The notes beneath the pieces are model-generated. The model saw only the letters and a program-made list of their open reading frames with translations. It had not been told where the DNA came from and did not search any database. A stretch of 64,000 bases of DNA from Aquificaceae bacterium (GTDB lineage: Bacteria > Aquificota > Aquificia > Aquificales > Aquificaceae): the NCBI GenBank assembly GCA_037481935.1, contig JBBFKQ010000003.1:62001-126000 (forward strand). The letters are read 5' to 3'. This document shows, one piece after another, positions 1 through 64,000 of this stretch. The translations under genes were made by a program, and so were the position numbers. Position 1 is the first letter of the stretch. The number at the start of each line of letters is the position of its first letter.

Positions 1-58
1 GGTCGTAGGGTGTGTAGCCCTTTATGGAAGCCTCCAGAAGTCTTTTGCTTTTCAGCAC
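1..58 (-). CDS. Partial ORF, possible HEPN/HepT-like partner of the adjacent nucleotidyltransferase
   Basis: An open frame runs off the left edge from a possible GTG start at 58 and encodes about 19 residues (VLKSKRLLEASIKGYTPYD). It lies just after the nucleotidyltransferase stop codon (63-65) on the same strand. The spacing and the helical, Lys/Leu-rich start are what one expects of the HEPN-domain protein that usually follows a small MNT-type nucleotidyltransferase. Too little sequence is present to assign a family, so the identity is inferred from position only. Confidence 0.3.
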   Translation of the reverse strand, partial: MLKSKRLLEASIKGYTPYD

Positions 59-62
59 ATCT

Positions 63-350
63 TCAAAGCTCTTCTGGACGAATCCTTTTTGCATTCTTCA
101 GCATCTCTCTGAAAAAGGGCTTATCTCTGTAGACGAGCACGTCTATGTCCTGCTCGCATTCCATGAAAAACTTTGTCTGAACTCTGAGGGCGAGCTCTAC
201 GGGGTTTTCCGGCTTTGAAGGAATCAGCAATATGTCTATGTCCCCACCCCTGAGGTCGTCCCTCAGCCTTGAGCCAAAGAGATAAACCTCACCCTCAAAG
301 CCTTCAAGTGCTTTCTTTAGAGCCCTTCTCTCCTCCTCCGACAGCCTCAT
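63..350 (-). CDS. MNT-type minimal nucleotidyltransferase domain protein
   Basis: A 95-residue protein of the polymerase-beta nucleotidyltransferase superfamily. The signature is visible as GSRLRDD followed by GGDIDILL (residues about 26-42), which supplies the GS motif and the paired metal-binding aspartates; a third acidic residue is likely in DIDVLVY near residue 70. Small proteins of this kind (MntA) usually pair with a HEPN protein in toxin-antitoxin modules, where the nucleotidyltransferase AMPylates the partner. The start lies 47 bp inside the 3' end of ygfZ, so the two are probably co-transcribed. No better in-frame start precedes the GSR motif. The family call is firm; the antitoxin role is inferred. 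Confidence 0.8.
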   Translation of the reverse strand: MRLSEEERRALKKALEGFEGEVYLFGSRLRDDLRGGDIDILLIPSKPENPVELALRVQTKFFMECEQDIDVLVYRDKPFFREMLKNAKRIRPEEL

Positions 351-1233
351 CGCACAGCCTCAACAATTCTACCCTGTTTCCCCTGTCCGTCTCAAAGACT
401 TTCTGGGTCTGTGTCTTTGCTCTGAGCACATAACCAAGGGCAAGAGGTCTGAGAGGGCTCACAGAAGTTATAACGCCTATGTCTTTGTCTTCATGCCTTA
501 TCTTCTCACCCTCTGAAAGCCCCTCACCTTCAAAGAGTGCCAGCACCCTCGGAAGCCTTCCCCTGTAGTGGACCCTTGCTATGGCTTCCTGACCCACATA
601 ACAGCCCTTTGTAAGGCTTATGGCATATTTTAGAAGGCACGCCTCAAGAGGGGAAAAGCCATCCTTTAACTCTTTGCCAAGCGCTGGCACGAGCCTTTCA
701 ACCCTGAGGTCTTCAAACTCCTCCTCAGAGAGCTCTTTTCCGGGAAGCTCCAGACCCGAGAGGTCTCCCACAAGGTCGTAGCCCTTCTCTCTGAGCCTTA
801 TGGGGTTGCAGGCTACAAGAACACCCTTCGCCTCCCTTACCTCACCCTCCTGCTGTGCAAAACCGAAGCGAGAAAGGAGAAACTCATCTACACCTTCACC
901 AAAGACAAAAACATGCTCCATGCTGAGCACCTCAAAGTAAACCCTCATGGAGAGCTTAAGACGGTTGAACTCCTCCACCACCCTATCAGGGTCAAGGGGG
1001 GTATCAAGCAGGTAGCTGTCCCCCAGCCTGTAGACAAAAAATTCCCCTATAGGAAAGCCGTTCTGTCTGAGCCAGAGGTTGTAAGTGAGGGTGTTTTCTT
1101 TCATACCCTTTATGTCGTTGGTGAGCAGGTTGTGCAGGAAGGCGGTATGCTCTTCTGCCATGCCCTTTGGAAGTAATTTACCGGTTTTTCCGTAGACCTT
1201 TATCTTTCCTCTCCTTAACCTGAGCCATTGCAT
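304..1233 (-). CDS. ygfZ: Folate-binding Fe-S cluster assembly/repair protein YgfZ
   Basis: A 309-residue protein of the GcvT/YgfZ fold. The YgfZ signature KGCYVGQE is at residues 209-216 and includes the conserved cysteine that distinguishes YgfZ from glycine cleavage T protein. Family members bind tetrahydrofolate and help assemble or repair certain Fe-S clusters, including those of radical-SAM enzymes, in the cytoplasm. The ATG has no Shine-Dalgarno sequence, but a TTGAAA-17-GATAAT promoter ends 8 nt upstream, suggesting a leaderless mRNA. The 3' end overlaps the nucleotidyltransferase gene by 47 bp. Length and motif placement are normal for the family. Confidence 0.88.
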   Translation of the reverse strand: MQWLRLRRGKIKVYGKTGKLLPKGMAEEHTAFLHNLLTNDIKGMKENTLTYNLWLRQNGFPIGEFFVYRLGDSYLLDTPLDPDRVVEEFNRLKLSMRVYFEVLSMEHVFVFGEGVDEFLLSRFGFAQQEGEVREAKGVLVACNPIRLREKGYDLVGDLSGLELPGKELSEEEFEDLRVERLVPALGKELKDGFSPLEACLLKYAISLTKGCYVGQEAIARVHYRGRLPRVLALFEGEGLSEGEKIRHEDKDIGVITSVSPLRPLALGYVLRAKTQTQKVFETDRGNRVELLRLCDEAVGGGEKGSKEST

Positions 1234-1241
1234 AGGTGAAA

Positions 1242-1270
1242 ATTATCTGAAAAGCAGAACTCCCTTTCAA
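1242..1270 (-). promoter_or_regulatory. Promoter of ygfZ, leaderless configuration
   Basis: Reading the minus strand, TTGAAA (1270-1265) and GATAAT (1247-1242) are separated by 17 bp. The -10 ends 8 nt before the ygfZ ATG at 1233, so transcription should begin at or next to the start codon. No ribosome-binding site is present. Confidence 0.6.
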
Positions 1271-1285
1271 TGACAGGGGTCAAGC

Positions 1286-2920
1286 CTACGTCTTTCTCAG
1301 CTTCACGAAACCATAAAGCACCATCAGGATGGTCAGTCCGGCCATCAGGTAGACTACAAACTCCTTCAAAAGATGTGGAACTACAAAAAGAAGGATTATG
1401 GCTGTGGCTATCATAAAGCCGAGGGTTATAACGCTCATGGCGAGTCTGTTTATATCTTTTCTAAGGTCTTCAATAAGCTTTTCCTCTCCAGTATAATCAA
1501 CGGATACCCTCAGCTCTCCTCTCTCCAGCTCTCTTAAGAACTTCTTTGTCTTTGGCACCGCCTCAAGCCCCAGCTTCGTGAGCATTAGAGTGTTCTTCAC
1601 AAACTCACTTTTTGTGAGCATGGGAAATATCATGCGCCTGAACCCCTTTTTCACAAGAGGCTCTATCTCCTTAACAAGCCTGAAGTCCGGGTCAAGCTGT
1701 ATGGCAGTCCCCTCCGCAAGAGCGAGGGTTTTAAGAAGAAGGAATAGGTCTGAGGGCAGTTTCATCCTGTATTTGTAGGAAAGCCTCAGAGTGTCGTTCA
1801 CTACCTTGGAGAGTTTGACCTCCCTCACGGGTTGCATAAAGTAGTAAGAAAAGAGTATTTCAAGCTCCCTGCTGAGGAATTTCTCGCTCCTTGTTCTCGC
1901 AGAAACTCCAAGATCGTAGAGGGCATCCATCACAAGGTCAAGGTCATTCCTGAGTATGCCATACATGAGCTGAAAGAGGTTTAGCCTGTCCATGTTGCTC
2001 ACAGTGCCCACCATGCCGTAGTCCAGAAGGGCTATTCTTCCATCTTTCATGACAAGAAAGTTCCCCGGATGTGGGTCAGCATGGAAGAAGCCATCTTCAA
2101 ATATCATCTTTATGTATATCCTTGCACCTCTCTTCGCAAGAGCCCTGAGGTCGTATCCCGCTTTTGTTAGTTCAGGCACGCTGTTTATCTTTATGCCCTC
2201 CACATACTCAAGGCACAGAACCCTCCTCGTAGTGTAGTCCCAATAAACCTCTGGCATGTAGACACCCCTGTAATCCTGAAAATTCTTTCTAAAGGTTTCA
2301 CAGTTCCTCCCCTCCCTTATGTAGTCCAGTTCATTCCTTATGGTGTAAGAAAACTCCTCCACAAGGGACTGTATGTTCCACCTTCTACCAAGTTCTGTTC
2401 TTGAAGCTCTTTCTGCAAACTCTTCAAGTATGGCAAGGTCCTCTTCTATTTCCTTCTCTACACCGGGCTTCTGGACCTTGAGCACTACCTCCTTTCCATC
2501 CTTTAGCCTTGCCCTGTGCACCTGCCCTATGGATGCGGAGGCAAGGGGCTCATCCTCAAAGTATTCAAAGACCTCCTCCACAGGCTTGCCAAGCTCTTCT
2601 TCAATTATCCTCCTTATCTGCTCCGGTTCCGAGGGTGGAACCCTGTCCTGAAGTTTTGAAAGCTCAAGTATGTAGCTTTCTGGCATAATGTCTGGCCTAG
2701 TGCTGAGTATCTGACCTATCTTTATGAAGGTTACTCCAAGCTCCTCAAAAGCAAGCCTAAGATGTTCCTCCTCCCTGTAGGGCTCCTTCTTCTTTCTGTG
2801 TCCCATGACACCCCAGTGGAAGGGAAGTAAATAACCAAGTCCAGCTTTTGCCAACACAAAGCCAAAGCCATGCTTTGCAAGAACTTTTGCTATGTGTAGT
2901 TTCCTTCTGGTGTGTGCCAT
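1286..2920 (-). CDS. ABC1/UbiB/COQ8-family atypical protein kinase-like protein
   Basis: A 544-residue protein with the UbiB/COQ8 features in order: the AxAxASIGQVH-type Ala-rich nucleotide loop (EPLASASIGQVHRA), the VVLKVQKPG lysine motif, the ADPHPGNF catalytic-loop motif and the DYGMVG metal-binding motif. Two hydrophobic segments near the C terminus (after residue about 495) anchor it in the membrane, as in bacterial UbiB. Family members support quinone biosynthesis or lipid handling through ATPase activity. Aquificales use menaquinone-type quinones, so the substrate here is unclear. It is transcribed away from sucC and its start has no clear Shine-Dalgarno sequence. Confidence 0.88.
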   Translation of the reverse strand: MAHTRRKLHIAKVLAKHGFGFVLAKAGLGYLLPFHWGVMGHRKKKEPYREEEHLRLAFEELGVTFIKIGQILSTRPDIMPESYILELSKLQDRVPPSEPEQIRRIIEEELGKPVEEVFEYFEDEPLASASIGQVHRARLKDGKEVVLKVQKPGVEKEIEEDLAILEEFAERASRTELGRRWNIQSLVEEFSYTIRNELDYIREGRNCETFRKNFQDYRGVYMPEVYWDYTTRRVLCLEYVEGIKINSVPELTKAGYDLRALAKRGARIYIKMIFEDGFFHADPHPGNFLVMKDGRIALLDYGMVGTVSNMDRLNLFQLMYGILRNDLDLVMDALYDLGVSARTRSEKFLSRELEILFSYYFMQPVREVKLSKVVNDTLRLSYKYRMKLPSDLFLLLKTLALAEGTAIQLDPDFRLVKEIEPLVKKGFRRMIFPMLTKSEFVKNTLMLTKLGLEAVPKTKKFLRELERGELRVSVDYTGEEKLIEDLRKDINRLAMSVITLGFMIATAIILLFVVPHLLKEFVVYLMAGLTILMVLYGFVKLRKT

Positions 2921-2951
2921 ATTTAAAGCATACCTAAAACCCTATGACCTC

Positions 2952-2960
2952 TGCTATAAT
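2952..2960 (+). promoter_or_regulatory. Extended -10 promoter of sucC
   Basis: TGCTATAAT, a perfect extended -10 element, lies 31 nt before the sucC ATG. No good -35 is visible, which is normal for extended -10 promoters. A GGAGG ribosome-binding site follows in the leader. Confidence 0.5.
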
Positions 2961-2991
2961 CTTTTAACCTAAAAATCTTCTGGAGGCAGGC

Positions 2992-4149
2992 ATGAAGCTG
3001 CACGAGCATCAGGCAAAGGAGCTTCTGAAAAGATACGGACTACCCGTTCCAGAGGGAAGGGTTGCCTTTTCTCCACAGGAGGCTCTGCAGGCGGCAGAAG
3101 AACTCGGTGAGTTTCCCCTTGTGGTAAAGGCACAAGTGCACTGTGGTGGGCGTGGAAAGGCTGGAGGCGTAAAGCTGGTCAGGAATATGGATGAGCTTCA
3201 GCAGGCGGTAGAGGGAATGCTTGGCAAGGTTCTCAAAACCTTTCAGTGTCCCGATGGCAAGCCCGTCAGCAGGGTCTGGATAGAGAAGGCGACCAACATT
3301 GAAAGGGAATACTACCTTTCCATTACCCTTGACAGGGCGGTTTCAAAGCCCGTGCTCATGGCTTCTTCGGAAGGTGGTATGGAAATAGAGGAAGTGGCAA
3401 AGGAAAAGCCCGAAGCCATACACATGCTACACATAGACCCAGCCCTTGGTCTTATGCCCTCTCAGGCAAGAAAAATAGCCTTCAGACTGGGGCTTCCGGT
3501 AAACGAGTTTGTGAAGATAGCTCTGGCTCTATACAGAGCATACATGGAGCTGGATGCAAGCCTTGTGGAGATAAACCCTCTTGTGCTCACTAAGGAGGGA
3601 AGCCTTGTGCTTTTAGACGCCAAGGTGGAGCTGGATGACAATGCCCTCCTCAGGCACAGAGACCTTGAAGAAATTGAAGACCTCACCCAGCTTGACCCCC
3701 TTGAGGTGGAGGCAAAAAAATACAACCTCAACTACATAAAGCTGGATGGGAACATAGGCTGTATGGTAAACGGTGCAGGACTTGCCATGACCACCATGGA
3801 CATAATAAAGCTTGCCGGAGGCGAGCCCGCCAACTTCCTTGACGTGGGTGGAGGAGCAAACGTGGAACAGATAGCCAACGCCTTCAGAATACTCATGGCA
3901 GACCCAAATGTAAAGGCAGTCTTTATAAACATCTTTGGTGGAATTCTGCGTTGCGACAGGCTGGCAAATGGTCTCATAGAGGCAGCAAAAATCGTGGAGA
4001 TAAAGGTGCCCGTGGTTGTCCGCATGGAGGGCACCAACGTTGAGGAGGGAAGAAGACTCCTTGCAGAATCTGGGCTCAACTTCATAAACGCAGAGGACAT
4101 GTGGGATGGAGCCAAAAAGGCAGTGGAGAAGGCATCTAAAGGAGGTTAG
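2992..4149 (+). CDS. sucC: Succinyl-CoA synthetase beta subunit (ADP-forming)
   Basis: A 385-residue ATP-grasp protein matching SucC from its first residues ([20 protein letters not shown]) to the C-terminal ligase domain ([24 protein letters not shown]). It couples ATP hydrolysis to formation of succinyl-CoA from succinate and CoA, a step of the reductive TCA cycle when run in that direction. The length is that of ordinary SucC, shorter than the related citryl-CoA synthetase large subunit of Hydrogenobacter. The start is set by a GGAGG site 6-7 nt upstream. sucD follows after 3 nt, its ribosome-binding site lying inside the sucC stop region. Confidence 0.95.
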
Positions 4150-4152
4150 ACC

Positions 4153-5034
4153 ATGTCAATCCTTGTAGACAAAAACACAAAGGTAGTCGTTCAGGGCATC
4201 ACGGGTAAAGAGGGCTCTTTCCATGCCACCCAGTGCAAGGCATACGGCACTCAGGTGGTGGCAGGTGTTACGCCCGGCAAGGCAGGTCAGCAGGTGGAGG
4301 GTATACCTGTTTTCAACACCGTAGAGGATGCAGTCAGAGAAACCGGTGCCAACTGCTCTCTTATATTCGTCCCTCCAGCTTTTGCAGGGGATGCTATAGT
4401 GGAGGCCCTTGATGCAGGCATAAGGCTTGTAGTCTGCATCACCGAAGGCATACCCGTCAGGGACATGATGATGGTAAAGGACTATATGAGGAAAAACTAC
4501 CCTGATGCAAAGCTTATAGGACCCAACTGCCCCGGGGTGATAACCCCTGGAGAGGCAAAGGTGGGCATAATGCCCGGACACATATTTAAAAGAGGAACAA
4601 TCGGCATAGTTTCAAGGAGCGGAACGCTCACCTACGAAGCCTCTTACCAGCTCACCCAGTATGGGCTTGGACAATCCACTGCCGTGGGCATAGGCGGGGA
4701 CCCTGTGCACGGGCTTTCTCACAGGGATGTTATTGCCATGTTCAACGAAGACCCGGAAACGGAAGCCATACTCATGATAGGGGAGATCGGTGGAACCGCA
4801 GAGGAAGAGGCGGCGGAGTATATAAAGGGCTATGTAAAAAAGCCCGTCTTTGCCTACATAGCTGGCATAACCGCACCACCGGGAAGACGCATGGGACACG
4901 CAGGAGCCATAATAAGCGGAGGTAAAGGCACCGCTCAGGCAAAGATGGAAGCTCTCAGAGATGCAGGGGTTCATGTTATAGAAAACCCTGCCTTCATAGG
5001 TAAGAGAGTGGCGGAGACACTTGGCAGGCTATGA
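4153..5034 (+). CDS. sucD: Succinyl-CoA synthetase alpha subunit (ADP-forming)
   Basis: A 293-residue subunit with the CoA-binding Rossmann N terminus ([13 protein letters not shown]) and the phosphorylated histidine in MGHAGAI (His249 by count), followed by [11 protein letters not shown]. It forms the catalytic subunit with SucC. The two genes are separated by 3 nt and clearly form one operon. The length matches SucD and not the longer CcsB-type protein. Ferredoxin genes downstream fit use in the reductive TCA cycle, where 2-oxoglutarate:ferredoxin oxidoreductase would consume the succinyl-CoA. Confidence 0.95.
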
Positions 5035-5062
5035 TTAAGTTTATATTGATAAATTGAACCTG

Positions 5063-5071
5063 TGATATATT
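5063..5071 (+). promoter_or_regulatory. Extended -10 promoter of the ferredoxin pair
   Basis: TGATATATT, a TGn-TATATT element, lies in the AT-rich 71-bp gap between sucD and fdx1, 34 nt before the fdx1 ATG. It would give a short leader carrying the AAAGGAGGTG ribosome-binding site. A -35 is not convincing. Confidence 0.45.
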
Positions 5072-5105
5072 TTTTAAACTCAATCTTTTCAAAGGAGGTG
5101 TTAAT

Positions 5106-5324
5106 ATGGCTTTGAAGACTATGGTTGACCCAGACACCTGTACCTCATGCGAGCTCTGCTACGATAGAGTTCCAGAGGTTTACAAGAATAGAGGCGATGG
5201 CATAGCTGAAGTTGTCAGCCCCGGACCCGACGGTTGGATGATGGTGCCTGCCGAGCTAGAGAACGAGGTTAAAGAGGTTACAGACGAATGCCCGAGCGGG
5301 TCCATAATAACGGAAGAAGTTTAA
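5106..5324 (+). CDS. fdx1: Single-cluster [4Fe-4S] ferredoxin, Fd1 type
   Basis: A 72-residue ferredoxin with CTSCELC near the N terminus and a distal cysteine in CPSGSI, giving four ligands for one [4Fe-4S] cluster. The sequence closely resembles, from memory, the thermostable Fd1 of Hydrogenobacter thermophilus, which donates electrons to 2-oxoacid:ferredoxin oxidoreductases of the reductive TCA cycle. The ATG is preceded by a strong AAAGGAGGTG site. It overlaps the start of the second ferredoxin by 37 bp. Its position after sucCD supports a role in carbon fixation. Confidence 0.92.
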   Translation: MALKTMVDPDTCTSCELCYDRVPEVYKNRGDGIAEVVSPGPDGWMMVPAELENEVKEVTDECPSGSIITEEV

Positions 5325-5509
5325 GGATAAAGGTTGACATAGATACCTGCACCGCATGCGAGCTCTGCTACGACAGACTACCAGAGGTCTTCGTTGATAG
5401 GGGGGATGGCATCCCCCTCGTTATGATAAAAGTGCCCCTTGAGAGCGTCTACGGGGAGCTTCTTCAGGTAGCAGAGGACTGTCCCAGCGGCTCTATCATT
5501 CTTTACTGA
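5288..5509 (+). CDS. fdx2: Second single-cluster [4Fe-4S] ferredoxin, Fd2 type
   Basis: A paralogue of fdx1 with CTACELC and a distal CPSGSI cysteine. The only ordinary in-frame start before the first ligand cysteine is the ATG at 5288, which lies inside fdx1 in another frame and adds about 14 residues before the conserved core (KVDIDTC). A weak AGAGG lies 11 nt upstream. If that start is wrong, a rare codon such as ATA near 5327 would be needed. The two ferredoxins probably serve different oxidoreductases. The MBL-fold gene begins 1 nt after its stop. Confidence 0.88.
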   Translation: MPERVHNNGRSLRIKVDIDTCTACELCYDRLPEVFVDRGDGIPLVMIKVPLESVYGELLQVAEDCPSGSIILY

Positions 5510-5510
5510 G

Positions 5511-6266
5511 TTGGACAGGATTGTTTTTCTCGGAACTGCAGGCGGTAGAGCGAGCGTATTCAGGTTTTTGAGAAGGTCTGGAGGTTTTTTGCTCTTCCTT
5601 TCGGGAAACACAGTGCACGTGGACCCCGGACCAGGAGCCTTTGTTTATCTTCATCAAATGGGGATTGACCCGCGACATATTGACCTTGTAGTTCTCTCTC
5701 ATATACATCTTGACCACTCCTCTGACGTGAACTCTGTGATAGAATCGGCCACCGATGGCGGAAAGATAAGGCGCGTGGCGCTGTTTGCTCCAAGGTCGGC
5801 CTTTGAGGGACAGCACAGAGTAGTTTTGCCTTTCATAAGAGAAAGGCTTGCAATGGAGGGCTTTCTGAAAGAAGGAGAAGAACTCTCCTACGGGACTGTA
5901 AATGTAAGTGCAGTTATGAAACATACCCATCACGGTGCAGAAACCTATGCCCTTCTGTTTAACCGTAAGGTCCTCTACGTATCCTGTGCTCTGTATGAAG
6001 ACAGAATGCTGCAGGCATATCCCCATAATGTGGATTTAATGATTATAAACACCACCCTCTACAGGAAGACAAAGCCCATAGACCATCTTACCGTTGAGGA
6101 TGCAGAAAAGCTCATAGCCAACCTGAAACCCAGGAAGGTTATACTTACCCATTTTGGGTATGAGTTCCTGACACAGCATGACCCAGAGAGGGTCGCTGAG
6201 GAATTATCCCATAAATACGGAATTCCCGTCCTTTCAGCAAAAGACTTCATGGAGGTAAGCCTTTAG
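5511..6266 (+). CDS. MBL-fold metallo-hydrolase
   Basis: A 251-residue metallo-beta-lactamase-fold protein. The zinc-binding motif HIHLDH (His64, His66, Asp68, His69) is intact, with further likely ligands in the KHTHHGAET segment and the C-terminal LTHFGYE. The start codon is TTG, one base after the fdx2 stop. The overall form is near RNase Z/phosphodiesterase-like MBL proteins, but no RNase Z exosite is evident, so the substrate is unknown. It ends in a TAGTG overlap with the next gene, so it belongs to the ferredoxin transcription unit. Confidence 0.8.
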   Translation: MDRIVFLGTAGGRASVFRFLRRSGGFLLFLSGNTVHVDPGPGAFVYLHQMGIDPRHIDLVVLSHIHLDHSSDVNSVIESATDGGKIRRVALFAPRSAFEGQHRVVLPFIRERLAMEGFLKEGEELSYGTVNVSAVMKHTHHGAETYALLFNRKVLYVSCALYEDRMLQAYPHNVDLMIINTTLYRKTKPIDHLTVEDAEKLIANLKPRKVILTHFGYEFLTQHDPERVAEELSHKYGIPVLSAKDFMEVSL

Positions 6267-6742
6267 TGCTTGAGCACCTCTTCCCCCAGCTGAAAAAATG
6301 GGCAGAGGAGTTTGTGCAGGAGCATGGCTATACAGCCCTCTTTTTGCTCTCCTTTACAGAGTCCATAATACAGCCGGTCCCACCCTACCCTTTTATAGTA
6401 AGTGCTCCCATATTCAGGCTAAGCCCCTATACTGCTGGGCTGGTTGCTTTTGCAGGGAATATACTGGGTGCTCTGGTTGCCTACTATCTTGCAAAGTTTC
6501 TTGGAGAGGCCTTTGTAAAAAAGATTTTTGGCAAAAGGCTGTATCTGAAGGGAGAAGCCCTCTTCAACAGATATGGCTTCTGGGCTGTTCTTGTGGGAGA
6601 ACCTTACAAGCTGGTGTGCTGGCTTGCGGGGCTTTTCCACATGCCCCTGTGGAGCTTTATAGTGGCAAGCCTTATAGCAAGGGCACTGAGGATTGGAGTC
6701 TTCGTTCTCTTCGGGGATGTTCTGGAGAGGATTCTGAATTAA
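6266..6742 (+). CDS. VTT-domain (DedA/SNARE-associated-like) inner-membrane protein
   Basis: A 158-residue membrane protein. It starts at GTG overlapping the previous stop (TAGTG). A re-entrant-type ESIIQPVPPYPFIV segment is followed by GNILGALVAYYLAKFLG and several hydrophobic stretches, the layout of VTT-domain proteins. It lacks the RFxPxxR motif typical of DedA and is shorter than DedA (about 200 residues). Related proteins act in lipid scrambling or in sulfur and mercury-related transport contexts; no specific role can be assigned. Its stop codon abuts the 3' end of the oppositely oriented tRNA. Confidence 0.75.
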   Translation: MLEHLFPQLKKWAEEFVQEHGYTALFLLSFTESIIQPVPPYPFIVSAPIFRLSPYTAGLVAFAGNILGALVAYYLAKFLGEAFVKKIFGKRLYLKGEALFNRYGFWAVLVGEPYKLVCWLAGLFHMPLWSFIVASLIARALRIGVFVLFGDVLERILN

Positions 6743-6814
6743 TGGGTGCGGGAGGACTCGAACCCCCAACCGGGCGGTTATGAGCCGCCCGCTCTGCCAT
6801 TGAGCTACGCACCC
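6743..6814 (-). tRNA. tRNA with CAT anticodon (tRNA-Met or tRNA-Ile2)
   Basis: On the minus strand a full cloverleaf can be drawn: acceptor GGGTGCG/CGCACCC, D arm GCTC...GAGC, anticodon stem GGCGG/CCGCC with loop CTCATAA, and T arm GGGGG-TTCGAGT-CCTCC, with discriminator A. No CCA is encoded. The first pair is G-C and the anticodon stem lacks three consecutive G-C pairs next to the loop, so it is not the initiator. Elongator Met and lysidine-modified Ile2 cannot be separated by eye. Confidence 0.93.
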
Positions 6815-6825
6815 TCAGAAAAGAT

Positions 6826-6854
6826 ATTATAAAACCTCTTGACAAGCTTTGCAA
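6826..6854 (-). promoter_or_regulatory. Promoter of the CAT-anticodon tRNA
   Basis: On the minus strand TTGCAA (6854-6849) and TATAAT (6831-6826) are 17 bp apart, with the -10 ending 11 nt before the tRNA 5' end. This is a near-consensus promoter and its -35 lies next to that of the divergent M23 gene. Confidence 0.65.
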
Positions 6855-6868
6855 CCCTGTGGTAGAGT
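6839..6868 (+). promoter_or_regulatory. Putative promoter of the M23 peptidase gene
   Basis: TTGACA (6839-6844) and TAGAGT (6863-6868) are 18 bp apart, 29 nt before the ATG. It overlaps the tRNA promoter on the other strand. Confidence 0.45.
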
Positions 6869-6897
6869 TTTGGAAACTAGGCCAGGGAGGTATAGTC

Positions 6898-7503
6898 ATG
6901 AAGAAGTATATCTTTGCCATTGCCCTGGTGGGAGCTCTCTGCAAGCCCATAATGGACGCGTCTCCCATGGGTATAGGTGGGCCTTCAGAGGTCTCTTACC
7001 AGAGCGGTGAACAGCCCGGCGATGAAATTTTTGACGTTGATACGGTAAGCAAGATTATAGCCACTGAGATGTCTCTTGAAGAGGCCATGAGGGAGCTTGT
7101 CAATGTGAAAACCGTTGAGACTGTAAGACCAGACCTCTGGCCCGTTGTGGGTGTTATAACCTCCGACTACGGATGGAGAAATATGGGAGGAAGAAGGGAG
7201 TTTCATACTGGAATAGACATATCGGCACCCTATGGGACCCCAGTGGTTTCAGCGGCAGAAGGCAGAGTCATATATGCAGGATGGATAAGAGGCTACGGAA
7301 AGACTGTAATAATCTATCATGGTTATGGCTTTGCCACCATATATGCTCATTTATCAGACATCAAGGTTTCCTACTCAGACAGGGTTGTAAAGGGTCAGAT
7401 AATAGGAAGTGTGGGAACCACCGGAAGAGCCTTTGGTCCACATCTCCACTATGAGGTTCTGAAATACGGAGTGAGGCAGAACCCCATAGCCTATCTGCCT
7501 TAG
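6898..7503 (+). CDS. Secreted M23-family peptidoglycan endopeptidase
   Basis: A 201-residue protein starting MKKYIFAIALVGALC, an N-terminal signal sequence. The start is fixed by AGGGAGG 8 nt upstream; a start 39 nt earlier has no such site. The LytM/M23 zinc site is complete: HTGID, an internal YAHLS histidine, and GPHLHYEV. M23 enzymes cut peptide cross-links in peptidoglycan, or activate amidases when degenerate; with all ligands present this one should be active. There is no LysM or coiled-coil domain. Its stop overlaps that of the convergent DUF507 gene by 4 bp. Confidence 0.9.
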   Translation: MKKYIFAIALVGALCKPIMDASPMGIGGPSEVSYQSGEQPGDEIFDVDTVSKIIATEMSLEEAMRELVNVKTVETVRPDLWPVVGVITSDYGWRNMGGRREFHTGIDISAPYGTPVVSAAEGRVIYAGWIRGYGKTVIIYHGYGFATIYAHLSDIKVSYSDRVVKGQIIGSVGTTGRAFGPHLHYEVLKYGVRQNPIAYLP

Positions 7504-8051
7504 AGAAGCCCCCTTCTCTTCAGGGCATCTTCGTATATCCTTTTGTAGAGGTGATTCCACTCTGGAGTGCCTTCCACGATTCTCTTTGAGTAGGACCTTA
7601 TCCTTTCTCTCACCTCTCTGTCTATCTCTTCTTCTTCCTTTACTGCCTCCATGAGTATTTCCCTTATCCTGTTTCTTATGATACCGGGCTCCTCGTATAT
7701 CTCCACTTCAGGGTCTTCCATTATCATATCCCTTATCCTGTGGGCTATCTGGTTCATCCTCTCCCTTCTACTTGTGTGTATGTTCATCTCCTCTGCCAGC
7801 TTGCTCCTGACTGTTTTGTATGCTGTTCTGTAATCAAGACTGGTTTCTTCAAGAAGCTCAAGCTTTTCTTTGAGTATCTCCTTCGTTTTTTCATCAAGCA
7901 GTCTCTCCTGCTCCTCTGCTTCCCTGAATATGGCAACTATCTTTTTCTTAAAGGCATAAGGGTCCTCCGGCTCTATTATTCTTTCATTTTCATAAAGTTC
8001 CTTTAAAATCCTGTCTGCTATTCTCTCCACAAGCTTCTCGGGTAGCCTCAT
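7500..8051 (-). CDS. DUF507 family protein, two-repeat form
   Basis: A 183-residue, highly charged helical protein. It is read as DUF507, a family of unknown function common in Aquificae and deep-branching bacteria. The protein looks like an internal duplication: each half has an IAxRI helix, a DP-containing turn, a long E/K/R helix and a final helix (TVRSKLAEEM in the first, RIYEDALKRR in the second). The start at 8051 is preferred to one 24 nt upstream because AGGAGG lies 6 nt before it. It follows the methyltransferase gene after 29 bp and probably shares its transcript. Confidence 0.75.
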   Translation of the reverse strand: MRLPEKLVERIADRILKELYENERIIEPEDPYAFKKKIVAIFREAEEQERLLDEKTKEILKEKLELLEETSLDYRTAYKTVRSKLAEEMNIHTSRRERMNQIAHRIRDMIMEDPEVEIYEEPGIIRNRIREILMEAVKEEEEIDREVRERIRSYSKRIVEGTPEWNHLYKRIYEDALKRRGLL

Positions 8052-8080
8052 ACACCGCCTCCTAAATCTTATCAATTATA

Positions 8081-8794
8081 TCATATAAAACACTCAAGAA
8101 GGTTCATTACCTCTTGCGTATATCCACCGTCATCCTCGTTAATTATCAGAGGTTTTTCAATAACCGGGTATGGTCTTAGATTTTTTAAACCATGTATGCG
8201 CACTATTTTTGAGTTTTTATGCAGTTTTGGATAAAAAAATCTAAGGTGTGCTGCTTCTATTCTGTTGTTTTTCATGTGTATAATAGCATCTACCAGACGA
8301 CCTGAAGCTATTAGAAGGTTAAAATGTCCTCCATCTTTAAGCAGAAAGCCTGCAGTTTTTATAAAATCTTCAAGACTTGTATCTGTCTCATGATGATACT
8401 GATTGTAGGTTGATTGTCCCCTATAGAAGGGTGGATTGGCAACTACCACGTTAAAACTCTGTGCCCCTAAAAAATCCCTTGCCTTTCTGAGGTCAAGCTC
8501 AAGAATATGAATTTTCTCTTCCAGTTTGTTGAGTATTACATTTTCTTTCAGAAGTTCAAGCATTAAATGGTCTCTCTCCATAGCCCAGACCTCACAACCA
8601 TATCTGAGAGCTGTAAGTATGGAAAGAGCGCCAAAGCCTGCACCAAGGTCAAGAACTCTTGAGTTTTTCTTTATGCCCCTGAGGTTTGCCACAAAAAGAA
8701 CTTCCACTATGGAGAGCCTGTGGGCTTTTGGTTGTCTGAACCTTACCTTCCCCCTGAAAAAAACAAACTCCTTAAACTCTTCCAAACCTCTCAA
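8081..8794 (-). CDS. TrmN6/YfiC-like N6-adenine methyltransferase
   Basis: A 237-residue class I SAM-dependent methyltransferase. Motif I is VLDLGAGFGALS and motif IV is the N6-adenine signature NPPFYRG. The size and the N-terminal FRQPKAHRLSIVEVL (the substrate-side segment before motif I) match TrmN6, which methylates A37 of tRNA1(Val). A ribosomal or protein N5-glutamine MTase with the same NPPF/Y motif is a weaker alternative. It overlaps atpC by 23 bp and is probably translated from the same mRNA. The coding sequence is a little more AT-rich than neighbours, judged by eye. Confidence 0.75.
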   Translation of the reverse strand: MRGLEEFKEFVFFRGKVRFRQPKAHRLSIVEVLFVANLRGIKKNSRVLDLGAGFGALSILTALRYGCEVWAMERDHLMLELLKENVILNKLEEKIHILELDLRKARDFLGAQSFNVVVANPPFYRGQSTYNQYHHETDTSLEDFIKTAGFLLKDGGHFNLLIASGRLVDAIIHMKNNRIEAAHLRFFYPKLHKNSKIVRIHGLKNLRPYPVIEKPLIINEDDGGYTQEVMNLLECFI

Positions 8795-9173
8795 CGAGTT
8801 CGAGCAGTGTTCTAGCCCTTTCCCTGACCTTTTCCCACTCTTCTATCTCCTCCATGGTCTGGGCTGTTGCCAGCTTTCTCATCGCCTGGTCAAAGAGCTC
8901 CTTCTCTTTACCCGGGTCAATATCCCCCATGTTGTAAGCTTCCTCTGCAAGAATTATGACCTTTTCTGGAGTCACATCCACAAAGCCATAGGTGACCGCA
9001 ACACCGTTTTCCATCTTACCGTCAAAGTAAACAAGCCCGGGCTTGAGCATGGTCATGAGATACATATGCTTTTCAAGAACACCTATTTCACCCTCTGCAG
9101 TGGGTATGTTTACAGAGTGAACCTCCCTTGAAAAATGTAGTCCCTGGGGCGTTACTATTTCCACCTTTATCAT
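8772..9173 (-). CDS. atpC: F1Fo ATP synthase epsilon subunit
   Basis: A 133-residue epsilon subunit, recognised by MIKVEIVTPQGL, the beta-sandwich segment PTAEGEIGVLEKHMYLMTMLKPG, and a C-terminal helical pair. It sits away from the rest of the ATP synthase genes; scattered atp genes are known in Aquifex. The start at 9173 is chosen because the upstream extension has no homologous character. There is no ribosome-binding site, but TATAAT ends 9 nt upstream, so the message may be leaderless. The start is 17 bp from that of the divergent ligase gene. Confidence 0.92.
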   Translation of the reverse strand: MIKVEIVTPQGLHFSREVHSVNIPTAEGEIGVLEKHMYLMTMLKPGLVYFDGKMENGVAVTYGFVDVTPEKVIILAEEAYNMGDIDPGKEKELFDQAMRKLATAQTMEEIEEWEKVRERARTLLELVERFGRV

Positions 9174-9182
9174 GGCGTTAAA

Positions 9183-9188
9183 ATTATA
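9183..9188 (-). promoter_or_regulatory. -10 box of atpC, near-leaderless
   Basis: TATAAT on the minus strand ends 9 nt before the atpC ATG. No convincing -35 is visible. It fits a pattern seen at several other genes in this window that lack a Shine-Dalgarno sequence. Confidence 0.4.
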
Positions 9189-9190
9189 CC

Positions 9191-9982
9191 ATGAAGGTAT
9201 ATGCCCTCGGAAAACTCTCGCGCATGCTCTCCACAACCCTTTTCCACGCGATGGCAGAGCTGGGTTATACAGGACTTGTCCTCTGTGAGCCAGAAGACAC
9301 TTATGTGAGTCTTGGTTACTTTGACAGGGCTCAGGAGCTCATAGACCTCAAAAGGTGCAGGGAGCTCAGCATAGGAATCATAAGGAGGCAGATTGGGGGA
9401 GGTGCAGTCCTGCTTGCGCCAGGTCAGGTTTTTTACCAGCTTATACTTCCAAAGAATCTGGTCCCCTTCAGGGTAGAGGACGCCTATAAGAAGCTCTCTC
9501 AGCCCGTCATAAGGGCTTATAATAGGCTCGGGCTTGAGGTGGAATACAGACCTATAAATGACCTTTTGGTGAAGGCATCACAGAGGAAGATAAGCGGGCA
9601 AGGGGCAGGAGACATAGGAAAGTTCTTTGTGTTTGTGGGAAACATTCTTATGAGCTTTGACCCTGACCTTATGGCAGAACTTTTTTTGCTTCCCCATGAG
9701 GCTCTCAGAGAAGAGGTCAGAGGGAGTCTCTGGGAAAACATAGGATGGCTGGAGAGGGAGCTGGGAAGGTCTTTCTCTTTTGAGGAGGTCTCTGGGGCTC
9801 TGCTTGAGGAGTTTGTGCAGGAGTTTGAATTTGATGGATACGCGGAAGTGCCCTCCGATGCCCTCGAGCTTGCAGAAAAGCTAAGAATAGATATGACCTC
9901 AGAGGAGACCATACTTGAGGACACGGGAAGAAGGCACGAAGCCATAAAAATAAGGGAGGGGGTGTATGTCTGGAAGGGCTAA
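9191..9982 (+). CDS. Lipoate-protein ligase A / LplA-like acyltransferase
   Basis: A 263-residue protein of the biotin/lipoate ligase fold. RRQIGGGAVLL corresponds to the lipoyl-AMP binding RRxSGGGAVYHD motif, and RKISGQG contains the catalytic lysine at residue 133, the same number as Lys133 of E. coli LplA. Family members attach lipoate or octanoate to carrier proteins, in the cytoplasm. In autotrophic Aquificales likely acceptors are glycine cleavage H protein or the lipoate-binding protein of the sHdr sulfur-oxidation system; which applies is not shown here. Its start is 17 bp from the divergent atpC start, so promoters must overlap coding ends. Confidence 0.78.
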   Translation: MKVYALGKLSRMLSTTLFHAMAELGYTGLVLCEPEDTYVSLGYFDRAQELIDLKRCRELSIGIIRRQIGGGAVLLAPGQVFYQLILPKNLVPFRVEDAYKKLSQPVIRAYNRLGLEVEYRPINDLLVKASQRKISGQGAGDIGKFFVFVGNILMSFDPDLMAELFLLPHEALREEVRGSLWENIGWLERELGRSFSFEEVSGALLEEFVQEFEFDGYAEVPSDALELAEKLRIDMTSEETILEDTGRRHEAIKIREGVYVWKG

Positions 9983-9984
9983 CC

Positions 9985-9990
9985 TATATT
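9985..9990 (+). promoter_or_regulatory. Possible -10 box of the DUF29 gene
   Basis: TATATT ends 10 nt before the ATG at 10001, in an 18-bp gap with no Shine-Dalgarno sequence. Weak on its own; it fits the near-leaderless pattern. Confidence 0.3.
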
Positions 9991-10000
9991 TTAAAAAACC

Positions 10001-10477
10001 ATGCTGAAGACAGAAGAGATTAGAGAGCTCTACGAGAAGGATTTTTACAGATGGGTGCATGAAAACCTTGAGCTTCTGAGGAAAGGGGAATACGACCTCG
10101 TAGACTGGGAGAACCTTCTTGAAGAGGTTGAGTATATGGCGAGAAAGTATGAGGATGAGCTTAAGGAAAGGCTTGGAGTTTATATGGAGCACAGGTATAA
10201 GATAGAAAACTTCAAGAAACTTGCCGGGAACGAAACAGCCGGGTCTGGATGGAATAAAAGCATATTAAACCAGCTTGTTGAAATATCAAGAATACTTGAG
10301 GATAACCCGAGCCTCAGGAGTAAACTTCCGGGGCTTTTACAGCCCGCATGGGGTTACGCTTTAAAGAGGCTAAAGGCATGGCTTATCAGAAACAAGTTCA
10401 ACCCAGAAGACTTCAACCTGCCAGAAATGTGTCCCTATGGCTACGAGGACATTATGAAGGATATTGCTAAATTTTAG
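10001..10477 (+). CDS. DUF29 domain-containing protein
   Basis: A 158-residue protein with the DUF29 pattern: LYEKDFYRWVHENLELLRKGEYD, then WENLLEEVEYMA, and a terminal CPYGYEDIM. The function of DUF29 is unknown; these small helical cytoplasmic proteins often occur in several copies in cyanobacteria and thermophiles. It stands alone between the ligase gene and the flagellar flgKL pair, and its last codons contain the FliA-type promoter of flgK. The length is normal for the family. Confidence 0.8.
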   Translation: MLKTEEIRELYEKDFYRWVHENLELLRKGEYDLVDWENLLEEVEYMARKYEDELKERLGVYMEHRYKIENFKKLAGNETAGSGWNKSILNQLVEISRILEDNPSLRSKLPGLLQPAWGYALKRLKAWLIRNKFNPEDFNLPEMCPYGYEDIMKDIAKF

Positions 10478-10494
10478 ACAGTGCTTTACGATAA
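10468..10494 (+). promoter_or_regulatory. FliA (sigma-28)-type promoter of flgKL
   Basis: TAAATTTT (10468-10475), an 11-bp spacer and TACGATAA (10487-10494) match the sigma-28 consensus TAAAGTTT-N11-GCCGATAA at 12 of 16 positions. The expected start of transcription near 10501 leaves a short leader with GGGAGG before the flgK ATG. Confidence 0.65.
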
Positions 10495-10513
10495 TAAGAA
10501 GAGGGAGGTGTAA

Positions 10514-12085
10514 ATGTTTGGTGCTACCTTTGGCATAGTGGCTCAGGGGCTTGAACTTTTCAGAAAGTCTGCAGACATCAGAAACAGAAACATACTGAAC
10601 GCCAACAATCCCGACTACGCCCAGGAAGACCCGGTCATAAAGAGCCTTGCACCCGTGGGTATAAGGCTGGAGGATATTCTCAGAAGTCAGAACTTTTACT
10701 ACATGTCTCTGAGAAATCAGAAGCTCTCGGTGGTCTCCTCCCTTGACACCGCCATAAAGGGAAACTCTCAGATAGAAAACCTCTTTCAGGAGTTTACTCA
10801 AGGGCTGGGGGGTAGCGAATACATAAACCGCTTTTTCACCGCCTACCAGAACCTGATGAAAGAGCCCACAAACGAAGGAGCAAGAAGTGAACTCTTAAAC
10901 TCTGCCCAGAGCCTTATTTCATACCTGAAGGACAGAAGAAAGGACATGGACAGAACCCTTGCCAGCACGGACTATGACATGAGGCAATACATAGGCAGGA
11001 TAAACACACTCACAAAAAAGATTGCTCAGATAAATCAGGAAATACTCACGGGCTATGCCCAGACTTACGCAAGAGGAAGAGATTACAAAAATCTTCTGGA
11101 TGAGAGAGATAGATATCTCAGAGAACTGTCTGAGCTTATAAACATACAGGTTCAGGAGGATAATATGGGCAGGGTAAGGGTGGAGACAAGCCAGGGCTTT
11201 GTGCTTGTAGAGGACAGATACAGCTGGGAGCTGAAATACGACTCTGGAAGCAGAAGAGTTATGTGGAAGTCAAAAGATGGTTCAGAGGTGGACATAAGCG
11301 GTCTCATAAGCGGAGGAAAAGTCAGAGGGCTTCTGGACTTTCAGAAAGACCTTCTGGATTACATAAACCAGCTTGAGGGGATAGGCAAAAAGCTCATAAG
11401 CGAGGTAAAACTGCCCCTTAACGCACAGGGAACGAACAGCTGGTTCTGGCTCAGAAATGTAAGCGACCCAACTGCACCCCTTGGCTTTTCAGGAAGCATA
11501 ACCTTTAACTTTCCCGGTGGCCCTGTGGTTATAAGCTACAACTCCACAGACAGCCTCAACGACATCATAAACGCCATAAACACAGACCCAACCCTCAGCC
11601 CCAACTTTACCGCAAGCCTTGTTCCAAACCCTGACGGAAGCTACACCATGCAGATAACAGCCAGCGACCCCAGCTATACTGTAGAGGAGAGCAACAACCT
11701 TATTCAAAGGTCTGAACCCCTCTTTACAGGAACGGGAATAGGGGACATGGCTCTGAACCCCAACATAAACACATACGTGCAGAACCTTGATTACGAAAAG
11801 GCTGACGAGTTTATGGACTTTTCAAGGAGCTGGTGGGAAGGTGTAAAGGCTCTATACAATGGGCTTGTAGATAGAGTTGCCTCAAGGCAGAATGACCTCA
11901 AAACAAAGCATGAGATAGAGAGGGCACTCCTTGACTCTCTGAACGCAAGGCTTCAGGAGATGCAGGGGGTTTCAATAGACAATGAATTTATTGAACTCAT
12001 GAAGCTCCAGAGGAGCTACGAAGCCCTTGCAAGAACCATAAACGCCATGGATGAGATGCTTCAGGCAACGCTGAATATGGTGTGA
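10514..12085 (+). CDS. flgK: Flagellar hook-associated protein 1
   Basis: A 523-residue rod/hook-family protein. The N terminus (ATFGIVAQGLELFRKSADIRNRNILNANNPDYA) is the conserved helical segment of axial proteins, and the C terminus (DNEFIELMKLQRSYEALARTINAMDEMLQATLNM) is the diagnostic partner helix. FlgK forms the hook-filament junction with FlgL and is exported by the flagellar type III system without a cleaved signal. GGGAGG lies 6-7 nt upstream of the ATG. flgL follows after 11 bp. A sigma-28 promoter upstream fits late expression. Confidence 0.93.
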   Translation: MFGATFGIVAQGLELFRKSADIRNRNILNANNPDYAQEDPVIKSLAPVGIRLEDILRSQNFYYMSLRNQKLSVVSSLDTAIKGNSQIENLFQEFTQGLGGSEYINRFFTAYQNLMKEPTNEGARSELLNSAQSLISYLKDRRKDMDRTLASTDYDMRQYIGRINTLTKKIAQINQEILTGYAQTYARGRDYKNLLDERDRYLRELSELINIQVQEDNMGRVRVETSQGFVLVEDRYSWELKYDSGSRRVMWKSKDGSEVDISGLISGGKVRGLLDFQKDLLDYINQLEGIGKKLISEVKLPLNAQGTNSWFWLRNVSDPTAPLGFSGSITFNFPGGPVVISYNSTDSLNDIINAINTDPTLSPNFTASLVPNPDGSYTMQITASDPSYTVEESNNLIQRSEPLFTGTGIGDMALNPNINTYVQNLDYEKADEFMDFSRSWWEGVKALYNGLVDRVASRQNDLKTKHEIERALLDSLNARLQEMQGVSIDNEFIELMKLQRSYEALARTINAMDEMLQATLNMV

Positions 12086-12096
12086 GGTGAGAGGCC

Positions 12097-13269
12097 ATGA
12101 AGGTGCCAGATAACCTGCTCTTTTCCCTGTTTCAGGAACAGGATGCAAGGATAAGAAAACAGCTTTCAGAAAAATCTCTTGAGATTGCCACCGGCAGGAA
12201 GTATCAGAGTATATCCGACGAGCCATCAGCCACCTACAATGTGCTTGAGCTTAAAAAAGAGATATCCCAGCTTTCTCAATATGCAAAGAACAGGCTGTTT
12301 GCGGACACAGCTCTGAGCTATTCAGACTTTAACCTGGGGAAGATAGAAGACAGTCTGAAACTCCTTTATGCAAAGACCATACAGGCTAAGAATCAGACGC
12401 TTCAGCCAGACCAGCTCTTGGCAATAGGAGAACTCTTTTCCTCAAGCCTAAGGTCTCTTCTTGACAGAGTAAACGACCAGCTGGGAGGAAACTACATCTT
12501 TGGAGGTGCAAGTCTTACTCAGAAGCCCTTTGATGATAACACACTTGAATACAGAGCTTCTTCAGAGGGTTTTAAGGTGTGGCTTTCAGACAGCTACAGG
12601 GTTGATGCCCTTCTGAACGGGGCAGAGACCTTTGGTCTCAACGTGGCAATCTCAAGGGCAACCTTTTCAAGCCCTGGCACAAACTTCAGCAACTCTGGCA
12701 CTTTGAATATAACGGTGGGAACCACCACCATCAGTGTAAACTACACCACGACCCAGACACTGAATGACCTCGTAACCCTTATAAATTCCAACTACTCCAG
12801 CACCCTTCAGGCGAAGGTCAGCCAGAACCCAGATGGGACTTACTCCCTTATGCTTATGCCTGTGGATATAGGTAAGGAAACATTTGTCTCTGACACCAGC
12901 GGTGGTGACTTTGATGTGGGTGCAACGGACTTTTACTCTCCTAACTTGCTTCAGGCAGTAAAAAGGGTGGGAGACAAGCTCAGCTCCGCACTCTATCCGG
13001 ATGACTCCGACCTTATGCTGCTACAGAGAGCCTTTGATAGGGTCGCCTTCAGAAGGTCTCAGGTGGGTGCAGTCCTCTCTCAGGTAAAGAACCTTCAGCC
13101 TGTGCAGGAAAACCTCACAGACAACCTGAATAAACAGAAGTCTGACCTTGAAGATGCAGAGCTTTCGCAGAGCATAATGGACTACACGCGCTACAGGCTT
13201 GCCTACGAAGCCCTCATGCGTATAGTGGCAGACCAGAGGGATATGAGCATTATAAGATATCTGAAATAA
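12097..13269 (+). CDS. flgL: Flagellar hook-associated protein 3
   Basis: A 390-residue flagellin-like junction protein. N-terminal VPDNLLFSLFQEQDARIRKQLSEKSLEIATGRKYQS and NQLGGNYIFGGAS, plus the C-terminal helix ending YEALMRIVADQRDMSIIRYLK, mark FlgL. A central domain (about residues 190-290) carries the surface-exposed loop region. It is co-transcribed with flgK. The next gene, dnaK, has its own strong promoter 117 bp downstream. Confidence 0.9.
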   Translation: MKVPDNLLFSLFQEQDARIRKQLSEKSLEIATGRKYQSISDEPSATYNVLELKKEISQLSQYAKNRLFADTALSYSDFNLGKIEDSLKLLYAKTIQAKNQTLQPDQLLAIGELFSSSLRSLLDRVNDQLGGNYIFGGASLTQKPFDDNTLEYRASSEGFKVWLSDSYRVDALLNGAETFGLNVAISRATFSSPGTNFSNSGTLNITVGTTTISVNYTTTQTLNDLVTLINSNYSSTLQAKVSQNPDGTYSLMLMPVDIGKETFVSDTSGGDFDVGATDFYSPNLLQAVKRVGDKLSSALYPDDSDLMLLQRAFDRVAFRRSQVGAVLSQVKNLQPVQENLTDNLNKQKSDLEDAELSQSIMDYTRYRLAYEALMRIVADQRDMSIIRYLK

Positions 13270-13314
13270 CCTCCAACTTAAGAAATTCCTATGACCGTAA
13301 ACCTTTGAGGTTAT
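13266..13314 (+). terminator. Weak candidate terminator/hairpin after flgL
   Basis: An 8-bp perfect inverted repeat (ATAACCTC at 13266-13273 and GAGGTTAT at 13307-13314) encloses 33 nt and is followed by ATTTCT. A shorter competing stem AACCT-TTG-AGGTT uses the same right arm. The long loop and poor U tract make termination uncertain. Confidence 0.25.
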
Positions 13315-13385
13315 ATTTCTGAGCACTTTTACAGACCTCTCTCTCAGTCTGCCCCCTTAACATTCTAAAAGTCATTATAAAAAAC

Positions 13386-13414
13386 TTGACATAAGTTTAC
13401 TAAAGTTTTATATT
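13386..13414 (+). promoter_or_regulatory. Strong sigma-70 promoter of dnaK
   Basis: A perfect TTGACA (13386-13391), a 17-bp spacer and TATATT (13409-13414) precede dnaK by 32 nt. No CIRCE inverted repeat (TTAGCACTC-N9-GAGTGCTAA) is present. Confidence 0.75.
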
Positions 13415-13446
13415 AGATAACACATTCTGGAAAAAGGAGGTGCCTT

Positions 13447-15312
13447 ATGGCGGAGAAGATAATAGGTATAGACCTTGGAACTACCAACTCGGTGGTGGCT
13501 GTGATTATAGGAGATGAGCCAGTGGTAATAGCCAATCAGGAGGGCTCAAGGCTTACGCCCTCTGTTGTCTCATGGACAAAGGAAAAAGAGGTGCTGGTGG
13601 GTGAGCCTGCAAAGAGGCGTGCCATCCTTGACCCAGAGAACACCGTCTACGAGTCTAAAAGGTTTATAGGTAGAAAGTATGAAGAGGTGCTTGATGAGGC
13701 AAAGAGAGTTTCCTACAAGGTGGTGGCGGACGAAAAGGGCGATGCCAGCTTTGAAATACCCAACATAGGAAGGACTGTTCGCCCGGAGGAGGTAGGTGCT
13801 CAGGTGCTCAAAAAGCTCAAAGAGGCTGCAGAGGCATACCTTGGAGAAAAGGTCACAAAGGCGGTAATAACCGTGCCCGCTTACTTCAACGAGCGTCAGA
13901 GACAGGCAACAAAGGATGCCGGTAAGATTGCAGGGCTTGAGGTGCTAAGAATCCTCAACGAGCCCACCGCTGCAGCTCTGGCATACGGGCTTGACAAGAA
14001 GAGCGATGTAAAGATTCTTGTCTATGACTTTGGAGGAGGAACCTTTGACGTCTCCATCCTTGAAGGTGGAGAGGGCGTTATAGAGGTAAAAGCTACCGCA
14101 GGAGACACTCACCTTGGGGGTGCCAACATAGACGAAAGAATCATGGAGTGGCTCATAGAAGAGTTCAAAAGAGAAACAGGCGTTGACCTCAGAAAGGACA
14201 GGACTGCCCTTCAGAGGCTCAAAGAAGCCAGCGAGCAGGCAAAGAAGGAGCTCTCCTTCAAGCTGGAGACTGAAATCAACCTGCCCTTTATAACCATAGA
14301 CCCATCCACCAACCAGCCATTGCACCTTCAGAAAAAGCTCACAAGGGCAAGGCTTGAGGAGATGATAAAGGACCTTGTGGACAGGACTATGGAGATAGTA
14401 AAGAGAGCCCTTGAGGATGCCAAGCTGAGACCTCAGGATATAGACGATGTGGTGCTGGTGGGAGGTTCCACGAGGATTCCTCTGGTCCAGCAGAGGATAA
14501 AGGACTTTTTTGGGAAGGAGCCCCACAAGGGCGTAAACCCCGACGAGGTGGTGGCAGTGGGTGCTGCCATACAGGCTGGTGTTCTATCTGGGGAAGTAAA
14601 GGAGATACTGCTAGTAGATGTGACACCTCTATCCCTGGGTGTGGAGACCTACGGTGGGGTTATGACGGTCCTTATACCCAGGAACACGCCCATACCTTAC
14701 AGAAAGTGTGAAACCTTCACCACCGCCAGCGACTATCAGACAGAGGTAGAGGTTCATGTGCTTCAGGGCGAGAGACCCATGGCTAGGGACAACAAGTCTC
14801 TGGGTAAATTCTATCTTACCGGCATACCACCAGCACCCAGAGGCGTTCCAAAGATAGAGGTGTGCTTTGACATAGACGTGGACGGTATTCTTCATGTGAC
14901 GGCAAAAGACCTTGGCACGGGTAAAGAGCAGTCCATAAGGGTTCAGGCATCTTCGGGACTCACGCAGGAAGAGATAGAGAAGATGGTAAAAGAAGCCCAG
15001 CTTCACGAGGAGGAGGACAGGAAGAAAAAAGAACTCGTGGAAGCCAAGAACCAGCTTGACCAGCATGTTTACAACCTTGAAAAGGTGCTGAAGGAAAACA
15101 GGGATAAAGTGCCCGCAGACGTGGTCTCTGAGGTAGAAAAGGCTATAGAAGAGGCAAAGAGGGTATTTGCCAGCTCACAGGATGTGCAGGAGGTAAGAAG
15201 GGCCACAGAGAAGGTGCTTGAGGTAGCTGGAAAGTTAGGAAGCTATCTTTATCAGGGACAGGCTACGCAGAAGGGTGAAGGTGGAGACGTAATAGAAGGC
15301 AAGCCCATGTGA
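13447..15312 (+). CDS. dnaK: Hsp70 chaperone DnaK
   Basis: A 621-residue Hsp70. The ATPase domain shows [28 protein letters not shown] and [13 protein letters not shown]; the substrate-binding domain follows the linker [15 protein letters not shown], with a charged helical lid at the C terminus. It folds nascent and stress-damaged proteins with DnaJ and GrpE in the cytoplasm. GrpE and DnaJ are not encoded in this window. AAGGAGG lies 7 nt before the ATG, and a near-consensus sigma-70 promoter lies upstream without a CIRCE element, so HrcA control is unlikely here. Confidence 0.97.
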
Positions 15313-15318
15313 TATAAT
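15313..15318 (+). promoter_or_regulatory. -10-like box before the LdtD gene
   Basis: TATAAT immediately follows the dnaK stop codon and ends 10 nt before the ATG at 15329. No -35 is visible at 17 bp. It may allow near-leaderless transcription of the downstream operon. Confidence 0.35.
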
Positions 15319-15320
15319 AA

Positions 15321-15337
15321 GACCGCCTATGGCGGTC
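15321..15337 (+). terminator. Perfect 7-bp hairpin enclosing a start codon
   Basis: GACCGCC (15321-15327), loop TAT, GGCGGTC (15331-15337), then a T/C-rich stretch CCCTTCCTTTTCTC. It sits 8 nt after the dnaK stop and could terminate dnaK mRNA. The ATG of the next gene (15329) begins in its loop, so it could also gate translation. Which role applies is not determined. Confidence 0.4.
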
Positions 15338-16842
15338 GCCCTTCCTTTTCTCATAATTCTTCTTGCCTTAGAAACTGCATTATCTTATGAGAAAAAGATA
15401 AGGGAAAACTGGTCAAAGTTAGCCTATCCTCAGAAGGTTTATCAGCTATACGGTCTTCTGGGCTTCAGATGCATATGGTATTGTGATGGCAGAGCTACGG
15501 AGAACTTTCAAACCCTGCAGAGCATACTCAGGGAGGTTGTCCACCTGGACTTGACCCCAGAGATTACAGACCGGTTAAAGACCTTGACCCAGAGCTTGCC
15601 ACAAGCGACAGCCTGCTCAGGCTTGCATACGACCTCTACTATGGTAGGACAAGACCCTCAGAACTCTACAGGGGCTGGAGCGTTCCAAAAAGGCAGGACA
15701 GGGTTGTTGAAAAGGTTGCAGCTCTGATAAGGGAAGAGAGACTGGGGGACTTGCTGAGGGAAATCACACCCAAGAGCCAGGAATACTGGTTCCTTGTAGA
15801 ACAGGCAAAGTCTCTGCAAGAGCTATCTTCCATTGAATGGAAGCCCATAAGGCTGTCAAGACACCTGCGTCATGGAGACAGAAGCACCTGCCTTGAGGAG
15901 ATAAGGTTCAGGCTCTTTCTTCTTGGAGACATTAGAGAATACACCCCCTCTGATTTTTTTGACCATACACTGCTTGAGGCAGTAAAAAGATTTCAAAAAA
16001 GACACGGGCTGCCAGAGACGGGAACAATTGGTTCAAAGACCATTGCCGAGCTCAACATCAGCCCAGAAGAGAGGTTGATGCAGGTATACCTGAACCTTGA
16101 AAAGCACAGATGGTTGCCAGAAGACTTTGAAAGAGCCGTGGTGGTAAACATACCATCCTTTGAGCTTTTTCTGATAAACAAAAATTCTGTGGAGCTGCAC
16201 TCTAAGGTGATAGTGGGCAGGAATTACAGAGAAGACTTCAGGCCTACGCCAATACTTTACAGCAGGATAGAGAGCCTCACCATAAATCCTTCATGGCATG
16301 TTCCCAGAAGCATCTCCGTCAAGGACATACTACCCAGAGTGAGAAAGGACCCAGATTACCTCAGAAAAAAGAGCTTCAGAGTCTTTCTTGGAGGTGAGGA
16401 GGTTGACCCTCTGCAGATAGACTGGAGCTTATACAGTGAGAAAAATTTTCCCTTCAGGCTTGTGCAGTCCCCAGGACCACAGAACGCCCTTGGCAGGATA
16501 AAGTTCAACTTCCAGAACCCCTTTGATGTCTACCTGCACGACACGCCTGATGTGGAACTTTTTAAAAAGCCAAAAAGAGCCTTTAGCTCAGGATGTATAA
16601 GGGTAGAAAAGGCAAAGGAGCTTGCTCTGGCACTTCTTGGAGAGGGATGGAACTCAAAGAAGTTGGAAAACCTCATAAAAGAACAGCAGACCCAGACCCT
16701 CAGCCTCAGAAACCCTATACCCATATACATACTCTACCTTACCGCCTTTGAAAGGGATGGCGAGCTTCATTTCAGAGAAGACATATACGGGTATGATACA
16801 ATTTTGTCCCGTGCACTTTCAAAAGTTGGAGGCAGGAAATGA
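15329..16842 (+). pseudogene. YcbB/LdtD-type L,D-transpeptidase with apparent frameshift
   Basis: Two consecutive frames together encode a YcbB-like protein of about 504 residues. The first frame gives a signal peptide (MAVALPFLIILLALETALS) and scaffold start (GFRCIWYCDGRATENFQTLQ). Near 15540-15555 the reading shifts; the second frame resumes as GLDPRDYRPVKDLDPELA and continues open to 16842. The second part has a peptidoglycan-binding-like segment (VKRFQKRHGLPETGTIG) and the YkuD catalytic site (HDT, then SSGCIRVEKA with the nucleophile cysteine). One base appears to be missing; no classic slippery heptamer is seen. This is either a sequencing error or an inactivating mutation. The enzyme would make 3-3 cross-links in the periplasm. 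The next gene overlaps by ATGA, as in the E. coli ycbB-ycbK order. Confidence 0.8.
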
Positions 16843-17384
16843 CAAGGAGAGAACTTCTAAGGTCAATGGGATACATAGGATGCATGCTTCTGACAGGTTC
16901 TTTTTCCTACGCCTCAGTTTCTGGAATTAGGGGTCTTTCAGAAGGAGCCAGGTCCCTCAACTTATACTCTGTAAACACCGGGGAGAGCCTTAAGGTTGCC
17001 TACTGGGTGGATGGAGAGTATATAGATAGTTCTCTGAAAGAAATAAACTGGCTTCTGAGGGATTACAGAAGTGGAGAGGTAGCTCCCGTAGATTTAAAGC
17101 TTCTTGACCTTCTTTTCCTCATAACCAGACTTTCTAACAGGGAAAGGATAGAGGTAATATCTGGCTACAGGTCACCATCTACAAACGCTTACCTTCACAG
17201 GACAAAAAGGGGCGTAGCAAAAGACAGCTACCACACGCGCGGGAGGGCTGTTGACATAAGGCTGGAGGGCATGAGCCTGAGCAGTCTCAGAGATCTGGCA
17301 ATAAACCTGCGTGCTGGTGGTGTTGGATACTATCCCAGGTCTGGTTTTGTGCATCTTGATACTGGACCCTTCAGGTGCTGGTAA
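16839..17384 (+). CDS. YcbK/MepK-like DUF882 peptidoglycan endopeptidase (M15 fold)
   Basis: A 181-residue protein with an N-terminal twin-arginine-like export signal (TRRELLRSMG followed by a hydrophobic stretch). The catalytic region has SGYRSPSTNAYL, SYHTRGRAVDIRL and FVHLDTGPFRCW, giving the M15-type H-x6-D...H zinc ligands. E. coli MepK cuts 3-3 and 3-4 cross-links and its gene follows ldtD, the same order as here. It starts within the stop of the transpeptidase gene (ATGA) and ends TAATG with thpR. Catalytic residues appear intact. Confidence 0.88.
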   Translation: MTRRELLRSMGYIGCMLLTGSFSYASVSGIRGLSEGARSLNLYSVNTGESLKVAYWVDGEYIDSSLKEINWLLRDYRSGEVAPVDLKLLDLLFLITRLSNRERIEVISGYRSPSTNAYLHRTKRGVAKDSYHTRGRAVDIRLEGMSLSSLRDLAINLRAGGVGYYPRSGFVHLDTGPFRCW

Positions 17385-17941
17385 TGATAAGGGTTTTTGT
17401 GGGTTTTTTTGTCACGAAAAGGATACAGGAAGCGGTGGAAAAGCTCCAGTCACAGAGCGAGAGGTTCATAAAGGGCAAGTGGGTTGAGCCTCAGAACTTT
17501 CATATGACCTTCCAGTTTATAGGGGATGTGGAGCAGGAAAGGCTGGCTGACCTTCTTAAAAACCTTCAGGAAATTGCCCAAAGTAGCAAAGCCATAAGGG
17601 TAAAATACAGGGGGCTTGGTGTTTTTCCGAGCCCTGACAGAGCCAGAGTTCTGTGGATTGGTGTATCGGAAGGTCATAGACAGCTTATAGACCTTGCCAG
17701 AAGCATAGTAAGGGCTAACAGGCAGGTGGGTATAAGGGACGAGGGTAAGCCCTTCCATCCCCATGTGACCATATGCAGGATAAAGGAGTTTGACAAAAAA
17801 GCCCTCAAAGAAATACTGCGTCAGCATGAAAACACCTTCTATGGGGAAGACCTTGTGGACAGAGTGGCTCTTGTTAAGAGTTCTCTGACCTCTGTGGGAC
17901 CCATATACACTGTAATAGAGGAGTTTTACTTCCATGGGTGA
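17384..17941 (+). CDS. thpR: RNA 2',3'-cyclic phosphodiesterase (2H family)
   Basis: A 185-residue 2H phosphoesterase. The two catalytic H-x-T motifs are FHMTFQFIGD and FHPHVTICRI. It begins MIRVFVGFF, in a TAATG overlap with mepK; a GTG 9 nt upstream is the alternative start. ThpR hydrolyses 2',3'-cyclic phosphates to 2'-phosphomonoesters and was formerly called 2'-5' RNA ligase. It overlaps purM by 8 bp. The link to neighbouring cell wall and purine genes appears positional. Confidence 0.9.
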   Translation: MIRVFVGFFVTKRIQEAVEKLQSQSERFIKGKWVEPQNFHMTFQFIGDVEQERLADLLKNLQEIAQSSKAIRVKYRGLGVFPSPDRARVLWIGVSEGHRQLIDLARSIVRANRQVGIRDEGKPFHPHVTICRIKEFDKKALKEILRQHENTFYGEDLVDRVALVKSSLTSVGPIYTVIEEFYFHG

Positions 17942-18935
17942 ATGGACTTACGAAAGAGCAGGAGTGAGCATAGAAAGGGCTGAAGCCTTTGTGGACTACA
18001 TAAGGGAAAAGGTAAAGACCTTACCAAAAAAAGCTCTCCTCTTTGGATCCTTTGCCAGCGGGCTCAGGCTTGAGGGATACAAGAAGCCGGTTCTTATGCT
18101 TACAACAGACGGGGTTGGAACAAAGCTTAAGGTGGCTCAGGCTGTGGGTGTTCATAACACAGTGGGCATAGACCTGGTTGCCATGAATGTAAACGACCTC
18201 CTCACCACAGGTGCGGAACCTCTCGCCTTTCTTGATTACATAGCCACAGGCAGGATAGAACTTCAGGTTATGAAGGAGCTTATGGATGGTATAGTGGAGG
18301 GGTGCAGGCTTGCAGAGGTTGCCCTCGTGGGTGGAGAAACGGCTGAGATGCCAGACTTTTATCCCGAGGGTGTATATGACCTTGCAGGCTTCTGCGTGGG
18401 CGTGTGCGAGGAGGAGGAGCTTATTACCGGTGAGCGTATAAGACCCGGAGATGTTATACTGGGTTTTCCCTCAAGCGGTTTTCACAGTAATGGATACAGC
18501 CTTATAAGAAAGGTGCTTGAGGCAAAAGGTATAGGCTATGAGGATAAATTTGAGGACAGAAAGTTGTGGGAGATACTCCTTGAACCCACTAAAATATACC
18601 TGCAGGAGGTGCGTGCTCTGAAATACTGTGGAATAGGTATAAGGGGGATGGCACATATAACGGGCGGTGGCATACCGGGAAACCTTATAAGGATATTGCC
18701 GGAGGGTCTGAGAGCGGTAGTGGAAAAGGGGAAAATACCAGTAAACCCCATCTTTGACTGGATAGGGAGGCTGGGCAACATATCCTCTGAGGAGATGTTC
18801 AGAACCTTTAATATGGGCGTGGGTTTTATGGTAGTTCTTGAAGGAAAAGATTTGGACACAGCTCTGAGAGCTGTCCCTTCTTCCTTTGTATGTGGCTTTA
18901 TTGAGGAGGGTAAAAGGGATGTGGTTATTGTTTAG
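17934..18935 (+). CDS. purM: Phosphoribosylformylglycinamidine cyclo-ligase
   Basis: A 333-residue AIR synthetase. Signature segments are LTTDGVGTKLKVA, GIDLVAMNVNDLLTTGAEPLAFLDYIATG, GGETAEMPDFY and GFPSSGFHSNGYSLIR. It converts FGAM to AIR with ATP, the fifth step of purine synthesis. It is far from purQ and purS, also in this window, so the purine genes are dispersed. It overlaps thpR upstream by 8 bp and bamA downstream by 17 bp. The length is normal. Confidence 0.96.
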   Translation: MGEWTYERAGVSIERAEAFVDYIREKVKTLPKKALLFGSFASGLRLEGYKKPVLMLTTDGVGTKLKVAQAVGVHNTVGIDLVAMNVNDLLTTGAEPLAFLDYIATGRIELQVMKELMDGIVEGCRLAEVALVGGETAEMPDFYPEGVYDLAGFCVGVCEEEELITGERIRPGDVILGFPSSGFHSNGYSLIRKVLEAKGIGYEDKFEDRKLWEILLEPTKIYLQEVRALKYCGIGIRGMAHITGGGIPGNLIRILPEGLRAVVEKGKIPVNPIFDWIGRLGNISSEEMFRTFNMGVGFMVVLEGKDLDTALRAVPSSFVCGFIEEGKRDVVIV

Positions 18936-21252
18936 AGTCTTATTGCCAGTTTTTCTCTTGCTGGGTCTTTCCTTCGCACAGGTGGTGAAAGAGATAAGGG
19001 TTGAAGGAGCCAGGTATGTGCCAGAGGATGTAATAATAGGTCTCATAAACATAAGACAGGGAAGCCTATACATCCCCGATATGGTCCGTGAGAGCATAAG
19101 ACGCGTGTTCAGAACAGGCTTTTTTGACGAGGTGGAGGTCTATGAAGAAAGGGTGGGTGAGGATGTGGTGCTCACATACAGAGTTAAGGACCTTCCTGTT
19201 ATATACAGAATAGAGTTTGTGGGCAACAGGAAGATAAAGTCCGACGAGCTTGAGAAAAAGATAGGAATAGAAACGGAGGTGGGCAAGATTGAGCCAGAAG
19301 AGTTTATAAAGGGCTTTACCTCAGCGCCGGCTGTAGAAGAAAGACTGGAAATACAGAGAAGGCTGAGGCTCGGAAGGGTTCTCACCCGTGAAGAGCTCGA
19401 GTTCATAAAGAGAAAAATAGTGGAAGCATACACGAAGGAGGGCTACACAAACGTTCAGGTAGATTACGAACTTGTGCCCAGGAAGGGTGCTTCAAAGGTT
19501 GTTTACAGAATAGTGGAGGGAGAGCCAGAGTATGTAAGAAGTATAAACTTTACAGGGAACAGGACCTTCAGCAGAGGTAGACTGCTCGGGCTTATGGAGA
19601 CAAAACCTGTGAGCCTTCTTGCCTTCAGGCTAAAGCCCCCCTTCAGTGAGGATGTTCTGAGGGAAGACGTGAGAAAGATAAGAGACTTTTACCGTTCTGA
19701 GGGCTTTCTTGAGGCTAAGGTTGACTACTCTGTAAAGAAGGAGGGAAACAGATACGAGATAAACATAAAGATTGAAGAGGGACCAAGATACAGGTTATCG
19801 GAGCTGAAAATAGAGGGCAACAGCCTCTTTGCCTACTCAGAGCTCGTCGGGGACATACTCAAAAAGAACAGGGGAGGATACTACAGAAGGGAAATTCTTG
19901 ACAGGATAAAGGAGAACATAAGGAGGAGATACTCGGAGATTGGCTATCTGGGCGTTTTCGTAGAGGAAAGAGAGAGTGTGGACAGAGAGGGTAAAAGGGT
20001 AAGCGTAAACCTCCAGCTGCAGGAGGGTGAGCCTGTTTATGTTAGCAGGATTGAAGTGCAGGGCAATTACGAATCAAGGGACTATGTGATAAGAAGGGAG
20101 CTAAGATTTCAGGAGGGTGAGCTGGCAAACCAGAGGGAGATAGACAGGTCAAGGACAAGGGTTTTTAATCTTGGCTACTATCAGGATGTTTCTATAGACC
20201 CCTTTCCTACAGAGGGCAAAAACTGGGATTTTGTGGCAAAGGTAAGGGAAAGGTTTACAGGGCAGTTTTCCATAGGCCTTGGATACAATCAGGTGACAGG
20301 CGTTTCCGGCTTCATATCCCTCCGTAAGGGTAACTTTCGCGGGACAGGAGACATAGCGGGTATTTCCATATCTTACGGAAGCAAATATAAGGATAATTCC
20401 CTTTCCTACACTAAGAAGTGGTTTCTAAACCAGCCCATAGACCTCACGGGTTCAGTTTATGACAGAAGGATAGAATACACCACCTACACGGTAGACAGAA
20501 CGGGTATAGACCTCATATTCTCAAGGGAGTTTGCAGAGTTCTGGAAGGCAAGCGCAGGGGTAAGTCTTCAGAGGGTAAGGTATACAAACATATCACCCGA
20601 TGCCTCACCCCTCATCAAAGAAGAAGCCGGAACCAGACAGTCAAGAAAACTGCTCTTTGGTCTGACAAGGGATACGAGGGACAATTACCTCTTTCCATCC
20701 GCGGGTGCCCTTACAGAGCTGGGCTATTCAGTGGCTGTGCCAGTGCTCGGGGGTAATGAGAGGTTCAACAAGATAACCCTTTCCCACCAGCAGTTTTTCA
20801 AGGATAGATGGCTGGACACAGGTCTCATACTCTCCTTTAAGGGCTCTCTTGGACTGGTTGAACCCTACAGTGGCAAAAGAGTGCCCCTTGATGAAAGGTT
20901 TTTTGTAGGCGGAGACTTCACCGTAAGGGGCTACAAATACGGCTACGCAGGACCCCTTGACCCCAATACAAAGGACCCTATAGGAGCAAAAAGACAGCTA
21001 ATCTTATCAGCGGAGGCAAACTACCCCCTCTACAAGAACATACTCTACGGTGCAGTTTTCTACGATACAGGTCTTGGCTTTAACGACTGGAGCGAGCTAA
21101 AAACTCAAAACCTTAAGGGTGGCTTTGGCATAGGTATAAGGTTCATAACCCCCTTCGCACCCATAAAGTTAGACTGGGCTGTCAAAACGAAAAAAGTGCC
21201 CGGCGACACCTCAAGAAGCAGGATACATTTTGTTCTTGGAGTGTTTTTCTGA
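18919..21252 (+). CDS. bamA: Outer-membrane protein assembly factor BamA
   Basis: A 777-residue Omp85 protein. A signal peptide (MWLLFRVLLPVFLLLGLSFA) is followed by five POTRA-like repeats, each with an xxIxGNRxxxxxxL-type strand (VEGARYVPEDVI, FVGNRKIKSDEL, FTGNRTFSRGRL, IEGNSLFAYSEL, VQGNYESRDYVI), then a 16-strand barrel with VRGYKYGYAGP (the lid-loop VRGF/Y motif) and a C-terminal phenylalanine. The second POTRA region carries an insertion (about residues 112-150, EERLEIQRRLRLGRV). The start at 18919 is preferred over one 33 nt upstream because GAGGAGGG lies just before it. It inserts beta-barrel proteins in the outer membrane and shows that the cell is diderm. Confidence 0.94.
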   Translation: MWLLFRVLLPVFLLLGLSFAQVVKEIRVEGARYVPEDVIIGLINIRQGSLYIPDMVRESIRRVFRTGFFDEVEVYEERVGEDVVLTYRVKDLPVIYRIEFVGNRKIKSDELEKKIGIETEVGKIEPEEFIKGFTSAPAVEERLEIQRRLRLGRVLTREELEFIKRKIVEAYTKEGYTNVQVDYELVPRKGASKVVYRIVEGEPEYVRSINFTGNRTFSRGRLLGLMETKPVSLLAFRLKPPFSEDVLREDVRKIRDFYRSEGFLEAKVDYSVKKEGNRYEINIKIEEGPRYRLSELKIEGNSLFAYSELVGDILKKNRGGYYRREILDRIKENIRRRYSEIGYLGVFVEERESVDREGKRVSVNLQLQEGEPVYVSRIEVQGNYESRDYVIRRELRFQEGELANQREIDRSRTRVFNLGYYQDVSIDPFPTEGKNWDFVAKVRERFTGQFSIGLGYNQVTGVSGFISLRKGNFRGTGDIAGISISYGSKYKDNSLSYTKKWFLNQPIDLTGSVYDRRIEYTTYTVDRTGIDLIFSREFAEFWKASAGVSLQRVRYTNISPDASPLIKEEAGTRQSRKLLFGLTRDTRDNYLFPSAGALTELGYSVAVPVLGGNERFNKITLSHQQFFKDRWLDTGLILSFKGSLGLVEPYSGKRVPLDERFFVGGDFTVRGYKYGYAGPLDPNTKDPIGAKRQLILSAEANYPLYKNILYGAVFYDTGLGFNDWSELKTQNLKGGFGIGIRFITPFAPIKLDWAVKTKKVPGDTSRSRIHFVLGVFF

Positions 21253-22052
21253 TGGTGCCGAGAGCTCTGACAATAGCGGGTTCTGATAGCGGTGGAGGTG
21301 CAGGCATTCAGGCTGACCTGAAGACCTTCACCGTTCTTGGTGTATACGGCACGAGCGCCATAACCTCAATAACCGTGCAGAACACGCAGGGCGTCTACGG
21401 AGTTGTGGACCTTCCGCCAGATGTGGTCTACGAACAGATTAGGGTCGTGGTAGAGGACATTGGTGTGGATGCGTGCAAGACGGGCATGTTATCTAATGAG
21501 GAAATCATCAGGGCTGTTGCGGGGGCAATAAGGGATTTGAAGATGGAAAGGATTGTGGTTGACCCTGTCATGAGGGCAAAGTCAGGAGACCCCCTTCTGA
21601 AACAATCCGCCAGAGAGACCCTCATAAAAGAACTCCTTCCCCTCGCCCTTGTGGTGACCCCCAACGTGCCAGAGGCAGAGGAGCTGTGCGGTTTTGAGAT
21701 AAAGAGCCTTGAGGACATGGAGAGGGCATGCAGAAAAATAATCTCATACGGTCCCTCTGCGGTTGTTGTGAAAGGGGGTCATATGGAGGACGAGGAGTCC
21801 GTGGATGTGCTCTACGACGGCGTATCCTTTGAATACTTGAGGGGAAAGTTTATAAGGACAAAGAACACTCACGGCACCGGTTGCACCTTCTCATCTGCGA
21901 TAACTGCATATCTTGCAAAGGGCTACAGCCTTAAAGATTCCCTTCTCAAAGCAAAAGAATACATCCAGGGAGCTATAGAAAACTCCCTAAATCTTGGCAG
22001 AGGGCATGGACCCCTCAACCACATGTGGACCTTCTACTCTTTCAAAACATAA
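21252..22052 (+). CDS. thiD: Hydroxymethylpyrimidine/phosphomethylpyrimidine kinase
   Basis: A 266-residue ribokinase-fold enzyme. Motifs are ALTIAGSDSGGGAGIQADLKTF, TSITVQNTQGV, DPVMRAKSGD and the ATP/anion-hole NTHGTGCTFSSAITA. It phosphorylates HMP and HMP-P for thiamine synthesis. It starts in a TGATG overlap with bamA and is the last gene of the run beginning at ldtD. Its 3' end overlaps the convergent acpS gene by 19 bp. Confidence 0.95.
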   Translation: MVPRALTIAGSDSGGGAGIQADLKTFTVLGVYGTSAITSITVQNTQGVYGVVDLPPDVVYEQIRVVVEDIGVDACKTGMLSNEEIIRAVAGAIRDLKMERIVVDPVMRAKSGDPLLKQSARETLIKELLPLALVVTPNVPEAEELCGFEIKSLEDMERACRKIISYGPSAVVVKGGHMEDEESVDVLYDGVSFEYLRGKFIRTKNTHGTGCTFSSAITAYLAKGYSLKDSLLKAKEYIQGAIENSLNLGRGHGPLNHMWTFYSFKT

Positions 22053-22387
22053 GCCACCGCAACGGAGAACTCTCTCTCATGAGAGAGAGAAACCAGAACC
22101 TTCGCTTCTTCAAAGCCTTCTCTCAATATTCTTACCCTCGCTGGTCTTCCTCTGTCTCCGAGGACCTCTATCTCTGAAAATCTCAGCACAACTCCGTAAA
22201 CCTGATAAAAAGCCTTCAGCACCGCCTCCTTGCATGCCCACCTTGCTGAAAGGCATTCATAAAAAGTTTGCTGACCCATACAGTATCTGAGTTCCTCCTC
22301 TGTGTAAACTCGTCTGAGAAACCTTTCTCCGAACCTTTCTACTGCCTCCTTTATCCTTTTGTTGCTGACTATATCAACGCCTACCAT
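22034..22387 (-). CDS. acpS: Holo-[acyl-carrier-protein] synthase
   Basis: A 117-residue phosphopantetheinyl transferase. MVGVDIVSNKRI carries the metal-binding Asp and ARWACKEAVLKAF the catalytic WxxKEA-type motif. It transfers phosphopantetheine from CoA to ACP. The start is 15 bp from the divergent cytochrome assembly-like gene, and TAAGAT lies 8 nt before the ATG. The length is typical. Confidence 0.93.
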   Translation of the reverse strand: MVGVDIVSNKRIKEAVERFGERFLRRVYTEEELRYCMGQQTFYECLSARWACKEAVLKAFYQVYGVVLRFSEIEVLGDRGRPARVRILREGFEEAKVLVSLSHEREFSVAVAYVLKE

Positions 22388-22402
22388 GATAAACTATCTT
22401 AC

Positions 22403-23161
22403 ATGTCCCTGCTTACGCTGAGCATAGTATTTTACTTCTTAGCCTTTGTATCCTCTTTACTTTCCCATTTTTTTAACACACTGAAGAAGCTCACACGATT
22501 TGTGATTTTCCTCGGACTTCTACTTTACATGCTTCATATAACAATGCTGTCCATTAAAGTGCGCAGTTTTCCCTTTGCGGACGCTCATGGCTTTTATTCC
22601 CTACTGGGAAACCTTATGCTGGGCGTTCTTGTGCTGGTATCCTTCAAGTATGACTATCTCTGGAAATTTTCCGCTTTTTTTGCCATACTGGGCATACTTT
22701 CAACGCTCCTTGCCATGCCTGCAGAGCCATCACCCTACAGAAGCCCTCTTTATTCTCTTCATATAACCTCAGCCCTTGCATCCTATGCCTTTGCCTTCCT
22801 CGGTGGGCTTTCTTCCATACTTAAACTCTTCCTTGAGAGCAGACTGAAGCACAAAAGCATTACGGGCTTCTTTATGCCCCTCAGTCTTCTGAGGGGAGTT
22901 GAGAGACTTTCTATGAACCTTAGCTTTCTATTCTTTACCCTCACCCTTATCTTTGGAAGTTTCTGGAGCAGGAGCTTTTTTGGAAAGCACTGGGTAAGCG
23001 ACCCAAAACTGATCTTTGTGCTGTATCTCTGGACATACTATGCGGTTGTGGTTCATCTTAATCTCCTTAAGAGGATAAAGCCAAAGACGCTCTCTTACGC
23101 CATTATACTGGGTATGTTCTTCACTCTACTTAACATACTCTTTGTCAGACATGAACTGTGA
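22403..23161 (+). CDS. CcsA/HemX-like cytochrome c assembly membrane protein
   Basis: A 252-residue integral membrane protein with about eight hydrophobic segments. The tryptophan-rich haem-handling motif is reduced: GSFWSRSFFGKHWVSDPKLIF stands where CcsA proteins have WGxxWxWDxKE. Conserved-type histidines occur in MLHITML, LYSLHITSALAS and VVVHLNLL. The layout matches the HemX/CcsA superfamily used in system II cytochrome c maturation. Because the WWD motif is degenerate, a haem export or other membrane role is also possible. The start at 22403 gives a normal first TM; upstream in-frame sequence overlaps acpS and is not plausible. aroK overlaps its end by 11 bp. Confidence 0.7.
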   Translation: MSLLTLSIVFYFLAFVSSLLSHFFNTLKKLTRFVIFLGLLLYMLHITMLSIKVRSFPFADAHGFYSLLGNLMLGVLVLVSFKYDYLWKFSAFFAILGILSTLLAMPAEPSPYRSPLYSLHITSALASYAFAFLGGLSSILKLFLESRLKHKSITGFFMPLSLLRGVERLSMNLSFLFFTLTLIFGSFWSRSFFGKHWVSDPKLIFVLYLWTYYAVVVHLNLLKRIKPKTLSYAIILGMFFTLLNILFVRHEL

Positions 23162-23666
23162 GAGGGTTTTTCTTGTGGGGTTTATGTGCAGTGGAAAGAC
23201 TACTGTGGGAGAACTTCTTGCCAGCAGGCTGGGCTGGAATTTTCTGGACGTGGACAGGGAGCTTGAAAAAGTGGAGGGGATGAGTATACCTCAGATTTTT
23301 GAGACAAAGGGCGAAGAATACTTCAGAAGACGCGAGCTGGAAATCCTTATGAGTCTGACAGAAGGAGAGAAGCTCGTCATAAGCACTGGAGGTGGACTTG
23401 GTGCAAACCCACAGGCTATGGATCTCATGAAAAGCTCAGGACTTGTTGTGTGGCTCAGAATAGACTTTGAGACCTTCCTCAAAAGGTGCGGTGAAGACTT
23501 ATCAAGACCACTTCTGAAAAAGGGCAGGGAGGAGCTTTTTAAGCTTTTTGAGAAAAGGTCTGAAAATTACAGGCATGCCCATGTTGAGCTGGATGGCACA
23601 CTGGAGGCTAACCTGCTTGTAGAACAGATACTCCATGCTTGCAAAAATTGGCCCCTTGCCTTATAA
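23151..23666 (+). CDS. aroK: Shikimate kinase
   Basis: A 171-residue P-loop kinase with GFMCSGKTTVGELLA (Walker A), FLDVDRELEK (shikimate-binding Asp), EEYFRRRELE, STGGGLG and RPLL(KK) motifs. It phosphorylates shikimate at O3 with ATP in the chorismate pathway. The ATG at 23151 overlaps the upstream gene by 11 bp; a TTG 9 nt earlier is the alternative. No Shine-Dalgarno sequence is clear. The dsbC-like promoter overlaps its 3' end. Confidence 0.95.
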   Translation: MNCERVFLVGFMCSGKTTVGELLASRLGWNFLDVDRELEKVEGMSIPQIFETKGEEYFRRRELEILMSLTEGEKLVISTGGGLGANPQAMDLMKSSGLVVWLRIDFETFLKRCGEDLSRPLLKKGREELFKLFEKRSENYRHAHVELDGTLEANLLVEQILHACKNWPLAL

Positions 23667-23667
23667 T
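23639..23667 (+). promoter_or_regulatory. Promoter of the DsbC-like gene
   Basis: TTGCAA (23639-23644), 17 bp, TATAAT (23662-23667). It overlaps the 3' end of aroK and lies 19 nt before the ATG, which has a strong AAAAGGAGGT site. Confidence 0.6.
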
Positions 23668-23686
23668 CAATTGAAAAGGAGGTAAT

Positions 23687-24430
23687 ATGCTAAGAAAGTT
23701 AAGCCTTTTCACATCAGTTTTAGTTGCGGCTTTTGCCCTCGGTGCCTGCGGGCAGGGTTCAGCCAAGTGCCCTACAAAGGAACAGGTGAAAAGCTCAGTA
23801 AAAGAACTTATACCTCAGGACTTTACCGTTGAGTCCGTATCCCAGCTTCAGAACATAAGGGATCTCTGTGAGGTAGTTGTAAAAGTTGGCGCACAGCCCC
23901 TTGTTTTCTACATGGATGGGAAGGGGGAATATCTGCTTGCGGGCAATCTCATAAGTCTTAAGGACAAAAAGAACATAACAAGGGACAGACAGCAGGAATT
24001 TATGAAGGTATCTGCAGAACAGCTAAAGGAGCTTGAAAAACATGTGAATGTAAGGCTCGGAGAGGGGAGCAAGTATGTCTACTTCATAACCGACCCGGAC
24101 TGCCCCTTCTGCAAGAGAAGCAACCCAGTAGTAGAAGAGTGGGCGAAGAAAAACAACGTTCAGGTAAGGCTTATCTTCTTCCCACTTCCCATACATCCAG
24201 AAGCTTTTGGCAAGGCTGTGGCGGTCATATGCGATAAAAAGGGCTTTAAGGAATATGCGGAGGGATACACTTCTCAGAACCAGTGTGAAGAGGGTAAAAA
24301 GGCAGTTCAGTCAAACCTTGAGCTTATGAACAAACTTGGAATAGGTGGAACGCCCACCTTCATAGGTATGAACGGTAAGATGCACTCAGGACTGCCCACA
24401 GAGGAAGACCTAAACAAGCTGGTGAATTAG
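23687..24430 (+). CDS. DsbC/DsbG-like thiol:disulfide isomerase, predicted lipoprotein
   Basis: A 247-residue exported thioredoxin-fold protein. A lipobox (FALGAC, Cys21) suggests outer- or inner-membrane anchoring. The N-terminal region resembles the DsbC dimerisation domain (ESVSQLQNIRDLCEVVV... VFYMDGKGEYLLAGNLI), and the catalytic domain has CPFC at 139-142 and the cis-proline GGTPTFIG. It would isomerise or reduce disulfides in the periplasm. The next gene encodes a secreted protein with many paired cysteines, a plausible client. Lipid anchoring is unusual for DsbC and rests on the lipobox alone. Confidence 0.85.
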   Translation: MLRKLSLFTSVLVAAFALGACGQGSAKCPTKEQVKSSVKELIPQDFTVESVSQLQNIRDLCEVVVKVGAQPLVFYMDGKGEYLLAGNLISLKDKKNITRDRQQEFMKVSAEQLKELEKHVNVRLGEGSKYVYFITDPDCPFCKRSNPVVEEWAKKNNVQVRLIFFPLPIHPEAFGKAVAVICDKKGFKEYAEGYTSQNQCEEGKKAVQSNLELMNKLGIGGTPTFIGMNGKMHSGLPTEEDLNKLVN

Positions 24431-24499
24431 TGAACTTTCTGGCAGGAGGATATTACATACCCTTTTGACTCCCTGTAAATAGGGGAAAGGAGGTGGGCT

Positions 24500-27106
24500 A
24501 TGGCTGTCTTAGCCATCATATTAGTATCTCTTTCCTTGTTGTTTGCAAGAACCTATGGGCAGGAAGGCGGGCCTATACCACAAAAGGAAGGAGGCGGTGT
24601 TAAGGTGGGTCCTTCCATAATAATCCCTTTCATGCTGATACCAGCTATCATAAAAAAGCTCACTGAAAAAGGTGAGCTTCCTACATATCCCGTCCTTGAC
24701 AAAAAGCCACTAAACATATCTCAGAGCGGAAATACCTATACGGTGGACTGGGTCATTTACTATGCAAACAATACCAATAGCACACAGAATGGTATTACAA
24801 TAACAGAAGGTCCATTAAACACCATAGTGCCAGGCTCCCTTCAACAGCCTTCTGGCTGGTCTGGTTCCTTGAACTCTACAAATACGGTGGCAACATGGAC
24901 AGGTAATGCGCCCCCAGTGAACGGCTACATGAGTGCAAACGTCAACACAGGCATGGCTTCCTCTTTCAATGTAACAGGTGGGGGAGATGGCTACAGAGCT
25001 TTCCCCTACAGGCATATGGCTTCGGGTGGAAAGCTAAGAATATACTTCATTAATCATCATGAGCCCATGTTCAACAATACAAGCACAGGACAGATTTTTA
25101 AATGCGTAGACACTTTAACCGGTAATTACTGTTCTGGGTTTCCTAAAAACCTCCCAAAGGGTGATGGCTCTGGAAAGTTCTCCTCATCGGGTATGTATGA
25201 TGAAGAGTATTACATTGATAGTTCAGGCAGACTTTATTATGCGGTTACCGCCAATGATAAGGAATTTGGTCTTGGATGTTACAATCTTGAAACAGACACA
25301 GAGTGTGGTTTTTACAAGCTTGGTGTTAACCCAACCAAGACATGGTCTTACGTAAAGGGTCCGTGGAAGGTGGGAAATGAGTTATACATGGTAGGTGGTG
25401 ACAGGAAGCTTTACTGCCTTGATGCCACTAACCCTGCAAACTTCTGCATGGGATTAAGTGGTTATTACACAGGCTTTAGCTTTCCAGCCGGTGCTTTTCT
25501 TGACCCTAATACGGCAGGCACAACAATGTCACCAAACATGAGCTTTGGTCCCGGTGTATTTGGAGAAGTTGTTGGTAGCAGGATTTATTTTATTACCGAC
25601 AGCCACGCAAATGCAATACCAAAAACATTGAGGTCTTTTTGCTTTGATACTGTTACAAAATCACCCTGCGCTGGCTGGACAGTATCCTCACAGACTCATG
25701 GCACCCCAATGACATATCCGAGGGTATGGTCTTCCTTTATATACTACAACAATGCAATGAACCCAGTGCACATCTGCGCAAGGCTCAACGGTCTTTCCCA
25801 GTACTGCTTCAGCCTATCCAGCGGTCTTCCTTCATCACCGCCGGTAGTTTTCTCTGGGCTGTCTCTAAACACTGGTTTCGGCTCAGAGATTACAATGGGT
25901 TCAAGGAGCTATTTTCCAGATTTCATGTATCAAGCAATGAGCTCTAACCCTGGTAGAGTTCTGTGCTGGGACTGGTCAACGGGCGCGCCCTGTGCTCCCA
26001 CCTGGGAATACAAAAGCTGGACACATCCTACAAAGGGTAATCCGAGAGACTACACAGTTAACGTGGACGATAAAGGGTGTATATGGGTGGTTGGTGATAA
26101 TGCTCCTGCCATGTGGTATTTTGACCCAGCAAAACCACCTGACAGGAACGGTCATGCAGGTAAATGCGAATCAAGAGAGGGAAAGTTTGAACAAACCTTT
26201 CAGCCATGGCAATACTGCTCTGGACCAAAGCCCTTCTTATGGCTCAGGGTAGACGTAGCCAATGCCAGTCTTTCCGACTTCAGTAAACTTGAGATTAGAA
26301 TTAAGGACAGCTCTAACAACACTATTTTTGTATACGACTGCCTAACAAACAGCAGCCTTTCTGCAAACCTCTCAGGTATATCAGCTCAGACCAGTGGACA
26401 GCCGCTGAATGTAGAAGTGTTTTATGCTCTATCCTCTGGCGTTAATCTTCAAAGCTTTGAAATAAGAGCTTATTATCATGCATCACCTCTGGAGTTCTGT
26501 CTTAAAAGTAGACATGATTGTCTCCAAGATGCTATAAAGAACCCTGTAAACGTGTCAGGGCAACAGGTAAGCCTGCAACCGAAGGTAGAGGTGGAACTTA
26601 CCAAGCCAGAGGAGTGTCCTGTACTGGGAGAGGGTGCTGGAAGTAATGGGCCTGGTGGTGGAACTGGCGGAAGCGGTCCTTCCAGTGGTGCAGGAGGAAC
26701 AGTTGGTCAGACAGGAGGAGGTTCGGGCAGTTCCAGCACAGGGGCAGGACCCGGAATACTTCTTACCCCATCACCTCTTCCTTCAACAGGCAGTTCTGGA
26801 GCCAGTGGAGCAATTGTGCATCCTCCAACTGCTGGCGGCGCTCAAGTAGTAGAAAAAGATGGTCAGCTTCAAATCCTTCCCGAAGCAAAACAGAGATGTT
26901 ACTGGAGACCAAAGCAGAAACATTTAGAGGCAACTCAAAAGCCTCCAACAAAACCCGCAGTTTCAAAAAAGGCCTCTGTTCAGGCACAGAAGCCCAAGAA
27001 GGATGCAGGCAAACCAGTGGCACAGAAGCCAAAGAAAAAGCCAGCAAAGGCAAAAGTGGCCACACCTCAACAGGATATGGAGTATGTGTGTGAACCGGAA
27101 AAGTAA
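24500..27106 (+). CDS. Large secreted protein of unknown function with repeated Cys-pair modules
   Basis: An 868-residue protein that I do not recognise. It has a signal peptide (MAVLAIILVSLSLLFARTYG), a second hydrophobic stretch (SIIIPFMLIPAI) and an N-terminal Asn/Thr-rich beta region resembling DUF11-like adhesin repeats. From residue 202 six modules carry a cysteine pair spaced 9-10 residues: C202/C211, C260/C269, C306/C316, C381/C390, C426/C436, C489/C498, with a loose C-x-D-x-x-T-x-x-x-C-x-G pattern and strands between, suggestive of a disulfide-pinned beta-propeller. A Gly/Ser-rich linker (about 712-760) precedes a Lys/Pro/Ala-rich basic tail ending VCEPEK. GGAGG precedes the ATG. It appears more AT-rich with different codon choice, hinting at transfer. 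Surface or adhesion function is only a guess. Confidence 0.7.
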   Translation: MAVLAIILVSLSLLFARTYGQEGGPIPQKEGGGVKVGPSIIIPFMLIPAIIKKLTEKGELPTYPVLDKKPLNISQSGNTYTVDWVIYYANNTNSTQNGITITEGPLNTIVPGSLQQPSGWSGSLNSTNTVATWTGNAPPVNGYMSANVNTGMASSFNVTGGGDGYRAFPYRHMASGGKLRIYFINHHEPMFNNTSTGQIFKCVDTLTGNYCSGFPKNLPKGDGSGKFSSSGMYDEEYYIDSSGRLYYAVTANDKEFGLGCYNLETDTECGFYKLGVNPTKTWSYVKGPWKVGNELYMVGGDRKLYCLDATNPANFCMGLSGYYTGFSFPAGAFLDPNTAGTTMSPNMSFGPGVFGEVVGSRIYFITDSHANAIPKTLRSFCFDTVTKSPCAGWTVSSQTHGTPMTYPRVWSSFIYYNNAMNPVHICARLNGLSQYCFSLSSGLPSSPPVVFSGLSLNTGFGSEITMGSRSYFPDFMYQAMSSNPGRVLCWDWSTGAPCAPTWEYKSWTHPTKGNPRDYTVNVDDKGCIWVVGDNAPAMWYFDPAKPPDRNGHAGKCESREGKFEQTFQPWQYCSGPKPFLWLRVDVANASLSDFSKLEIRIKDSSNNTIFVYDCLTNSSLSANLSGISAQTSGQPLNVEVFYALSSGVNLQSFEIRAYYHASPLEFCLKSRHDCLQDAIKNPVNVSGQQVSLQPKVEVELTKPEECPVLGEGAGSNGPGGGTGGSGPSSGAGGTVGQTGGGSGSSSTGAGPGILLTPSPLPSTGSSGASGAIVHPPTAGGAQVVEKDGQLQILPEAKQRCYWRPKQKHLEATQKPPTKPAVSKKASVQAQKPKKDAGKPVAQKPKKKPAKAKVATPQQDMEYVCEPEK

Positions 27107-27154
27107 CTCAAAAAATTAAGCACATCCTGTTAAATTTAAAATTTAAGACCTCTC

Positions 27155-28270
27155 ATGGACTGGGTAAGGCGGGAACTCAGCAGGATAAAGGAAGAGAAGC
27201 TCTTCAGATATAGGTTTCTGAAGGAGGGTCTTATAGACTTCTGTTCCAACGACTATCTCGCACTGAAAGACCATCCGGAGGTGGTTGAAGAGGCGATAAA
27301 GGTTCTGAAAGAGTATGGTCTTGGTTCTGGAGCATCTGCACTCGTATCTGGCTATACAAAACATCACAGGGAGCTGGAGGAGAAGCTGGCGGAGTTCAAG
27401 GGAACACCGTGCTGTGTGCTTTTTGGCTCAGGATACCTTGCCAACTTAGGCACTATTCCGTCCCTTGCAGGTGAAGGAGACCTTATACTGAGCGATGAGC
27501 TAAACCATGCCAGCATAATAGACGCCTGCAGGCTTTCAAAGGCTAAGGTATCTGTGTTCCGTCACAGGGACTACGGGCATCTTGGGGAGCTTCTCGCAGA
27601 GCTCAGAAAAAGTCATAGAAGATGTATTATAGTGACGGACACGGTTTTCAGCATGGACGGAGATGTTGCGGACATTAGAGAGCTCAAAAGACTTTCGGAG
27701 AGCTTTGACTGTATGCTTTATCTTGACGAAGCCCATGCGACAGGCGTGCTTGGTGCCACTGGGAGGGGTGGACTTGAAGAATACGGGGAGAAGTGGGAAG
27801 AATACATGGTAATCATGGGAACTCTCTCAAAGGCGATAGGTTCTTATGGAGCCTTTGTGTGCGGTTCTGTAGTGCTGTGTGAGTATCTTGTAAACAGGGC
27901 GAGGAGTCTTATATTTTCCACATCCCTGCCCCCAGCGGTATGTGCAGGTGCGGGCAAAGCTCTTGAAATAATCCAGAGAGAACCATGGAGGGTAGAGAGG
28001 CTAAAGGAATTAAGCAGAAGAATCTACTTCAGGCTCTCTTCTTTGGGCTTTGAAGTGCCATTTTATGGAACCCCTATCCTACCCATAATGGTGTATGAAG
28101 AGGGTAAGGCACTCAGCCTGAGGGACAGACTACTTGAACATGGGATACTTATTCAGGCCATAAGGTATCCAACAGTTCCGAGGGGAAAGGCGAGACTAAG
28201 GCTTACTACAAGCCTCAGATACACAGAAGAAGACCTTGAAAGACTTTTCAGAGCTTTTGAAAGCCTTTAA
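27155..28270 (+). CDS. bioF: 8-amino-7-oxononanoate synthase (AONS) family PLP enzyme
   Basis: A 371-residue alpha-oxoamine synthase. It shows FCSNDYLAL, GSGASALVSGYTKHHRELEE, DELNHASIIDACRLS, YLDEAHATGVLG and the PLP lysine in GTLSKAIGSYG (Lys226). It condenses pimeloyl-ACP/CoA with alanine in biotin synthesis. A 2-amino-3-ketobutyrate CoA ligase is a close relative and cannot be wholly excluded. No other bio genes are nearby. There is no clear Shine-Dalgarno sequence. The gene converges on flgE across a G/C-skewed 43-bp gap. Confidence 0.88.
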   Translation: MDWVRRELSRIKEEKLFRYRFLKEGLIDFCSNDYLALKDHPEVVEEAIKVLKEYGLGSGASALVSGYTKHHRELEEKLAEFKGTPCCVLFGSGYLANLGTIPSLAGEGDLILSDELNHASIIDACRLSKAKVSVFRHRDYGHLGELLAELRKSHRRCIIVTDTVFSMDGDVADIRELKRLSESFDCMLYLDEAHATGVLGATGRGGLEEYGEKWEEYMVIMGTLSKAIGSYGAFVCGSVVLCEYLVNRARSLIFSTSLPPAVCAGAGKALEIIQREPWRVERLKELSRRIYFRLSSLGFEVPFYGTPILPIMVYEEGKALSLRDRLLEHGILIQAIRYPTVPRGKARLRLTTSLRYTEEDLERLFRAFESL

Positions 28271-28303
28271 CCCCCTCCCACCCCTTCAGTCCCTCCCACG
28301 CCC
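28271..28303 (-). other. G-quadruplex-type G tract in the bioF/flgE convergent gap
   Basis: On the minus strand the 33-nt stretch has six G runs (3, 3, 3, 4, 3 and 5 G) with loops of 3, 1, 6, 1 and 1 nt. It begins 10 nt after the flgE stop, so flgE mRNA would carry it. bioF mRNA would carry the C-rich complement directly after its stop codon. Confidence 0.6.
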
Positions 28304-28313
28304 ATCTTGTAAA

Positions 28314-29684
28314 TTACCTTACCAGGTTTATTGTATCATCAAGCACTGCATTGGAAGAAGTTATCACCCTTGTGTTTGCCTGATAGGCCCTCTGGGCGGA
28401 TATGAGATTTATGAATTCTGCGGCTATATCCACGTTGGACATCTCTAACATGCCAGACCTCACCTTCTCCGCACCACCAGGTGTCATTATGGTGGGCGTG
28501 GATATGGAGGTATACAGGTTTGAGCCTTTCTTTGTAAGCTCTTCAGGGTCAGAAAAAACAGCCACAGCAACCCTGTAAAGAGGCAGGGATTTACCGTTGG
28601 AATAAACACCCACGACGGCACCATCTTCAGAGAGAACGTACACATCCACAAGGTCCCCTTTTGCATAGCCGTTCTGGTCTGCTGTGACAAGAAAGTCTGC
28701 AGAATACTGGGTTACGTATGAATTGGGAATTGGGTCTCCATTATTCACTGTCACAGACTGAAGGGACTCACCTACGTATATTCTCCAGTCAGTGTTTGCA
28801 GGAAAGGTGCCACCGCTGGGCGTGGTTGCAGGCACGGTGAGACCACCCGGGTCAAGGTAGTAGTAGAAACTTTTTCCATCGGGAGACGGTTCCCTTGTGA
28901 CCACCGTTCCATCGTAGATTAACTTACCAGAGGCATCAAACTGAACACCCGTCCAGTCACCAGAGAGTTCGTAGCCAGGATTGTTGGGGTCAATGTCCGC
29001 TCTCAGGTATATGTCCCATGTATTTGTCCCGCTCTTTCTGAAAAAGAGGTCAGCCTGATAGGGTGTGCCAAGGCTGTCGTATATGGTTATGGTGTATTTG
29101 TAGTTGTAGCTTGCCGGGTCGTTGGGGTCAAAGGTGGCAGCAGGAACTCCAGCGTCTGCGTTCAGGTTGGTGGGACCAAGGAACTTTATCTGACCAGTTG
29201 CCTTGGGAGGAAGCTGAGGTATCACATGAATATCCTCAAGCCCTGTTCCTACGGTTCTGCCCCTCTCATCAACTCTGAAGCCCTGCAGTTTAAGACCGCC
29301 TGAGTTTACCATGTATCCATCCCTGCTGAGCCTGAACTGACCATCCCTCGTATAGTAATTAGTTCCGGAGATGGGGTCTTTTATTATGAAAAGCCCTCTG
29401 CCCTGTATGGCAAGGTCTGTGTTTATGCCCGTCTGTTTAAAGTTGCCTATGGTCCAGAGCTTTTGCGTGCTGTCAACCAGAACACCTGCTCCGTAGGTGG
29501 TTGATTTTACCGTGTTGGTTACAGTGTTGAGTCCTATGGTAACGGAGGATATCACATCCTGAAAGATGGGCCTGCTTCCCTTGAAGCCTATGGTATTTAC
29601 GTTTGCCATGTTGTCGGCGGTTATGTCCATCCATGTCCTGTAGGCGTTCATTCCTGTTACTGCGTTGAAAAAGCTCCTCATCAT
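28314..29684 (-). CDS. flgE: Flagellar hook protein
   Basis: A 456-residue hook protein. The N terminus (MMRSFFNAVTGMNAYRTWMDITADNMANVNTIGFKG) and C terminus (EFINLISAQRAYQANTRVITSSNAVLDDTINLVR) are the paired axial helices, with KTTYGAGVLVDS, IQGRGLFIIKD and DGQFRLSRDGY typical of FlgE/FlgG. The length and large central domain favour FlgE over the shorter FlgG. The start at 29684 has AGGAGGG 9 nt upstream; a GTG 6 nt earlier is too close to that site. It follows flgD by 2 nt. Confidence 0.93.
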   Translation of the reverse strand: MMRSFFNAVTGMNAYRTWMDITADNMANVNTIGFKGSRPIFQDVISSVTIGLNTVTNTVKSTTYGAGVLVDSTQKLWTIGNFKQTGINTDLAIQGRGLFIIKDPISGTNYYTRDGQFRLSRDGYMVNSGGLKLQGFRVDERGRTVGTGLEDIHVIPQLPPKATGQIKFLGPTNLNADAGVPAATFDPNDPASYNYKYTITIYDSLGTPYQADLFFRKSGTNTWDIYLRADIDPNNPGYELSGDWTGVQFDASGKLIYDGTVVTREPSPDGKSFYYYLDPGGLTVPATTPSGGTFPANTDWRIYVGESLQSVTVNNGDPIPNSYVTQYSADFLVTADQNGYAKGDLVDVYVLSEDGAVVGVYSNGKSLPLYRVAVAVFSDPEELTKKGSNLYTSISTPTIMTPGGAEKVRSGMLEMSNVDIAAEFINLISAQRAYQANTRVITSSNAVLDDTINLVR

Positions 29685-29686
29685 GG

Positions 29687-30361
29687 TCACATCCCTCCTG
29701 CATATATTAGTCTTGAAGGAGATACAAGCTCGCCATTTTCAAGCTCAAAAAGGAGCTCACCCCCAGAAACACTGACAGACTTCACTCTACCCATAATGCC
29801 AAGGCTGACCCCTTCAAGGGGTAGACCATTCTTATAAAGCTTTATGCCGAACTGACCCTTTGGCAGTCCGCTTAGGTCAAGAGGGTTCAGTCCCTTTTTT
29901 ATGTCTATCTGAAGCTCCTTTACCACCTCATCCCCATCCATAACTTTCATGGTAATTCCTTTCATTTCCTCAGAGGACAGAAGATAATACTGACCGCCCT
30001 TCAGAGTGTCTACCCTGTCAGTGGAGAAGACAAACTCTTTACCTATCAAGTTGAGGCCTGAAAGAAGGGTTATCTGGTTGAACCATCCCTTAAGACCCTC
30101 CATAAAACTCCTCATGTCGTTCATGTATTTGACCTGATTGAGCCTTGTCATGTCTTCAAGCATCTTTGAAAGGTCCTGAGGCTGGAAAGGGTCCTGATAT
30201 TTGAGGGTTTCCATGTATATTTTCAGGAAATCATCGGAAGAAAGATTATCAACGCCCTGAGTGTAGTTTTTGGGCAGAACTTTTGGTTCTGGGGGCTTTA
30301 TATGGTAGGGGTCTGTAGCTCTAAACTCCGCCACCTTTCTTCCCTCCCTTGTGTTTTTCAT
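29687..30361 (-). CDS. flgD: Flagellar hook capping (scaffolding) protein
   Basis: A 224-residue FlgD. The conserved N-terminal segment is LSSDDFLKIYMETLKYQDPFQPQDLSKMLEDMTRLNQVKYMNDM, followed by NLIGKEFVFS and a C-terminal tudor/Fn-like region. FlgD caps the growing hook and is exported by the flagellar type III system. The chosen ATG lies 41 bp inside the upstream AbrB-like gene; a GGAGGAG sits directly before it. flgE follows by 2 nt. The two are probably co-transcribed with the regulator gene. Confidence 0.9.
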   Translation of the reverse strand: MKNTREGRKVAEFRATDPYHIKPPEPKVLPKNYTQGVDNLSSDDFLKIYMETLKYQDPFQPQDLSKMLEDMTRLNQVKYMNDMRSFMEGLKGWFNQITLLSGLNLIGKEFVFSTDRVDTLKGGQYYLLSSEEMKGITMKVMDGDEVVKELQIDIKKGLNPLDLSGLPKGQFGIKLYKNGLPLEGVSLGIMGRVKSVSVSGGELLFELENGELVSPSRLIYAGGM

Positions 30362-30578
30362 ACTCCTCCGCCAGTATCTGGGCAAAGGTTTTCTGCTGGG
30401 TATGCTGTGATTGAAGGCTACCTTTGAGGTCGTAGACCCTCTGTTCCTTCCTTATTATGAGCTGGTCGTCCTTAACTTCAATCCTTACCAGGTCCCCTTC
30501 CTTTAGACCCAGCCTCTTTCTCACATCGCTGGGCAATGCCAGCAGACCTCTTGCCATTATTTTGGCTACCTCGTCCAT
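30321..30578 (-). CDS. AbrB/MazE/SpoVT-family DNA-binding protein
   Basis: An 85-residue swapped-hairpin protein. KIMARGLLALPSDVRKRLGLKEGDLVRIEVKDDQLIIRK is a full AbrB/MazE DNA-binding domain. The C-terminal tail is basic and Gly-rich (EKHKGGKKGGG). Relatives act as transition-state regulators or antitoxins; no toxin gene follows, so a regulator is more likely. It leads the flgD-flgE unit and overlaps flgD by 41 bp. The ATG at 30578 is favoured because a near-perfect promoter places transcription start at this codon; a TTG 21 nt upstream is the alternative. Confidence 0.85.
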   Translation of the reverse strand: MDEVAKIMARGLLALPSDVRKRLGLKEGDLVRIEVKDDQLIIRKEQRVYDLKGSLQSQHTQQKTFAQILAEEYEKHKGGKKGGGV

Positions 30579-30585
30579 GGGTATG

Positions 30586-30613
30586 ATTATATACCTCAAT
30601 TAGAAAATGTCAA
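30586..30613 (-). promoter_or_regulatory. Near-consensus leaderless promoter of the AbrB-flgD-flgE unit
   Basis: On the minus strand TTGACA (30613-30608), 16 bp, TATAAT (30591-30586). The -10 ends 7 nt before the ATG at 30578, so the first transcribed base should be at or within one base of the start codon. Confidence 0.75.
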
Positions 30614-30628
30614 GAGGTTTGATATTTT

Positions 30629-30645
30629 TTACTGTCAAACAGTAA
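30629..30645. promoter_or_regulatory. Perfect 7-3-7 palindrome in a divergent control region
   Basis: TTACTGT-CAA-ACAGTAA, an exact inverted repeat, lies 16 bp upstream of the AbrB-gene -35 and 45 bp upstream of the mopB-like -10. It is a good operator candidate shared by both promoters; the cognate regulator is unknown. Confidence 0.5.
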
Positions 30646-30689
30646 TGAACCGTCAAGAAACCCAGAGAATAGACCTGCAGAAAATGTTG

Positions 30690-30695
30690 TATAAT
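30690..30695 (+). promoter_or_regulatory. -10 box of the molybdopterin-protein gene, near-leaderless
   Basis: TATAAT ends 10 nt before the ATG at 30706; there is no Shine-Dalgarno sequence and no clear -35, which would fit dependence on an activator. Confidence 0.45.
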
Positions 30696-30705
30696 TCTCT
30701 GTTCA

Positions 30706-32286
30706 ATGAGCCTTCAGCCCACAGGAATACCTCTTACGGTAAAGGAATTTGACAGACAGAAGGTAGGCTTCTGTGCAGGCTGTGGATGCGGCTGCGGATA
30801 CATACTTTACGAAAGAGAAGGCAAAATCGTAGACCTTTACGGCCACCCAGCAGACCCGAGAGGAATGGGAAGTCTCTGCACCAAGGGAATAACATACATA
30901 CAGGAAATACCCGGCAATCAAATGAGGTTAAGGGGGATATTCATGAAAAAAGAGGAGGAGTTTACCCCTATTGAATATACCCAGGCTCTTGAAATTCTCA
31001 AAGAAAAACTTCTGAAAGGTAAAACTGCCTTTCTGCTTGGAAGGCAGACAGGGCTTGAGGAATATATTCTGGCAAAGAAAGTTTCAGAAGATGTTTTTGT
31101 TGATGCACCTGTTGTGGACTTTATGCCTTCCACTCTTGAGCCCACCCAGTGGAAGAAGGTAAGGTTCATACTATCTGTTGACGCTGAGCCAGTTTTCTCA
31201 GAAGTGATGGCAACGCGCTGGCTTGTGGATGCTGTGGAGGGTGGAGCATACATTTTCTGCCTCTCCAGCAGATATGAAACCCTGTGCGCAAAGGCAAGGG
31301 AAAGGCTCCTTGTGAAGCCAGATATTATGATGCAGTTCCTGCAGTCCCTTCTCAGTCCAGAGAAGGGTGATGAGAAAGTGGAATTTGTGAAAAAAAGCCT
31401 GTTTCTTATGAGGGGTTCTCTGGTTCTTGTAGGGGCACATCTTCTCAATTCTCCCTTCAGAAAAGTTCTTCTTAACTTACTTTCAGGGCTTAGACGCAAG
31501 TTTGGCGTGCATTACAGCTTTGTGGGAGATGTGATGCCCTTCCCGGCAAAATCCCTTGAGGAGTTTTTTGAAAGGTTTGAAGAATTTGAAAACCTGCTTG
31601 TGATAGGAAATCTCTTCAGATACTTAAAGGAAGAGCATCTGAAGGCACTTCATAAGAAGTTTGTGGTAAGCTTCCAGGTTTTTCCCAACATAACAGCTAA
31701 CTACTCAGACCTGCTCTTTGCAATGAAGCTCTTTCATGAGAGAGAATTTGTAAACTACAGGCATGGCTTTGGATACCTTGTATATTCGCCCAGGACACTC
31801 CAGCAGGAAGGGGTTTACGCCCCCTACAGTGTGCTTGAAGATATTTTTGAAACAGGCGTAAGCCCTGAAAACTTCCTCAGAGAATACGGCGTTGATTACC
31901 AAAAACTCATGGCAGAAGGTGAAGCAGCTCTTAAGATGGAGGAAATAAGCACCATAGAGACCGAAGGTCAACAGATACAGAAGGGAGATGTTTTCCTCTA
32001 CACGGACAGCACCCTTGTGGAAGACATGGGGCACTGGAATCCATGGACTCATGAGATGGAAAGGCTCCAGAGGGCTTATGTAAACCCCCATACGGCAAAA
32101 AGGCTGGGTGTGCGCGAAAACATAGAGATTGGGGGTGTCAGCTTTGAACTACTAACTACAGAAAACGTGGCAGAGGGCGTGATTTTTGTCCCTTCTGAAT
32201 ATGAGGAGTTTCAGCCCTTTGACCCGGGTCACAGGGTGGGGGCCTTTTTGAAAAGACCCTTCTACAGGTATGAGGTCCTCCCATGA
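30706..32286 (+). CDS. Short molybdopterin-oxidoreductase-like [4Fe-4S] protein
   Basis: A 526-residue protein with a MopB Fe4S4 domain: Cys23, Cys26, Cys30 and Cys58 (CAGCGCGC ... GSLCTKG) with an extra Cys28. The middle region has a Rossmann-like form (EPTQWKKVRFILSVDAEP; LLVIGNLFRYL), and the C terminus resembles a molybdopterin-dinucleotide-binding barrel (YVNPHTAKRLGVRENIEIGG, VFVPSEYEEFQPF). It is well short of formate dehydrogenase or nitrate reductase (about 700-1000 residues) and closer in size to formylmethanofuran dehydrogenase subunit B-like proteins. No partner subunits or export signal are seen, so it should be cytoplasmic. Substrate unknown. It overlaps the next gene by 4 bp (ATGA). 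Confidence 0.72.
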   Translation: MSLQPTGIPLTVKEFDRQKVGFCAGCGCGCGYILYEREGKIVDLYGHPADPRGMGSLCTKGITYIQEIPGNQMRLRGIFMKKEEEFTPIEYTQALEILKEKLLKGKTAFLLGRQTGLEEYILAKKVSEDVFVDAPVVDFMPSTLEPTQWKKVRFILSVDAEPVFSEVMATRWLVDAVEGGAYIFCLSSRYETLCAKARERLLVKPDIMMQFLQSLLSPEKGDEKVEFVKKSLFLMRGSLVLVGAHLLNSPFRKVLLNLLSGLRRKFGVHYSFVGDVMPFPAKSLEEFFERFEEFENLLVIGNLFRYLKEEHLKALHKKFVVSFQVFPNITANYSDLLFAMKLFHEREFVNYRHGFGYLVYSPRTLQQEGVYAPYSVLEDIFETGVSPENFLREYGVDYQKLMAEGEAALKMEEISTIETEGQQIQKGDVFLYTDSTLVEDMGHWNPWTHEMERLQRAYVNPHTAKRLGVRENIEIGGVSFELLTTENVAEGVIFVPSEYEEFQPFDPGHRVGAFLKRPFYRYEVLP

Positions 32287-32948
32287 TGGTAGGATTGTGC
32301 GAGGACCCTGTTGAGTTTGAAGGCTTTCTGGTAAGGACCATAGGTCTGAAGGACCTTGAAGGATACAGATTCAGGAGATGGGCTGGCGGAGTTGATTTTT
32401 TCCTCAGGAGTGAGGAAGAGCTAAAGCTTTTTATGGAAAAATACGGGGACTTTGTCTACGCCCTTGGAAAAGAGAGCATGGAAGAAGTTGTGGGAAGACT
32501 CCTAAGAGAAAAAGGGTTGAAGCTTGCCACAGCAGAAAGCTGCACCGGAGGACTTCTCTCTGCAAGAATCGTAAACGTTGCAGGCTCTTCCCATTACTTT
32601 GTGGGTGGTTTTGTGGTTTATGCCAACGAACTGAAGACAAAGCTGCTTGGAGTTGAAGAAGGCTCTATAAAAAGGCATGGCGCCGTATCGGAGGAGGTTT
32701 GTAGACAGATGGCAGTAGGTGCCCTTGAGGAAACCGATGCAGACGTGGCTCTTGCCATAACGGGCATATCTGGACCGGGGGGTGGCACGGCGGATAAGCC
32801 TGTGGGACTCACCTTTATAGCTCTTGCCACAGACAGGGAGGTTGTAGTCAAAAAGTTTGTCTTTGAAGCCGGAAGGAATGAGAACCGTCTCATGGCTACC
32901 CAGTGGGCCCTTGAGGTGCTGAGGCAATATCTTCTAAAGGGGGTTTAA
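32283..32948 (+). CDS. CinA C-terminal (PncC-type) domain protein lacking the MoCF domain
   Basis: A 221-residue protein. Residues about 65-220 form the CinA/PncC nicotinamide-mononucleotide deamidase domain (TAESCTGGLLSARI, SYxFVGG-type HYFVGGFVVYANELK, GISGPGGGTADKPVGL). The first 60 residues resemble the KH-like linker domain that precedes it in full CinA, while the N-terminal MoaB-like domain is missing. It probably recycles NMN in pyridine nucleotide salvage. It overlaps the molybdopterin-protein gene by ATGA and precedes lpxA by 1 nt. Confidence 0.83.
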   Translation: MMVGLCEDPVEFEGFLVRTIGLKDLEGYRFRRWAGGVDFFLRSEEELKLFMEKYGDFVYALGKESMEEVVGRLLREKGLKLATAESCTGGLLSARIVNVAGSSHYFVGGFVVYANELKTKLLGVEEGSIKRHGAVSEEVCRQMAVGALEETDADVALAITGISGPGGGTADKPVGLTFIALATDREVVVKKFVFEAGRNENRLMATQWALEVLRQYLLKGV

Positions 32949-32949
32949 G

Positions 32950-33741
32950 ATGGCAAAGGTGCATTCTACAGCCATAGTAAAGGGAGAGGTAGAGCTGGGA
33001 GCAGATGTGGAGGTGGGTCCCTACACCATAATAGAAGGTAAAATAATAATAGGTGAGGGCACAAGGATAGGTGCAAGGGTCTCCATAAGGGGGAAGGTCT
33101 CTATAGGCTCAGGTTGCAGGATTTATGACGGAGCAATCATTGGGGAAGAGCCACAACATCTGAGGTATGCTGGGGAAGAGAGCGAGGTGGTTGTGGGAAA
33201 CAATGTGATAATAAGAGAATACGCAACAATTCACAGAGGGACGGCCATAGACAAGATGAAAACGCTCATTGAAGACGATGTTATGCTCATGGCTTATGCC
33301 CACGTAGCCCATGACTGTATCGTCCGCAGGGGTGTTATAATGGCAAACTGTGCCACTCTGGGGGGTCATGCGGAGGTGGGAGAGTATGCCTTCATAGGGG
33401 GGCTTTCTGCCGTTCACCAGTGGGCAAGGGTTGGAGCCTATGCTATGGTTGGCGGGCTCTCTGGTGTATCCCTTGATGTCCCACCCTTTACAAGAGCCTC
33501 GGGCCAGCACGCCCATCTGTATGGTATAAACACGGTTGGGCTTGAAAGAAGGGGGTTTCCAAAGGATGTAATCACCGCCCTCAAAAGGGCATACAGAATT
33601 CTCTTCAGAAGCGGTATGCTCAAAGGGGAGGCAGTGGAGTTAATCCTCAAGGAGTATGGCGAGTATGAGGAGGTAAGAAGGCTGGCGGAGTTCATAAGAA
33701 CTTCGAAGAGGGGCACAGCAAGAGACGCCGGAAGGGGGTAA
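32950..33741 (+). CDS. lpxA: Acyl-ACP--UDP-N-acetylglucosamine O-acyltransferase
   Basis: A 263-residue left-handed beta-helix acyltransferase. Hexapeptide repeats begin at AIVKGEVELGADVEVGP; EYATIHRGT and AHVAHDC (catalytic His) match LpxA, as does the end of the helix GTVGLERRGFP-type segment (NTVGLERRGFP). It carries out the first step of lipid A synthesis, so the outer membrane contains LPS. The ATG has AAGGGGG before it. glmU begins 10 nt after the stop and supplies its UDP-GlcNAc substrate. Confidence 0.95.
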   Translation: MAKVHSTAIVKGEVELGADVEVGPYTIIEGKIIIGEGTRIGARVSIRGKVSIGSGCRIYDGAIIGEEPQHLRYAGEESEVVVGNNVIIREYATIHRGTAIDKMKTLIEDDVMLMAYAHVAHDCIVRRGVIMANCATLGGHAEVGEYAFIGGLSAVHQWARVGAYAMVGGLSGVSLDVPPFTRASGQHAHLYGINTVGLERRGFPKDVITALKRAYRILFRSGMLKGEAVELILKEYGEYEEVRRLAEFIRTSKRGTARDAGRG

Positions 33742-33744
33742 AAT
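33739..33744 (+). promoter_or_regulatory. Possible internal -10 box before glmU
   Basis: TAAAAT includes the lpxA stop codon and ends 7 nt before the glmU ATG, which has no ribosome-binding site at ordinary spacing. Weak by itself. Confidence 0.3.
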
Positions 33745-33751
33745 ATTTCTC

Positions 33752-35137
33752 ATGCGAGCCCTTGTTCTTTCAGCAGGTCTTGGAACGCGTTTTAAAAGCG
33801 AAAAGCCAAAGGTCATGCATACCATACTTGGAAAGCCCATGCTCTGGTATGTGCTGAAGACCCTGAAAGAGCTCAATCTTTCAGAGATTGCTCTTGTGGT
33901 AGGATACAGAGCTGAGGACATAAAGTCATACTTTGGAGATGCTTACAGATACTTTTATCAGTCAAATCCAAAGGGAGGCACGGGAGATGCAGTGCTTTCT
34001 GGAATAGACTTCTGGAGAGATTATGAAGGCTATCTTCTTGTAATAAACGGTGATGCCCCGCTTATAAGACCACAGACTCTTAAGAACATGCAGAGATATA
34101 TACACATGGTGGAGGAATACGAGGGCATAAAGTTAAGTGCCCTTCTGCTCTCCGCACAGCTTCCAGACCCAACAGGCTATGGCAGGGTGGTAAAGGACCA
34201 GCAAGGAAGTGTGATAAGGGTGGTAGAGGAAAAGGATGCCAGTTTTGAAGAGAAGCTCATAAGAGAGATAAACGGAGGGGTCTACATATTTTACTGCCCA
34301 CATCTTCTTGAAACCCTTTTCAGGGTGAGTCCCAGCCCTGCAACTGGTGAGGTATATCTGACAGAGGTTTTTAATCTCATGCACCAGCAGGGATATGTGG
34401 TAAGGAGCTTTATGGCAGAGGACCCCGCTGAGGCAATGGGGGTTAACAACAGATGGGAGCTGGCAATAGCGGAGAATGTGATAAGGCTTAGAATACTTCA
34501 GGGGTGGGCAGAAAAGGGCAATACGCTCCATCAGCCCGAGAGCCTCTGGATTGAGCCTGATGTGGTGCTGGAGGGAGAAGTGGAAATACACCCGGATGTT
34601 ATGCTCAGGGGGAACACGAGACTTGGCAGGGGTGTTGTGGTGGGGAAAGGGAGCTTGCTTGAGAACTCTGTGGTGGAAGAGAATGCAGTAATAGAAGCCT
34701 ATTCTATAATCAGGAGTTCACACATAAAATCGGGGGCCCTTGTGGGGCCCTTTGCCCACATCAGGGAAAACAGCCTTATAGGGAAAGAGAGCCACATTGG
34801 AAACTTTGTGGAAGTTAAAAAATCCTTTGTTGGGGAGAGGGTAAGGGCAAAGCACCTTGCCTACATAGGCGACGCAACCCTTGAAGAGGATGTGAACGTG
34901 GGAGCGGGGGTTGTCTTTGCCAACTTTGACGGAAAGAAGAAGCATCCCAGCTATGTGAGCGCGGGGGCCTTCATAGGCAGCAACTCTCTTATAATCGCGC
35001 CTGTTAGGATAGGGAGCTACTCCTTCGTGGCTGGAGGTTCTATAATAAGCAGGGATGTGCCCGACAATGACCTTGCCATAAGCAGACCAAGGCTCAGGAT
35101 TCTCAAGGGTAAGGGCAGAGAAAAACTTGTTGACTGA
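33752..35137 (+). CDS. glmU: Bifunctional UDP-N-acetylglucosamine pyrophosphorylase / GlcN-1-P N-acetyltransferase
   Basis: A 461-residue two-domain enzyme. The N-terminal nucleotidyltransferase shows LSAGLGTRFKSEKPKVMHTILGKPM, and SNPKGGTGDAV and NGDAPL match uridylyltransferases. The C-terminal left-handed helix carries KSGALVGPFAHIRENSLIG, GNFVEVKKS and GDATLEEDVNVGAGVVFANFDGKKKH, the acetyltransferase site. It makes UDP-GlcNAc for lipid A and peptidoglycan and sits with lpxA. The tRNA-Lys promoter overlaps its last codons. Confidence 0.95.
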   Translation: MRALVLSAGLGTRFKSEKPKVMHTILGKPMLWYVLKTLKELNLSEIALVVGYRAEDIKSYFGDAYRYFYQSNPKGGTGDAVLSGIDFWRDYEGYLLVINGDAPLIRPQTLKNMQRYIHMVEEYEGIKLSALLLSAQLPDPTGYGRVVKDQQGSVIRVVEEKDASFEEKLIREINGGVYIFYCPHLLETLFRVSPSPATGEVYLTEVFNLMHQQGYVVRSFMAEDPAEAMGVNNRWELAIAENVIRLRILQGWAEKGNTLHQPESLWIEPDVVLEGEVEIHPDVMLRGNTRLGRGVVVGKGSLLENSVVEENAVIEAYSIIRSSHIKSGALVGPFAHIRENSLIGKESHIGNFVEVKKSFVGERVRAKHLAYIGDATLEEDVNVGAGVVFANFDGKKKHPSYVSAGAFIGSNSLIIAPVRIGSYSFVAGGSIISRDVPDNDLAISRPRLRILKGKGREKLVD

Positions 35138-35158
35138 TAGTTGAGAAGATGCTATAAT
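35130..35158 (+). promoter_or_regulatory. Strong promoter of tRNA-Lys
   Basis: TTGACT (35130-35135), 17 bp, TATAAT (35153-35158) with an extended TGC in front. The -10 ends 11 nt before the tRNA. The -35 overlaps the glmU stop codon. Confidence 0.75.
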
Positions 35159-35169
35159 AATAAGCTTTA

Positions 35170-35242
35170 GAGCCGGTAGCTCAGTAGGCAGAGCAACGGA
35201 CTTTTAATCCGTGGGTCGCGGGTTCGACTCCCGCCCGGCTCA
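35170..35242 (+). tRNA. tRNA-Lys (TTT anticodon)
   Basis: A 73-nt cloverleaf: acceptor GAGCCGG/CCGGCTC, D arm GCTC...GAGC, anticodon stem ACGGA/TCCGT with loop CTTTTAA, T arm CGCGGG-TTCGACT-CCCGC and discriminator A. CCA is not encoded. Its last three bases form the stop codon of the convergent Crp/Fnr gene. Confidence 0.96.
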
Positions 35243-35959
35243 TACTGCAAGCCTTTCCAGCTCCCTTCTCTTTATTATCTCAATGTATCCCCGTTCTGCG
35301 TTTATTATACCCTGCTTTTTCCACTTGCTCATGACCCTTATGGTGGTCTCCACAGTTGTTCCTGTCATCTCCGCTATGTCAAGCCTTGTAAGAGGTGCGT
35401 CTATTACGATAACATCCTCGTATTTCTTGCCTATTCTGTCCGCTATCTCAAGGAGGACTCTTGCAATCCTCTCTTCTACCTTACCTCCTGCTATGCTCTT
35501 GAGGGTCTCGTAGCTGTGAAGAAGGGTGGCAGTAGCCTCACAGGTCATCTTTATGGCAATGGCCGGATGTTTTATGGAGAGGTTTATAAAGTCCTTGTTG
35601 GAAATGTAAAGAGTTTTGCTCTCCACCATTGCCTTGGCAGTGTATGTGTTTCTGGGCACCTTTTTCCCCCACTCAATCCAGCCAAATATATCTCCAGGAT
35701 ACACAAGCCTCACTATAACAATCCTTGCGTCATGGGTCTCCTTCAGGAGCTTTATAAGACCATCTATGAGGATATAAACACCAGGCTCCGCCTCTTCTTC
35801 AAAGAAAAGGTATTCGTTTCTTCTGAAGTCCCTTACCTGCATGTATTTCAGAGCATCCCTGAGTTCATCCTCTGACAGGTCTTCAAAGATGTGAACCTTT
35901 CTGAGCATTTCCAGCTTTAGGTCCTGAGCCTGCCCTTCTCTAAAAGCCTCTTTTGCCAT
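35240..35959 (-). CDS. Crp/Fnr-family transcriptional regulator
   Basis: A 239-residue regulator. The N-terminal cyclic-nucleotide-binding-fold domain spans LRKVHIFEDLSEDELRDALKYMQ to DFINLSIKHPAI, and the C-terminal winged helix has TRLDIAEMTGTTVETTIRVMSKWKKQG. No Fnr-type N-terminal cysteine cluster is present, so it is not an oxygen-sensing Fe-S protein; the effector is unknown. AGGAGG precedes the ATG. The 5' end overlaps the M29 peptidase gene by 43 bp, and the TGA stop coincides with the 3' end of tRNA-Lys. Confidence 0.88.
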   Translation of the reverse strand: MAKEAFREGQAQDLKLEMLRKVHIFEDLSEDELRDALKYMQVRDFRRNEYLFFEEEAEPGVYILIDGLIKLLKETHDARIVIVRLVYPGDIFGWIEWGKKVPRNTYTAKAMVESKTLYISNKDFINLSIKHPAIAIKMTCEATATLLHSYETLKSIAGGKVEERIARVLLEIADRIGKKYEDVIVIDAPLTRLDIAEMTGTTVETTIRVMSKWKKQGIINAERGYIEIIKRRELERLAV

Positions 35960-36993
35960 CCCTTACCTCCTATGGTTACTTGTGGTTCAAATACTACATA
36001 ATCGGTGTGAAAGGAAACTCTGTTTGTTCCTCCAAAGGTGTGGTTGTCACCTATGGCTATATGCACCGTGCCCAGAATCTTTTCAGCTTCTAGCACATTG
36101 TCTGGCCTTCTTGCGCCAGGATTTGTCCCAACACCAAACTCTGCAATTATACGAGCGTTATCGTAGGTTTTGAAAACTTCCTCAAGGTAATATCTGTATG
36201 GCTCAAAGCCTTCAATCTCTTCCACACAGCCATTTCTGAACTTTAGTGTGATGGGTCTTTCAAGCCTCCTGTCAGGACCGTAGGTTATGGTTAGCCTTCC
36301 AAAGGCTGAGTTTTCAATGGGTGCAACAAAGGCCTCACCGGCAGGCAGGTTTCCATACTGACCTTTGAGGTGGAAAAGCCCAGTATCCGCTATCGCCCTT
36401 CTTTCCTTTACAGAGAATTCCATGTCCGTCCCTTCACCTTCCACATGGACCCACTCCGCCTCTGAGAGCATGTCCGCCACATCAATGCTCAGACTGGCCA
36501 CATAATTCCAGTCAACCTGCATTGGACCTGTGAACATATGCGGTTCAAAGAGGGGCATGCTTGCGTATCTACAGCCAAAGCCTTCTGTGAGAGCTTTTCT
36601 GAAAAAGGTATGGGTAGTTGAATAGTAGGGGAAGGCAACCACCACATGGGGCACATCCTCTGAATAGGTCCTGAGTATGTGCATAACCTCGGGTTCTGAG
36701 TATTCTTCCTTTAGAAGAACTCTTTCAAGAAGACGGTTTTTTTTGAGCTCCTCCACCGCTCTCTCTCCAAAGGCAAGCCTCCAGACCTCCTCAGGCGGTT
36801 CCTTACCATGACCTTTCAGGGAAGGATAGACGAAGTGTTTTACCCTTCTGGTTAAACCCTCTGCCACGCTGACAAATTCATCCATAAGCTCCACAAGGTA
36901 GTCTTTCTCTGTATCCGTAAGAAGAAGAAGCGATTCCTCTTCCCTCAGGTTCATATTCACCCTGTAAAGCCTGTAAATATACTCCTCGTGCAT
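35917..36993 (-). CDS. M29-family (AmpS/PepS-type) thermostable aminopeptidase
   Basis: A 358-residue metallo-aminopeptidase. The M29 signature regions are EGEGTDMEFSV, NLPAGEAFVAPIENSA and AEFGVGTNPGARRPDNVLEAEKILGTVHIAIGDNHTFGGTNRVSFHTDYV, holding the conserved Glu, His and Asp metal ligands. These cytoplasmic enzymes release N-terminal residues from peptides. It is co-oriented with and overlaps the Crp/Fnr gene by 43 bp. The ATG has no Shine-Dalgarno sequence, and TATGAT ends 8 nt upstream. Confidence 0.85.
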   Translation of the reverse strand: MHEEYIYRLYRVNMNLREEESLLLLTDTEKDYLVELMDEFVSVAEGLTRRVKHFVYPSLKGHGKEPPEEVWRLAFGERAVEELKKNRLLERVLLKEEYSEPEVMHILRTYSEDVPHVVVAFPYYSTTHTFFRKALTEGFGCRYASMPLFEPHMFTGPMQVDWNYVASLSIDVADMLSEAEWVHVEGEGTDMEFSVKERRAIADTGLFHLKGQYGNLPAGEAFVAPIENSAFGRLTITYGPDRRLERPITLKFRNGCVEEIEGFEPYRYYLEEVFKTYDNARIIAEFGVGTNPGARRPDNVLEAEKILGTVHIAIGDNHTFGGTNRVSFHTDYVVFEPQVTIGGKGWQKRLLEKGRLRT

Positions 36994-37001
36994 GGCTCTA
37001 A

Positions 37002-37007
37002 ATCATA
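37002..37007 (-). promoter_or_regulatory. -10-like box before the M29 gene
   Basis: TATGAT on the minus strand ends 8 nt before the ATG at 36993. No -35 match at 17 bp is seen. Confidence 0.3.
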
Positions 37008-37025
37008 AATTTATTTCAATTTATC

Positions 37026-38594
37026 TCATGGCAAGGGAAGTCTTAAACCGCCAAGCAGGTATTTGAGGTCGTTGTCGGTAAACATAAGGCCAGCCCCACC
37101 AAAAACACCTCTTAGCTTTGAATTTAGTAGGTCATCACCCCCAAACCTTACATACAGCGGGCCGCTTACCCTGTAGTTTACACCCACCTGAAGGTTGGGT
37201 TTCAGGTCCTTGTCCTGAGGTCTGTCTTTTCTTCCAAAGTCCCACAGGTCTGAGGTAAAGGTGAGCCTTTCTGAATACACAAGGTCGGCACCTATACCAC
37301 CAGTGGACTCCTTCAGACCACCCCTGAGAACCAGCTCCCTGCCGAAGAGAGGAAATATCCTTGCATATTGAAGTGTAACCTCTGGCTTGAACTCCTTTTT
37401 TACTATCCACTGATTGGGAAGTATTTCCTCCTTGTAAACCCTGCCCCTTGAGTCTCCCACCACTTCTAAAAGGTAATACTTCTCATTGTCTGGCTGTAGC
37501 TTTAAAGTCAGAACACCCTTAGAATCGCCGCCCCTGTATAGCTCGCCCCTGAAGCCAATGTGGAGGTTTGTCCTTTCCGCCACTTCACCAGTTTTCCCAA
37601 GAACTCTTACTCCAGAGGTTACGTTTCTGTAAAGCTCCTCGTCTTTTATGAGCTTTCCAAGTGTTCCCTCACCCCTTTCTATATGAGCTATAATGCGGTT
37701 TAGCCTTTCGGAGCTCTCTCTGAGAGATGCTGTAAGCTCGGAGAGGTTGGAAGTGGTGCTCCTTATGTCCTGCCTGTTTTCCACCACAAGGGCGTTCAGG
37801 TTCTTTGAAAGCTCGTTCATATTCCTTGAGAGCTCTGGAAGTGTGATCTTTAGGTCGTCGCTTAGCCTTCTGAGGTTTGCCACTGTTTCCCTTATGTCCT
37901 GCCTGTTCTCACTGGCTATGGCATCAAGATTCCTTGCAAGCCTGTCAATGCTCTCTATGGTCTGTGGGAGCGTTCTGTTAAGGTTGTAGGCAAGGGAGTT
38001 TATGTTTTGTATGGCTCCCCTCAGAGCCTCCCTGTTTTCAAGGGCTATCAGATTGAGGTTATGGGTGAGCACCTCCAGGTTCTGAACCACCTTCCTTATA
38101 TCCTCTCTGTTTTCTGAGAGTATAAGCTGGAAGTTTTCCACCATAAGCTTCAGAGCCTCGGAGGCGTCTGTCATCTGCTTTATAAGAAGGTCCGTATCCG
38201 CATAGCCAAGGGTTCTGCTTATAACCTGACCCTCCTGAAGCACACCTGCCTGCGGATTTCCCGGGTATATGTTCAGGTATTTGTCTCCCATGAGACCCAG
38301 CGTTCCTATCTCCGCCTGAGCATCCCTGTAGATAGGGATGTCTTTCTGAAGCTCAAAAACCACCTCCACCTTACCCTCTCTGAGAGCCACAGACCTGACC
38401 TTTCCGCTCTTTATACCCGCCACCCTTACCTCTGCACCCACGCTCAGCCCCGCCACGTTGTCAAAGTAGACTCTGTAGGTCTTTACCGCAGGCCTGAAAA
38501 AGGGCACCTCTCCAAAGGTAAGTATAAGAAAGGCAAAGCCAAGGGAAAATACGAGGACCAGAAAACCCACCTTGGCTTCGCTGGAAATCTTCAT
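37026..38594 (-). CDS. MCE/MlaD-family protein with coiled-coil repeats and a C-terminal beta domain
   Basis: A 522-residue protein with one N-terminal TM helix (about 9-27) and one MCE domain (about 38-115; SVGAEVRVAGIKSGKV, IGTLGLMGDKYLNIYPG). A long helical region holds four ENR-starting repeats at residues 161, 186, 229 and 272 (EN-R-x-D-I-R-x-x-x-x-N-L). The last 170 residues are beta-rich (LRGGLKESTGGIGADLVYS, VGVNYRVSGPLYVRFGG) and resemble an outer-membrane or envelope beta domain. MCE proteins carry lipids between membranes. No MlaE/MlaF transporter genes are adjacent. TATAAT lies 6 nt before the ATG and there is no Shine-Dalgarno sequence. Confidence 0.85.
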   Translation of the reverse strand: MKISSEAKVGFLVLVFSLGFAFLILTFGEVPFFRPAVKTYRVYFDNVAGLSVGAEVRVAGIKSGKVRSVALREGKVEVVFELQKDIPIYRDAQAEIGTLGLMGDKYLNIYPGNPQAGVLQEGQVISRTLGYADTDLLIKQMTDASEALKLMVENFQLILSENREDIRKVVQNLEVLTHNLNLIALENREALRGAIQNINSLAYNLNRTLPQTIESIDRLARNLDAIASENRQDIRETVANLRRLSDDLKITLPELSRNMNELSKNLNALVVENRQDIRSTTSNLSELTASLRESSERLNRIIAHIERGEGTLGKLIKDEELYRNVTSGVRVLGKTGEVAERTNLHIGFRGELYRGGDSKGVLTLKLQPDNEKYYLLEVVGDSRGRVYKEEILPNQWIVKKEFKPEVTLQYARIFPLFGRELVLRGGLKESTGGIGADLVYSERLTFTSDLWDFGRKDRPQDKDLKPNLQVGVNYRVSGPLYVRFGGDDLLNSKLRGVFGGAGLMFTDNDLKYLLGGLRLPLP

Positions 38595-38600
38595 GCTTAA

Positions 38601-38606
38601 ATTATA
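38601..38606 (-). promoter_or_regulatory. -10 box of the MCE gene
   Basis: TATAAT in the 15-bp gap after purQ ends 6 nt before the ATG. It implies an internal near-leaderless promoter. Confidence 0.35.
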
Positions 38607-38609
38607 GCC

Positions 38610-39290
38610 TCAGGCCACAAGAGAATGCCAGAGAATTATGCCATCCCGATAGCCAAGTAAATCCTCACAGGCCCTTTCTGGATGGGGCATGAGACCAAAG
38701 ACATTTCCCTCTCTGTTGCACACCCCTGCAATATTACCCACAGAACCGTTAGGGTTTGACTCCGGGGATACGTTCCCATTCTCATCACAGTATCTGAGCA
38801 CAATCTGACCCCTCTCTTCCATCCTGCTCAGCTCTTCTTCAGGCACATAGTATCTACCCTCTCCATGGGCAATGGGTAGCCTTATGACCTCATCCTTTTC
38901 AAAGCTTCTGGTAAAGGGCAGAGAGTTGTTCTCAACCCTGAGATAGACATCCCTGCACACAAACCTCATGTTCTCGTTCTTTAGCAGGGCTCCCGGCAGG
39001 AGGTGAAGCTCCGTGAGTATCTGAAAGCCATTGCATATACCCAGCACAAGGCCACCCTTCTGTGCAAACTCTACCACCGCATTCCCAAGGGGTGTCTTGC
39101 TGGCAAGCACACCGGCCCTCAGATAATCACCAAAGGAAAAGCCACCTGGAAGCACCACACAGTCAAAGCCCTCCAAATGCCCCGTGTTGTGGTCAACAAA
39201 ACTCACTTCACACCCCAGAAGGTCTCTTATCACATAGAAAGTATCGTAGTCGCAGTTGGAGCCCGGGAACACACATACAGCAAATTTCAT
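38610..39290 (-). CDS. purQ: FGAM synthase glutaminase subunit
   Basis: A 226-residue class I glutamine amidotransferase. It shows FPGSNCDYD, the PGGFSFGDYLRAG motif, the nucleophile GICNGFQ and the terminal GLMPHPER with catalytic His. It supplies ammonia to PurL with PurS in step four of purine synthesis. It overlaps purS by 4 bp (ATGA). purL is not in the window. The length and all catalytic residues are normal. Confidence 0.96.
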   Translation of the reverse strand: MKFAVCVFPGSNCDYDTFYVIRDLLGCEVSFVDHNTGHLEGFDCVVLPGGFSFGDYLRAGVLASKTPLGNAVVEFAQKGGLVLGICNGFQILTELHLLPGALLKNENMRFVCRDVYLRVENNSLPFTRSFEKDEVIRLPIAHGEGRYYVPEEELSRMEERGQIVLRYCDENGNVSPESNPNGSVGNIAGVCNREGNVFGLMPHPERACEDLLGYRDGIILWHSLVA

Positions 39291-39499
39291 TCTATAACAT
39301 ACTCCTCTACAAGGGGGTTTACAAGATATTTTTCAACAAGTGTTTTTATATCCGTTCCTTCTCCAACCTCAAGCTCCACAACCTTTCCCACCTTTACATC
39401 TTTTACATCAAAGCCACCATCAAGGAGCATCTCCTTCACTGCCCTGCCCTCAGGGTCAAGGAGCCCTCTCTTGGGAAGTATAAGAACTCTTACCTTCAT
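39287..39499 (-). CDS. purS: FGAM synthase subunit PurS
   Basis: A 70-residue PurS, recognised by VRVLILPKRGLLDPEGRAVKEML, the V-K-V-GK-VELEV segment and the terminal LVNPLVEEYVIE. It bridges PurL and PurQ. The ATG has no ribosome-binding site; TATAAT ends 9 nt upstream. It is divergent from pdxA with only 25 bp between starts. Confidence 0.94.
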   Translation of the reverse strand: MKVRVLILPKRGLLDPEGRAVKEMLLDGGFDVKDVKVGKVVELEVGEGTDIKTLVEKYLVNPLVEEYVIE

Positions 39500-39508
39500 C
39501 GCCTGTGT

Positions 39509-39514
39509 ATTATA
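39509..39514 (-). promoter_or_regulatory. -10 box of purS, near-leaderless
   Basis: TATAAT on the minus strand ends 9 nt before the purS ATG. On the plus strand the overlapping TATTAT (39508-39513) ends 11 nt before pdxA, so one AT-rich patch may serve both genes. Confidence 0.4.
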
Positions 39515-39524
39515 TCATTTTAAC

Positions 39525-40487
39525 ATGCTCAAAATAGGTATAACCATAGGTGACCCTGCAGGTGTGGGACCAGAGCTGATAGTCAGGCTCTCAAGATACT
39601 TTGACCCTGAAAAGGCCTACGTCATATACGGAGAGAAAAAGATAATAGAAGCGGTTCAGATAGAGCTTGGTGTAGACCTTGAGCTGAGGGAAGTGTTCAC
39701 AGTGGATGAGGTAAAAGAGCCCGGCGTATACATAGCAGACCTGAACATAAGCGAGACGGACAGACCCCTGCCTTCCCTCACCTCCGGCAAAGTGGCGGTT
39801 GCCTACCTGGGAAGGGCTGTGGTGGATGCAGTCTATGGAAAGGTGCATGGGCTATTAACTATGCCCATAAACAAATTCTGGGCAAGGCTTGCTGGCTTTT
39901 CCTACGAGGGGCAGACGGAGTTTCTTGCTCAGGCCTGCAATGTGAGGGAATACGCCATGTTCATGCACTCAGAAAAGCTAAAAGTAGTGCCTTTTACCAC
40001 ACATATACCCCTGAGGGATGTGCCAGAAAGGGTAAGAAGGGATGAGATAGTCAGAAAGGTAAAACTCATAAGCAGGGAGTTCAGGAGGCTTTTTGAAATT
40101 GAGCCTTCCATCGGTGTTCTTGGACTTAACCCTCATGCAGGAGATATGGGAGCCATAGGTGAGGAAGACATGAGGGAAATAGCCCCTGCGGTGGAAGTCC
40201 TGAAGGAGGAGGGCTACAAAGTTGACGGACCCCTTTCCCCAGACAGCGCCTTTTTAAACCCCAGCTACGACCTATACCTCTGCATGTATCACGACCAGGG
40301 TCTTATACCCTTCAAACTGCTTGCTTTCAGAGAAGGTGTTAACCTTACCCTTGGGCTGCCCTTTGTGCGAACCTCCCCGGACCATGGCGTTGCTTACGAT
40401 ATAGCCTGGAAGGGCATAGCGGACGAGGGTCCATCTCTTAGTGCTCTCAGGCTGTGTGAAAAGCTTGCAGGGAAAACATGTCAATAA
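39525..40487 (+). CDS. pdxA: 4-hydroxythreonine-4-phosphate dehydrogenase
   Basis: A 320-residue PdxA. The N terminus is ITIGDPAGVGPELI; metal-binding histidines lie in VVPFTTHIPLRDV, HDQGLIPFKLLAF and TSPDHGVAYDIA. It oxidises 4-phosphohydroxy-threonine in pyridoxal phosphate synthesis. The start is set by the conserved ITIGDPAGVG; longer in-frame sequence upstream lies across purS and purQ and is not coding. The diguanylate cyclase gene overlaps its end by 10 bp. Confidence 0.94.
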   Translation: MLKIGITIGDPAGVGPELIVRLSRYFDPEKAYVIYGEKKIIEAVQIELGVDLELREVFTVDEVKEPGVYIADLNISETDRPLPSLTSGKVAVAYLGRAVVDAVYGKVHGLLTMPINKFWARLAGFSYEGQTEFLAQACNVREYAMFMHSEKLKVVPFTTHIPLRDVPERVRRDEIVRKVKLISREFRRLFEIEPSIGVLGLNPHAGDMGAIGEEDMREIAPAVEVLKEEGYKVDGPLSPDSAFLNPSYDLYLCMYHDQGLIPFKLLAFREGVNLTLGLPFVRTSPDHGVAYDIAWKGIADEGPSLSALRLCEKLAGKTCQ

Positions 40488-41926
40488 AAAGGAGGGTGGC
40501 ACTCAGCCTCATCGTCTCTCTTGCCATAACCCTCTCTGTCGCCTTTGTCCTTCTATACTTTATATCTTCTCAGATTCTTGAAAGAAGGATTGAAGAAACT
40601 TACAGGCTTATTTATGATAACTACAGAGAGCTTTTAAAGAGAGAGGAGAAAAACCTCAAAATTCTCGCTGGCTACACGCCACTTCCTTCCACTTACTACT
40701 ACAAAGAAAAAATCTCAGAAACAAAATGTGAGGAAGTATCATACTACTCTGTAACTTCTGCAGGACCCTACTATGGTATAAACAGGCAGTATTCTGAGGG
40801 CTGTTTCTTTGTAGGTATAAACCTTGAGGAAATACTCAGATTTATGGAAAGCATGATGGGTGTGGACTGGGTGGTATACTACGATAGAGAGTTTGTCCCT
40901 GACTTTGCAAGGGGAGATCTTGACGCCTTTATGAAGGATAAGGTGGTTATCGGCGATGTGGTTATAGACAGGTTTTCCAGACAGGATGTGCTTACCTTAC
41001 CCCTCAACGTCAAGGGCTACGTGCTGTATGGTGGTTTACTTGAAAAGAATCTGCTTATGGAAATCCCCCTTACCAGTATGAAAGGTTTGCCTGTGGGCAG
41101 AATAATTCTTATAAAGGATGTTTCCGGGCTCTACAGGGAAGCCTACATGGTTTTTCTTGTGCTTGCCATCTACTCAGCCTTCATGGCGTCCTTTTTAGCC
41201 CTTATGCTCTTCAGGGTTGTTTCAGGGGTTGTAAACAGGATAGCTTTTCTGAAAAACATAACAGCAAGAATAGAGAAGAAGGACTTTTCTGTAGTGCACC
41301 TTCTTGAGAACTCAGAGGAGAAATTGAGAGATGAAGTCTATGAACTAAAGCATAGCATACACAACATGGCTCTGAGCCTGAAATCTGCCTTTGAGGAGCT
41401 CCAAGAAAAGAAGTCTGAACTTGAACAACTTGCATACTACGACCCACTCACCGGGCTTCCCAACAGAAGATTTTTCTTTGACCACGCAAGCCTGATTCTT
41501 GAGAGTTCAAAAAGATACGGAAATCCCCTTAGCCTTCTGGTCATGGACATAGACCACTTTAAGAAGATAAACGACACCTACGGTCACGAAGCCGGCGACC
41601 TTGTATTGAAAAGTTTTGCGGATATTGTGAGAAAGAGCATAAGACAGTCAGACCTGCCAGCAAGGCTTGGGGGAGAAGAGTTTGTTCTTCTAATGACCAA
41701 CACAAACCTCCAGCAGGGCAAGGTTGTTGCAGAGAGGATAAGGGTCAGTTTCCAGAACAGTCTTATAGTTTATGAAGAAAGGGAGATAAGGGCAACACTT
41801 AGCGGCGGTCTTGCCAGCTTTGCTCCAGGCATTGAAAGCATTGACGACCTTATAAGAATGGCAGATGAGGCCCTTTACAGGGCAAAGGAGTTAGGGAGGA
41901 ACAGAATAGAGGTTTATAAGCCTTAA
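40478..41926 (+). CDS. Membrane-anchored diguanylate cyclase (GGDEF)
   Basis: A 482-residue protein. TM1 (about 9-31) and TM2 (about 222-246) flank a periplasmic sensor region of about 190 residues with two cysteines. A HAMP-like and coiled-coil segment leads into a GGDEF domain (from DPLTGLPNRRFF). The active site reads GGEEF at 398-402, fully compatible with activity, and an RxxD inhibitory site (RQSD, 389-392) lies five residues before it, predicting product inhibition by c-di-GMP. It overlaps pdxA by 10 bp and converges on the FAD oxidoreductase gene with a 4-bp overlap. Confidence 0.92.
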   Translation: MSIKRRVALSLIVSLAITLSVAFVLLYFISSQILERRIEETYRLIYDNYRELLKREEKNLKILAGYTPLPSTYYYKEKISETKCEEVSYYSVTSAGPYYGINRQYSEGCFFVGINLEEILRFMESMMGVDWVVYYDREFVPDFARGDLDAFMKDKVVIGDVVIDRFSRQDVLTLPLNVKGYVLYGGLLEKNLLMEIPLTSMKGLPVGRIILIKDVSGLYREAYMVFLVLAIYSAFMASFLALMLFRVVSGVVNRIAFLKNITARIEKKDFSVVHLLENSEEKLRDEVYELKHSIHNMALSLKSAFEELQEKKSELEQLAYYDPLTGLPNRRFFFDHASLILESSKRYGNPLSLLVMDIDHFKKINDTYGHEAGDLVLKSFADIVRKSIRQSDLPARLGGEEFVLLMTNTNLQQGKVVAERIRVSFQNSLIVYEEREIRATLSGGLASFAPGIESIDDLIRMADEALYRAKELGRNRIEVYKP

Positions 41927-43308
41927 AATATGGGAACATCAAGGGCTGGATTGGATAGAGACCTCAACATGCCAAGCCTTATTGCCCTGATTACCTCCTC
42001 TTCCAGCTTCCTTTCTCTGAACCTTATGAAGTGATGGAAGAGAACACCACTTGCCTCAAGACCAAGCCCCCTGTCAAGGAGTAGCTTCTCAGACCAGCTC
42101 TTTATCTTTTGAGAGTTTAAGAACCTGTTTCTGAGGTTCAGCTCTCTTTTCTTCTCAAGCCCTACAAACTGGTATCCACACACGCTTCCATCTTTCATAA
42201 AAACCTTTACCAGCTTCCCCTCCCATTCAAAGCTGAAGGAGCTGTCTGAGTCTTCAAAGGTCCCGCCGCTTCCGGCGGTGACAGACCTTGTCTTTACCGC
42301 ATTGTAGTCTACAAGACCCGGGTTTTTAACCTTCAGTCCTGCCATGTTAAAACCTGCTACCGCTCCAGCCTGCTGTGCCGGCGGGAAAAGGGCAATCCAT
42401 CTGTGATTACCCCATGCATCAACTCCAGAGCATATATCACCGGCGGCGTAAACATCCGGGTCTGAGGTCTGCTGGTATTCGTTCACAAGAATACCACCCA
42501 CAACCCTGCCTGTGGCTTCATTTATGTGAAGCTTTATATCCGTGTCCGCCACCAGGTTAGTTCTCGGTCGGACGCCAGTGGAGAGAATGACCATGTCCGT
42601 CCTTATGAACCTGCTCCTGTCAGCACCGTTAGGACGTATCTCCACAGCCTCCACCCAGCCATCTTCACCGTGTATGGTAACCACCTGATGGTTCAGATAG
42701 AAATGAATCCCCTCCTCCTCAAGGGGCTTTAAATACCTCTCTGCCATAAACTTGTCTAACATCCTTGGCAGAACTCTGTCAAAAAATTCCACCACATGCA
42801 CCTCAAGCCCCATGTGCCTGAGAGTTTCCGCATCTTCCACACCTATAGGACCCGCGCCCACTATTACGGCGCTCCTTACCCTTCCAGAAAGCACCCACTC
42901 CCTTATCTTTTTTGCATCGTAGAGGTTCTTGGCAGTGGTCACACCCCCAAGCTCCACGCCGGGTATGGGTGGGACAAAGGCATAAGCTCCGGCGGCAAGA
43001 AGACATTTGTCGTAGGGCACTTCTTCTCCCCCTCTGACAATAACCACTTTTCTTTTGTTATCTACGCCTACCACTTCCTTTTTTGGTCTGAAGTCCACCC
43101 TGTATTTCTCATAAAAGGACAAGCCGCCCTTGTAAAAGAGGGCTTCCTCTGAGATGTCCCCCCTTATGACATTTTCCATACAGTTGGGTGCGTAGGTGGG
43201 GAACTCCTCATCAGACAGGACTATAAGGTCTGAATCTCTGTCCACTTTCCTGAAGGCTTCTATGGCACTGGCGGCTGCAGGCCCGTTGCCTACTATTACA
43301 ACACGCAT
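41923..43308 (-). CDS. FAD-dependent NAD(P)H-disulfide-reductase-type oxidoreductase
   Basis: A 461-residue class I pyridine nucleotide-disulfide oxidoreductase-like flavoprotein. FAD-binding VIVGNGPAAASAIEAFR, NAD-binding AVIVGAGPIGVEDAETLRHMG and the second FAD motif DPDVYAAGDIC are all present. Cys43 (YAPNCMENVI) lies where NADH oxidase/CoA-disulfide reductase enzymes carry their redox cysteine. A C-terminal extension (from about 400) is helical. NADH oxidase, CoA-disulfide or persulfide reductase and rubredoxin reductase roles are all possible. The ATG has TATAAT 8 nt upstream and no ribosome-binding site. Confidence 0.82.
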   Translation of the reverse strand: MRVVIVGNGPAAASAIEAFRKVDRDSDLIVLSDEEFPTYAPNCMENVIRGDISEEALFYKGGLSFYEKYRVDFRPKKEVVGVDNKRKVVIVRGGEEVPYDKCLLAAGAYAFVPPIPGVELGGVTTAKNLYDAKKIREWVLSGRVRSAVIVGAGPIGVEDAETLRHMGLEVHVVEFFDRVLPRMLDKFMAERYLKPLEEEGIHFYLNHQVVTIHGEDGWVEAVEIRPNGADRSRFIRTDMVILSTGVRPRTNLVADTDIKLHINEATGRVVGGILVNEYQQTSDPDVYAAGDICSGVDAWGNHRWIALFPPAQQAGAVAGFNMAGLKVKNPGLVDYNAVKTRSVTAGSGGTFEDSDSSFSFEWEGKLVKVFMKDGSVCGYQFVGLEKKRELNLRNRFLNSQKIKSWSEKLLLDRGLGLEASGVLFHHFIRFRERKLEEEVIRAIRLGMLRSLSNPALDVPIF

Positions 43309-43316
43309 AAGGTTAA

Positions 43317-43322
43317 ATTATA
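43317..43322 (-). promoter_or_regulatory. -10 box of the FAD oxidoreductase gene, near-leaderless
   Basis: TATAAT on the minus strand ends 8 nt before the ATG at 43308, in an 18-bp gap between divergent genes. Confidence 0.4.
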
Positions 43323-43326
43323 TTCC

Positions 43327-45206
43327 ATGAGGGCGTATTATCATGGCAGGATTGAAGATTTTACAAAGAGTTTTGGCAACGCCCAAGATTTCAGAGCATT
43401 CATAAGCCGACAGCATAGGATGTTTCATGGTGAGGATGCAAGCATAGAACAACTCAATGCCTAGGAAGAGTCATTTTCACACATTTATAAACTTTTTGAG
43501 CGGCTCATAAACAAAGGCCTTGCCAACCTTTACTGTATTTTTGAATACTTTTTGCCAACCTCTCAGGAAAGAATCGACCTCATAATTCTTGGGAAAAGTG
43601 AGAGCAAAGCCAAAGCACTGATCCTTGAACTCAAGGGCTGGGGTACTACCGGTCTTAAATCAGGTAAGTGGACTGTGAAAGTAGACAAGGAAGAGGGATA
43701 TGACCCTCACTTGCAGCTTCAAAGCTATGTGGAAAAGTTACGTTTTTTTCACTCTGCTTCTCAAGCCTTTGACTTTGACGGGCTTCTCTGGTTTTATGGA
43801 GTAGAGCCTGCCGCCCAAGAATCTGAATACACATTTGTCGGCCCCTGCTACAATCTACTTTCTAACAGGGTAGCATCTCTCCTACATTCGGCGCTGGATG
43901 AAGGGGGTATAAGGGCTTTTCTCTGTGGCGAATACGTTCAGTCCAGCAGTCTTTTCAGCTTCGTGAAAGAAAGGGGTAAAGATATCTTACAGAGAGGCCT
44001 TGACGTGCTTGTGGAAACCGCCTTTTCTCCGAGTGAGGAACAGGCAAAACTTATTGAAAGGGTTATAAGGGCAATGGAAAGGGGTGAAAGGGTAAACTTT
44101 CTGGTAAAGGGTGGGCCTGGGTCCGGTAAGACATATCTGGCCCTTATTTTGATGATTGAAGCTGTAAGAAGAGGATACAGAACTGTTATAGCATACAGAA
44201 ACAACAGATTCGTGAATTCTCTAAGAAAGCTTCTGGATAGCGTGGAAAGGGGTCTGTCAGGGCTGGTAAAGTTTTATTCTACGGGTAGGAGGGATGGAAT
44301 CGCTGAGCAGTATGGAAACTGCAACTTTGAGTTTGTGATATACGATGAGGCTCAAAGGATGAGGAGGGAAAACATAAGAATTGCAATGCAGAAAGGGAAG
44401 ATTAACCTCTTTTTTTACGACGACTCTCAAATTCTTAATGCAGATGAAGAGGGGTGGAGGGAGAATTTTCTTGAAGAAGCAAGGCTAAGTAGTCTGAAAG
44501 TTGAGGAGTTCCAGCTGGAGGGTAGCTACAGAGTAAGGGGAGGACATGTCTATACAAGCTTTGTGGAGGGCCTGTTGGAAAGTGACCTCCATATAGACCC
44601 AAGAAGCCTTGGAGACTACGAGTTAAAACTATTTGAAAGAATAGAGGAAATGCTGAGTCTTCTGAGAAAAAAGGCCTGTGAAGGCTACAGAGTTGCACTC
44701 ATCGCCGCCTTTACGGAATCACCGGGGGACAGAAAAAACAAAACAGGAAAACTCTAAAGAACAGAAGAATAGGTTATCCACTCTACAACACAGACTTTGA
44801 ACTCTATAGGAACTGTAATGTAGACATATACTGGTTAATGGACGAAAAAACCCAGTATCCAAAATTCTGGCTTGAAGGACATTCCAACAATCTCACGCAT
44901 TGTGCATCCATATACGGATGTCAGGGCTTTGAGACGGAGTATGCAGGCATCGTATGGGGTAGAGATTTGGTTTGGAGGGACGGTGTATGGAGTCTGGGCG
45001 ACAACTGTGAGGACAGTGTGGCTGGACTAAAGGACCTTTTCTACAGAGGTAAAAGAGGAGACCTGGAGTCAGCAAACCTTGCCATAAAGCTTCTGAAAAA
45101 CCGCTACAGAATACTTCTCACGAGAGGTATAAGGGGAACATACATATTCTGCGAAAACCCAGAAACGGCATCCTACCTGCGAAAACTTTTAGGAGGAGCC
45201 GTCTAA
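43327..45206 (+). pseudogene. DUF2075 (Schlafen-like helicase domain) gene with amber stop and frameshift
   Basis: Read from the ATG at 43327 the frame has an amber codon at 43462-43464 (codon 46) and then continues open to about 44720, where it shifts by one base near runs of G5 (44724-44728) and A6 (44733-44738). The continuation (KNRRIGYPLYNTDFELYRN) runs to 45206. The joined product of about 626 residues is a DUF2075 protein: an N-terminal nuclease-like part (DLIILGKSESKAKALILELKGWG), Walker A GGPGSGKTYLAL, Walker B VIYDEAQRM and the C-terminal NRYRILLTRGIRGTYIFC. Two independent lesions suggest a decaying gene; the TAG probably replaces a tryptophan codon. Relatives are linked to mobile or defence functions. 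It overlaps pepA convergently by 18 bp. Confidence 0.82.
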
Positions 45207-46652
45207 CTTCATTATATACTCCACGCATGTCCTTACTCCAAAGCCCGTTCCACCCTTTGAGTAGTAAGAGAACTCCTCTCTGAGATGTGCAGGTCCGGCT
45301 ATGTCAAGGTGCACCCACTTTATCCCTTCACCCACAAATTCTTCCAGGAACATGGCGGCGGTTATGGCGCCCCCATAGCGACCACCAGAGTTGAGCACAT
45401 CACCTTCTCCTTTTTTAATCTTTTCCCTGAGCCTTCTGTCATCCATGGGCAGCTTCCAGAGCCTCTCTCCAGTTAGCTTTGATAGTGCAAGGATTTCTTC
45501 TGCAAATTCCTCGTCGTTGGTAAAGAGCCCTGCTGTGTATTCGCCCAGTGCGACCATGCAGGCCCCAGTCAGCGTTGCCATATCTATTATCCTTGAGACG
45601 CCGAGGTTTGACGCGTAAGAAAGGGCATCTGCAAGGGTGACCCTTCCCTCAGCGTCCGTGTTGTCCACCTCTATGGTTTTTCCGTTCATCGCCCTGATTA
45701 TATCGTCAGGTCTGTAGGCGGTTCCGCTGGGCATGTTCTCCGCAGCACCAAATATGCCATGCACCTCCACCTGAGGTCTTAGCTGGGCAAGAGCCTTCAT
45801 TATACCAATCACTGCACATGCGCCCGACTTGTCCATCTTCATGGTCCTCATGTAATCTCCCGTCTTTATGTTAAGACCACCGCTGTCAAAGGTAAGACCC
45901 TTACCCACAATGGCTATCCTTGCCCTTGGCTCACCTTCTGGTCTGTAAACCATATGAACAAACCTTGGGGGTGTGGCAGAGCCCTTGCCCACGCTCCAGA
46001 GGGCCTGCATACCCATCTCCTGTATTTCCCTCTCGTCGTATACCCTGCACTCAAGCCCTTGTTCCTGAGCTACTCTCTGGGCAATTTCTGCAAGAGTTAT
46101 GGGGTTTATCACGTTACCGGGTTCGTTCACAAGGTCTCTCGTAAAGTTCTGAGCCTCTGCGAGGATTTTCCCCACGCTGACGGCCTCCCCTTCAGCCCCG
46201 TGTATGAATACCTCCTCTAGTTTTAAGCTGTTCTCTTCTTCCCTTTTTGTCTTATATTTGTCAAAGCGATAACTCCCGAGGATTGCACCCTCCGCTATTG
46301 CCTTGCTCAGCCTGTAGTCAAGGCTTCCAGCATATATGTAAAGACTCCTCACCCTGTCTTTGCCCGCCCTCTTTGCCACCAGAGCTGATGCCACTCTGTA
46401 AGAGTCCTCTCCCGCCTTTTCCCTTTTGCCAAGGCCTGCTACATAGAAAACCCTTACCTGACCATTCACAAGCAGGCTTACTTTTGAAAGGCTCTCCTCC
46501 TTGCCCTTGAAGTTCTCTGCAGAGAGGAGTTTTTCCACTGGCTCTTTTAACTCTCCCAGAAAGTTAAGGTTTTCCATACTATCTTCAAAGACAAAAATAG
46601 CAAGGGGTTCTTTTACCTCTTCCGCTTTAAAACTGACAGTTCTTACTTCCAT
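45189..46652 (-). CDS. pepA: Leucyl aminopeptidase (M17)
   Basis: A 487-residue cytosol aminopeptidase. The N-terminal macro-like domain is followed by the catalytic domain with NEPGNVINP, VGKGLTFDSGGLNIK, MKMDKSGACAV, and the M17 signature NTDAEGRVTLADAL with metal ligands. It cleaves N-terminal residues with two metal ions in the cytoplasm. It follows ilvN by 23 bp in the same direction. Length and motifs are complete. Confidence 0.94.
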   Translation of the reverse strand: MEVRTVSFKAEEVKEPLAIFVFEDSMENLNFLGELKEPVEKLLSAENFKGKEESLSKVSLLVNGQVRVFYVAGLGKREKAGEDSYRVASALVAKRAGKDRVRSLYIYAGSLDYRLSKAIAEGAILGSYRFDKYKTKREEENSLKLEEVFIHGAEGEAVSVGKILAEAQNFTRDLVNEPGNVINPITLAEIAQRVAQEQGLECRVYDEREIQEMGMQALWSVGKGSATPPRFVHMVYRPEGEPRARIAIVGKGLTFDSGGLNIKTGDYMRTMKMDKSGACAVIGIMKALAQLRPQVEVHGIFGAAENMPSGTAYRPDDIIRAMNGKTIEVDNTDAEGRVTLADALSYASNLGVSRIIDMATLTGACMVALGEYTAGLFTNDEEFAEEILALSKLTGERLWKLPMDDRRLREKIKKGEGDVLNSGGRYGGAITAAMFLEEFVGEGIKWVHLDIAGPAHLREEFSYYSKGGTGFGVRTCVEYIMKLDGSS

Positions 46653-46675
46653 CTCAAAACCTCCACTATGCTATT

Positions 46676-47251
46676 TCACTCTTCCTCCTGAGAGGAGCTT
46701 TCCCTCTTCATGGCAACCTTGCCAGTCCTTGCCATTTCCTTTATCCCAAAGGGCTTGACTAGCTCTATAAAGGCGTTTACCTTGTCCTCTGTGCCGGTTA
46801 TCTCCACCGTGTATGTCTCAGGAGAGACATCCACTACCCTGCATCTGAATATCTCCACAAGCCTGAGAACCTCATCTCTTGCCCTTGGCGTTGCGGTGTG
46901 AACCTTTACGAGGGCAAGCTCTCTTTCCACGTGAGGCGTGTCTGTTAGGTCTTTTACCTTTATGGTATCTATTAGTTTCCTGAGCTGTTTTACCACCTGG
47001 TCTATGACCACATCGTCGCCTATAACCTCAAGGGTCATGCGGGAGGTGCCCCTCTCGTGGGTTTCTCCCACGGAAAGCCCCTCTATGTTGTAGCCTTTGC
47101 CTGCTATAAGGGTTGCTATGCGCGCGAGAACTCCGAGCTCATTCCGGACTGTTAAAGTTATTATGTGCTTGCGAACCTCTCCCTTTTTGACTTCTCTGAA
47201 AAGGGGAGCCTTTACTGCATCAAGCTGTGCAGTGCCAAGAGTATCTGCCAT
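46676..47251 (-). CDS. ilvN: Acetolactate synthase small (regulatory) subunit
   Basis: A 191-residue small subunit. An N-terminal ACT domain (ITLTVRNELGVLARIATLIAGKGYNIEGLSVGETH) is followed by the C-terminal activating domain (ALVKVHTATPRARDEVLRLVEIFRCRVVDVSPETYTVEITG). It stimulates IlvB and confers feedback inhibition by valine. AGGAGG is 7 nt before the ATG at 47251; the ATG 6 nt earlier is too close to that site. ilvB ends 16-22 nt upstream, so the pair is translated from one mRNA. Confidence 0.94.
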   Translation of the reverse strand: MADTLGTAQLDAVKAPLFREVKKGEVRKHIITLTVRNELGVLARIATLIAGKGYNIEGLSVGETHERGTSRMTLEVIGDDVVIDQVVKQLRKLIDTIKVKDLTDTPHVERELALVKVHTATPRARDEVLRLVEIFRCRVVDVSPETYTVEITGTEDKVNAFIELVKPFGIKEMARTGKVAMKRESSSQEEE

Positions 47252-47273
47252 CTTCATGCCTCCTTTTGGGACT

Positions 47274-49028
47274 TTATCCTACCAGATACATGGTCTCAGC
47301 CTCTACAGACTTCTTACCATCTTCCAGTATCATGTCTCTGTAGGACTTTCCTGCGGGCACCATGGGAAGCACATTCTCTTCCCTGTCCACGTGGAAGTCC
47401 ATGATAACAGGCCTGTCCTGAACCTTGAGTGCTTCTTCTATGATTTCTCTGACCTCTGAAGGCTTTTCTGCCCTGAAGCCAACCGCACCACAGGCCTCCG
47501 CCAGCTTTACAAAGTCTGGCTGGATGGAAAGGTCTACCTCTGAGTATCTTCTGTCATAGAAAAGCTCCTGCCACTGGCGCACCATACCAAGGTATCCGTT
47601 GTTTATTATGGCAACCTTGACCGGCACTCTGTATTGCACTGCGGTAATAATTTCCTGCATGGTCATCATGAAAGAGCCGTCTCCATCAATCACAAAAACT
47701 TCCCTCTCTGGCCTTCCGAGCTTTGCTCCTATACCTGCTGGAAAGCCAAAGCCCATTGTCCCAAGGCCCCCCGAGTTTATAAACTGCCTCGGGAAAGAAT
47801 ACTTGTAAAACATGGCAGACCACATCTGGTGCTGTCCAACACCAGTGGTGATTATGGCTTCACCCCTTGTTGCCTCGTATATCTGCTCTATCACATACTG
47901 GGGTTTTATCATGGTGCTGGAATTTCCGTAGGTGAGTGGGTGCTTTTTCTTCCATGTCTCAATCTGTTCAATCCACTTCTGCCTTTCCTCCGGGAAAAAG
48001 AGCTTTGCACCCTCTCTTTTCAGCTCCTCAAGAAGCTTTCTGAGCACTATTTTCACATCACCCACTATAGGCACATCCACCACTATGTTCTTTGAGATGG
48101 AAGCAGGGTCTATGTCTATGTGGATTATCTTGGCCTGAGGTGCGAACTCTTCCACCTTTCCTGTCACCCTGTCATCAAAACGCGCACCCACTGCTATCAG
48201 AAGGTCACAGTTGTAAACAGCCATGTTGGCATAGTAGGTGCCGTGCATGCCAAGCATGTGCAGAGACAGAGGATGCAGCTCAGGAAAGGCACCTTTGCCC
48301 ATGTTTGTGGTAGTCACGGGAATCTTCATAAGCTCGGCAAGCTCCACAAGTTCTTTCTGAGCCTCTGCATGAACTGCACCACCCCCCACATAGAGCACGG
48401 GCCTCTTTGCCTCCATCATGAGCCTCACTGCCCTTCTTATCTGCTGAAGATTGCCCTCAAGATGGGGTCTGTAACCGGGCAGTGATTCTTTGACCTCTTC
48501 AGAGGAAGGAATCCTTACATCGCTCAGCTTCTGGGTTATGTCCTTGGGAATGTCCACGAGCACAGGCCCAGGCCTGCCGGTCCTTGCTATGTAAAAGGCC
48601 TGACGGATTATAAGGGGGAGCTCTTCTATACTTTTGACAAGAAAGTTGTGCTTGGTAATGGGCCTCGTTATTCCTACTATGTCCACCTCCTGAAAGGCAT
48701 CGTTGCCTATGAGATGGGTTGGGACCTGCCCTGTTATAAAGACCACAGGAACAGAGTCCATGTATGCGTCTGCTATGGCGGTCACTAAATTGGTTGCACC
48801 TGGTCCAGAGGTGGACATGGCAACGCCAACCTTTCCAGTTGCCTTGGCATATCCCTCTGCCATATGACCTGCACCCTGCTCGTGTCTTGCCAGGATGTGT
48901 CTTATTCCCCCATCCCTGTAAAGAGCATCATATACCTCCATTATGGCACCGCCAGGATGACCAAATATCAACTCCACATCCTCTTCCTTCAAAGCCTCTA
49001 TTACAATATCTGCACCCTTTCTAGGCAT
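47274..49028 (-). CDS. ilvB: Acetolactate synthase large (catalytic) subunit
   Basis: A 584-residue ThDP enzyme. [30 protein letters not shown] (catalytic Glu), the ThDP motif [11 protein letters not shown]...[12 protein letters not shown] and the FAD-binding middle domain are present. It makes acetolactate or acetohydroxybutyrate for branched-chain amino acid synthesis. GGAGG is 6 nt before the ATG. A TTAACA-17-TATATT promoter lies upstream. No leader peptide or attenuator was found in the short leader. Confidence 0.95.
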
Positions 49029-49064
49029 CTTTTACCTCCATAAAAAAAATCTGTAAGGATATAA

Positions 49065-49093
49065 AATATACGCATCTGTTTAAATTTTGTTAA
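49065..49093 (-). promoter_or_regulatory. Promoter of ilvBN-pepA
   Basis: On the minus strand TTAACA (49093-49088), 17 bp, TATATT (49070-49065), 36 nt before the ilvB start. Confidence 0.5.
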
Positions 49094-49125
49094 GTCTTCT
49101 TCACCTGAAGTATAAGCCCATAAGA

Positions 49126-49146
49126 ATTAGCTTAAATAAGCATAAT
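49126..49146. promoter_or_regulatory. Imperfect inverted repeat upstream of the first FccB-like gene
   Basis: ATTAGCTTA-AA-TAAGCATAAT pairs over nine bases with one bulged A. It lies 25 bp upstream of the -35 of the flavoprotein gene, a usual activator position. AT richness of the region lowers confidence. Confidence 0.28.
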
Positions 49147-49171
49147 TAATAACTCACCAAACATTTTCTTA

Positions 49172-49201
49172 TTGACAAGCCTGCTTTTCAGAGGCTATGA
49201 T
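49172..49201 (+). promoter_or_regulatory. Promoter of the first FccB-like flavoprotein gene
   Basis: A perfect TTGACA (49172-49177), 18 bp, TATGAT (49196-49201), 30 nt before the ATG, which has an AGGGAGGT ribosome-binding site. Confidence 0.6.
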
Positions 49202-49231
49202 TTTAATCAAACCTTTTAAGGGAGGTAAAGC

Positions 49232-50560
49232 ATGGTTACAAGGCGTGACCTTTTAAAGTCTGTAGGAGTAGGGGCTGTTGCTCTCGGAGTTTCATCACAA
49301 CCTGTTTTTGCAGCGGCAGAAAGGGTTGTAAAGATGGAAGCTCTCATGCCTCCACCAAAAGGCAACAGGGTGGTAGTCTGCGGTGGTGGATGGGCTGGTC
49401 TCACTGTAGCAAAGTATCTCAAGAGGGAAAACCCTAACATAGATGTGGTCCTCATAGAACAGAGGCCCAACTTCTTCTCATGCCCCATATCCAACCCATG
49501 GCTTGCCAACCTGGTAAACCTGGACTTTATATCCCATGATTATCTCCAGCCTGCTACTAAGTATGGCTACAGGTTTGTAAACGATAAGGTTATAGGCATA
49601 GAAAGGGATAGAAAAAGGGTTTATACCACAAGGGGATTCATAGAGTATAACTACCTTGTTCTTGCCCCCGGTATACGCTATAACTACGCTCCCTGGTTTG
49701 GAGACAACGCGGACCTTATAAGGTTTACAAAGATGAACTTTCCTCCCGCATACATACCGGGTTCAGAACACCTCGCCCTCAAGAGGAAAATATGGGAGTT
49801 TGAAGAGGGAGACTTCATCATAACAGTTCCACCTGGAGCATACAGGTGCCCACCCGCCCCATACGAAAGGGCATGTATGGTGGCAGAAGTTTTCAAGAGA
49901 AACAAGGCGAAGGGAAGGGTAATACTTCTTGACCCTAAGGAAGATATAGCCCCCAAGGGTCCTGGCTTCAGAATGGCATATGAACAGGTTTATCTTGGCA
50001 TAGTGGAGGTGGTTACAAAAGCATCCATAAAAGAGATAGACCCCGTAAAGAAGGTTATAAAGACAACTGCTGGAGACTTCAAGTTTGCTGATGCCAACAT
50101 AATACCACCCCAGCAGGCTGGAGAACTCGTCTGGATGGCAGACCTGATAGCAAAGGACAAGGAGGGCAAGCCCACCGGCTGGGCAGACCAGGACCCGCTC
50201 ACCTTCCAGGCAAAGGCTGACCCCAACGTCTTTCTGGTGGGTGATGTTATATCTCCAGCCCTTGGGGTAGCCTATCCAAAGAGCGGACATATGGGCAACT
50301 CTCAGGGTAAGATTGTGGCAAAGGTTATCGCATCAAGGATAGCGGGTAAAGAGGCTCCTCTTGCGTTGCCAGATAACACATGCTACTCTATGGTCAACGG
50401 CTCACCTCAGGAAGCAATTGTTATAAACGTCACCTACGAGTATAACAGGCAAGAAAACAAGATAACCCCAAAACCAAGAACAATAAACGAAAGGTCGGAA
50501 GCTCTTGCAAAAGCAACTTACGAATGGGCAAGGGCCATGTATAAGGACATGTTCTCCTGA
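49232..50560 (+). CDS. FccB/SoxF-like sulfide dehydrogenase flavoprotein, Tat-exported
   Basis: A 442-residue flavoprotein of the flavocytochrome c sulfide dehydrogenase family. A twin-arginine signal (TRRDLLKSVGVGAVALG, cut near FAAAE) sends it folded to the periplasm. The FAD motif VVVCGGGWAGL lies near residue 50. Three key cysteines are present: Cys84 (SCPISNP), which in FccB carries FAD through an 8-alpha-cysteinyl bond, and Cys206 (RCPPAPYERAC) and Cys384 (NTCYSM), the redox disulfide pair. It should oxidise sulfide to polysulfide or sulfur. The usual partner cytochrome FccA/SoxE is not adjacent. It leads a three-gene locus with a Rieske protein and a second such flavoprotein. Alternative substrates such as thiols cannot be excluded. 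Confidence 0.85.
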   Translation: MVTRRDLLKSVGVGAVALGVSSQPVFAAAERVVKMEALMPPPKGNRVVVCGGGWAGLTVAKYLKRENPNIDVVLIEQRPNFFSCPISNPWLANLVNLDFISHDYLQPATKYGYRFVNDKVIGIERDRKRVYTTRGFIEYNYLVLAPGIRYNYAPWFGDNADLIRFTKMNFPPAYIPGSEHLALKRKIWEFEEGDFIITVPPGAYRCPPAPYERACMVAEVFKRNKAKGRVILLDPKEDIAPKGPGFRMAYEQVYLGIVEVVTKASIKEIDPVKKVIKTTAGDFKFADANIIPPQQAGELVWMADLIAKDKEGKPTGWADQDPLTFQAKADPNVFLVGDVISPALGVAYPKSGHMGNSQGKIVAKVIASRIAGKEAPLALPDNTCYSMVNGSPQEAIVINVTYEYNRQENKITPKPRTINERSEALAKATYEWARAMYKDMFS

Positions 50561-50563
50561 TGA

Positions 50564-50581
50564 GGGCGGGGCAGCCGCCCC
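50564..50581 (+). terminator. GC-rich hairpin after the first FccB-like gene
   Basis: GGGCGG-GGCAG-CCGCCC can form a 6-bp stem 3 nt after the stop codon; an alternative is GGGGC-AGCC-GCCCC. No U tract follows, so it may stabilise the mRNA end or attenuate, not terminate. Confidence 0.35.
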
Positions 50582-50583
50582 GT

Positions 50584-50599
50584 TGCAACATATGTTGCA
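50584..50599. promoter_or_regulatory. Perfect 16-bp palindrome between flavoprotein and Rieske genes
   Basis: TGCAACATATGTTGCA is exactly self-complementary with no spacer. It lies 64 bp upstream of a possible Rieske-gene -35. This is the form of an operator for a dimeric helix-turn-helix regulator; the regulator is unknown. Confidence 0.5.
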
Positions 50600-50662
50600 C
50601 CGGAAAACAATTATGGGTTATTGAAAATAAGGATATTTCATGCTTTTTCTATGGCACTCAGC

Positions 50663-50692
50663 TTGCATACACTTTAGGAGGACACTTAAAAT
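50663..50692 (+). promoter_or_regulatory. Possible promoter of the Rieske/second flavoprotein genes
   Basis: TTGCAT (50663-50668), 18 bp, TAAAAT (50687-50692), 19 nt before the ATG at 50712. Both hexamers are imperfect. Confidence 0.35.
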
Positions 50693-50711
50693 AAAATATG
50701 AGGTGTAATAC

Positions 50712-51431
50712 ATGGACAGAAGGGATTTCATAAAAACCTGCAGCACTGTAGCGGTGGCCTCAATGTTAGATGCCAGCTTTTTCTCTCAGGTGCTTGCACA
50801 GCAAAAGGATGGTATGTTTCAGGCTTACAAAAAGGCGTTGCTTGTAAAGCAGGATGGCTCCCCTCTCAAGGAGGAGGATATAAGGCCTCATGTAAACTAC
50901 ATCTTTTTCTACCCTCATACTGCCACACCCTGCTATTTAATTAACCTCGGTGAAACGGTCCCACCTGCGGAGATAAGGCTCAAAGACGGTAAAAGCTACA
51001 GGTGGGGTGGTGGGATTGGTTCCAGAAAGAGCATAGTAGCATACTCCGCCATTTGCGCCCATCAGTGGAGCTATCCAACTCCCCAGTATTCCTTCATAAA
51101 CTACTATCCACCCGATGCTCCTTCAGAAACCACAAAGAAAGCGGGTATAATCCAGTGCTGTGCCCATCTTGCCCTATACGACCCCAGAAATGGGGGTAGT
51201 GTTATAGATGGTCCGGCAGACTTCCCTCTCGCCTCAATAGTGCTTCAGGAAGAGGAAGGTAAGATTTACGCAGTGGGCGTTCTGGGCAAAGACCAGTTTC
51301 AGCAGTTTTTTGACAACTACAGGACAGAGTTAAGACAGCAGTATGGCTCCACCGTAAAGGCAAGAGAGCTTGTAGATAATTGCACTGTTATGGAGGTGGA
51401 TAAATATGTTCAGGCAGTTGTCAAGTGTTAA
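50712..51431 (+). CDS. Tat-exported Rieske [2Fe-2S] protein
   Basis: A 239-residue protein with a twin-arginine signal (DRRDFIKTCSTVAVASM). The Rieske ligands are Cys115-x-His117 (ICAHQW) and Cys149-x-x-His152 (CCAHLAL), followed by a GPADFPLASI segment like the GPAP(R)PL Pro loop of Rieske proteins. A further cysteine stands at 150. The signal may remain as a membrane anchor, as in bc1 Rieske proteins. It lies between two FccB-like flavoproteins and not with cytochrome b/c1 genes, so a dedicated electron relay from the flavoproteins is inferred. The end overlaps the second flavoprotein by 26 bp, implying translational coupling. Confidence 0.82.
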   Translation: MDRRDFIKTCSTVAVASMLDASFFSQVLAQQKDGMFQAYKKALLVKQDGSPLKEEDIRPHVNYIFFYPHTATPCYLINLGETVPPAEIRLKDGKSYRWGGGIGSRKSIVAYSAICAHQWSYPTPQYSFINYYPPDAPSETTKKAGIIQCCAHLALYDPRNGGSVIDGPADFPLASIVLQEEEGKIYAVGVLGKDQFQQFFDNYRTELRQQYGSTVKARELVDNCTVMEVDKYVQAVVKC

Positions 51432-52662
51432 CAGAAGAGAGTTGCTGAGTGGGGTTGTAGCCCTTGGCCTGACTGCACCCATGATGGTATACGCAAAAAC
51501 CCCAAGGAGGCAGAAGGCTCAGGTAGTCATAGTGGGTGGTGGTTATGGGGGTGTGACGACCGCCAAGTATCTGAAGAAGGAAAATCCAAGGCTTGATGTA
51601 ATACTGATTGAGGAAAGGCCCTTTTTCATGTCCTGTCCCATGTCAAACCACTTTTTGGCCGGTCTCATGGAGCTTACACCCCTTTGCTTTTCTTACAATG
51701 TGCTGGAAGTGAAGCATGGAGTTAAAGTTTTGAACGACAAAGTCCTTGGAATTGAGCTTGACAGAAAAGCTGTAAGAACATCATCAGGATACATAGCCTA
51801 CGACTATCTGGTGCTTTCTCCTGGCATAGATTACGACATAGAAGATGCGCCCTTTTACAGAGAATCCCTTGTTTACAACCCTCCAGCCTTCAAACCAGGC
51901 TCAGAGCACATATACCTCAAAAGGCTAATAGAGGATTTTGAGGGCGGTGATATTGTGATAACCGTCCCACCACCTCCCTTTAGATGTCCTCCTGCACCCT
52001 ATGAGCGTGCCGCCCTTATAGCCAGCATGATAAAAAGAAACAAGCTCAAAGCCCACATGTATTTTATTGATGCCAACGAAAGACCTATAATAAACTCCGA
52101 AGGCTTCCTATCCGCCTATTACGACCTCTACAAGGATATAGCTACCTACATAACCTCTGCACAGGTAAGGGAAGTAGATGTCCAGAAGAGGGTGGTAAAG
52201 ACTTCCCACGGAGACTTCAAGTATGACCTTGCCAGCATAATCCCGCCAATGAAAGCAAACAGGCTTCTTGAAGAGGCTGGGCTTTTGAAAAGGGGTCAGA
52301 AATGGGTGGAGGTCAATCCGCTCACCTTTGAATCCTCCGTGAAGAATGTCTTTGTCATAGGAGATGCCTGTCAGAGCTACCTTCCAAAGAGCGGTTATGC
52401 GGCACACTCTGAAGGTAAAATGGTGGCAAAGCTCATAAACGCAAGGATTCAGGGTAAAGAAGTCAAAGAAGAATATCTGCAGATGATATGCTACGCAATG
52501 GTGAGCGACAGGGAAGCCATAATGACGGAAACTGCCTTCAGATACGACGCGGTATCAAAGAGGTTTGTCCCCACTCACAGAGAGGACAATCAGAGAAAGG
52601 AAAGCACTGCAAAAAGGTATGAAGAATGGGCAAGAGGCCTATGGAGAGACCTCTTTGGCTAA
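51406..52662 (+). CDS. Second FccB/SoxF-like flavoprotein, Tat-exported
   Basis: A 418-residue paralogue of the flavoprotein at 49232. It has a twin-arginine signal (VNRRELLSGVVALGL), FAD motif VVIVGGGYGGV, Cys77 (SCPMSN, likely covalent FAD), Cys194 (RCPPAPYERAAL) and Cys362 (MICYAM), the redox pair. Differences from the first copy lie mainly in the substrate-side segments. It starts inside the Rieske gene and is therefore likely to be made with it. Sulfide or a related reduced sulfur compound is the expected substrate. It converges on rpmI with a 4-bp stop overlap. Confidence 0.85.
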   Translation: MFRQLSSVNRRELLSGVVALGLTAPMMVYAKTPRRQKAQVVIVGGGYGGVTTAKYLKKENPRLDVILIEERPFFMSCPMSNHFLAGLMELTPLCFSYNVLEVKHGVKVLNDKVLGIELDRKAVRTSSGYIAYDYLVLSPGIDYDIEDAPFYRESLVYNPPAFKPGSEHIYLKRLIEDFEGGDIVITVPPPPFRCPPAPYERAALIASMIKRNKLKAHMYFIDANERPIINSEGFLSAYYDLYKDIATYITSAQVREVDVQKRVVKTSHGDFKYDLASIIPPMKANRLLEEAGLLKRGQKWVEVNPLTFESSVKNVFVIGDACQSYLPKSGYAAHSEGKMVAKLINARIQGKEVKEEYLQMICYAMVSDREAIMTETAFRYDAVSKRFVPTHREDNQRKESTAKRYEEWARGLWRDLFG

Positions 52663-52862
52663 AACTCCTTTAGCATACCCCTGACCTTGTCCTCCCAGCT
52701 GGGGTGGACAAGGGCTGCCTTTCTTAGCCTTCTCTTCCTGTCCTTTGCCTTGTGGGTGTTGTAGTGTGAACCGCCAGCCTTCTGTCTTTTTATCTTTCCT
52801 GTTGCGGTAACCTTAAACCTTTTCTTTGCCGACCTGTTGCTTTTCATCTTCACCTTTGCCAT
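52659..52862 (-). CDS. rpmI: 50S ribosomal protein L35
   Basis: A 67-residue basic protein. KVKMKSNRSAKKRFKVTATGKIKRQKAGGSHY and the C-terminal KDRKRRLRK are L35 hallmarks. It is usually between infC and rplT; here it follows tlpA and argJ and neither partner is nearby on this side. It starts 33 bp after the thioredoxin-like gene. Stops of rpmI and the convergent flavoprotein overlap. Confidence 0.95.
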   Translation of the reverse strand: MAKVKMKSNRSAKKRFKVTATGKIKRQKAGGSHYNTHKAKDRKRRLRKAALVHPSWEDKVRGMLKEF

Positions 52863-52895
52863 ATGCAGACCTCCAGACAGAGCATTATACCACAG

Positions 52896-53414
52896 TTAAC
52901 ATCCAAGAAGCTCTTTCAGGTCCTTTTCCAGCTCCCTGTAGACACCAAGCCTTATACGATAGATTTTACCGTTCCTGTCAAGCAGGTAGGAGGTAGGAAA
53001 TCCCATAAGCTTTAACTCCTTTTCAAGCTCTTCCGATGGCCTTACTATGGTGAAAGAGTATCTGTTCTCCCTCAAAAACTTTTCCAGAGCTCCTTCTGAG
53101 CTGTCCATGTTTACCGCAAGCACCTCAAAGCCTCTATCCCTGCACCTCCTGTATTCCCTCTCAAAGATTGGCATCTCTTCCTTACAGGGTGGGCACCAGG
53201 TAGCCCAGAAGTTAAGAAGAACTGCCTTTCCACGAAGCTGGGAGAGTTTTAGTTCTTTGCCATCAGTTGTTTTAAAGGTAAAGTCTGGCAGAGACTGTTC
53301 CACAGGCGGTCTGTAAGAATTCTGAAGAAGCTCTTCCTCTCTATGCTTGAGTCCGAAGAAAAGAACCATAAAAAAGAGTATGCCCGCAAGTATGTAGGGA
53401 ACATACTTCGTCAT
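52896..53414 (-). CDS. TlpA/ResA-like membrane-anchored thioredoxin
   Basis: A 172-residue protein with an N-terminal TM/signal anchor (YILAGILFFMVLFF) and a thioredoxin fold with the FWATWCPPCKEEMP active site and a cis-proline (GFPTSYLLD). Proteins of this type reduce disulfides in the periplasm, often for cytochrome c maturation. The CcsA-like protein at 22403 is a plausible pathway partner. It lies between argJ and rpmI on one strand. Confidence 0.88.
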   Translation of the reverse strand: MTKYVPYILAGILFFMVLFFGLKHREEELLQNSYRPPVEQSLPDFTFKTTDGKELKLSQLRGKAVLLNFWATWCPPCKEEMPIFEREYRRCRDRGFEVLAVNMDSSEGALEKFLRENRYSFTIVRPSEELEKELKLMGFPTSYLLDRNGKIYRIRLGVYRELEKDLKELLGC

Positions 53415-53445
53415 GTCTATTAATTTACCATGGTGCTTTTACTTT

Positions 53446-54576
53446 TCAAGTGGTGTATTCGGCGTTTATCTTTATGTAATCGTATGTTAGGTCTGAGCTG
53501 TAGTAGGTCCAGCTTTCCTTTCCTTCCATCAGGTCAAGGGTTATCTCCACCTCCTGAGATTCTTCAAGATACCTTTTTGCCCCTTCCAGAGCTCTGGGAT
53601 GGACTTTTCCATCGTAGAGGAGATGGGTTCCCATGTAAACTTTTAGTCTAAACTGGTCTATTGGAAAGGGCGTGGAGCCTGCAGCAGCCACTATTCTTCC
53701 CCAGTTGGGGTCTCTTCCAAATATGGCTGTCTTGACAAGGTTTGATGTGGCAATGGCCTGGGCTATTAGCCTTGCCTTGAGCTGTATGGAGGTGTTCTTC
53801 ACATGGACCTTTATAACCCTCGTGGCACCCTCCCCATCCTGCACTATCTTTCTGGCAAGGCTGAGAGAAACCTCCTCTATGGCATCGCTGACTGCCTGCA
53901 GGTCTTCCTTCAAAAGCCCAAGGCTAATTAAACCAAAGCTGTCGTTGGTGCTCATGCATCCATCCACGCTAATAGAGTTAAAGGTTCTCTCGTTTATGTC
54001 TCTGTGTAACCTCTCAATAACATTTTCATCTAGGTCTGCGTTGGTAAACACATAGGCAAGCATTGTCCCCATGCTGGGGTGTATCATGCCAGCACCCTTT
54101 GCAAAGCCAAAGGCTTCCAGCTTGCCCTTTTTTACAAAGTCATACTTGGGAAAGCTGTCTGTTGTGGATATAACCTCGCTTGCTCTTTTGAGGTCAAGAG
54201 GCTCAAGAAGCGAACAGGCTGAATCTATTGCATTAAGAACGTCTCCTATTGGCATTGGCTTGCCTATTACGCCTGTGGAAAAGACCAGAACCTCTTCCTC
54301 CTGAATTTCAAGCCTTTCCGCAACTCTTTTTGCCATAAGCTCTGCATGGAGAAGACCATCTTTCCCAACCCCGCAGTTGGCGTTTCCGCTGTTTATCACC
54401 ATTGCCCTGACTTTTCCGTTAAAGACCTTCTGAGAATACAGGACACTCGCAGATTTGAAGTGATTCCTTGTAAAGAGAAAGGAAGCCCTGCAAGTCTGCG
54501 GAAGGAGAACAACAAGAAGGTCTGGCTTTCCTCCAGATTTTAAACCTGCCCTTCCAACTCCCATAAGAATATCCAT
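53446..54576 (-). CDS. argJ: Glutamate N-acetyltransferase / amino-acid acetyltransferase
   Basis: A 376-residue ArgJ. NSGNANCGVG, FSTGVIGKPMP and the autoprocessing site KGAGMIHPSMGTMLAYVFTNA are present, with Thr of GTMLA as the nucleophile that starts the beta subunit after self-cleavage; DSFGLISLG and GRDPNWGRI(V) follow. It transfers acetyl from N-acetylornithine to glutamate in the cyclic arginine pathway. It starts 9 bp after the M48 lipoprotein gene. Confidence 0.95.
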   Translation of the reverse strand: MDILMGVGRAGLKSGGKPDLLVVLLPQTCRASFLFTRNHFKSASVLYSQKVFNGKVRAMVINSGNANCGVGKDGLLHAELMAKRVAERLEIQEEEVLVFSTGVIGKPMPIGDVLNAIDSACSLLEPLDLKRASEVISTTDSFPKYDFVKKGKLEAFGFAKGAGMIHPSMGTMLAYVFTNADLDENVIERLHRDINERTFNSISVDGCMSTNDSFGLISLGLLKEDLQAVSDAIEEVSLSLARKIVQDGEGATRVIKVHVKNTSIQLKARLIAQAIATSNLVKTAIFGRDPNWGRIVAAAGSTPFPIDQFRLKVYMGTHLLYDGKVHPRALEGAKRYLEESQEVEITLDLMEGKESWTYYSSDLTYDYIKINAEYTT

Positions 54577-54585
54577 GTAAAAATT

Positions 54586-55848
54586 CTACCACATACTTCC
54601 CAGCCTTCTGAGCCTTTCCCTTGCATCCTCTGCCCATGGTGCCCTTCCCTGAGAGAGTTCAAGGGCAGCTCTGTAGTGTTCCACAGCCCTGGAATACTGC
54701 CCCAGCGCCTCATAATCTCTCCCCAGATAATAATGAGTGCTTGCATGGTCGGGTATGAGCTGTCTTGCTCTCTCAAGGTGCCTGATAGATTCCTGATATT
54801 CTCTTCGCAGGAACTTCACATAACCGTGAACAAAGTTGGTCAGGAACACATGGGGCATTGCCTGAAGAGCCCTTTTTGAGTTTCTGTCCGCCTCCTCAAG
54901 CTTTCCTTCTCCCGCAAGAAGATATGCCATATAAGCCCTTGCCACATAGTTTTCCGGGTATAATTCAAGTGCTCTCTGAAAGTGCTCAAGAGCAAGCCTG
55001 TGATTGTTGCTAGCAAAAGCTTTCTTGCCCTTATCAAACTCTTCAAAGGAATGCTGGGTTTTCTTTAATCTTTCCTTTAACCTCTGAAAATCCTCCGTAT
55101 CGGTTATGAATGCACCGCTGGGTCTTAACTTCTCTATTTCTCTGTTTGCCTCCTTTATTCTTGTCTCTGGAAGGGGATGAGTAGACAACCACTCAGGTGG
55201 TCTTCCCCCTCTTTCCATAGATTTAAACATTTCAAAAACCCTGACTATTGCCATTGGGTCGTATCCCGCCCTGTAGGTGTAGAGTATGCCATACTGGTCT
55301 GCCTCCCTCTCCTGGTCTCTGCTAAACTTTAGACTGAGAAGTCCAGCGCCAACCTGACCGAATTGAAGCAACGCCTGCCCATAGGGCTTGTCCCCTACGA
55401 GAAGCGCCCCTATGTTAAGGAGAAGACTCAGCCCAAACTGCTTTTCAAGAAATCTTGCATGATGTCTTGCGTTGATGTGTCCCAGTTCATGCCCCAGGAC
55501 GCTTGCAAGCTCGCTCTCAGAAGAGAGCTTCATAAGAAGCCCCCTTGTTATTACCACAGGTCCTCCAGGCAGGGCAAAGGCGTTTATCTTTGAGGAATTC
55601 ACCACATAAAACTCATAGGGCAGTCTTCTTTCTGTATGTCTTGCAAGGCTGAGCCCCACATTTCTCACATATTCCTGCACCTCCCTGTCCGGATAAAGAC
55701 CGTCAAACTCCTCTATGGCATATGGAATGTAAGCCTTTCCTATTTCTATCTCCCTGCTTTCTGGAAGAAGGTTAAGCAGTGGTCTTCTGGCACTGACTTC
55801 CGCACAGCTAACAAGGACTGAAAGGAGCAAAAGAAAAAGAAGCCTCAT
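54586..55848 (-). CDS. M48-family metalloprotease with TPR repeats (BepA-like), predicted lipoprotein
   Basis: A 420-residue protein. The signal ends in a lipobox (SVLVSCAEVS, Cys14). The zinc motif is HELGH in SVLGHELGHINARHH, with the third ligand likely in the READQYG segment. Three or so TPR units follow (HRLALEHFQRALELYPENY, LERARQLIPDHAS, YSRAVEHYRAALELS). BepA-like proteases control outer-membrane protein assembly in the periplasm. The start at 55848 overlaps the hemW stop (ATGA); a longer start would lie inside hemW. Confidence 0.9.
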   Translation of the reverse strand: MRLLFLLLLSVLVSCAEVSARRPLLNLLPESREIEIGKAYIPYAIEEFDGLYPDREVQEYVRNVGLSLARHTERRLPYEFYVVNSSKINAFALPGGPVVITRGLLMKLSSESELASVLGHELGHINARHHARFLEKQFGLSLLLNIGALLVGDKPYGQALLQFGQVGAGLLSLKFSRDQEREADQYGILYTYRAGYDPMAIVRVFEMFKSMERGGRPPEWLSTHPLPETRIKEANREIEKLRPSGAFITDTEDFQRLKERLKKTQHSFEEFDKGKKAFASNNHRLALEHFQRALELYPENYVARAYMAYLLAGEGKLEEADRNSKRALQAMPHVFLTNFVHGYVKFLRREYQESIRHLERARQLIPDHASTHYYLGRDYEALGQYSRAVEHYRAALELSQGRAPWAEDARERLRRLGSMW

Positions 55849-56948
55849 GCTTTTAATAATATAGCCTGCCTGAGCCTCCACAGAACTTCGTTTATGAGAA
55901 GGAAGCCCCTCCTTTTTAGCCTCAGCCTGTCTTCGTTAACCTCAAAAAACTCCTCAAGCTCCCGCGGTATACTTGATAGAAGGCTTTTTTCCACACCTTT
56001 TGAGGTTCTCAGGGCAACAAACAGATAATCATAGAGAAGCTCATCACCTTCAAGTTTTTCTTCATATTCCACGGGCTTTTCTCCATTGCTGACCCTTTCG
56101 GCGTATAGCCTGAGGTTCTTCGTGTTTCCAAACCTAACCCTGTCAACAAAGCTCCAGGCGGACACACCAAGTCCGAGAAACTCCTCATAGCTCCAGTAAA
56201 GCATGTTGTGCCTGCACTGGTAGCCAGGCAGGGAGAAGTTGGAAACCTCATACTGCAAAAAGCCAAAGCCTTCAAGGCTTTCACATATGAGTTCATACAT
56301 ATCACCTATAGTATCTTCTTCTGGAAGCTCCAGAAGACCCTTTTCATACAGCCTTCCGAGCTGTGTGTCCTCGTAAGGTGTAAGAAGGTAGAAGGAAACA
56401 TGGCTGATTGGCAGGCTTCTGAGGATTTTCAGTTCCTTTTCAAGGTCTTTGAGGCTCTGTCCGTGATAGCCGTATATGAGGTCTATGTTTATGTTTTCAA
56501 AGCCTGCCACTCTGGCAAATTCAACGGCCCTGAGTGATGTCTCAACAGAATGGAGCCGGCCAAGAGCCCTAAGCCCTTCCTCTCTCAGGCTCTGCACACC
56601 GATGCTGACCCTGTTAAAGCCTGCGTCTTTGAGCCTTCTGTAGTCCTCAAGGATGTAGTTTTCTGGGTTGCATTCAATAGAGACCTCTTCAAGGTTAGAG
56701 GAATCTACATACTTGAAGAGCCTTTCAAAAAAGGACTCGTAAAGTTCGGGCTTTATAAGAGAGGGCGTTCCACCTCCAAAGTAAAGGGTCTGGGGTTTTA
56801 TGTGCAGATTTCTGTATAGCTCAAGTTCCTTAAGGAGCATGTTCATGTATTCTGAAGGGTCAAGGACCGGGTCTACCACAGATACAAAATCACAATAGGG
56901 ACACTTGTAAGAGCAGAAGGGGATGTGGAAGTATAAACCCTTAACCAT
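55845..56948 (-). CDS. hemW: Radical SAM haem-handling protein HemW (HemN-like)
   Basis: A 367-residue radical SAM protein. The cluster motif is CSYKCPYCDF (CxxxCxxC), followed by YFGGGTPSL and SIGVQSLREEGLRALGR and a HemN-type C-terminal domain (LGVSAWSFVD, LFVALRTSKGV). It lacks the extra N-terminal extension of true HemN, so it is better named HemW, a haem chaperone. It starts 8 bp inside rodA. Haem transfer would suit the cytochrome-rich metabolism of this organism. Confidence 0.88.
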   Translation of the reverse strand: MVKGLYFHIPFCSYKCPYCDFVSVVDPVLDPSEYMNMLLKELELYRNLHIKPQTLYFGGGTPSLIKPELYESFFERLFKYVDSSNLEEVSIECNPENYILEDYRRLKDAGFNRVSIGVQSLREEGLRALGRLHSVETSLRAVEFARVAGFENINIDLIYGYHGQSLKDLEKELKILRSLPISHVSFYLLTPYEDTQLGRLYEKGLLELPEEDTIGDMYELICESLEGFGFLQYEVSNFSLPGYQCRHNMLYWSYEEFLGLGVSAWSFVDRVRFGNTKNLRLYAERVSNGEKPVEYEEKLEGDELLYDYLFVALRTSKGVEKSLLSSIPRELEEFFEVNEDRLRLKRRGFLLINEVLWRLRQAILLKA

Positions 56949-58050
56949 TCTCAAACCTTATAGGTCTGTTCATGTGCTCTCTGATTATGGAAAGAGCACA
57001 ACCAAAAAGAAGAGAAAAGGTGAGTATACTGCTACCACCATAGCTGACAAAGGGCAGAGGTATGCCAACCACAGGCGCCCATCCCATAGTCATCAGGAGA
57101 TTCACGCCTGTCTGAAAGAGCCATAGCCCGGCAAAGGCACCGAGGTATAGCCTCTCAGCAGGATGAGGCACATCCAGAGCGTAGTGGACAATCCTATAAA
57201 AGAGAACAAACGGCGCAAGCAGGAGAATAGAACCAGCCAGAAAGCCCCACTCCTCTGCTATAACGGAGAATATAAAGTCCGTATGTTTCTCCGGAAGGAA
57301 AAGAAGATGGGACTGGGTGCCCTGCAGAAAGCCTTTCCCCAGAAAACCACCCGAGCCAATGGCTATTACCGATTGAATCAGCTGATAACCACTGCCATGG
57401 TAGTCCTCATAGGGGTCAAGGACTGCAAGTATTCGTGCTTTCTGGTAGTCCTTCAGAAAATGCCAGAGAAGGGGGGATACGAGAAAAAGAGAAATGCCAG
57501 AAAGAATGAAATATTTGAGCCTTATTCCCCCAAGGAAGAGAACAAGAAAAAGTATAAGACCGTAAGTCACGGCGGTGCCAAGGTCGGGCTGTTTTAGAGT
57601 AAGAACAGCCGGCAACAGAAAGGCTATGAGAAGTATGAAGCCTTCCCTGCTCAGGAACTTCTTCGTGTGTTCCAGAGTGTAGAGGGCAAAAAGCAGAAAG
57701 GAAAACTTCATGAACTCTGAAGGTTGAACACTTACTGGACCCAGGTCAATCCATCTCTTCGCTCCGTAAACTGTCTTTCCCACAAGGGGCACAAGCACCA
57801 GAAGAAGAAGATTGAGGAAGTATATGGCTGGTGCCATGTCAAGGATAGTTCTGAAGTTCAGTCTGGAGAGAAAAAACATTATGAACAAACCCATAACAAG
57901 GTAAAGAGACTGCTTTATAAAGAGAGGTGATGGACTACCCTTGAAGGTTGCGCTGTAAATACCCACGAGCCCAACAAGGCATATGAAAAAGAGGGATAAA
58001 ATCACGTAAGGGTCGTAATCTTTTATGATTTTTTTAAGTCTCCCCCTCAT
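56941..58050 (-). CDS. rodA: SEDS-family peptidoglycan glycosyltransferase RodA
   Basis: A 369-residue membrane protein of about ten TM segments. SEDS signatures are GAKRWIDLGPVSVQPSEFMKFSF, LKQPDLGTAV, FLPEKHTDFIFSVIAEEWGF and VGIPLPFVSYGGSS. RodA polymerises glycan strands with a class B PBP for cell elongation. The ATG at 58050 is chosen; a GTG 18 nt earlier is possible. It overlaps the zinc-ribbon gene by 17 bp and hemW by 8 bp. FtsW is the alternative, but the length and motifs favour RodA. Confidence 0.93.
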   Translation of the reverse strand: MRGRLKKIIKDYDPYVILSLFFICLVGLVGIYSATFKGSPSPLFIKQSLYLVMGLFIMFFLSRLNFRTILDMAPAIYFLNLLLLVLVPLVGKTVYGAKRWIDLGPVSVQPSEFMKFSFLLFALYTLEHTKKFLSREGFILLIAFLLPAVLTLKQPDLGTAVTYGLILFLVLFLGGIRLKYFILSGISLFLVSPLLWHFLKDYQKARILAVLDPYEDYHGSGYQLIQSVIAIGSGGFLGKGFLQGTQSHLLFLPEKHTDFIFSVIAEEWGFLAGSILLLAPFVLFYRIVHYALDVPHPAERLYLGAFAGLWLFQTGVNLLMTMGWAPVVGIPLPFVSYGGSSILTFSLLFGCALSIIREHMNRPIRFENG

Positions 58051-58717
58051 TGTAAACCAGCCTTCCACAGCTTGGACATACCACTACATCTCCTTTTATA
58101 AGCCTTGAGTAGAGAGCGGAGGGCAGCCTTGTTCCGCAATTGGTGCAGGCTCCAAAGGAATCAACGGGAAGTATTACTGGCAGACCGTGCTTCTTCTTCA
58201 ACATTTCATATTCCTGAATTATTTCTACATCTGTGCTTTCCCTTATTTCCTGAAGCCTTTTTTCAAGCTCATCAATTCTGCTGGCAAGTCTTGACTGAGA
58301 GTATCTAAGGTCGGTAAGTTCCTCTTCAAGCTCTTGCATTTCCCTGAGCAGACTTCTATCTTCCTCTCCTTCTTCAAGTTTTTTCAGCTCAATTTCAAGC
58401 TCCTTAAGACTGTTTGTCAGCTTTATGACACAATCCTCATGTCTGGCTTTTTCCCTCAGAAGTGCTTTATATTCCTCAGCTTTTCTGACAAGGCTCAGCC
58501 TTTCCTCAGCCCTTTTTGCACCATCTTTACACTCCTCAATCATTTCCCTGTGCCTCTTTATTTCCCTTTTCAACTCTTCCATTTTTCTCCTTGTGTCTTC
58601 CCTCTTTTTCCTAAGCTCCTCAATCCTTTTAGTCACCTCCTCTATCTGGGTCTGAAGCTTTTTGAGGGCCGTTCTTGTTCTTAACATTTCAAGTTCAATC
58701 TTCTGAAGCTCAAGCAT
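58034..58717 (-). CDS. Coiled-coil C4 zinc-ribbon protein (CdsZ/DUF164-like)
   Basis: About 227 residues, nearly all a long charged coiled coil (LELQKIELEMLRTRTALKKLQ through RIDELEKRLQEI), then a C-terminal C4 zinc ribbon (CTNCGTRLP and CPSCGRLVYNEG). The family is widespread and of uncertain function; a flagellar or cell envelope link has been suggested. The start at 58717 begins directly at the conserved LELQ. A longer version from 58762 would have its ATG overlapping that of divergent mtaD, which leaves little room for a promoter. It heads the rodA-hemW run. Confidence 0.8.
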   Translation of the reverse strand: MLELQKIELEMLRTRTALKKLQTQIEEVTKRIEELRKKREDTRRKMEELKREIKRHREMIEECKDGAKRAEERLSLVRKAEEYKALLREKARHEDCVIKLTNSLKELEIELKKLEEGEEDRSLLREMQELEEELTDLRYSQSRLASRIDELEKRLQEIRESTDVEIIQEYEMLKKKHGLPVILPVDSFGACTNCGTRLPSALYSRLIKGDVVVCPSCGRLVYNEGET

Positions 58718-58747
58718 TCTTTGAAGCCTGTCAGGTTTCACAGAGAA

Positions 58748-58753
58748 TATAAT
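58748..58753 (+). promoter_or_regulatory. -10 box of mtaD, leaderless configuration
   Basis: TATAAT ends 7 nt before the mtaD ATG at 58761. No -35 at ideal distance; TTGAAG lies 21 bp upstream. No Shine-Dalgarno sequence. Confidence 0.45.
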
Positions 58754-58760
58754 ATAAGCC

Positions 58761-60056
58761 ATGCTTGACCTTTTGATTAAGTCCACCCTGATACCAGAAA
58801 GGGGCAAGCCGGCAGATGTAGGCATAAAGGATGGAATGATAGTAAAGATAGGAGAGGGTCTGGAAGAGGAAGCAAGACACACCATAAGGGCTGAGGGGAA
58901 GGTTCTCTTTCCATCCTTTGCCAACATGCACACTCACATATCCATGAGCCTTCTCAGAGGGCTGGGTGCAGACCTGCCCCTTATGGACTGGCTCCAGAGG
59001 GTCATATGGGTGCTTGAGGGCGAGTTTGTATCGCCAGAGTTTGTCAGAGACGGTGCCCTCATAGGTATTGCGGAAGCCATAAGCTCAGGGACAACCCTAT
59101 TTATGGACATGTATTTCTTTGAAGAGAGTGTGGCAGAGGTTGCCCAGAGGGCAGGCATAAGGGCAGGGCTCGGTTTTGGTATCCTTGACTTTCCTACAAA
59201 GGTGGCAAGAACTCCAGAAGAGTATCTAAGAAGGGCAAAAGATTTCGTAAGGGAGTTTAAGGGCAGAGAACTGGTTTTTCCTACCATCTGCCCACATGCA
59301 GTCTATACCTGCTCTCCGGACACCCTCAGAAAATCCCTTGAGCTTGCCCTTGAGGAGGGTGTTTACATACACACTCATACCGCAGAAACCCAGCAGGAGG
59401 TGGAGGCATCCCTCCAGCAATTTGGCAGGCGTCCAGTGGAACATCTTCACAGTCTTGGGCTTCTGACAGACAGGACCCTCATGGCGCATGTGGTATGGAC
59501 AACAGAAGAGGAGAGAGAAATGATAAAGGAGAAAGGTGCAAAGGTTCTGCACTGTCCAGAGAGTAACCTCAAACTCGCCTCTGGCATAGCACCCATAAGC
59601 GACTATGTGAAAAGGGGCATTCATGTGTGCCTGGGCACTGACGGACCTGCCTCCAACGACAACCTTGACATGATGGAAGAGCTCAGCACCATGGCAAAAC
59701 TTCAGAAGGGGGCAAACCTTGATGCAAAGGCTATGGATGCAAGAACGGCTTTCAAAATAGCCACAGAAGAGGGTTTCAGAGCCGTTGGCATCAGGGCGGG
59801 AAGGGTTGAAGTGGGATATGAGGCAGACCTGATACTCCTTGACACAGACAGACCACACCTGCAACCACTCTACGACCCTGTTGCGCAGCTTGTTTATTCA
59901 GCCAAATCTTCGGACATAGACACGGTCATATGCAGAGGAAGGGTGCTTATGGAGAATAGGGAGCTAAAGACCATCGACCAGGAAGAGGTGAAATTCATCG
60001 CGAATAAATGGAAGGAGAAGATACAGGAGTTCCTTAAAGATAAAATTTTAAGATAA
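58761..60056 (+). CDS. mtaD: 5-methylthioadenosine/S-adenosylhomocysteine deaminase
   Basis: A 431-residue amidohydrolase. Metal ligands are in NMHTHISMSLLRG, IHTHTAETQ, and LGTDGPASNDNLDM, with HCPESNLKLASG between. MtaD deaminates MTA and SAH, recycling products of SAM-dependent reactions. Other amidohydrolases such as chlorohydrolases share the fold, but MDWLQRVIWVLEG and the TDGPASNDN motif suit MtaD. The stop codon is immediately followed by tRNA-Pro, so the tRNA may be read through from this gene. Confidence 0.93.
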   Translation: MLDLLIKSTLIPERGKPADVGIKDGMIVKIGEGLEEEARHTIRAEGKVLFPSFANMHTHISMSLLRGLGADLPLMDWLQRVIWVLEGEFVSPEFVRDGALIGIAEAISSGTTLFMDMYFFEESVAEVAQRAGIRAGLGFGILDFPTKVARTPEEYLRRAKDFVREFKGRELVFPTICPHAVYTCSPDTLRKSLELALEEGVYIHTHTAETQQEVEASLQQFGRRPVEHLHSLGLLTDRTLMAHVVWTTEEEREMIKEKGAKVLHCPESNLKLASGIAPISDYVKRGIHVCLGTDGPASNDNLDMMEELSTMAKLQKGANLDAKAMDARTAFKIATEEGFRAVGIRAGRVEVGYEADLILLDTDRPHLQPLYDPVAQLVYSAKSSDIDTVICRGRVLMENRELKTIDQEEVKFIANKWKEKIQEFLKDKILR

Positions 60057-60129
60057 CGGGGTGTGGCTCAGGTGGCAGAGCGTCGGCTTCGGGAGCCGAA
60101 GGTCAGGGGTTCAAGTCCCCTCACCCCGA
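60057..60129 (+). tRNA. tRNA-Pro (CGG anticodon)
   Basis: A 73-nt cloverleaf: acceptor CGGGGTG/CACCCCG, D arm GCTC...GAGC, anticodon stem TCGGC/GCCGA with loop TTCGGGA, T arm AGGGG-TTCAAGT-CCCCT, discriminator A. CCA is not encoded. Its 5' base directly follows the mtaD stop codon and it has no room for its own promoter outside mtaD. Confidence 0.96.
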
Positions 60130-60246
60130 GTTAAAAAATTCTTATATGCTTAAATAAACACGCCTTAGCTTCTACATAACAAACTTTTATGGTTGTCCTT
60201 CGTCCGTGCGGATAAAATCTTTTTGAAAAATCACAGGAGGAACGGC

Positions 60247-61215
60247 ATGAGGAGGCTTCTTATTCTTTGCACAGTGGGAGTAGCATTCTCGCAGCCGGTA
60301 ATTGACCCGCAGTTTGCCGACAGGCTCTTTCCCTTTGTAACCTACGGGGAGGTGTGGACTGGCACGCCTGCGGTGATAAAAGATGCCACAATTCCCAACA
60401 CCCTTGTAGCCTATGGCTCAAAGGAAGACCCTGAGGTGGTTGCCCTTGCGGGCAGGATAGCTTACTACCTTGGTCAGTGGACTGAGGACATAGGCTTCAC
60501 TGCTGAGGATGTAAAGCAGTCAAGGATGCCGGAGCTTCTCGTGAGTGACCAGAGACTGAAGGCTCTCAACTACCAAAACCTCATCGTGGTTGGGACAAAC
60601 AACGATATAGTGAAGGAGCTTGGGCTCAGTTTTGACAAACCCACCGTAAAGCTCCTGCAGAAGGATGGGAAAAACATTCTTGTAGTGGGTGGTGCCAACA
60701 AGGAGCAGGTGCTTCAGGCAGGAAGATACCTTGCAGATGTAAGGCTCAATTTCAAGGCAGGGGCATACAGGACATTCTTTTCCTTTGTTGCACTCAGAGG
60801 CTACATTGAAAAGGGAGAGTTTGATGCCGGTCTCAGACTGATTAGAAGCCCCATGGGACTCTCCGCCTGTGGAAAGAACATGGCTCTTGCCGGTCCCATG
60901 GTAGCCCAGTGGGGGGATGACCTCAAGGCCGTTGTCCGGCACAGGAACAACATACTTTACAACGAGCTTCCGAAAGCCTTAGAGGCAAAGGACAAGGAAA
61001 AGGCTGTAGCCCTGTGGAAGGAGGCCATGTTTACCTGTTATCAGTGCCATCAGGGCGTAAATGTGCCTCAGGTAAGGAGGTTCAAACCCGTAGAGAGCAT
61101 ACATGCCAGACACCAACAGATAGCAGAGAGTTTTGGACTTGTGAAGGTTGTTGGAACGGAAAAGTCCTGCGTAGCCTGTCATGCAGGACCAACGAGCATA
61201 AGGGGCTACAAGTAG
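60247..61215 (+). CDS. Exported two-haem c-type cytochrome with an N-terminal S-layer-like domain
   Basis: A 322-residue protein with a signal peptide (MRRLLILCTVGVAFSQ). Two haem c sites lie near the C terminus: Cys264-x-x-Cys267-His268 (CYQCH) and Cys308-x-x-Cys311-His312 (CVACH), with HARH and RHR histidines between as possible distal ligands. Residues about 30-180 contain NTLVAYGSKEDPEVVALAGRIA and NLIVVGTNNDIVKELG, followed by NILVVGGANKEQVLQAGRYL, which resembles the dsNLILVGGP-type domain of archaeal S-layer-related proteins. I do not know a named family with both parts. GGAGGA precedes the ATG. A periplasmic electron carrier is inferred; it could accept electrons from the flavoprotein-Rieske system. 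Confidence 0.8.
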   Translation: MRRLLILCTVGVAFSQPVIDPQFADRLFPFVTYGEVWTGTPAVIKDATIPNTLVAYGSKEDPEVVALAGRIAYYLGQWTEDIGFTAEDVKQSRMPELLVSDQRLKALNYQNLIVVGTNNDIVKELGLSFDKPTVKLLQKDGKNILVVGGANKEQVLQAGRYLADVRLNFKAGAYRTFFSFVALRGYIEKGEFDAGLRLIRSPMGLSACGKNMALAGPMVAQWGDDLKAVVRHRNNILYNELPKALEAKDKEKAVALWKEAMFTCYQCHQGVNVPQVRRFKPVESIHARHQQIAESFGLVKVVGTEKSCVACHAGPTSIRGYK

Positions 61216-61230
61216 TTTATACTTTAGCCT

Positions 61231-61869
61231 ATGGCTCTGGGTAAAGGCTTTTTTCTGAGGGCTGTGCTGGTGGCCCTCTTTCCTCTCTTTATAACGCTCC
61301 TCCTTGTTCGCCTTGCCTTTACAGAAGCCTTTGTGGGGTTTCTCTACAGAAAGGTTGACCTTCCACCAGACCCCATGCCCTATGAGCTGAGGCTGAGCAT
61401 AGCCAAGATGGGATTGCGTTCAGTGCTTTCTGATGAGGGTATGGAGGAGTTTAGAAGCTCCGGACTTTTTAACCAGAGAGAAATAAGACATATGGAGGAT
61501 GTGAAAAGGCTTCTTAGCTTTTTCTTTAATTTTCTCTACCTGGGGCTTCCCCTCTGGCTTGTGGGATTTTTCGCCATAAGAAGCAAGAAGGAAATGGGAA
61601 AGGTTCTCTTTTTTGGAAGCCTTCTCCTTGAGGCTTTTATCATCCTTGTGATAATCCTCTCTGCCATAAGTTATGAGTGGCTTTTTGAGGCCTTTCACAA
61701 CCTTTTCTTTGACCCTTACTCTTGGCGATTCAGGGATGAAGATATGCTTCTGAGAGTCTATCCCATGGATTTCTGGTTTAAGGCAACTCTTTACACCGCC
61801 TTTGGAGTTTTCTGCTTAAATATCCTTCTTCAGGTTACTGGCTTTATTCTATGGAGAAAAAGCTCCTGA
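61231..61869 (+). CDS. DUF1461 (TIGR01906-type) integral membrane protein
   Basis: A 212-residue protein with four TM segments: an N-terminal one (LRAVLVALFPLFITLLLV), two in the middle and one at the C terminus. The signature of the family is FEAFHNLFFDPYSWRF...DMLLRVYPMDFW. The function is unknown. It starts 15 bp after the cytochrome stop and is probably co-transcribed with it. Its end overlaps the convergent GGDEF-EAL gene by 26 bp. Confidence 0.8.
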   Translation: MALGKGFFLRAVLVALFPLFITLLLVRLAFTEAFVGFLYRKVDLPPDPMPYELRLSIAKMGLRSVLSDEGMEEFRSSGLFNQREIRHMEDVKRLLSFFFNFLYLGLPLWLVGFFAIRSKKEMGKVLFFGSLLLEAFIILVIILSAISYEWLFEAFHNLFFDPYSWRFRDEDMLLRVYPMDFWFKATLYTAFGVFCLNILLQVTGFILWRKSS

Positions 61870-63844
61870 GTTTTTCCTCTGCGGGTCCAGGCTTCCCTAT
61901 GTAGTAGCCCTGTGCGTAGTCCACACCGAGGTCCAGAAGTATGTCAATAGTCTCTGCATCCTCCACGTATTCGGCTATTGTCCTTATGCCAAGGCCCCTT
62001 GCCACGTCTACCATACTTTTTACAAAGGTTCTGTCCGCATGGGATTTTTTCATGCTCTTTATGAACTCTCCTTCTATTTTGAGAAAGTCCACGGGCATGT
62101 ATTTTAGGTAAAGAAAAGAGGCATAGCCAGAACCAAAATCATCTATGGCAAACTTAAAACCGGCTTCCTTCATCCCCTTTATGAAACTGCTGAGCTTTCC
62201 TATGTCCTGTATTGCCTCCCTTTCTGTTATCTCAAAAACAATGTTCTGAGCTTTTACATTGTATACGCCTGCTTTGCGTATTACATCCTCTATGAACTCC
62301 CCTGTCAGGTCTTGAGGTGAAAGGTTCAGAAATATAAACACGTCCTTATGGTTGTTATAGGAAGATACACGCCTGAAAACCTCCTCCACCATGACAAGGT
62401 CAAGCTTCTGAACGAGACCCATCTCTTCCGCTATGTGTATGAACCTGCCTGCAGGCAGGAGTTCATCTTTTATTCTGAGCCTCATGAGGGCTTCAAAGCC
62501 TTCCACCCTCTCAGTGCTGAGGTTAACGATATCCTGCATGAAAACCTCTATTGACCTTTTCTCAAAGCTCTCCAGTATTTCCCTCTCAACCCTTCTGAAG
62601 GTTGTGTATAGCTCTCTTACGGATTCCTCCACCATTTTGACCTTTCCCTTACCCTCCCTCTTTATGGCATGCATAAGAGCCTCTCCCAGAGAAAGCATCT
62701 CCTCCCTGCTTTTTGCATCCACCGGATAGCAAACTATACCTACGCTTAAGCTTGCATGAACCTCCATATCGCCTACGATAAGAGGTGTGTTTAAGACTTC
62801 TTGTCTGAGCCTATCAGCTATGTATTCCACTACAGTCTTGTTTGATTTTGGAAGTATAACCCCAAACTCATCCCCACCCAGCCTGCCCGCCGTATCAAGC
62901 CTTCTTATCCTTTTTCTGAGAATTTCCGCAACATGCTTGAGCACCATATCACCCACATGGTAGCCATAGGTATCGTTTATCACCTTGAAGTTATCCACAT
63001 CTATTAAGAGCATGCAGAGTGGCTCTCCAGAGCTGTCAGACCTTTCCATTTCATCTTTAAGGAGCTTTTCAAAGCTTTTTCTGTTGTATAGCATGGTAAG
63101 TGGGTCATACTCTGTGAGGAATTTTATGTTTGCCTGAGCCTTTTCCAGGTCTTCTATTACCTTCATGAGCTTGACTACATGGAAGAGCTGATTGCTGACA
63201 GTTTTCAAAAAGAGCAGTTCTTCCCTGTCAAAACCCCTCTCCCTTCTGAGCCCGACCACCCCTGACTGATATGAGTTGCTTTCAAACTTGCAGTAAAGGT
63301 AATTGTTTCCGGTTCCATACATCTCAGGGCTTTCCATTATCTTTTCCAAAAGCTGATGCAGTTTGAATTCGGGAAAGTTCTGTATAAAACCGCCTGAAAA
63401 TACCACTCTCTCAGGAAGCTCTGCGTTTTTGTTCCACATGTAGAAAAGGCTCCCATCCATTTTAAGCGTGTAATCAAGCCTTTCAAGAACCTGTTTTGAA
63501 AAGGTGTCTATGTTGTTGTATGCCTGAGTGGCGTATTCGGAAGTCTCTAAAAGAAGGTATAGCCTCTGGAGTTCCTTGCTTTTTTCCTCTATAATCCTCT
63601 CGAAGTTTATCCAATTCAGAAGATGATCAAGTATGATTCTCTCCACACTTATTACATGCAATCTGCCTATAGGGCTCTCTGGATACTCTTCAAGCTTACT
63701 AATTATTAAAAAATCGTCGTATATGTAGTAGTGAAAATCCCTGCCAAAGTATTGCCCTCCAAGTTCTCTGACAAACCTTTTTACCTCAGAAAGGTTAATG
63801 TTAGGAGCTTTACATTCTTTATTTTTCTTTATTTTTACAAACAA
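61844..63844 (-). CDS. GGDEF-EAL dual-domain c-di-GMP signalling protein
   Basis: A 666-residue protein. About 240 N-terminal residues resemble a GAF-like sensory region without TM helices, so it should be cytoplasmic. The GGDEF domain (DPLTMLYNRKSFEK ... RLGGDEFGV) has an intact active site. The EAL domain has EALMRL, NLSPQDL, EITEREA, DDFGSGYASFLYLK, LKIEGEFI and QGYYIGKP, the catalytic set. It could both make and degrade c-di-GMP. The start is a TTG at 63844; no ATG or GTG gives a better N terminus. It overlaps an upstream partial ORF by 26 bp. Confidence 0.88.
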   Translation of the reverse strand: MFVKIKKNKECKAPNINLSEVKRFVRELGGQYFGRDFHYYIYDDFLIISKLEEYPESPIGRLHVISVERIILDHLLNWINFERIIEEKSKELQRLYLLLETSEYATQAYNNIDTFSKQVLERLDYTLKMDGSLFYMWNKNAELPERVVFSGGFIQNFPEFKLHQLLEKIMESPEMYGTGNNYLYCKFESNSYQSGVVGLRRERGFDREELLFLKTVSNQLFHVVKLMKVIEDLEKAQANIKFLTEYDPLTMLYNRKSFEKLLKDEMERSDSSGEPLCMLLIDVDNFKVINDTYGYHVGDMVLKHVAEILRKRIRRLDTAGRLGGDEFGVILPKSNKTVVEYIADRLRQEVLNTPLIVGDMEVHASLSVGIVCYPVDAKSREEMLSLGEALMHAIKREGKGKVKMVEESVRELYTTFRRVEREILESFEKRSIEVFMQDIVNLSTERVEGFEALMRLRIKDELLPAGRFIHIAEEMGLVQKLDLVMVEEVFRRVSSYNNHKDVFIFLNLSPQDLTGEFIEDVIRKAGVYNVKAQNIVFEITEREAIQDIGKLSSFIKGMKEAGFKFAIDDFGSGYASFLYLKYMPVDFLKIEGEFIKSMKKSHADRTFVKSMVDVARGLGIRTIAEYVEDAETIDILLDLGVDYAQGYYIGKPGPAEEKLRSFFSIE

Positions 63845-64000
63845 TCGCTACTAGCTTATTCTCTCTAAGGTCATAAAGAAATAAAGCTGTCACTAAATAA
63901 GAAAGAGATTTTTCCACCTGCACAAGAAGAATATGGTCTTCCTTCACAGGCTTTTTCCTAGGCATTTCTGTTAAGAGTCTACGAGATGCATCCATAATTT
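63819..64000 (-). CDS. Unrecognised short ORF at the right edge, possibly partial
   Basis: An open frame reads from the right edge, with an ATG at 63995, to a TAA at 63821-63819 and gives at least 58 residues (contains VKEDHILLVQVEKSLSYLV and LRENKLVAIVC). It is in a different frame from the GGDEF-EAL protein and overlaps its start by 26 bp. It may be a small upstream partner or the end of a longer gene. I do not recognise it. A frameshift joining it to the GGDEF-EAL protein is also possible. Confidence 0.4.
   Translation of the reverse strand, partial: IMDASRRLLTEMPRKKPVKEDHILLVQVEKSLSYLVTALFLYDLRENKLVAIVCKNKEK

What the first reader, a model, noticed from the sequence alone, without database searches (positions are those of the whole stretch)
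15313..15337. Start codon of the LdtD gene lies in the loop of a perfect GC-rich hairpin between dnaK and the cell wall operon
GACCGCC-TAT-GGCGGTC places the ATG at 15329 across the loop and right arm, 8 nt after the dnaK stop, with TATAAT in between. The same element could end dnaK transcription and hide the next start codon from ribosomes, opening only at high temperature (a thermosensor-like arrangement next to a heat-shock gene) or when transcription starts within it.
Basis: inference. Interest (0 to 1): 0.5.

Follow-up and report, generated by a model that had tools for sequence, protein, structure and literature searches.

The report
Conserved hairpin hiding ldtD start codon
In a genus of Aquificaceae bacteria, a conserved palindrome just after the chaperone gene dnaK covers the start codon of a cell-wall gene, and a promoter-like signal placed so that its message would begin inside the palindrome may make the gene readable only from its own transcript.

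Summary
In detail: GACCGCC-TAT-GGCGGTC lies at 15321-15337, 8 nt after the dnaK stop, with the ldtD ATG at 15329. It is not chance. All 11 congeneric genomes in which the junction could be read carry TGATATAAT-N(2-3)-palindrome-ATG, once per genome. One species has two compensatory pairs. The left arm is far more conserved than dnaK fourfold sites.
TGATATAAT fits an extended -10 promoter that includes the dnaK stop. TATAAT 6-10 nt before ATG is enriched in this genome; ldtD has 10-12 nt, at the edge of that class, so the start site should fall inside the left arm. Own-promoter mRNA would then lack the stem; dnaK read-through mRNA would form it. In folding, ldtD has the largest read-through minus own-transcript opening cost of 61 short-leader ORFs.
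Best reading (about 0.48): a promoter-nested hairpin silencing read-through, working like phage T4 gene e. Main rival (about 0.28): a DNA operator over the start site. Termination has mixed support (6 of 11 species have a T-rich tail, not this one); heat sensing is weak. ldtD is frameshifted in this window. No expression data were available.

The parts
13447..15312 (+). dnaK (Hsp70), upstream gene; its TGA stop supplies the TG of the extended -10
   Evidence: Pfam HSP70 E 5e-249; stop TGA in 11 of 11 congeners, against 5 of 18 other-genus loci readable
15310..15318 (+). TGATATAAT, putative extended -10 promoter element of ldtD, overlapping the dnaK stop
   Evidence: 9 of 9 letters invariant in 11 of 11 congeners; TATAAT shortly before ATG is enriched in this genome; the TGnTATAAT consensus is recalled; the -35-dependent scan does not list it
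15319..15320 (+). variable spacer (2 nt here, 3 nt in the other ten)
15321..15327 (+). left arm GACCGCC; inferred transcription start near 15324-15325 falls inside it
   Evidence: 5 of 7 positions the same in 11 of 11 and 2 of 7 in 10 of 11; start position inferred from -10 spacing, not mapped
15328..15330 (+). loop TAT (TAT, CAT, AAT or CTAT in congeners), holding the A and T of the start codon
15331..15337 (+). right arm GGCGGTC: G of ATG plus codons 2-3 (GCG GTC)
   Evidence: the same in 10 of 11, compensatory in G012; GCG is 19 of 152 Ala and GTC 32 of 211 Val codons from codon 4 on in eight intact congener ldtD genes
15329..15727 (+). ldtD 5' ORF (signal peptide and N-terminal part), shortened by a frameshift
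   Evidence: no Pfam match on its own
15751..16842 (+). rest of ldtD in another frame: PG_binding_1 and YkuD L,D-transpeptidase
   Evidence: Pfam; alignment A1 of eight relatives matches YcbB structures
16839..17384 (+). mepK, peptidoglycan L,D-endopeptidase, overlapping the end of ldtD by 4 nt
   Evidence: NCBIfam NF053624 above cut-off; follows ldtD in 10 of 11 congeners, and the 3' remnant of ldtD on another contig in G002

Best explanation
A promoter-nested start-codon hairpin. ldtD has its own extended -10 promoter (TGATATAAT) built into the dnaK stop codon. RNA polymerase starting there would begin inside the left arm, giving an mRNA with a leader of about 4-6 nt that cannot form the full stem, so the AUG is open to the short-leader initiation that this lineage appears to use. 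RNA polymerase reading through from dnaK transcribes both arms; the 7-bp stem forms and puts A and U of the AUG in a triloop and G in the closing pair, with no Shine-Dalgarno sequence to help, so the read-through message is poorly translated. The cell-wall genes ldtD-mepK are thus insulated from dnaK transcription and follow their own promoter. Shown: anatomy, conservation, covariation, a promoter-like signal and its positional class in the genome, and a computed difference in accessibility. Inferred: the start site, read-through, translational silencing and the purpose.
For: Conserved once per genome in 11 of 14 congeners, controls 0. Two compensatory pairs in G012, 77 of 77 cells paired; a 4-nt loop in G009 keeps the stem. 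Left arm: 5 of 7 positions the same in 11 of 11 and 2 in 10 of 11, against 5 of 212 dnaK fourfold sites the same in all 11 and 26 of 212 in at least 10; the adjacent spacer varies. Right arm keeps uncommon codons GCG and GTC. TATAAT-N(3-14)-ATG: 319 matches against 67 for the reversed pattern in the whole own genome, spacing peak at 7 nt. Opening cost around the AUG, read-through vs own transcript at 75 C: 7.2 vs 1.7 kcal/mol here, mean 7.6 vs 1.3 over 11 species; largest difference (5.5) of 61 short-leader ORFs including itself, median 1.5. Control: among 12 readable orthologues of another short-leader gene, 10 keep TATAAT but the leader varies and the weak stem of G000 is in none of the other 11 (by eye). 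T4 gene e is a worked precedent (PMC3014915, passages).
Against: No 5'-end mapping or expression data. Covariation comes from one species. Near-invariance of both arms in 10 of 11 species is more than pairing alone needs and suggests sequence-specific recognition. The -10 to ATG distance is 10 nt in the window but 11 in nine congeners and 12 in G009, where the genome sample has few cases (6 and 4, near the background of about 2-9 per distance; 1 and 3 of 61 ORFs), so ldtD is at the edge of the short-leader class. Six of 11 species have a T-rich tail that would also fit a terminator. The palindrome persists in G002, where ldtD is broken and split between contigs, and in G000 and G006 with a frameshift. 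Folding is extrapolated to 75-85 C, start sites were assumed, and shorter RNAs are less structured anyway. G017 has dnaK-ldtD with a -10-like box but no stem.
Confidence: 0.48

Rival explanations
1. A DNA operator: a dimeric repressor binds the 17-bp dyad over the transcription start of the ldtD promoter and blocks transcription; the hairpin potential is a by-product of the symmetry.
For: Dyad placed over the inferred start site just after a -10-like box; letters nearly invariant in both arms; the G012 change is symmetric and would fit a co-evolved single-site repressor.
Against: One copy per genome: 7 matches with up to 3 mismatches in the own genome, the site itself and its own complement included, against 6 for the reversed control; other spacings N0-20 only in G010 and G008, two each. 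None of the five ORFs scanned at 13447-17938 matches a regulator family; genes further out were not scanned. Half-site distance changes by 1 bp in G009.
Confidence: 0.28
2. The stem is the 3' end signal of dnaK mRNA (terminator or exonuclease barrier), and the ATG inside it is incidental.
For: It lies 8-9 nt after the stop; 6 of 11 species have 5 or more T in 8 nt starting 0-2 nt after the stem; G002, where ldtD is decayed, has TTTCTTTC right after it; two loci of another genus have a different stem after dnaK (L026, L027, by eye).
Against: The other 5 of 11, the window included, lack the T run (1-4 T), and T-rich codons are expected in a hydrophobic signal peptide anyway; does not explain the invariant TGATATAAT or why the ATG stays in the loop in 11 of 11; not listed on the plus strand.
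Confidence: 0.12
3. An RNA thermosensor that lets heat-shock read-through express ldtD.
For: The start codon is in a stem next to a chaperone gene; the stem opens gradually with heat.
Against: Computed midpoint near 93-95 C, about 91% closed at 75 C and 82-84% at 85 C; in all 11 species only Watson-Crick pairs, no mismatches or G-U; no CIRCE box in the window; the only Rfam match over 13250-15700 is far below its gathering score and on the other strand.
Confidence: 0.05
4. Translational coupling: ribosomes ending dnaK open the stem and restart at ldtD.
For: Close spacing; dnaK-ldtD adjacency also in G017.
Against: The left arm starts 8-9 nt after the stop, about at the leading edge of a ribosome stopped there (recalled toeprint geometry), so little of the stem would be opened; no Shine-Dalgarno sequence; does not explain the -10.
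Confidence: 0.05

Closest known systems
Phage T4 gene e (lysozyme) leader, with soc, gene 49 and I-TevI (review PMC3014915, passages seen)
   Same: Long upstream-initiated transcripts form a stem that sequesters the initiation region; transcripts from promoters next to the gene lack the 5' strand and are well translated; gene e also encodes a cell-wall enzyme
   Different: Here in a bacterial chromosome, with an extended -10-like promoter, an inferred leader of only about 4-6 nt, no Shine-Dalgarno sequence, and the AUG itself in the loop; no experiment yet
IS10/IS50 protection from read-through transcription (fold-back inhibition; recalled, the term did not occur in the papers listed)
   Same: Read-through RNA folds over the start region while own-promoter RNA does not
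   Different: A mobile-element end, not a housekeeping junction
TA-led leaderless genes of bacteria, Aquifex aeolicus included (PMC3160421, passages seen)
   Same: TANNNT box around 12 bp upstream of the start codon, no Shine-Dalgarno sequence
   Different: ldtD has a slightly longer leader and a conserved palindrome over the start; the one other short-leader gene followed here has no conserved stem
RNA thermometers (recalled)
   Same: Start region in a stem
   Different: GC-rich stem with perfect pairs and a computed midpoint near 93-95 C; no known family at its gathering score

Membership tests
T4 gene e-type promoter-nested translational hairpin | Start region paired on the long (upstream-initiated) transcript | tested here: met
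   7-bp stem in 11 of 11 readable congeners, 77 of 77 cells paired; computed opening cost 7.2 kcal/mol at 75 C
T4 gene e-type promoter-nested translational hairpin | A nearby promoter whose transcript lacks the 5' strand of the stem | tested here: inconclusive
   Invariant TGATATAAT, but at 10-12 nt from the ATG it is at the edge of the genome's short-leader class; start site not mapped
T4 gene e-type promoter-nested translational hairpin | Translation of the long transcript is repressed relative to the short one | not testable with these tools
   Needs a reporter or in vitro translation
DNA operator | Binding by a sequence-specific regulator | not testable with these tools
   Dyad present; single copy
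Intrinsic terminator | G/C stem followed by a T run on the same strand | tested here: inconclusive
RNA thermometer | Structure that opens within the growth range | tested here: not met
   Computed midpoint near 93-95 C; computation only, and the growth range is recalled for the family
Leaderless or short-leader gene | TATAAT-like box shortly before the ATG, no Shine-Dalgarno sequence | tested here: met
   10 nt here, 11 in nine congeners, 12 in G009, at the edge of the class, which is enriched at 6-10 nt; by eye no Shine-Dalgarno sequence in 15300-15328

The most novel reading that the evidence does not exclude
A chromosomal read-through insulator: a bacterium with widespread short-leader transcription places a promoter in a stop codon and a stem over the next start codon, so that one gene pair yields silent (long) and active (short) messages for the same protein, protecting cell-wall enzymes from chaperone-gene transcription without a terminator.
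Probability: 0.43. Interest if true: 0.6.

Novelty: new variant of a known kind. Interest (0 to 1): 0.47.

Why it matters
If true, it shows how bacteria with short-leader mRNAs can keep a gene separate from a neighbour with almost no room between them: the message's own 5' end decides whether it is translated. It carries a device known from phage T4 lysozyme to a chromosomal cell-wall operon, ldtD-mepK, whose products by family make and cut 3-3 crosslinks (recalled). It gives a sharp, cheap test, long against short transcript.

Tried and rejected
Thermosensor: computed opening is too high and too gradual. Regulon operator: no second site beyond chance. CIRCE: none in the window. Known RNA family: one match far below its gathering score. 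A second possible case of the same architecture (ACTTC-ATG-GAAGT, G000 C1:127152) was followed; its stem is in none of the other 11 readable orthologues. In four genomes of another family where ldtD is not after dnaK (L059-L062) no such palindrome is seen in the 90 nt upstream of the first possible start. Literature: searches listed no paper recognisable by title or abstract start as describing this element (two returned nothing); I opened passages of two papers only; subscription papers are mostly not held.

Slips: one search read many loci on the wrong strand and was replaced; the row of L020 picked a wrong ORF and was left out of the counts; one search aligned one locus in the wrong orientation and was dropped; A3 places the extra base of G009 inside the left arm, which does not change the pair letters counted. 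L174 was not read at the gene start and was left out, leaving 12 of 13. In one search the count of all 7-bp stems in C1 is inflated by 183 N, so only the G/C-rich counts are used.

Full report
What is there. The window reads dnaK TGA (15310-15312), TATAAT (15313-15318), AA, GACCGCC (15321-15327), TAT, GGCGGTC (15331-15337), with ATG at 15329. The window lies in contig C3 of a 1.69-Mb draft genome. The downstream gene is an L,D-transpeptidase of the YcbB/LdtD kind: Pfam YkuD and PG_binding_1 on the window's own second ORF, YcbB structures with an alignment of eight relatives, and for the G007 copy an NCBIfam L,D-transpeptidase equivalog below its cut-off (291.5 against 425), so 'LdtD-like' is the safe name. 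It is followed by mepK (NCBIfam equivalog above cut-off) and a LigT-family gene.

Conservation. dnaK was searched in 61 genomes and the 30 best loci were fetched. In the 11 genus members among them (G000, G002, G003, G004, G006-G010, G012, G013) the dnaK stop is the TGA of TGATATAAT, followed by 2-3 free bases and the palindrome with ATG in its loop. A genus-wide pattern search found it in 11 of 14 genomes, once each, with no control match; the other three (G001, G005, G011) show neither a full dnaK nor ldtD. Of the 19 loci outside the genus, 18 were read (L020 was misread) and none has the element; one, G017 of a neighbouring genus, also has ldtD after dnaK, with TTTAAAAT before the ATG but no such stem. 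The LdtD alignment matched 16 of 112 genomes of the order: these 11, G017 and four of another family.

Selection on both arms. In G012 the arms read GGTCGCC and GGCGACC: two neighbouring pairs changed on both sides. Over 11 species 77 of 77 cells pair; 5 pairs never vary and 2 have a double change; 5 of 500 shuffles reach this, and it rests on one species. G009 has a 4-nt loop and keeps the stem. Of fourfold sites in dnaK, 5 of 212 are the same in all 11 species and 26 of 212 in at least 10; the 7 left-arm letters, outside any gene, are the same in all 11 (5) or in 10 (2). The right arm fixes codons 2 and 3 as GCG and (in 10 of 11) GTC, which make up 19 of 152 Ala and 32 of 211 Val codons in eight intact ldtD genes. 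The encoded signal peptides begin MAV or MAT and by eye lack Lys/Arg before the hydrophobic stretch in 11 of 11, unlike G017 (MPK) and two Thermodesulfobacterium copies (MKK). I read this as nucleotide constraint overriding the usual peptide pattern (inference).

Promoter. TGATATAAT matches the extended -10 consensus (recalled) and is the same in 11 of 11. In the own genome TATAAT-N(3-14)-ATG occurs 319 times against 67 for the reversed pattern; in a 464-kb sample the spacing peaks at 7 nt (25 cases), with 10-13 cases at 6 and at 8-10, then 6 at 11 and 4 at 12, near background. Leaderless TA-led genes are described for Aquifex aeolicus (PMC3160421, passages). ldtD has 10 nt here, 11 in nine congeners and 12 in G009: the edge of the class. 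With a start 7 nt after the box (assumed) its mRNA begins in the left arm with a leader of 4-6 nt. As a control, among 12 readable orthologues of another short-leader gene 10 keep TATAAT but not the bases between it and the ATG.

Folding. The isolated stem is -11.6 kcal/mol at 37 C and -3.8 at 75 C, with its midpoint near 93-95 C (higher for the 4-nt loop of G009). The cost of clearing -4 to +12 around the AUG at 75 C is 7.2 on the read-through RNA and 1.7 on the own RNA, mean 7.6 and 1.3 over 11 species. Among 61 short-leader ORFs of the genome sample, ldtD has the largest difference (5.5; median 1.5) and the second-largest read-through cost. The start sites are assumed and the parameters extrapolated.

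Mechanism. The simplest account of an invariant promoter-like box plus an invariant stem whose left arm would be cut by the transcription start is that long and short messages differ in whether the start codon is free. This is how T4 gene e works: early long transcripts are sequestered, late-promoter transcripts lack the 5' strand, with a 100-fold effect quoted (PMC3014915, passages). The rival that I cannot exclude is a repressor operator: the arms are more conserved in letters than pairing needs. Against it are the single copy per genome, the altered half-site distance in G009 and no regulator family among the five ORFs scanned. The thermosensor reading is weak.

Against my reading. ldtD is frameshifted in this window and in G006, and is broken and split between contigs in G002, yet the palindrome is perfect in all three; this may be recent decay, sequencing error, a benefit for mepK from the promoter, or a role for dnaK mRNA. 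No expression data were available.

Verdict. A real, conserved, constrained element. It is a new variant of a known kind.

Noticed in passing
window 15329-16842: ldtD is broken by a frameshift near 15540 (two ORFs in different frames); intact copies exist in eight congeners, broken ones also in G006 and G002. Sequencing error is not excluded.
   Followed up: partly
own genome G000: TATAAT boxes 6-10 nt before ATG are strongly enriched (N3-14: 319 vs 67 controls; spacing): short-leader or leaderless genes look widespread in this genome.
   Followed up: partly
window 15329-17384: ldtD and mepK overlap by 4 nt in the window and are neighbours in 10 of 11 congeners: by family a maker and a cutter of 3-3 peptidoglycan crosslinks side by side.
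   Followed up: partly
window 15329-15400 and congeners: The LdtD signal peptides of the genus lack Lys/Arg before the hydrophobic stretch (MAV/MAT start), unlike outgroups.
   Followed up: partly
window 10514-15312: dnaK sits downstream of two long ORFs that look flgK- and flgL-like (recalled, not tested by a family search), with a sigma-70-like match at 13386-13414 and no CIRCE box.
   Followed up: no
   Followed up: no
G002 C14 and C100 (L014, L066): The ldtD 5' remnant and the ldtD 3' end with mepK lie on different contigs, so the operon looks split.
   Followed up: partly
G000:C1:127152 (L167): A second short-leader gene with ATG in the loop of a 5-bp stem (ACTTC-ATG-GAAGT); the stem is in none of the other 11 readable orthologues.
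   Followed up: yes

Follow-up and report, generated by a model that had tools for sequence, protein, structure and literature searches.

The 64,000 nucleotides of DNA analysed here (hereafter the window) include an intact open reading frame for a protein of 868 amino acids, which is directly preceded by a Shine-Dalgarno ribosome-binding site (AGGAGGTGGGCTATG) and, according to a genome search, is present in a single copy. The genes run in the order BamA/Omp85, thiD, a ccsA-like gene, shikimate kinase, a DsbC/DsbG-like lipoprotein, the 868-aa gene and bioF, and flagellar hook genes follow downstream of bioF on the opposite strand. The frame encodes a real, conserved and lineage-specific secreted protein of an outer-membrane bacterium and matches no catalogued family; the habitat of the host is probably of the hot-spring type. 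The coordinates of the genes and of the protein regions are listed in Table 1.

Table 1. Positions in the window of the 868-aa gene, its neighbours and the regions of its product
Feature	Position	Strand	Basis or remark
BamA/Omp85	18886-21252		about 3 kb upstream of the 868-aa gene
DsbC/DsbG-type disulfide isomerase lipoprotein	23687-24430	+	DsbC_N and thioredoxin-like domains, CPFC; upstream neighbour
868-aa secreted-protein gene	24500-27106	+	intact frame, ATG at 24500, stop ends at 27106
Signal peptide, residues 1-21	24500-24562	+	hydrophobic peak at residues 1-20; orthologue alignment
Second hydrophobic segment VGPSIIIPFMLIPAIIK, residues 37-53	24608-24658	+	conserved; alignment, hydropathy, model
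N-terminal beta-sandwich-like domain, residues 60-150	24677-24949	+	conserved region; few strands, low pLDDT (low-confidence model)
Predicted seven-bladed beta-propeller, residues 165-557	24992-26170	+	strand pattern, fold matches, invariant Cys
Second beta-sandwich-like domain, residues 560-675	26177-26524	+	strands at 560-661, most pLDDT about 78-94
Gly/Ser-rich linker, residues 707-785	26618-26854	+	variable length among orthologues
C-terminal module: QILPEAKQRCYWRPK, basic Lys/Pro/Ala stretch 807-857, MEYVCEPEK	26879-27103	+	Cys 800 and 864 conserved
bioF (8-amino-7-oxononanoate synthase)	27155-28270	+	downstream neighbour

It was proposed in the first-pass annotation that base composition at the gene differs from that of its neighbours. 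Overall GC is ordinary (0.465), but the proposal holds for third codon positions, where GC3 of 0.413 is the lowest among 39 window genes (mean 0.517, sd 0.035); codon fit is the second lowest of the 39. Orthologue GC3 is likewise the lowest among neighbours in two other genomes (G007 and G012; genome and locus handles are our own), nearly the lowest in G006, where one flagellar gene has an equally low value, and not clearly the lowest in G004 and G009, where it comes close to the neighbours' values or falls a little below them. The worst codon fit in the window belongs to a frame with a Schlafen group 3 helicase domain (PF09848) at 43552-44757 (GC3 0.453). Elsewhere in the window, between flagellar and cinA-like genes, the frame at 30706-32286 encodes a 526-aa protein in which only a weak molybdopterin Fe4S4 domain and, below threshold, a molybdopterin-dinucleotide-binding domain are recognised, and its product is a short or divergent relative of molybdopterin oxidoreductases. 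Between molybdopterin-type and flagellar genes G012 carries a gene of a TnpB-family RNA-guided endonuclease (L012:4475-5755), which is absent there in the window.

Domain layout, cysteine pairs and predicted fold

Every orthologue begins with a Sec signal peptide of the signal peptidase I type, ended in most of them by a small-x-small motif before Gln, and the earlier view of the protein as secreted is thereby borne out; no lipobox cysteine stands at its end in any of the six aligned orthologues. The second hydrophobic segment (consensus VGPxIIIPFxLIPxIIKKL) averages above 2 in hydropathy across 15 residues in each of the six, is too short and too rich in proline for a typical membrane span, and overlaps a helix predicted with low confidence at residues 41-55.

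Six cysteine pairs were confirmed exactly where they had been described, at residues 202/211, 260/269, 306/316, 381/390, 426/436 and 489/498, with a pitch between successive pairs of 58, 46, 75, 45 and 63 residues. When cysteines spaced by 9-10 residues were counted in residues 160-560, which hold 14 cysteines, six pairs were observed against a mean of 0.81 in 100,000 shuffles, none of which exceeded five. All 12 paired cysteines are invariant in the alignment of six orthologues, and conservation in homologues, on which the module proposal depended, was thus found. Of the C-x-D-x-x-T-x-x-x-C-x-G pattern, the part up to the second cysteine fits three pairs (202, 381 and 489) and the trailing x-G two of those, the remaining pairs being degenerate (CYNLETDTECG, CLDATNPANFCMG and CARLNGLSQYCFS). 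Searched as a DNA pattern, C-x-D-x-x-T-x-x-x-C has three matches in the window, where 0.14 would be expected, all of them inside this frame, and neither of two further matches genome-wide falls within a comparable protein. Cysteines 527, 556, 573, 667, 674 and 706 are invariant as well, and Cys 614 is kept in five of the six sequences; 573, 614, 667 and 674 belong to the second beta-sandwich-like domain.

Structure prediction with AlphaFold2 gave a mean pLDDT of 56.8 and a pTM of 0.50 for the full length, and 69.8 and 0.66 for residues 151-710, many blocks in blades 2-6 reaching 80-95; the underlying alignment comprised only six sequences, and domain edges and blade count are uncertain to that extent. 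Four-strand units recur in the model at residues 165-204 (+210), 237-276, 286-327, 353-400, 410-445, 464-505 and 519-557. Seven blades were read from this strand list, the last of them (519-557) with low pLDDT, and both seven- and eight-bladed folds occur among the structural matches. The top matches in the PDB are mostly beta-propellers (E about 1e-8 to 1e-6, best TMt 0.59) of unrelated families, namely BamB, LGI1 EPTP, Lis1, WDR5/WD40, GH43, sialidases and PLL lectins, and those among predicted viral structures include P22 gp10-type and WD40 proteins. These matches are generic (identity 8-14%, rmsd above 6 A), and because the fold is common and identity so low, they identify a fold class and not a family. 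A ring of repeated four-stranded blades, i.e. a beta-propeller, is well supported as a prediction (pTM 0.66 on a shallow alignment). The earlier picture of six modules in an irregular beta-propeller is therefore upheld as to repeating, propeller-like blades, but the units are read as seven, six of them with a cysteine pair, and the modules do not stand alone, beta-sandwich-like domains being predicted both before and after the propeller. In each pair the first cysteine lies in predicted strand three and the second where strand four starts or close by, and each pair would staple the C-D hairpin, formed by the outer strands, of blades 1-6. Blade 7 has no such pair and carries Cys 527 and 556.

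The C-terminal part of the earlier description, a Gly/Ser linker followed by a basic Lys/Pro/Ala tail, was correct as to both stretches, but the basic part is enclosed by the cysteine motifs RCYWRPK and MEYVCEPEK. Glycine and serine make up 39 of the 79 linker residues, among which there is no K or R, while residues 807-857 hold 15 K/R and 2 D/E in 51 residues. The motifs QILPExKxRCYWRPK and MEYxCEPEK are nearly invariant in the orthologues, and the stretch between them varies in sequence and not in character; for this reason it would be a basic loop between two short strands rather than a free tail. In the full-length model strands are predicted at 783-804 and 860-866, and a Cys800-Cys864 disulfide possibly joins them. 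All five uninterrupted copies have both cysteines, and in the interrupted G006 gene both motifs occur on the detached C-terminal piece.

Family searches gave no name to the protein. It has no match in Pfam, NCBIfam or PADLOC, and even at E<=10 no Pfam family was reported for any of the six orthologues, the PQQ-like repeat included; nor was there a Pfam match to WD40, Kelch, NHL, sialidase BNR or GH43 motifs or to the PilY1 propeller domain. PHROGs returned only noise (E 0.087 or worse), and the PDB sequence search picked up nothing beyond noise from the Gly/Ser linker. Viral contigs (searched with the single sequence and with a profile), phages and plasmids yielded no relative, two weak plasmid matches (E 2-8) being rejected as noise. 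Profile matches in another genus of the family (E 0.03-0.6) turned out to be CinA-like proteins where checked (L059, L060). Beyond the phylum, a shallow scan with exact peptide patterns only yielded no relative other than a copy matching the position of the G009 gene, and no paper on this protein was found in the literature. Actinobacterial proteins with cysteine-pair propellers may be similar to it.

Distribution, neighbours and evolution of the gene

Orthologues are present in 6 of the 14 genomes of the genus, that of the window included, and align over the full length with 60-72% identity; in other genera, among the 136 genomes of the phylum that were searched, none was detected by single-sequence or profile searches. 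At least 90% completeness is reached by six of the eight genomes that lack the gene. A pN/pS of about 0.25-0.42 between orthologues, a rough figure as pS is near saturation, indicates purifying selection where the gene is present. The protein tree broadly follows that of four neighbouring proteins (G000 groups with G007; G006 is misplaced) with branches about two- to threefold longer, and the two nearest genomes differ by about 0.4 substitutions per site in this protein and about 0.15 in its neighbours. This describes a gene long resident in the genus, which evolves fast and has been lost repeatedly, and not a newcomer.

Five of the six genomes that have the gene share its site between dsbC and bioF and the gene order around it. 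In the sixth (G007) it is flanked by a PyrK-like gene and a small coiled-coil frame and sits about 0.8 Mb away from dsbC (L009:8653-11277). In G007 and in G013, where the gene is missing from the site, dsbC and bioF abut (L039:8290-8430), and since the closed junction has nearly the same sequence in both, relocation of the gene before its loss in the sister lineage is suggested. In G003 and G008 (L043:8779-12602 and L042:7805-11670) the DsbC-like gene is followed by a gene of a PelB-like outer-membrane protein and further apparent Pel polysaccharide genes on the opposite strand, in place of the 868-aa gene and bioF; co-occurrence of the 868-aa gene with the Pel system (PelB) revealed no association. 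In G006 an insert of about 0.35 kb (L013:9075-9400; G006:C1:413074-413399) splits the Gly/Ser linker of the orthologue, both halves of the gene being otherwise conserved. The two parts of the insert match same-strand sequences about 3 kb apart elsewhere in G006 (1286466-1286503 and 1289413-1289542), and its make-up suggests a mobile-element derivative that has been shortened.

The adjacent DsbC-like lipoprotein had been suggested to form the disulfides of the protein, and it may well act in correcting them. It is, nevertheless, not a dedicated partner but a general housekeeping isomerase, because it is the only DsbC_N protein of the genome and its gene occurs in 11 of the 14 genomes (77-100% identity), some of which lack the 868-aa gene. 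VKOR was ruled out as the disulfide oxidase, being absent from all 14 genomes.

Proposed function and its alternatives

The protein is tentatively regarded, at somewhat short of an even chance, as a secreted, disulfide-stabilised propeller that would serve as a ligand- or partner-binding head at the cell envelope. Sec export would place it outside the cytoplasm, where the cysteine pairs of six blades, by stapling outer strands C and D, would stabilise the fold; the propeller would be the head held on the envelope, and the Gly/Ser linker with the basic module would tether it to an acidic surface, for instance lipopolysaccharide, exopolysaccharide or mineral. Association with a wall, as once suggested, does not fit a host that has an outer membrane, as its BamA/Omp85 indicates. 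A position on the outer surface is suggested by the signal peptide, the linker and the basic module together with the fast evolution and the patchy presence, and the last two (6 of 14 genomes) would suit a surface protein facing variable partners. The same five features are compatible with the periplasm too, and no outer-surface sorting signal was identified in the protein.

A periplasmic location would also suit a scaffold or assembly factor, BamB- or TolB-like, that gathers partners under the outer membrane. Some of the best structural matches are chains of BamB, and the gene lies 3 kb downstream of bamA/Omp85 in a neighbourhood kept in five of the six genomes having it; such a role is nonetheless unlikely, as a gene missing from eight genomes, most of them nearly complete, does not encode a core assembly factor, the lipobox and any BamB or PQQ-repeat Pfam match are lacking, and the G007 copy is far from both dsbC and bamA. 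It is quite unlikely, too, that the propeller frames a secreted enzyme resembling a glycosidase, a lyase or a hydrolase of sulfur compounds. GH43 enzymes, sialidases and tetrathionate hydrolase do appear among the fold matches, and the HH at residues 186-187, which is invariant and lies in blade 1, could be catalytic or metal-binding, but the matches are generic propellers in which no common active-site sequence was identified, and the six orthologues fall in no Pfam family even at E=10.

The low GC3, the patchy presence, the other location in G007 and the lack of relatives outside the genus within the phylum would all suit recent acquisition from a foreign source, the gene having come as cargo of a mobile element or phage and lacking a settled role in the host. 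Synteny already weakens this explanation, the dsbC-bioF site being common to five of six genomes; moreover the protein tree broadly follows the neighbour tree, phages, plasmids and viruses yielded no relative, and GC3 in G004 and G009 is near or only slightly below that of neighbours. Recent acquisition is accordingly judged distinctly improbable; entry of the gene before the genus split is possible.

An extension of the preferred reading, a binding head on a tether, is more doubtful: the protein may represent a new propeller family of thermophiles with nearly every blade closed by a disulfide, carried on a Gly/Ser stalk with a disulfide-closed basic-loop tether of a previously undescribed kind, and acting as a heat-proof surface receptor or adhesin. 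Heat-stable propeller binding proteins would find a natural template in such per-blade disulfides, and the protein would be a tractable surface-protein candidate in its group. As a single-copy and repeatedly lost gene, it also marks differences between species within one genus.

Comparison with known systems

The fold class is common, whereas the predicted per-blade disulfide pattern is without match in any family library searched. BamB, among the top fold matches, is likewise an exported beta-propeller of the diderm envelope; it is, however, an eight-bladed lipoprotein with PQQ-like repeats, whereas the 868-aa protein has neither lipobox nor such a Pfam match and differs further in its blade cysteine pairs, its extra domains and its status as a non-core gene. 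PilY1-type adhesins of the pilus tip are presumably alike in being large exported proteins with a propeller, but here no PilY1 match in Pfam, no von Willebrand domain and no pilus genes beside the gene were seen. The highest TM-score among the listed matches (TMt 0.56-0.59) belongs to LGI1 EPTP, a seven-bladed domain engaged in extracellular protein binding, which is eukaryotic and only about 10% identical to the 868-aa protein; it is not known to have a pattern of one disulfide per blade. The PLL-type lectins of Photorhabdus, also matched by their seven-bladed fold, are binding heads like that proposed here. Their identity is at most 13%, and no sugar-binding motif was identified in the 868-aa protein, which in turn possesses the linker and the basic module that these lectins lack.
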